Assembly (NCBI GenBank): GCA_002897695.1
Contig: BDTG01000011.1
Span: 1-11,755 of the forward strand
Direction: 5' to 3'
Length of the DNA stretch: 11,755 bases
Source: a bacterium BMS3Abin14
Lineage (GTDB): Bacteria; BMS3Abin14
A program made the translations under genes and the position numbers. The notes under the pieces are model-generated. The model was given only the letters and a program-made list of their open reading frames with translations. It was not told where the DNA came from and made no database searches. This document shows, in pieces, positions 1-11,755 of this stretch. Position 1 is the stretch's first letter. Each line of letters opens with the position of its first letter.

Positions 1-1044
1 GGAGAGCCCTCATCTGTGCTGAAGGAGATCCTCGTCGTCATCAAGGAACAGGCGAAAAACCAGCTTGGCCTCATCGAAGAGCTGCTGGATCTCACGAGGA
101 TCGAGGCAGGGGAGTTCCGTCTCAACAGGCAGCCTTGCGATATCGAGGCGCTCCTTGGAAAGGTGATCGAGGGGTTCGTGCCCAAGTTCGAGGAGAAGGG
201 AATAACCGCCAGTCTGGATGTTGCGAAAGACCTTCCCCAGACCCACTGGGATTATCAAAAGGTTCTGCAGGTTTTCCAGAATCTCGTGGATAATTCCCTC
301 AAATTTACCCCTGCGGGGGGATGGTTGGCGATAAGCGCCGTTTCAAAGAGCGATTTTATCGAGATCCGGGTAAGCGACAATGGGATCGGAATCCCGGGAG
401 GTAATATCGACCAGGTTTTCGACAGGTTTTATCAGGTGGACAGCTCGTCAACCAGAATGTTCGGTGGATCCGGTCTTGGTCTTTCAATCGTCAGGGAGAT
501 TGTTCTGGCCCACAAGGGGAAGATCTTCGTGGAAAGCCAGGAAGGGGAGGGTGCGACGTTTCTGGTCCTTCTGCCTGTGGGCTTGCCGGAGCGTTCCCAA
601 CACCCCGTTCGGGATGCCGGCCGGGATGAAAACGGTGCCGATGAAACACCCCATATTCCAGGAGGGAATGGTGAACTGATCCTCGTTGTGGACGATGACC
701 CGGCTTTCCTCCGCATGATGGAGACCATCCTGCCCAGGGAGGGCTATCGGGTCAAGGTGTCGGAACGGCCGGGTAACACGCTGGAACAGGTAAAAAAGGC
801 TAAAGTGGATATTGTCCTTCTCGACCTCATGATGCCGGGAATGGATGGATACGACGTGTGCAGAAAACTCAGGCGGGATCCCGACACATCTCACGTTCCG
901 ATCCTGATCGTATCCGCATCGGGAGGAGACGAGATTTCCCGGAAAATTAACGATGCCGGCGCCGATGATCATCTGACCAAACCGTTCGATCAGCAGGACA
1001 TCCTGAATCGGATTAGTGCCCTTTTGTCCAACAGGCCGGTGTAG
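1..1044 (+). CDS. Hybrid sensor histidine kinase/response regulator, 5'-truncated by window edge
   Basis: This is the C-terminal part of a two-component hybrid kinase. The frame is open from base 1, so a GTG at 16 is internal and the true start lies upstream. Order of domains: the second helix of the HisKA dimerisation domain (LIEELLDLTRIEAG, about 70-115); a HATPase_c domain with N box NLVDNSLKF (280-306), G1 box DNGIGI (376-393) and G2 box GGSGLGL (463-483); a linker of about 35 residues; and a receiver domain starting near 673 with acidic residues DDD at 691-699, phospho-acceptor Asp at 823-825 (LLDLMMPGMDG) and conserved Lys at 979-981 (LTKPF). The H box with the autophosphorylated His is not visible and should lie some 20-25 residues before the window. 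Sensor input is unknown for the same reason. The fused receiver implies a phosphorelay or a self-regulated kinase; no output domain follows it. Identification of the class is secure. Confidence 0.93.
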   Translation, partial: GEPSSVLKEILVVIKEQAKNQLGLIEELLDLTRIEAGEFRLNRQPCDIEALLGKVIEGFVPKFEEKGITASLDVAKDLPQTHWDYQKVLQVFQNLVDNSLKFTPAGGWLAISAVSKSDFIEIRVSDNGIGIPGGNIDQVFDRFYQVDSSSTRMFGGSGLGLSIVREIVLAHKGKIFVESQEGEGATFLVLLPVGLPERSQHPVRDAGRDENGADETPHIPGGNGELILVVDDDPAFLRMMETILPREGYRVKVSERPGNTLEQVKKAKVDIVLLDLMMPGMDGYDVCRKLRRDPDTSHVPILIVSASGGDEISRKINDAGADDHLTKPFDQQDILNRISALLSNRPV

Positions 1045-1071
1045 GAAATATCAACGCGCCGGGATAAAGAA

Positions 1072-1107
1072 TGTCATTGCGAACGGGTTAACATGTGAAG
1101 CAATCTC
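1072..1107 (+). repeat. Dispersed 36-bp repeat, TGTCATTGCGA...GCAATC type, copy 1
   Basis: It begins TGTCATTGCGAAC and ends GAAGCAATCTC. ATTGC (1076-1080) and GCAAT (1100-1104) form an inverted pair around a 19-nt centre containing GTTAAC. A second copy lies inverted at 4172-4207: the first 11 bases are identical, the ATTGC/GCAAT spacing is identical, and I count 25 of 36 matches. From memory, elements beginning TGTCATTGCGAGC and ending GCAATCTC are scattered through intergenic DNA of many deltaproteobacterial and related genomes. This copy covers the GTG start proposed for the next gene. Confidence 0.7.
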
Positions 1108-2495
1108 GAAGATTCGAAGCCTTAATGCAGGGTCTTATTTTCGATGTGGCCCCAATCGCCCAGCGCCTGGGGCTTCGCGTTTTCATCGTCGGGGGTGTCG
1201 TGCGGGATCTGATCGAGGGCAAGCCTGTTGCAGGCGAATGGGACCTGGTGGTCATGGGTGGAATGGGCACAGGGGCCCGGCGGCTGGCGGAGCGGTTGTC
1301 CGCGGCATGGAAGTGGAAAAGCCCGGTCTCATTTCCCCGCTTCGGCACCTACCTGGTATCAGGTCCGCACGGTGTCGTGGAACTGGCCCAGTCCGAACTT
1401 CGCATCGGAAGCGCCATACGTTCCTCCGACCCCATCATCCAGGATGCCCATTCCAGGGATTTTACCCTGAACGCCCTTTACGTCGAACTGGATGTGGAGG
1501 GCGCCGGGGCGGCGGACGGTTTCAAGGTTATCGACCCCACAGGGCTGGGGATTGATGACCTTAACTCTGGAATTCTCAGGACGCCGGGTCCCCCGCGGGC
1601 GACCCTGGGGGATGATCCTGTAAGAATTCTCCGTGCCGCCCGGCTCTGCGCAACCCACGGGTACCGTACCGCCCGGCCTATCACACGGGCTGCCCGAGGT
1701 GCGGCTCACCTTCTCAGGGATGTTTCCGTGGAACGCGTTCTCGCGGAGATGAACAAACTTCTCCTGGGCTCCAGGCCGTCCAATGGCCTGGTGCGTCTCG
1801 AAAAATGGGGCGTTTTCAGGGTCCTCATGCCCGAGGTCCAGGCCATGGTGGGGTTCATGCAGCGCACTCCCCATCATTTTCCCGATCTCTGGCGCCACAC
1901 TCTTCGGGTCGTGGACCGTACATCCCCTGACCTGGCCCTCAGGTGGGCAGCCCTCCTGCACGATTGCGGCAAACCCGCTGTCAGAACCACCGACGGAAGC
2001 GTGGACAGGTATTTAGGCCACGAGAGAGCCGGATCAGAACTGGCTGTCCAGCTGGTCGAAAGGCTCCGCATGGGGAAAAACCTGACCAGGGAGGTTGCGG
2101 GACTGGTCGGGCTTCATATGGTTCACTACACCGACCGTTGGACGGATCGGGCGGTGCGGAAATTTATCGTCCGCAGCGGCGGCCTCCTTCCAAAACTCCT
2201 GGACCTGCTTGAGGCCGACTCCAGATCCCTGCGGCTCAGGGCGGATAAACTTCACGCCGTCGGGAAACTGAGGGACAGGGTCAGGAACATGAAGGCGGCG
2301 ATGCCCTCCCCCGAATCCCCGTTGAGCGGCTTACAGATAATGGATATCCTGAACATAGGCCCCGGGCCCGAGGTCGGTATGGCAAAAACCGCCCTGGTCA
2401 ATGCCGTCCTAAACGGGGATATTCCTCTGGAAGCCGGGGGCGCCGGGAAATTTCTGGTCAGCTGGTGGAAAGGAGGCGGCGGTAAGCTGTCGTAA
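1095..2495 (+). CDS. CCA-adding/poly(A) polymerase-family tRNA nucleotidyltransferase with HD domain
   Basis: Members of this class II nucleotidyltransferase family add or repair the 3' CCA of tRNA in the cytoplasm, or polyadenylate RNA. Visible motifs: GGVVRD (residues 33-38), the metal-binding pair as EWD (48-50), RDFTLNA (121-127), DDPVRILRAAR (173-183), the SVERVLAEMNKLL helix (211-223), then an HD-type domain with H268, HD 289-290 and H309. Length (466 aa) fits the HD-containing bacterial type. The usual DxD metal pair reads E-x-D here, a conservative but unusual change. The GTG start at 1095 lies inside a dispersed repeat and has no clear Shine-Dalgarno sequence; ATG at 1125 (residue 11) is an equally credible start and still leaves 18 residues before the VFIVGG strand. 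The 3' end overlaps the convergent gene by 38 bp. CCA-adding, A-adding and poly(A) activities cannot be separated from sequence alone. Confidence 0.9.
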   Translation: MKQSRRFEALMQGLIFDVAPIAQRLGLRVFIVGGVVRDLIEGKPVAGEWDLVVMGGMGTGARRLAERLSAAWKWKSPVSFPRFGTYLVSGPHGVVELAQSELRIGSAIRSSDPIIQDAHSRDFTLNALYVELDVEGAGAADGFKVIDPTGLGIDDLNSGILRTPGPPRATLGDDPVRILRAARLCATHGYRTARPITRAARGAAHLLRDVSVERVLAEMNKLLLGSRPSNGLVRLEKWGVFRVLMPEVQAMVGFMQRTPHHFPDLWRHTLRVVDRTSPDLALRWAALLHDCGKPAVRTTDGSVDRYLGHERAGSELAVQLVERLRMGKNLTREVAGLVGLHMVHYTDRWTDRAVRKFIVRSGGLLPKLLDLLEADSRSLRLRADKLHAVGKLRDRVRNMKAAMPSPESPLSGLQIMDILNIGPGPEVGMAKTALVNAVLNGDIPLEAGGAGKFLVSWWKGGGGKLS

Positions 2496-4029
2496 CAATC
2501 TTTTCACCGGAAAGCCGGGCGTCAATATCCAGTTTCCGGTCCTTCGAAATTTCATCGGGGGGAATCGCAGCCTTGATCTGGTCTGCCAGAATCTCCTCCC
2601 TCCCGTCCGACACGGAAGTCTCCTGCAGCCTTTGCCGCAGGCGGGATCGAAGAAGCTGTTCATCCGCGTTCAGGTAGATGAAAATACAATGCGAACCAGT
2701 CTTTCGGGCGGTTTCTGTGGCCAGGCTTCGGTATCCGGGGTTCAAAAAAGTTCCATCCAGGATGACGGAAGCGCCCGATTTCAGGAGGGCCTCCGACCGG
2801 GCTGAAAGCTCCCTGTACGTCCTGTCTGTAAATTCACTGGAGTAGATGTCACCGCCATAGGGCACGTGCTTGCTCTCGAGGGGATCCATCCCGGCCAGTT
2901 CCTTCCTGACCCTGTCCGTGGAGATCACCTCAAGATCGAATTTTTCCGCAAGCCCCGCGGCGAGGGATGACTTGCCTGATCCCATGAGCCCGCAGGTGAT
3001 GATAAGGCCGGGGGGCGTTATTGCCCTGGCCAACTCCCCTGCCAGGTGAAAGAATCCCCTCGCATCCTCGGCCGCTCTTTGGGCCTCTTTTTCGTTTACG
3101 TCAGGATCCCTGGACCGGAAGCCCTCCACCTTGCCCCTCACCACCGCGCGGTAACAGGCATAAAAATTGTAGAGCGCCTCCGTCCCCCCCTGACCGGTGA
3201 ACTCCAGGTATTTCCGGGTGTAAAGGTCGGCCAGGTCCTTCCGGCCTTTCATCCTCAGGTCCATGGCAAGGAATGCCGCGTCGCACAGGACATCCGAGTA
3301 GCGAAACCGTCTGTTGAACTCGATGCAATCGTAGATCTGGATATCCCCGGTGAGGCAGATATGCTGGGTGTGAAGGTCCCCGTGCCCGTCCCGTATCCAT
3401 CCCTCGCTCTCCCTCCGCAAGAAAAGCTCCCGATTGACGTCCCTGAAAGTCCGGGTGAAATCGGCAAGCAGATCGAACGTTGCCTGGGAGAGGGTGTGGC
3501 CGATGTAGGGTTGGATCTGCTCGAAATTCTCCTCCGTATTGGTATGTATCGCATCGGATCCGCCAATGCGGGTGATTTCGGGGGAAGTGGCTGCCTGAAG
3601 GTGAAAACGGGCGACCTTGGCCGCAACCCGCTCGATCATTTCCGGGGTAACCTCATGCTTTTCCAACAGAATCGGGAGGAGCCGATCCTCCTGGAGACGA
3701 TTCATGAGTACAGCGTAATCCAGGGCAGGGCCGGAACCCCCAAACCGCAGGAGGTCTCCTTCCTCGGTAACGGGAAGAACCCCCAGGTAGAGATCGGGGC
3801 TAAGCCGCCTGTTCAATTCAACCTCTTCCGTGCAGAACCGGAGCCTTTTTTCAGGAGTGGTGAAATCCAGAAACCCGAAATCCACCGGCTTTTTCACCTT
3901 GTAAACCCGATTCTCCGTGATGAAGATGACCGAAATGTGGGTCTGAACCACGCGGATGTCCCTGGTTGTTTCCGGGAATGCCTCCGGTCTTGAAAGCTCC
4001 CTGATGAGCCTTTCGGTCGGTATGTTCAA
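2458..4029 (-). CDS. Two-domain protein: APH-like kinase fused to P-loop (AAA_33-type) kinase
   Basis: A 523-residue protein joining two phosphotransferase folds. The N-terminal half resembles the COG2187/aminoglycoside phosphotransferase superfamily: nucleotide-binding Lys in VYKVKKPVDFGFLDF (42-56), catalytic loop HGDLHTQH (216-223) and metal-binding IYDCIEFN (232-239). The C-terminal third is a P-loop kinase: Walker A GLMGSGKSS (347-355), an STDRVRKEL segment (370-378) and Walker B-like VILDGTF (422-428), as in COG0645. This fusion recurs in bacteria, but I know of no established substrate; an antibiotic-resistance role should not be assumed. The start is TTG at 4029. No in-frame ATG lies near it, and the LIRELSRPEAFP...VVQTHIS stretch just after the start is typical of the family. 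GGAGG lies 5 nt upstream of the TTG, inside the neighbouring C/G-rich repeat. The 3' end overlaps the tRNA nucleotidyltransferase tail to tail. Confidence 0.88.
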   Translation of the reverse strand: MNIPTERLIRELSRPEAFPETTRDIRVVQTHISVIFITENRVYKVKKPVDFGFLDFTTPEKRLRFCTEEVELNRRLSPDLYLGVLPVTEEGDLLRFGGSGPALDYAVLMNRLQEDRLLPILLEKHEVTPEMIERVAAKVARFHLQAATSPEITRIGGSDAIHTNTEENFEQIQPYIGHTLSQATFDLLADFTRTFRDVNRELFLRRESEGWIRDGHGDLHTQHICLTGDIQIYDCIEFNRRFRYSDVLCDAAFLAMDLRMKGRKDLADLYTRKYLEFTGQGGTEALYNFYACYRAVVRGKVEGFRSRDPDVNEKEAQRAAEDARGFFHLAGELARAITPPGLIITCGLMGSGKSSLAAGLAEKFDLEVISTDRVRKELAGMDPLESKHVPYGGDIYSSEFTDRTYRELSARSEALLKSGASVILDGTFLNPGYRSLATETARKTGSHCIFIYLNADEQLLRSRLRQRLQETSVSDGREEILADQIKAAIPPDEISKDRKLDIDARLSGEKIVTTAYRRLLSTS

Positions 4030-4030
4030 A

Positions 4031-4070
4031 TCACCCTCCCCCAGCCCCTCCCCTCGAGGGAGGGGGGGAA
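4031..4070 (+). repeat. C/G-rich palindromic dispersed repeat, copy 1
   Basis: It starts TCACCCTCCCC and contains CCCCTCCCCTCGAGGGAGGGG, a strong dyad centred on CTCGAG. Further copies lie at 6510-6549 (inverted) and 6555-6596 (same orientation, first 11 bases identical and the CCCCTCCCCTC/GGGAGGGG core shared). On the minus strand the left edge reads GGGAGGGTGAT immediately before the TTG start of the two-domain kinase, so the repeat apparently supplies its ribosome binding site. Confidence 0.7.
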
Positions 4071-4171
4071 CTAATGGCCCTCTGTGTACCCTACTTAACC
4101 CTGTGAACCCTGTGTTAAAGGCTTTTCAGCTTCCGTCTTCGTTCTTCGAACTTTGCCGCGACAGGTCGCCC

Positions 4172-4207
4172 GGGATTGCCGCGCACAGTTATCTGCTCGC
4201 AATGACA
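4172..4207 (-). repeat. Dispersed 36-bp repeat, TGTCATTGCGA...GCAATC type, copy 2
   Basis: Read on the minus strand it begins TGTCATTGCGAGC and ends GGCAATCCC. The distance from the first base to GCAAT is 28 nt, exactly as in copy 1 at 1072-1107. GCAAT/ATTGC (4199-4203 and 4175-4179) can pair. This copy is closer to the form I recall from other genomes (GAGC after TGTCATTGC) than copy 1 is. Confidence 0.72.
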
Positions 4208-4221
4208 TGAGCGGCGTCACG

Positions 4222-4252
4222 CTTTTCCACGTTGGACGTTGGACATTGGACC
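4222..4252 (+). repeat. TTGGAC heptamer dispersed element, copy 1
   Basis: It contains three tandem heptamers TTGGACN (4232-4252, ending G, A and C). The segment 4222-4243 matches the reverse complement of 6618-6639 at 19 of 22 positions by my alignment, so this is a dispersed element and not a chance run. The TTG triplets create the spurious upstream start at 4239. Confidence 0.65.
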
Positions 4253-4275
4253 CTGGGTTCCAGATGCCTCGACAC

Positions 4276-4306
4276 TTCGATACCTCCATACCTGTTTTAT
4301 AACAGG
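4276..4306 (+). promoter_or_regulatory. Possible promoter with overlapping perfect dyad
   Basis: CCTGTTTTATAACAGG at 4291-4306 is a perfect inverted repeat (6-bp arms, TTAT centre). It contains TATAAC (4298-4303), five of six matches to a sigma-70 -10 box. A weak -35, TTCGAT, lies 16 bp upstream at 4276-4281. A dyad sitting on the -10 is the usual geometry of a repressor operator. The start codon at 4386 would leave a leader of about 75 nt. The -35 is poor, so the promoter call is tentative; the dyad itself is certain. Confidence 0.35.
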
Positions 4307-4385
4307 ACCGGTGGTTTTATTGCAATGTCCACGGCTTGCTGTTAGGCTTCGGATAGACCATCTGCGAGGGTATTTGGATAACGCT

Positions 4386-5249
4386 ATGGAACGTTTTCTC
4401 AGATTGATGCATATTCTGCTCGTCAGGAAATTGGCGGTCAGGGCTCGTCAAGTGGTCGGGGAGACCTCGGTATCCCACAATCATACCATGGTGCTTTACC
4501 TCCTGAGCAGGGAGTTTGTGGCCCTCGGTCCGGACCTCGTTCCCTATTTTCTGCGCGAGATTCTCGTCGGTTCCGGGCGCAGGACCCGGGGCTATGCGGA
4601 GTTTCTTCAGCATGTGGGTGACATGCGGGGGGTGGCCCGATTCGCGGGGAACGCTTTCATGAGTTCTGTCCTCCAGCGATGCCGCCGCCTTCGGATGGAC
4701 GAGGTGACGGAACTGCTCGCGTCCCCCCGCCCCCTGATGCGGATCTACCATTCCGGGGATGTGGAGAGTCGAACACCGGACCAGGATTACATCCCCCTTG
4801 GGGTCAGAAAGTCACTGGCGCGAAGGCCAAACCCCCATACCATCGAAAAACTTTCCATGGAACAGGATCCCCAGGTCGTCAGGAACCTGCTTTCAAATCC
4901 CCGGATAACCGAGGAGATTGTCATCAAAATGGCATCCCTCCGTCCAACGGGCCAGGAGGTTTTGAGCGAGATTTTCAACAATCACAGGTGGTCTGCGAGA
5001 TATCGGGTGCGCAAGGCCCTGGTGTTCAATCCGTATACGCTGCCCCGCGTCGCTCATGCCCTTCTTCCCATGCTCATGCTGAGCGATCTTATGGATATCT
5101 CCATGGGCCGCACCCTCCATCACAGCGTCAGGAACGCGGCCAAGCGTTTCATCATGCTCAGAATCTCGGATATGGGCCCGACCGAGAAAGAGCAGTTCTC
5201 CAAGAGCAATGCGGCACGGTTGAAGAGTATTTTCCTGGAAACCGGGTAA
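4386..5249 (+). CDS. Unrecognised alpha-helical repeat protein (HEAT/LRV-like)
   Basis: A 287-residue, probably cytoplasmic protein with no signal peptide. I do not recognise a named family. The C-terminal half has imperfect helical units of the HEAT or leucine-rich-variant kind: VRKSLARRPNPHTIEKL, then MEQDPQVVRNLLSNPRITEEIV, then RVRKALVFNPYTLPRVAHAL, each with a small residue-Asn-Pro turn followed by an amphipathic helix. Such solenoids usually bind proteins or serve as scaffolds; no catalytic motif is visible. The N-terminal half is basic and helical (MERFLRLMHILLVRKLAVRARQ). ATG at 4386 is chosen because the 49 residues before it in the same frame derive from a dispersed repeat and leader; a modest GGA lies 8 nt upstream. 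A dyad at 4291-4306 may regulate it. The gene stands alone: the next gene is convergent from the opposite strand. Confidence 0.75.
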   Translation: MERFLRLMHILLVRKLAVRARQVVGETSVSHNHTMVLYLLSREFVALGPDLVPYFLREILVGSGRRTRGYAEFLQHVGDMRGVARFAGNAFMSSVLQRCRRLRMDEVTELLASPRPLMRIYHSGDVESRTPDQDYIPLGVRKSLARRPNPHTIEKLSMEQDPQVVRNLLSNPRITEEIVIKMASLRPTGQEVLSEIFNNHRWSARYRVRKALVFNPYTLPRVAHALLPMLMLSDLMDISMGRTLHHSVRNAAKRFIMLRISDMGPTEKEQFSKSNAARLKSIFLETG

Positions 5250-5336
5250 GATTAGCAAACGCAAAGCTACAGCGACGGCCGGTGACACCCTGTGCTAAAT
5301 TGGCTTTATCCCGCGGACCGCGGAAGATTCTCACCC

Positions 5337-5546
5337 TCAGGAAAAGCCGCCGTGGGATGAATGTCCGCAGCCACCACCGCCCGATGCCGGGGAGCCGCCT
5401 CCGGAGGAGGAAAAAATTGAGAGCAGCTTCTCGGGCCCCGGCCGGCTGCACTTGGGGCATTGCAGGCCGGAACCGTCCTCATTAACGCCGGTAATCGTCT
5501 CGAACTGGTGTCCGCAATTTTTACAGCGGAATTCGAAGATGGGCAT
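5337..5546 (-). CDS. FmdB-family zinc ribbon protein
   Basis: A 69-residue protein whose N-terminus is the FmdB/CxxC regulatory-type zinc ribbon: MPIFEFRCKNCGHQFE followed by QCPKC, giving Zn ligands C8, C11, C30 and C33. The tail is rich in Gly and Ser and ends GGGGCGHSSHGGFS, adding one Cys and two His that could bind metal. The family was named from a methylotroph formamidase/amidase regulator, but for most members, including this one, the function is unknown. It begins 7 bp after the trxB stop on the same strand, with a weak AGG about 12 nt upstream that overlaps the end of trxB, so the two are probably cotranscribed. A short CCGCGGtCCGCGG dyad lies 3' of the stop, without a T-run, so no terminator is called. 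Confidence 0.88.
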   Translation of the reverse strand: MPIFEFRCKNCGHQFETITGVNEDGSGLQCPKCSRPGPEKLLSIFSSSGGGSPASGGGGCGHSSHGGFS

Positions 5547-5553
5547 GATTTAA

Positions 5554-6486
5554 TCAACCTTTCTTTTCTTCAAGATATTTATACACGTTGACAGCTGCCG
5601 TGGCGCCGTCGCCGATAGCGCTGGATACCTGCCGGATAGACCCGGACCGTACATCTCCTGCCGCGAAAAGGCCAGGGACCGAGGAGGCCATGCCTATATC
5701 GGTTTTGATGTAACCCTTCCCGTCCTTTTTTGCCATGTCTCCGAGGAACTCCGTCTGCGGTGTTATCCCGACGTAGATGAACACCCCATCCGCACTGAGA
5801 ATTCGTGTCTGTCCCGTTTTGACACCTTCTAAAAGGAGTTCTTTAACCTCGTCCTCGCCCCTGATCTCCTTGAGCACAGAATTCCACTCCATGGTGATCT
5901 TTTCGTTTTCAAGCGCCCTGTCCCGTACTACAGGGACGGCGCGTAAAGCGTCCCGTCGATGGATAATGTGAACCTTCGAGGCGAAGCGGACCAGAAACAG
6001 GGCCTCCTCCACTGCGGAATCCCCACCCCCCACGACGGCCACGATCCTGTCACGGTAAAGGGCCCCATCGCAGGTTGCGCAATAGGAGACGCCCCTTCCG
6101 GTGAGCCTGTCCTCTCCCGGGACACCGAGCTTGTCGGGGGAGGCGCCCGTCGTTACTATAACCGAACGTGTGTTCCTGGGGCCCGCATCCGTGTCCAGTG
6201 TAAATACGTCCCCATTCAGCTTAAGGCTGTTTACGGACACGGACTGAATCTTCAGGCCGAAGTTCTCGGCCTGTTTCCTCATCAGGTCCGACAGATCAAA
6301 ACCGCCGATGCCGTCCGGAAAGCCGGGATAGTTTTCGAGGTTGAAAGTAGTGAGCATCTGTCCGCCATGGGCTGCCTTCTCGAGGAGAATAACGTCCATT
6401 TTCGCGCGGGAGGCGTAAAGGCCTGCGGCAAGGCCCGCGGGCCCTCCCCCGATGATGATCAGATCATATGTCCCTTTAGATTCCAT
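5554..6486 (-). CDS. trxB: Thioredoxin-disulfide reductase
   Basis: A 310-residue low-molecular-weight thioredoxin reductase, which passes electrons from NADPH through FAD and a redox-active disulfide to thioredoxin in the cytoplasm. Motifs: FAD-binding GGGPAG (13-18), redox centre CATC (136-139), NADPH-binding GGGDSAVEEA (153-162) and HRRDALRA (176-183, whose Arg residues normally contact the 2'-phosphate), and the C-terminal FAD motif LFAAGDVRSG...RQVSSAIGDGATAA. All key residues are present and the length is normal. The frame is open upstream to a GTG at 6558, but the extra 24 residues (including PPSRSSPLKGEEGY) are translated from the C/G-rich repeat, so ATG at 6486 is the start. It has only a weak AGAGA about 9 nt upstream. 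The FmdB-type gene follows after 7 bp. Confidence 0.94.
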   Translation of the reverse strand: MESKGTYDLIIIGGGPAGLAAGLYASRAKMDVILLEKAAHGGQMLTTFNLENYPGFPDGIGGFDLSDLMRKQAENFGLKIQSVSVNSLKLNGDVFTLDTDAGPRNTRSVIVTTGASPDKLGVPGEDRLTGRGVSYCATCDGALYRDRIVAVVGGGDSAVEEALFLVRFASKVHIIHRRDALRAVPVVRDRALENEKITMEWNSVLKEIRGEDEVKELLLEGVKTGQTRILSADGVFIYVGITPQTEFLGDMAKKDGKGYIKTDIGMASSVPGLFAAGDVRSGSIRQVSSAIGDGATAAVNVYKYLEEKKG

Positions 6487-6509
6487 TAACGTAAGTCTCT
6501 CTGCATATC

Positions 6510-6549
6510 CTTCTTCCCCCTTGAGGGGGGAAGATCGAGATGGGGGTGA
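6510..6549 (-). repeat. C/G-rich palindromic dispersed repeat, copy 2
   Basis: Read on the minus strand it begins TCACCCCCATCTCGATC and continues into CCCCTCAAGGGGG. It is the most diverged of the three copies. It faces copy 3 head to head. Confidence 0.62.
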
Positions 6550-6554
6550 ATATG

Positions 6555-6596
6555 TCACCCTCCCCTTAGTCCCCTCCCCTCAAGGGAGGGGAAGAG
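6555..6596 (+). repeat. C/G-rich palindromic dispersed repeat, copy 3
   Basis: It begins TCACCCTCCCC (identical to copy 1 over 11 bases) and has the CCCCTCCCCTC...GGGAGGGG core around CTCAAGGG. Together with copy 2 it forms GGGTGA-ATATG-TCACCC at 6544-6560, a perfect inverted junction between two opposed copies. Confidence 0.68.
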
Positions 6597-6617
6597 CAGT
6601 AAGGACCTGTTGAAGTA

Positions 6618-6639
6618 TCCAAGGCCCAACGTGGAAAGG
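6618..6639 (-). repeat. TTGGAC dispersed element, copy 2 (short)
   Basis: On the minus strand it carries TTTCCACGTTGG followed by GCCTTGGA. By my alignment it matches 4222-4243 at 19 of 22 positions, but it has fewer heptamer units than copy 1. Confidence 0.6.
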
Positions 6640-6641
6640 AC

Positions 6642-6662
6642 CTCAAATCCCAAACCTCAAAC
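6642..6662. repeat. Three tandem heptamers (CTCAAAC type)
   Basis: CTCAAAT, CCCAAAC and CTCAAAC follow one another without gaps. The unit length is 7 bp, the same as in the TTGGACN element next to it. Confidence 0.5.
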
Positions 6663-6664
6663 TA

Positions 6665-6692
6665 ATAATTTCAGGCCTCCGCCGGAGGTCAA
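6665..6692 (-). promoter_or_regulatory. trxB: Possible trxB promoter with dyad in the spacer
   Basis: On the minus strand TTGACC (6692-6687) is followed after 16 bp by AATTAT (6670-6665), 5/6 and 4/6 matches to sigma-70 boxes. The dyad CCTCCG-C-CGGAGG (6676-6688) fills the spacer. It lies just after the stop codon of the small gene at 6701, so the dyad could instead be a weak terminator for the genes upstream on this strand; the following bases (CCTGAAATTATT) are not a clean T-run. A transcript from here would cross the repeat pair before reaching trxB. Confidence 0.25.
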
Positions 6693-6700
6693 CAGGAGCC

Positions 6701-6772
6701 TCAGCTTCCACTCCCTGAACTCAGGATCCACAGGGCGAAGACGACGATTGCAATTATACCAAGGATATTCAT
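6701..6772 (-). CDS. Possible 23-residue single-pass membrane peptide
   Basis: The reading frame encodes MNILGIIAIVVFALWILSSG plus SGS. Residues 2-17 are almost wholly hydrophobic, enough for one membrane segment, and the tail is short and polar. The ATG overlaps the TGA stop of the CoA-binding-protein gene as ATGA (6772-6769), the typical arrangement for translational coupling. A perfect AGGAGG lies 11 nt upstream, inside the end of that gene. I know of no named family. Against it: a frame this short can occur by chance, and the Shine-Dalgarno spacing is longer than ideal. If real, it is a membrane-inserted small protein cotranscribed with its neighbour. Confidence 0.45.
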   Translation of the reverse strand: MNILGIIAIVVFALWILSSGSGS

Positions 6773-7164
6773 GACAGGCCATACCTCCTGTGTTCCTTGA
6801 GCATGCACAGGTCCATGATAACATCCAGCCCTGCGTCAAGGCACAGTTTTTCCGCCTCCGTATTGACAATGCCCTCCTGCAGCCAGAGTACCCTGGCGCC
6901 GATGGCCACAGCGTCCTGCGCGACGGGAAGAACGGTATCGGACCGGCGGAATACATCCACTATCTCCACAGGGAAAGGGATATCCTTCAAGGACGGGTAG
7001 GCCTTCTCTCCCAGGATCTCATCCGTTCCGGGGCGCACCGGGACGATCCTGTACCCCCGTGATTGCAGGTAGGCCGCAACCCCGTGGCTGGGTCGATCCG
7101 GTTTTGGCGACAATCCAACAACCGCGATTGTCCTGTATGTCTTAAGAATCTGTTCAACGGTCAT
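6769..7164 (-). CDS. CoA-binding domain protein (YccU/CoA_binding_2 type)
   Basis: A 131-residue single-domain Rossmann-like protein of the CoA_binding_2 family, resembling the nucleotide-binding domain of succinyl-CoA synthetase. Visible signatures: IAVVGLSPKPDRPSHGVAAY (glycine-rich turn after the first strand), RGYRIVPVRPGTDEILGEKAY, LWLQEGIVNTEAEKL and the closing VIMDLCMLKEH. The partner or substrate in the cell is unknown for most members. ATG at 7164 is preferred over ATG at 7203: the additional residues (MIFVSTFLGGLHE) are absent from the typical family start, the 7203 ATG lies within an AT-rich dyad and has no Shine-Dalgarno sequence, and a G-run is present before 7164. It is divergent from the MBL-fold gene and appears to have its own promoter (7250-7223). 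A small membrane ORF overlaps its stop. Confidence 0.88.
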   Translation of the reverse strand: MTVEQILKTYRTIAVVGLSPKPDRPSHGVAAYLQSRGYRIVPVRPGTDEILGEKAYPSLKDIPFPVEIVDVFRRSDTVLPVAQDAVAIGARVLWLQEGIVNTEAEKLCLDAGLDVIMDLCMLKEHRRYGLS

Positions 7165-7196
7165 CTCGTGCAGCCCCCCCAGAAAAGTTGACACAA

Positions 7197-7221
7197 ATAT
7201 CATTTCATGTATTCATGATAT
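7197..7221. promoter_or_regulatory. AT-rich dyad in divergent intergenic region, possible operator
   Basis: ATATCAT (7197-7203) and ATGATAT (7215-7221) are perfect inverted arms 11 bp apart. A second, offset dyad TCATG-TATT-CATGA lies inside (7205-7218). The site covers the predicted transcription start of the CoA-binding gene and lies about 57 bp before the ATG of the MBL gene, a place from which one regulator could control both. No regulator gene is next to it. Confidence 0.3.
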
Positions 7222-7222
7222 A

Positions 7223-7250
7223 CTAATAACATCGCCAATAGTTTTGTCAA
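7223..7250 (-). promoter_or_regulatory. Putative sigma-70 promoter for the CoA-binding gene
   Basis: On the minus strand a perfect TTGACA (7250-7245) is followed after 16 bp by TATTAG (7228-7223), four of six matches to a -10 box. Transcription would start near 7215, giving a leader of about 50 nt to ATG 7164. This supports the shorter start for that gene. Confidence 0.42.
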
Positions 7251-7265
7251 GGGAGATTGAATGAT

Positions 7266-7270
7266 GGAGG
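7266..7270 (+). promoter_or_regulatory. Ribosome binding site that fixes the MBL-fold gene start
   Basis: GGAGG followed by a 7-nt spacer (AAATATT) and ATG at 7278. This is the best Shine-Dalgarno sequence in the window, and it rules out the in-frame TTG at 7257, which would place the site inside the coding sequence. Confidence 0.8.
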
Positions 7271-7277
7271 AAATATT

Positions 7278-8114
7278 ATGAAGGCACGGGTAACGGTTCT
7301 TTGCGAGAATTCAGCTGTACGGCCCATGGGCATCATTGGAGAGCATGGTTTTGCCGCTCTCATCGAGAGGGGGGATGAGAAGGTTCTCTTCGACACCGGT
7401 CAGGGATATGCCCTGCTTCACAATGCGAGGATCATGGGGTTTGACCTCGCAGGGGTTAATAAAGTGGCCCTGAGCCACGGTCACTACGACCACACCGGCG
7501 GTCTGGCTGAGCTTCTCAAAGCCGGAGGGGAGCGGGATATCTACGCCCATCCGGGGATATTTGTCTCAAGGTACTGGAAAGGACCGGATGGGTCCATGAA
7601 ACCCATCGGGATCCCCTTCAACCGGGATTACCTCGAGGGTTTGGGCGCCCGGTTTCGTCTGGACAAGATGGCCCAGGAGGTGGCCGACGGAATATCCACC
7701 ACGGGCGAGATCGACAGGGTGACCCCCTTCGAGGGGGGGGATACGAGCATGTTTCTTTCCCCGGAGCCGGGTGGGGAGGTGGACCCGCTTCCCGATGACC
7801 TCTCGCTGGTGGTCGAGGGAGAGGCAGGCCTTATCGTTCTGCTGGGTTGCGCCCACGCGGGTCTGGTGAACATCCTCAAACATGTCGAAAAGATGCGGCC
7901 CGGCAAAAAAATCCACGCCGTTCTCGGAGGGACGCATCTGGGATTTTCCAGCGAGGAGCAGATGGCCGGCACCATTGAAGCCATGAAGGGCATGGGGGTG
8001 GAGAAGGTAGGGGCCAGCCACTGCACCGGTCTCGCCGGATCCTGCCGTCTCCGTGAGGCGGTGGGGGACGAAAAGTTTTTCTTCGCCGGCGCCGGTGCGG
8101 TGCTGGAAGCGTAG
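7278..8114 (+). CDS. Metallo-beta-lactamase-fold hydrolase, COG1237 type
   Basis: A 278-residue MBL-fold protein, no signal peptide. The dinuclear metal site is plain: LSHGHYDHTGG (HxHxDH), then AHPGIF, GCAHAGLVNIL, a GGTHLGF motif and ASHCTG near the C-terminus supplying further His ligands. The N-terminal LCENSAVRP and KVLFDTGQGYALLHNARIMGFDL segments are typical of COG1237, whose archaeal member is linked to the 7,8-dihydropterin-6-methyl-(ribofuranosyl)aminobenzene phosphate synthase step of methanopterin synthesis. Bacterial members mostly have no demonstrated substrate, and nothing in this window points to pterin synthesis, so I leave the product general. ATG 7278 is fixed by GGAGG. Divergent from the CoA-binding gene. 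The following 101 bp (8115-8215) show no convincing terminator or promoter. Confidence 0.88.
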   Translation: MKARVTVLCENSAVRPMGIIGEHGFAALIERGDEKVLFDTGQGYALLHNARIMGFDLAGVNKVALSHGHYDHTGGLAELLKAGGERDIYAHPGIFVSRYWKGPDGSMKPIGIPFNRDYLEGLGARFRLDKMAQEVADGISTTGEIDRVTPFEGGDTSMFLSPEPGGEVDPLPDDLSLVVEGEAGLIVLLGCAHAGLVNILKHVEKMRPGKKIHAVLGGTHLGFSSEEQMAGTIEAMKGMGVEKVGASHCTGLAGSCRLREAVGDEKFFFAGAGAVLEA

Positions 8115-8215
8115 TTGTAACAATCCTGGCGGTTTAACAGTAGTGCTTGTATATCTTGGTTTTGCGTGATTAAGACCGGATATGTTTCGCTACACTTGAT
8201 GGGGGATGGTGCGCC

Positions 8216-8860
8216 ATGGATTGCCGAAAGTTCGAAAGCCGGATCGACGGATACCTTCGCAATGACCTGTCCGCCGACGATCAGCGCAAGGTGGATTCCC
8301 ACCTTGAGACCTGTGCTGTTTGCAGAGAAACCCTGGCTGAACACCAGGCGTTGGAAGCCATCCTCGACAGGGCCGCCGAGTGGACCGTTGATCCTCCGCC
8401 ATTCCTCACCCGGAAAATAGTTTCCAATCTGCCGGCCAGTGTAGCTTCCGGTTTCTGGTCGTGGAAGGTAATGCATCCCATTGTTGCGGTCGTTTCCCTG
8501 ATCCTTGCCCTGGCCATCGGTTTCGTGGGAAGGGACGTCATAGTCGGCAGACAGCCGGTCGATGTTCAACGTGCCCAGACCATCCGGATTATATTCTATT
8601 CCCCGGAGGCCTCATCGGTGGCCCTCATCGGGGATTTCAACGATTGGGGACAGAGGGACGTCACCTTGGCGCAGTCCAGCGACAGAGGTATCTGGGAGTT
8701 TTCCATGACCCTCAAGCCCGGGGTCTACCACTACAATATGCTGGTCGACGGGGAGAAATGGGTCGCCAACCCCAAATCGGCCTCCCTGGTGCCGGATGGT
8801 TTCGGCGGGTATGACTCGGTTCTGGTTGTGAGTGAAAAATGTCAGGACGACTGTACGTAA
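8216..8860 (+). CDS. Anti-sigma-like zinc-finger membrane protein with C-terminal glycogen-binding-like (CBM48/E-set) domain
   Basis: Three parts are visible in 214 residues. Residues 1-45 are a zf-HC2 anti-sigma zinc finger, C3-x25-H29-x3-C33-x2-C36. Residues about 87-105 (HPIVAVVSLILALAIGFVG) are one membrane helix. Residues about 122-207 are an immunoglobulin-like E-set/CBM48 domain of the AMPK-beta glycogen-binding type: VALIGDFNDWG, LKPGVYHYNMLVDGEKWVANP and a closing YDSVLVV strand. Compared from memory with AMPK beta, the two ligand-stacking Trp are kept (W in GDFNDW and in GEKW), while the Lys of YKFFVDG is Asn. By topology the zinc finger is cytoplasmic, placed to hold a sigma factor, and the beta domain is outside. 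No sigma factor gene lies beside it here. GGGGGA lies 9 nt before the ATG. The next gene starts 22 bp before this one ends. Domain calls are firm; the anti-sigma function is inferred. Confidence 0.85.
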   Translation: MDCRKFESRIDGYLRNDLSADDQRKVDSHLETCAVCRETLAEHQALEAILDRAAEWTVDPPPFLTRKIVSNLPASVASGFWSWKVMHPIVAVVSLILALAIGFVGRDVIVGRQPVDVQRAQTIRIIFYSPEASSVALIGDFNDWGQRDVTLAQSSDRGIWEFSMTLKPGVYHYNMLVDGEKWVANPKSASLVPDGFGGYDSVLVVSEKCQDDCT

Positions 8861-9411
8861 GGTGTGTGACGGCTCTTCTGCCGCTGGTCCTGGTTTTTTC
8901 TTTAACCATGGCCGTTTCCGCGGAAGGAAATGATCTCCGCTCGGTCCTTCAGAATGCCTATGGTGAATCCGTGTCGTCCAAAGCGGCGGCCCTCGGATTC
9001 CTGGATTTGACCGGGGAAGAGGCTGGTTACCTGAAGGAAACCGTGGAGATGTTCGCCGGTGCCGGCTTCTCCGCCCGGTTATGTCTTGACTACCTGGACC
9101 TGGCGTCCGGCCTTGTCGGCGCCGGTATCAGTCTCAAGGATATTGAGGCCAAAGTCAGGGAGGGGATCGCCAAGAACGCCGGAGGTTCCAGGGTTGTGGC
9201 TGTCATCACCGACAGGACCCAGTGGTTGAAAAAGGCAAGGGCGCTTACACTCTCGTTGGAAAATGACGGGGTTTCCTTCCTGGACAAACAGATGTCCTAC
9301 CGGGTTTTCGCGGACTATCTGGCCAGGGGAGTAAGCGGTGAGGACCTGGGTACGCACGTAATGCTTCGGGAGCTGGACGATTATCCGGCGTTGGAGAACC
9401 TTGTCAGGTAA
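8839..9411 (+). CDS. Exported protein of unknown function
   Basis: A 190-residue protein with a clear Sec signal peptide: basic start (MSGRLYVR), hydrophobic core (TALLPLVLVFSLTM) and a cleavage site after AVSA, before EGND. The mature part (about 160 residues) looks mostly helical, with LTGEEAGYLKETVEMFAGAGF and LVGAGISLKDIEAKVREGI segments, and has no Cys pair, heme motif or catalytic motif I recognise. It overlaps the preceding membrane-protein gene by 22 bp in another frame, so the two are very probably cotranscribed and coupled. The Shine-Dalgarno sequence is weak (GTGAG), as is common for coupled starts. The cytochrome gene begins 77 bp downstream. A role as a periplasmic partner of one of these neighbours is inference from position. 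Confidence 0.78.
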   Translation: MSGRLYVRCVTALLPLVLVFSLTMAVSAEGNDLRSVLQNAYGESVSSKAAALGFLDLTGEEAGYLKETVEMFAGAGFSARLCLDYLDLASGLVGAGISLKDIEAKVREGIAKNAGGSRVVAVITDRTQWLKKARALTLSLENDGVSFLDKQMSYRVFADYLARGVSGEDLGTHVMLRELDDYPALENLVR

Positions 9412-9488
9412 TCGTCCGGTATGGGGATTTCGGCTGGATTTTTCAGGCCTGAGATGGGATTCTTTTTTGTAGGGAGAAGGGGGTTTTC

Positions 9489-11755
9489 GTGAGATTGAGG
9501 ATAGGGATTTTTGTCCTTGCCTTCGTGTGGACAATATTTCCATTAGGGGCGTCCGCCCTCCCCCTGACGGGCGGGCTCCATGACCTGACGTCCGTGGCCG
9601 GCGCACCCGCCGATATCTGTCGGGAATGCCATATTCCGCACAACGCCAGGGAAAAGGCCCTTTATATCCGCGATCTGACACCTGACACCGTAAATCTGAA
9701 TGACAACTGCTATGACTGTCATGACACCAACCGGGTCGTGCTTTCGTCCCCCCCGCAGCCTCCAACCTGGGCGACTTCCGCCCCCGATGTTGGTTATCTG
9801 AAAGGCTCTCTTCACGACTGGAAGAGGACGGGGAATACACAGCCCATCGCGACCACCGGAAGCTGCTCACCATGCCACGATATACACCTTCCCGATGCCA
9901 CAACGGCTTCCTATATGGGTACCTGGTTCACGACAGCCCGTCTGTGGACCAGGGATCTGTCCCTCGACCTCGCCGAGTATTACCAGAAACGTGACCTCAG
10001 CAGGACATCAGGCACCCCGAATAATGATGGGCCGAACTACCTCGTCGGTTCTACTATCCTCTGTTACGACTGCCACGGCGGCGCCGCCCGCAGGGCTCCG
10101 ACGGGGGATCCTTTCGTGCCGGATGACTCCAATTTCTCCCCCGCTCCCCAGGACGTCGCCTTTGGAGGGGACAGGGGTGTAAAGGCTTTATCGGACGGTT
10201 CCAACGTGGGCTATTATGAGTTGCCCGACGGTTATGAACCCGCCGATGTGACACATGTGGCGCCGTCGATGTCCGCGGTCAGGGACAGCCCCGACAACCC
10301 CGACAATCTTCCTGGAGGGCATTACGTGCTGTCACGAATGGGCAACAGCGGAACCGCCCAGGATGACAACTACGAGGTGCGCGATCCTGATGGAACCCTT
10401 CTTTACAGGATCAGCATCGGCGATAAACTGCCATGTGAAATGTGTCATGACCCTCACCTGAAGGAATCGGCGACCAACACCCAGCCCGACGAGGTCTTCT
10501 TCCGACGCGATATACACACGGGAGAAAACGGGATCATCACCAGGACGGAGAGCGTTTTTAACGGTAAGCTCGAGGCCAGTTCACACACCCGGAACGGGGC
10601 GGGAGGAATTGGGGACGGACGTCTCATGTGCATCTACTGCCATGGCACCGGCGATTGGGATGGGACCCAGTTCCCCTCCACGGGTATCTCTCCCCTGGTC
10701 GTGGATTGGGGCCGGAAGCTGACGATCTTCGGGATTAGAATCCGGACCGGAACCTATGCCGACGAGTCACCGGCCTTTCCTCCGCCCAACACGGTTCCCG
10801 ACCATTTTAAAACGGCTACGAGGGCATGCGCCGACTGCCATCAGCACAACAATACCATGAGTACCAACTGCAATGCCTGTCACGGGAGCCTTGCCACAGG
10901 TCAATACTGGCCCGACGGTTCCGGCGGCAGTCCCGCCTATGTTGACGACGACGCGGGCTCTCACGACAGGCACATGCTGGCCGTGGGACAGTATCTAGGA
11001 TACGGCGATTACACGGTAACCATGTATGACAATGCCCAGCAGAAGACCATCTGCGCCTTCTGCCACCCCACTCCCGGCGGACCTGGCCACAACCTGAATA
11101 CTGCCGGGAGCCCGGCCACCAGGGTGGACGTCCTGGGCGATGGCTTCACGGCGGGTACATTCACGGTGTTTGGTGTGGGCGCTCAGACAATAAAGGCCGA
11201 CACGAACAACGCGGCCGCCTATTCTCAGGCATCCGAAACGTGCTCCAATGTGGACTGCCACTATGAGAAAACGACCCCGGCCTATGGCGGGTCCGGTTGG
11301 AACGGGGGCGACGCGGCAGGAAACGACCCCGACTGTCTTACATGTCATTACTACCGTGACACCGGCACCTATGCGGCGATCCCCTACACCATAGGTGATC
11401 TCCCCGACGCACACCAGGTTCACGTGGCCGGAATCCTGCCTCCAGACAACGCGCAGAGCCATAATTACCCGTGTTCCTACTGCCACGACGTGACGGGCTA
11501 CACCACCGCCCATACCAACGGTGAGATCGATCTTAGCGACGCGGGCAGCCCGAACCAGAGTGTGGACGGCGACCCCAATGACGAGACGATCACACCTACG
11601 AGTACCGCCGTGAAGTATGGCGCAGGATCAGCCGACGCCACATGCGCCAACTTCTATTGCCACGGGGCGGACTTCAGCGCACCCACCCAGGGAACGAACG
11701 TCTCACCCATCTGGAACAGCCAGTCCACAGCCTACTGCAGCGCCTGCCATGATGT
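9489..11755 (+). CDS. Exported multiheme cytochrome c, at least 14 heme motifs, 3'-truncated by window edge
   Basis: The frame is open from GTG 9489 to the last base (755 complete codons, no stop), so the C-terminus is missing. It starts with a signal peptide (MRLRIGIFVLAFVWTIF, cleavage near GASA-LP). Heme-binding motifs begin at 9618 CRECH, 9708 CYDCH, 9864 CSPCH, 10062 CYDCH, 10434 CEMCH, 10629 CIYCH, 10827 CADCH, 10869 CNACH, 11052 CAFCH, 11241 CSNVDCH, 11334 CLTCH, 11472 CSYCH, 11643 CANFYCH and 11736 CSACH: twelve CX2CH and two CX4CH. Each CX4CH is followed by a Trp-Asn and then a CX2CH about 30 residues on, the 'GSu_C4xC__C2xCH' unit known from Geobacter. CRECHIPH and CEMCHDPH resemble doubled-CXXCH domains. 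Likely an extracytoplasmic electron-transfer protein; partner and acceptor unknown. A purine-rich site (AGGGAGAAGGGGG) precedes the GTG. No membrane helix follows the signal peptide in the visible part. Confidence 0.92.
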   Translation, partial: MRLRIGIFVLAFVWTIFPLGASALPLTGGLHDLTSVAGAPADICRECHIPHNAREKALYIRDLTPDTVNLNDNCYDCHDTNRVVLSSPPQPPTWATSAPDVGYLKGSLHDWKRTGNTQPIATTGSCSPCHDIHLPDATTASYMGTWFTTARLWTRDLSLDLAEYYQKRDLSRTSGTPNNDGPNYLVGSTILCYDCHGGAARRAPTGDPFVPDDSNFSPAPQDVAFGGDRGVKALSDGSNVGYYELPDGYEPADVTHVAPSMSAVRDSPDNPDNLPGGHYVLSRMGNSGTAQDDNYEVRDPDGTLLYRISIGDKLPCEMCHDPHLKESATNTQPDEVFFRRDIHTGENGIITRTESVFNGKLEASSHTRNGAGGIGDGRLMCIYCHGTGDWDGTQFPSTGISPLVVDWGRKLTIFGIRIRTGTYADESPAFPPPNTVPDHFKTATRACADCHQHNNTMSTNCNACHGSLATGQYWPDGSGGSPAYVDDDAGSHDRHMLAVGQYLGYGDYTVTMYDNAQQKTICAFCHPTPGGPGHNLNTAGSPATRVDVLGDGFTAGTFTVFGVGAQTIKADTNNAAAYSQASETCSNVDCHYEKTTPAYGGSGWNGGDAAGNDPDCLTCHYYRDTGTYAAIPYTIGDLPDAHQVHVAGILPPDNAQSHNYPCSYCHDVTGYTTAHTNGEIDLSDAGSPNQSVDGDPNDETITPTSTAVKYGAGSADATCANFYCHGADFSAPTQGTNVSPIWNSQSTAYCSACHD

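Follow-up and report, generated by a model that had tools for sequence, protein, structure and literature searches.

The window analysed here, i.e. the whole stretch of 11,755 nucleotides, carries an open reading frame with an ATG at 8216 and a stop at 8860, which encodes a protein of 214 aa (Table 1). Three Pfam families match this protein above their curated cut-offs, namely zf-HC2 at residues 3-37 (E 7.7e-9), CBM_48 at residues 121-179 (E 6.9e-10) and AMPK1_CBM at residues 127-207 (E 8.9e-8), and a single membrane helix is predicted at about residues 87-109. The original prediction had described a complete zf-HC2 finger, one membrane helix and a CBM48 domain with a GDFNDW motif, and all three are borne out: the ligands C3, H29, C33 and C36 are kept in both orthologues (64% identity, across genera), and the motif lies at residues 139-144, its G, F, N and W being invariant in the family. 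The four ligands fit the Hx3Cx2C signature that is used for zinc-type class I anti-sigma domains (PMC7406223). An AlphaFold2 model, built on an alignment of 22 relatives, has a mean pLDDT of 80, and in each of its two folded domains most blocks exceed 90. Its N-terminal helices span residues 3-14, 20-32, 34-55 and 62-71, and after these come the helix at 87-109 and, at 121-205, a beta sandwich. The three-helix bundle and the sigma-contacting helix 4 of a class I anti-sigma domain (ASDI) are thus both seen in the model, and an alignment with RsiW spans residues 12-73, i.e. it reaches through helix 4. The anti-sigma reading had been said to fail if the zinc finger lacked its sigma-binding helix in structural models; all four expected N-terminal helices are in the model. 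When the whole PDB was compared with the first 75 residues, the only matches were RsiW (E 0.004), chain B of 3hug, which we take to be a Mycobacterium anti-sigma factor, and RsrA. Matches of the whole model by Foldseek and VIA-align cover the CBM part alone and are silent either way on the anti-sigma fold.

Table 1. Features of the anti-sigma cluster in the window and of the C42-type operons (positions are those of the window unless another stretch is named).
Feature	Position	Strand	Basis or remark
Candidate ECF-type promoter, TGTAAC-N18-GTAGTG	8116..8145	+	About 100 bp 5' of the ATG; weak
Membrane anti-sigma factor with CBM48 periplasmic domain, 214 aa	8216..8860	+	Pfam, orthologues, AF2 model, PDB matches
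Cytoplasmic class I anti-sigma domain, zinc motif C3/H29-x3-C33-x2-C36	8216..8431	+	zf-HC2, PDB matches, model
Single membrane helix, residues 87-109 (about)	8474..8542	+	Model helix and hydrophobic stretch in the sequence
CBM48/AMPK-beta-like domain, residues 119-206	8570..8833	+	Pfam; Z 12.2 to 1z0m over 81 residues
C-terminal tail carrying CxxxC (C209, C213)	8840..8857	+	Alignments with orthologues and other relatives
Secreted all-helical protein, 190 aa, K105xxE108G109	8839..9411	+	22-bp overlap with the anti-sigma gene; family profile
Multihaem c-type cytochrome with 12 or more CxxCH, incomplete at the end of the contig	9489..11755	+	Same place in both orthologous loci
C42-type operon, ECF without anti-sigma	L064 5799-10054; L106 5109-9345; L109 4552-8890; L104 1103-5739		

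Our family set comprised 12 genomes including this one (G000), beyond which the next relatives have no closer rank in common than the taxonomic domain. The 8216-8860 gene is present in 3 of the 12 (G000, G004 and G005), and the gene order is the same in all three loci: a gene of the metallo-beta-lactamase fold, the anti-sigma/CBM48 gene, the gene of a secreted helical protein and that of a multihaem cytochrome. Taken together, the orthologues, the conserved gene order and the confident model rule out chance. The cytochrome gene is likely co-transcribed with the anti-sigma cluster. As regards the anti-sigma role the original prediction stands, but it had overlooked the downstream secreted gene and the strict synteny with the multihaem cytochrome. 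In the window, as in both orthologues, the anti-sigma gene shares 22 bp with the secreted gene. Two reading frames are used within this overlap (8839-8860), one for the CQDDC tail and the other for the first residues of the secreted protein, and both are kept in three genera. The CxxxC of the tail is found in all three orthologues, counting that of the window, and is absent from the other relatives; since it overlaps the start of the next gene, its conservation may be due in part to the overlap and is no clear sign of function. No sigma gene adjoins the anti-sigma gene in the window, as had been noted before, nor in the orthologous loci of G004 and G005. An adjacent ECF sigma gene is usual for class I anti-sigma factors and is not strictly required; it is lacking from the window and the two orthologues and is found in the wider family described below. 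The lack of an adjacent sigma gene and the strict synteny with the secreted protein and the multihaem cytochrome would also suit a relic or repurposed envelope protein, whose sigma gene has been lost, whose zinc domain has ceased to bind any sigma factor and whose cluster serves cytochrome assembly or envelope structure. We hold this to be very unlikely, as the four zinc ligands and the entire anti-sigma domain are kept at about 64% overall identity across genera, the RsiW match still reaches through helix 4 and ECF-like promoter elements precede the gene in G004 and G005. A working anti-sigma factor in this position would act in trans, on a partner that is not adjacent.

On scanning GTDB contigs with the 8216-8860 protein as a single sequence no relatives were found, but an alignment query did find them. 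In >20 loci recovered by the alignment query, an ECF sigma gene lies immediately 5' of a gene that encodes an anti-sigma domain, a membrane helix and a CBM48 domain (ASD-TM-CBM48). These loci belong to Gemmatimonadota, Desantisbacteria, Spirochaetales, Bipolaricaulota, a Thiobacillus MAG and others, and three of their anti-sigmas (L134, L141 and L150) have the Hx3Cx2C zinc motif. It had been argued that the anti-sigma reading would not hold if homologues never co-occurred with an ECF sigma factor, and a survey of their neighbourhoods had been proposed. Homologues do co-occur with ECF sigma genes, which are found 5' in the same family and in the >20 loci elsewhere, and this objection is therefore answered in favour of the anti-sigma reading. 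By its domain, its fold and the gene neighbourhood of its family, the 8216-8860 protein is a class I anti-sigma factor. In three stretches (L135 920-1282, L137 3988-4344 and L140 3583-3945) small secreted proteins that consist of a stand-alone CBM48 domain are encoded just upstream of the sigma gene.

At many loci a third gene follows and overlaps the anti-sigma gene by 4 bp. Its product is helical and secreted and belongs to a family with invariant K, E and G (KxxEG), for which no Pfam family was matched at the curated cut-off. By hhalign against two independent sets (P about 1e-6 for each) the protein at 8839-9411 joins this family, and therefore the window carries two of the three parts. 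A profile of 17 third-component members was run against 290 genomes, with 20 matched. Restricting the count to the 14 independent loci, i.e. those that neither come from the window's family nor went into the profile, we found the sigma and the CBM48 anti-sigma genes directly upstream of the third gene in 13. A three-gene system of ECF sigma, CBM48 anti-sigma and KxxEG protein is one that recurs across many bacterial phyla, and compared with it the window has a split form, the sigma gene being missing from the cluster. The single-sequence model of the third component is of low confidence (pLDDT 56), and is taken only as 'helical'. Two third-component genes, in L223 (G003) and L233 (G248), are without an adjacent sigma gene; one of them has no CBM48 neighbour in its stretch and the other stands beside a CBM48 protein of 436 aa. 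The Gemmatimonadota loci have, after the third gene, a larger protein with a C-terminal CBM48 domain. Our literature search found no paper that links anti-sigma factors with CBM48 or AMPK1_CBM or that deals with the third component; the 2021 ECF classification paper lay outside this search, and prior mention is possible there.

G000 also has a paralogous system, C13 (L004 5483-7684), which encodes an anti-sigma-type domain with TM and CBM48, then a CBM48 lipoprotein and then a secreted helical protein. It is like the window in its ASD-TM-CBM48 protein and its secreted KxxEG protein, those of C13 being located behind an ECF sigma gene, and unlike it in the lack of zinc ligands, the extra CBM48 lipoprotein and the adjacent sigma gene. 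In six sister genomes the C13-type anti-sigma gene lies directly 3' of an ECF sigma gene. The C13 ECF sigma of G000 is 89 aa long (L004 7415-7684, minus strand), an in-frame deletion of 228 bp between two copies of GCCTACCG having taken out 76 residues, which belong to region 2 and the linker. In the sister genome G001 the gene is full-length; the deletion in G000 may be genuine or an artefact of assembly. Ahead of the C13 sigma gene there is a further gene for a relative of the third component (L004 7823-8626, L037 6770-7363), shorter than the first, and a TGTAACG-N16-TGTCC element lies upstream of it.

To return to the detached sigma factor, G000 has six Sigma70_r2 proteins. Judged by length and similarity, three of these would be primary, RpoH-like or RpoS-like sigma factors, and the other three would be ECFs (C42, C44 and C46). 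The ECFs of the C44 and C46 groups each adjoin their own zinc anti-sigma where the stretch is complete. After the C42 ECF (G000:C42:15798-16385; L064 5799-6386), no anti-sigma gene is found in any of the genomes that have it (G000, G001, G004, G005 and G008). Its operon consists of the genes of an NHL-repeat protein (a label read from the sequence and not from Pfam), a 14-haem cytochrome and the ECF; a multihaem cytochrome gene likewise closes the cluster in the window. Such an operon resembles an electron-transfer conduit with its own sigma factor, and in several cases it is divergent from thioredoxin-like (TlpA-type) genes. On pairing anti-sigmas and ECFs one to one, exactly one zinc anti-sigma (window-type) and one ECF (C42-type) are left over in G000 and in G005; the same pair is left over in G004, plus one extra, unassigned zf-HC2 protein (C9). 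The window-type gene is confined to genomes with the C42 ECF, which is present in 3 of the 3 genomes with this gene as against 2 of the 9 without it (one-sided Fisher p 0.045, with no correction for phylogeny). G011, which is 91% complete and belongs to the genus of G004, has the upstream metallo-beta-lactamase gene, and neither the anti-sigma cluster nor the C42 ECF was found in it. The two genomes that have the C42 ECF and no window-type gene differ in their operon: in G001 its cytochrome has shrunk to a remnant of 85 aa, and in G008 the operon is intact. The pattern of G008 means that the C42 sigma can exist without the window-type anti-sigma.

We infer from this distribution that the C42 ECF is the likeliest partner of the 8216-8860 anti-sigma, with about an even chance of being so. 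The expectation that the partner is encoded elsewhere, to be sought by co-occurrence, thus agrees with what is seen, there being no adjacent sigma gene and one orphan ECF in the genome. BLAST affinity to the CBM48-coupled sigmas was tried as a criterion for the partner and rejected, as it did not set the C42 sigma apart: this sigma is not clearly closer to them than the other two ECFs. The same result, with the presence of the C42 ECF in G008 without the window gene, speaks for another arrangement, in which the anti-sigma works on the C13 sigma or, by cross-talk, on the C44 or C46 sigmas, the C42 ECF being regulated otherwise. C13 is also the closest paralogous system in the genome and has the same third component. 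Yet the C13, C44 and C46 sigmas each have an adjacent anti-sigma of their own, the C13 sigma of G000 is without the 76 residues named above, and G001, where the C13 system is complete, is without a window-type gene. We regard this other arrangement as unlikely.

The upstream regions were compared for promoter elements. The candidate element of the window (Table 1) is clearer in the orthologues, where it reads TGTAACT-N16-CGTATRA. Across 521 kb of double-strand sequence, taken from five genomes, the pattern TGTAAC-N16-18-GT has 17 matches, about two thirds of which are upstream of C13, C42 or window-type operons; because the sequence searched is biased toward ECF loci, this evidence is suggestive only. 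The C13 systems have in common TGTAACG-N16-TGTC[CT]. In G004 and G005 a -35 element of the TGTAACT type precedes both the C42 and the window-type operons, and the -10 elements differ between the two (TGTCCA and CGTATRA, respectively). No clear TGTAAC promoter is seen upstream of the C42 operon in G000, where the element before the window gene is weak as well. Both orthologues have a long-armed inverted repeat at the candidate promoter (L033 about 7925-8050, L034 about 8275-8395), with sequence changes on both arms, which may be an operator or a hairpin with a regulatory role. As a hairpin it folds with a z of -8.9 in G005 and -1.4 in G004 and is absent in G000, and with this strong, weak and absent signal it was dropped as evidence.

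Coming to the outer domain, the comparison with the AMPK-beta CBM that had been suggested gives a clear match: the beta sandwich of the AF2 model superimposes on the glycogen-binding domain of AMPK beta1 (1z0m) with Z 12.2 and rmsd 1.7 over 81 residues. It belongs to CBM48 by its sequence profile and by its beta-sandwich fold alike. In AMPK beta a Lys contacts the glucan. The original prediction had noted an Asn in its place, and this is confirmed, as N174 aligns with the Lys of the solved CBM48 domain 5ot1 and no relative in the two family alignments has the Lys. Of the other contacts of the AMPK-beta type, W144 never varies, and 16 of 22 alignment rows have W182. The sensing of an envelope polysaccharide or oligosaccharide, as first proposed, is not established by these results: the fold is AMPK-beta-like, but the contact Lys is absent across the family. 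All CBM48 domains of G000 belong to the two anti-sigma systems, so that there is no branching enzyme with such a domain, and the organism's own glycogen is therefore an unlikely ligand. The ligand may be an external or envelope polysaccharide, or the secreted partner protein. That the domain is a true receptor of alpha-glucan or polysaccharide, sensing an envelope or environmental polysaccharide, would be compatible with the explanation that we favour below. The Pfam matches to CBM_48 and AMPK1_CBM, the AMPK-beta fold with its invariant W144 and the precedent of RsgI with other CBMs (PMC4711584) all point in this direction. The missing Lys and the lack of any other CBM48 protein in the genome count against it. 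Folds of the CBM48/E-set type serve also as structural or protein-interaction domains. On balance we consider a glucan receptor doubtful.

The best explanation as a whole, to which we give a probability of about 0.68, is a membrane class I anti-sigma factor with a CBM48 sensor, a secreted partner, a detached sigma factor (likeliest the C42 ECF) and a cytochrome output. By analogy with known anti-sigma factors, the zinc-binding N-terminal domain would hold the ECF sigma factor at rest in the cytoplasm, and the CBM48-fold domain would be the periplasmic sensor, receiving a signal alone or together with the secreted partner at 8839-9411. Also by analogy, the signal would most likely lead to proteolysis of the anti-sigma, by a site-1 protease and then by RseP, and so free the sigma factor; a member of the M50 (RseP-type) protease family is present in the genome. 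The sigma factor set free would be the C42 ECF, encoded 3' of the NHL-repeat protein and the 14-haem cytochrome, and as it is encoded with a cytochrome operon, the output would be cytochrome genes as its putative regulon. Going further, one may propose a conserved and as yet undescribed three-part envelope-signalling system that is split here, in which the ECF of a multihaem-cytochrome operon is the trans target of the anti-sigma and the KxxEG protein, so that a periplasmic signal controls an electron-transfer conduit, perhaps with a redox link through the conserved CxxxC tail. We put this forward tentatively, the odds being somewhat against it in this full form. If true, it would mean a widespread family of ECF signalling that senses through a fold of the glycogen-binding type and includes a third, secreted component for which Pfam has no family, and it would give a direct handle on what such CBM48-type domains sense in the envelope. 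It would also link ECF signalling to multihaem electron-transfer cytochromes in this lineage, and the locus is one where the separation of an anti-sigma gene from its sigma gene can be put to the test.

Among known systems, the AMPK beta-subunit and the CBM48 domains of branching enzymes and pullulanases have the fold described here, the GxFNxW motif and the tryptophans that correspond to W144 and W182. Unlike them, the domain of the 8216-8860 protein is tethered to the membrane and is not part of an enzyme, and the glucan-contacting Lys is absent in the aligned anti-sigma family. RsgI of Clostridium thermocellum is a known anti-sigma factor that carries a carbohydrate-binding module outside the membrane, and RsgI/SigI works alike, with a membrane anti-sigma, an outside CBM and proteolysis ending at RseP (PMC4711584, PMC12203970). 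The 8216-8860 protein is not homologous to RsgI over its whole length, and membership of the RsgI family was considered and rejected, its N-terminal domain being zf-HC2/ASDI and the neighbouring sigmas of its family being of ECF type. SigI is not an ECF sigma factor, the anti-sigma domain of RsgI is RsgI_N and the modules of RsgI belong to other CBM families. RsiW of Bacillus subtilis and RsrA of Streptomyces have the same N-terminal domain as the 8216-8860 protein, with Hx3Cx2C and the same helices (definition as in PMC7406223), and RsiW is likewise bound to the membrane with a part outside. In contrast to both, the system at 8216-8860 is without an adjacent sigma gene and possesses a CBM48 sensor and a third, secreted component.
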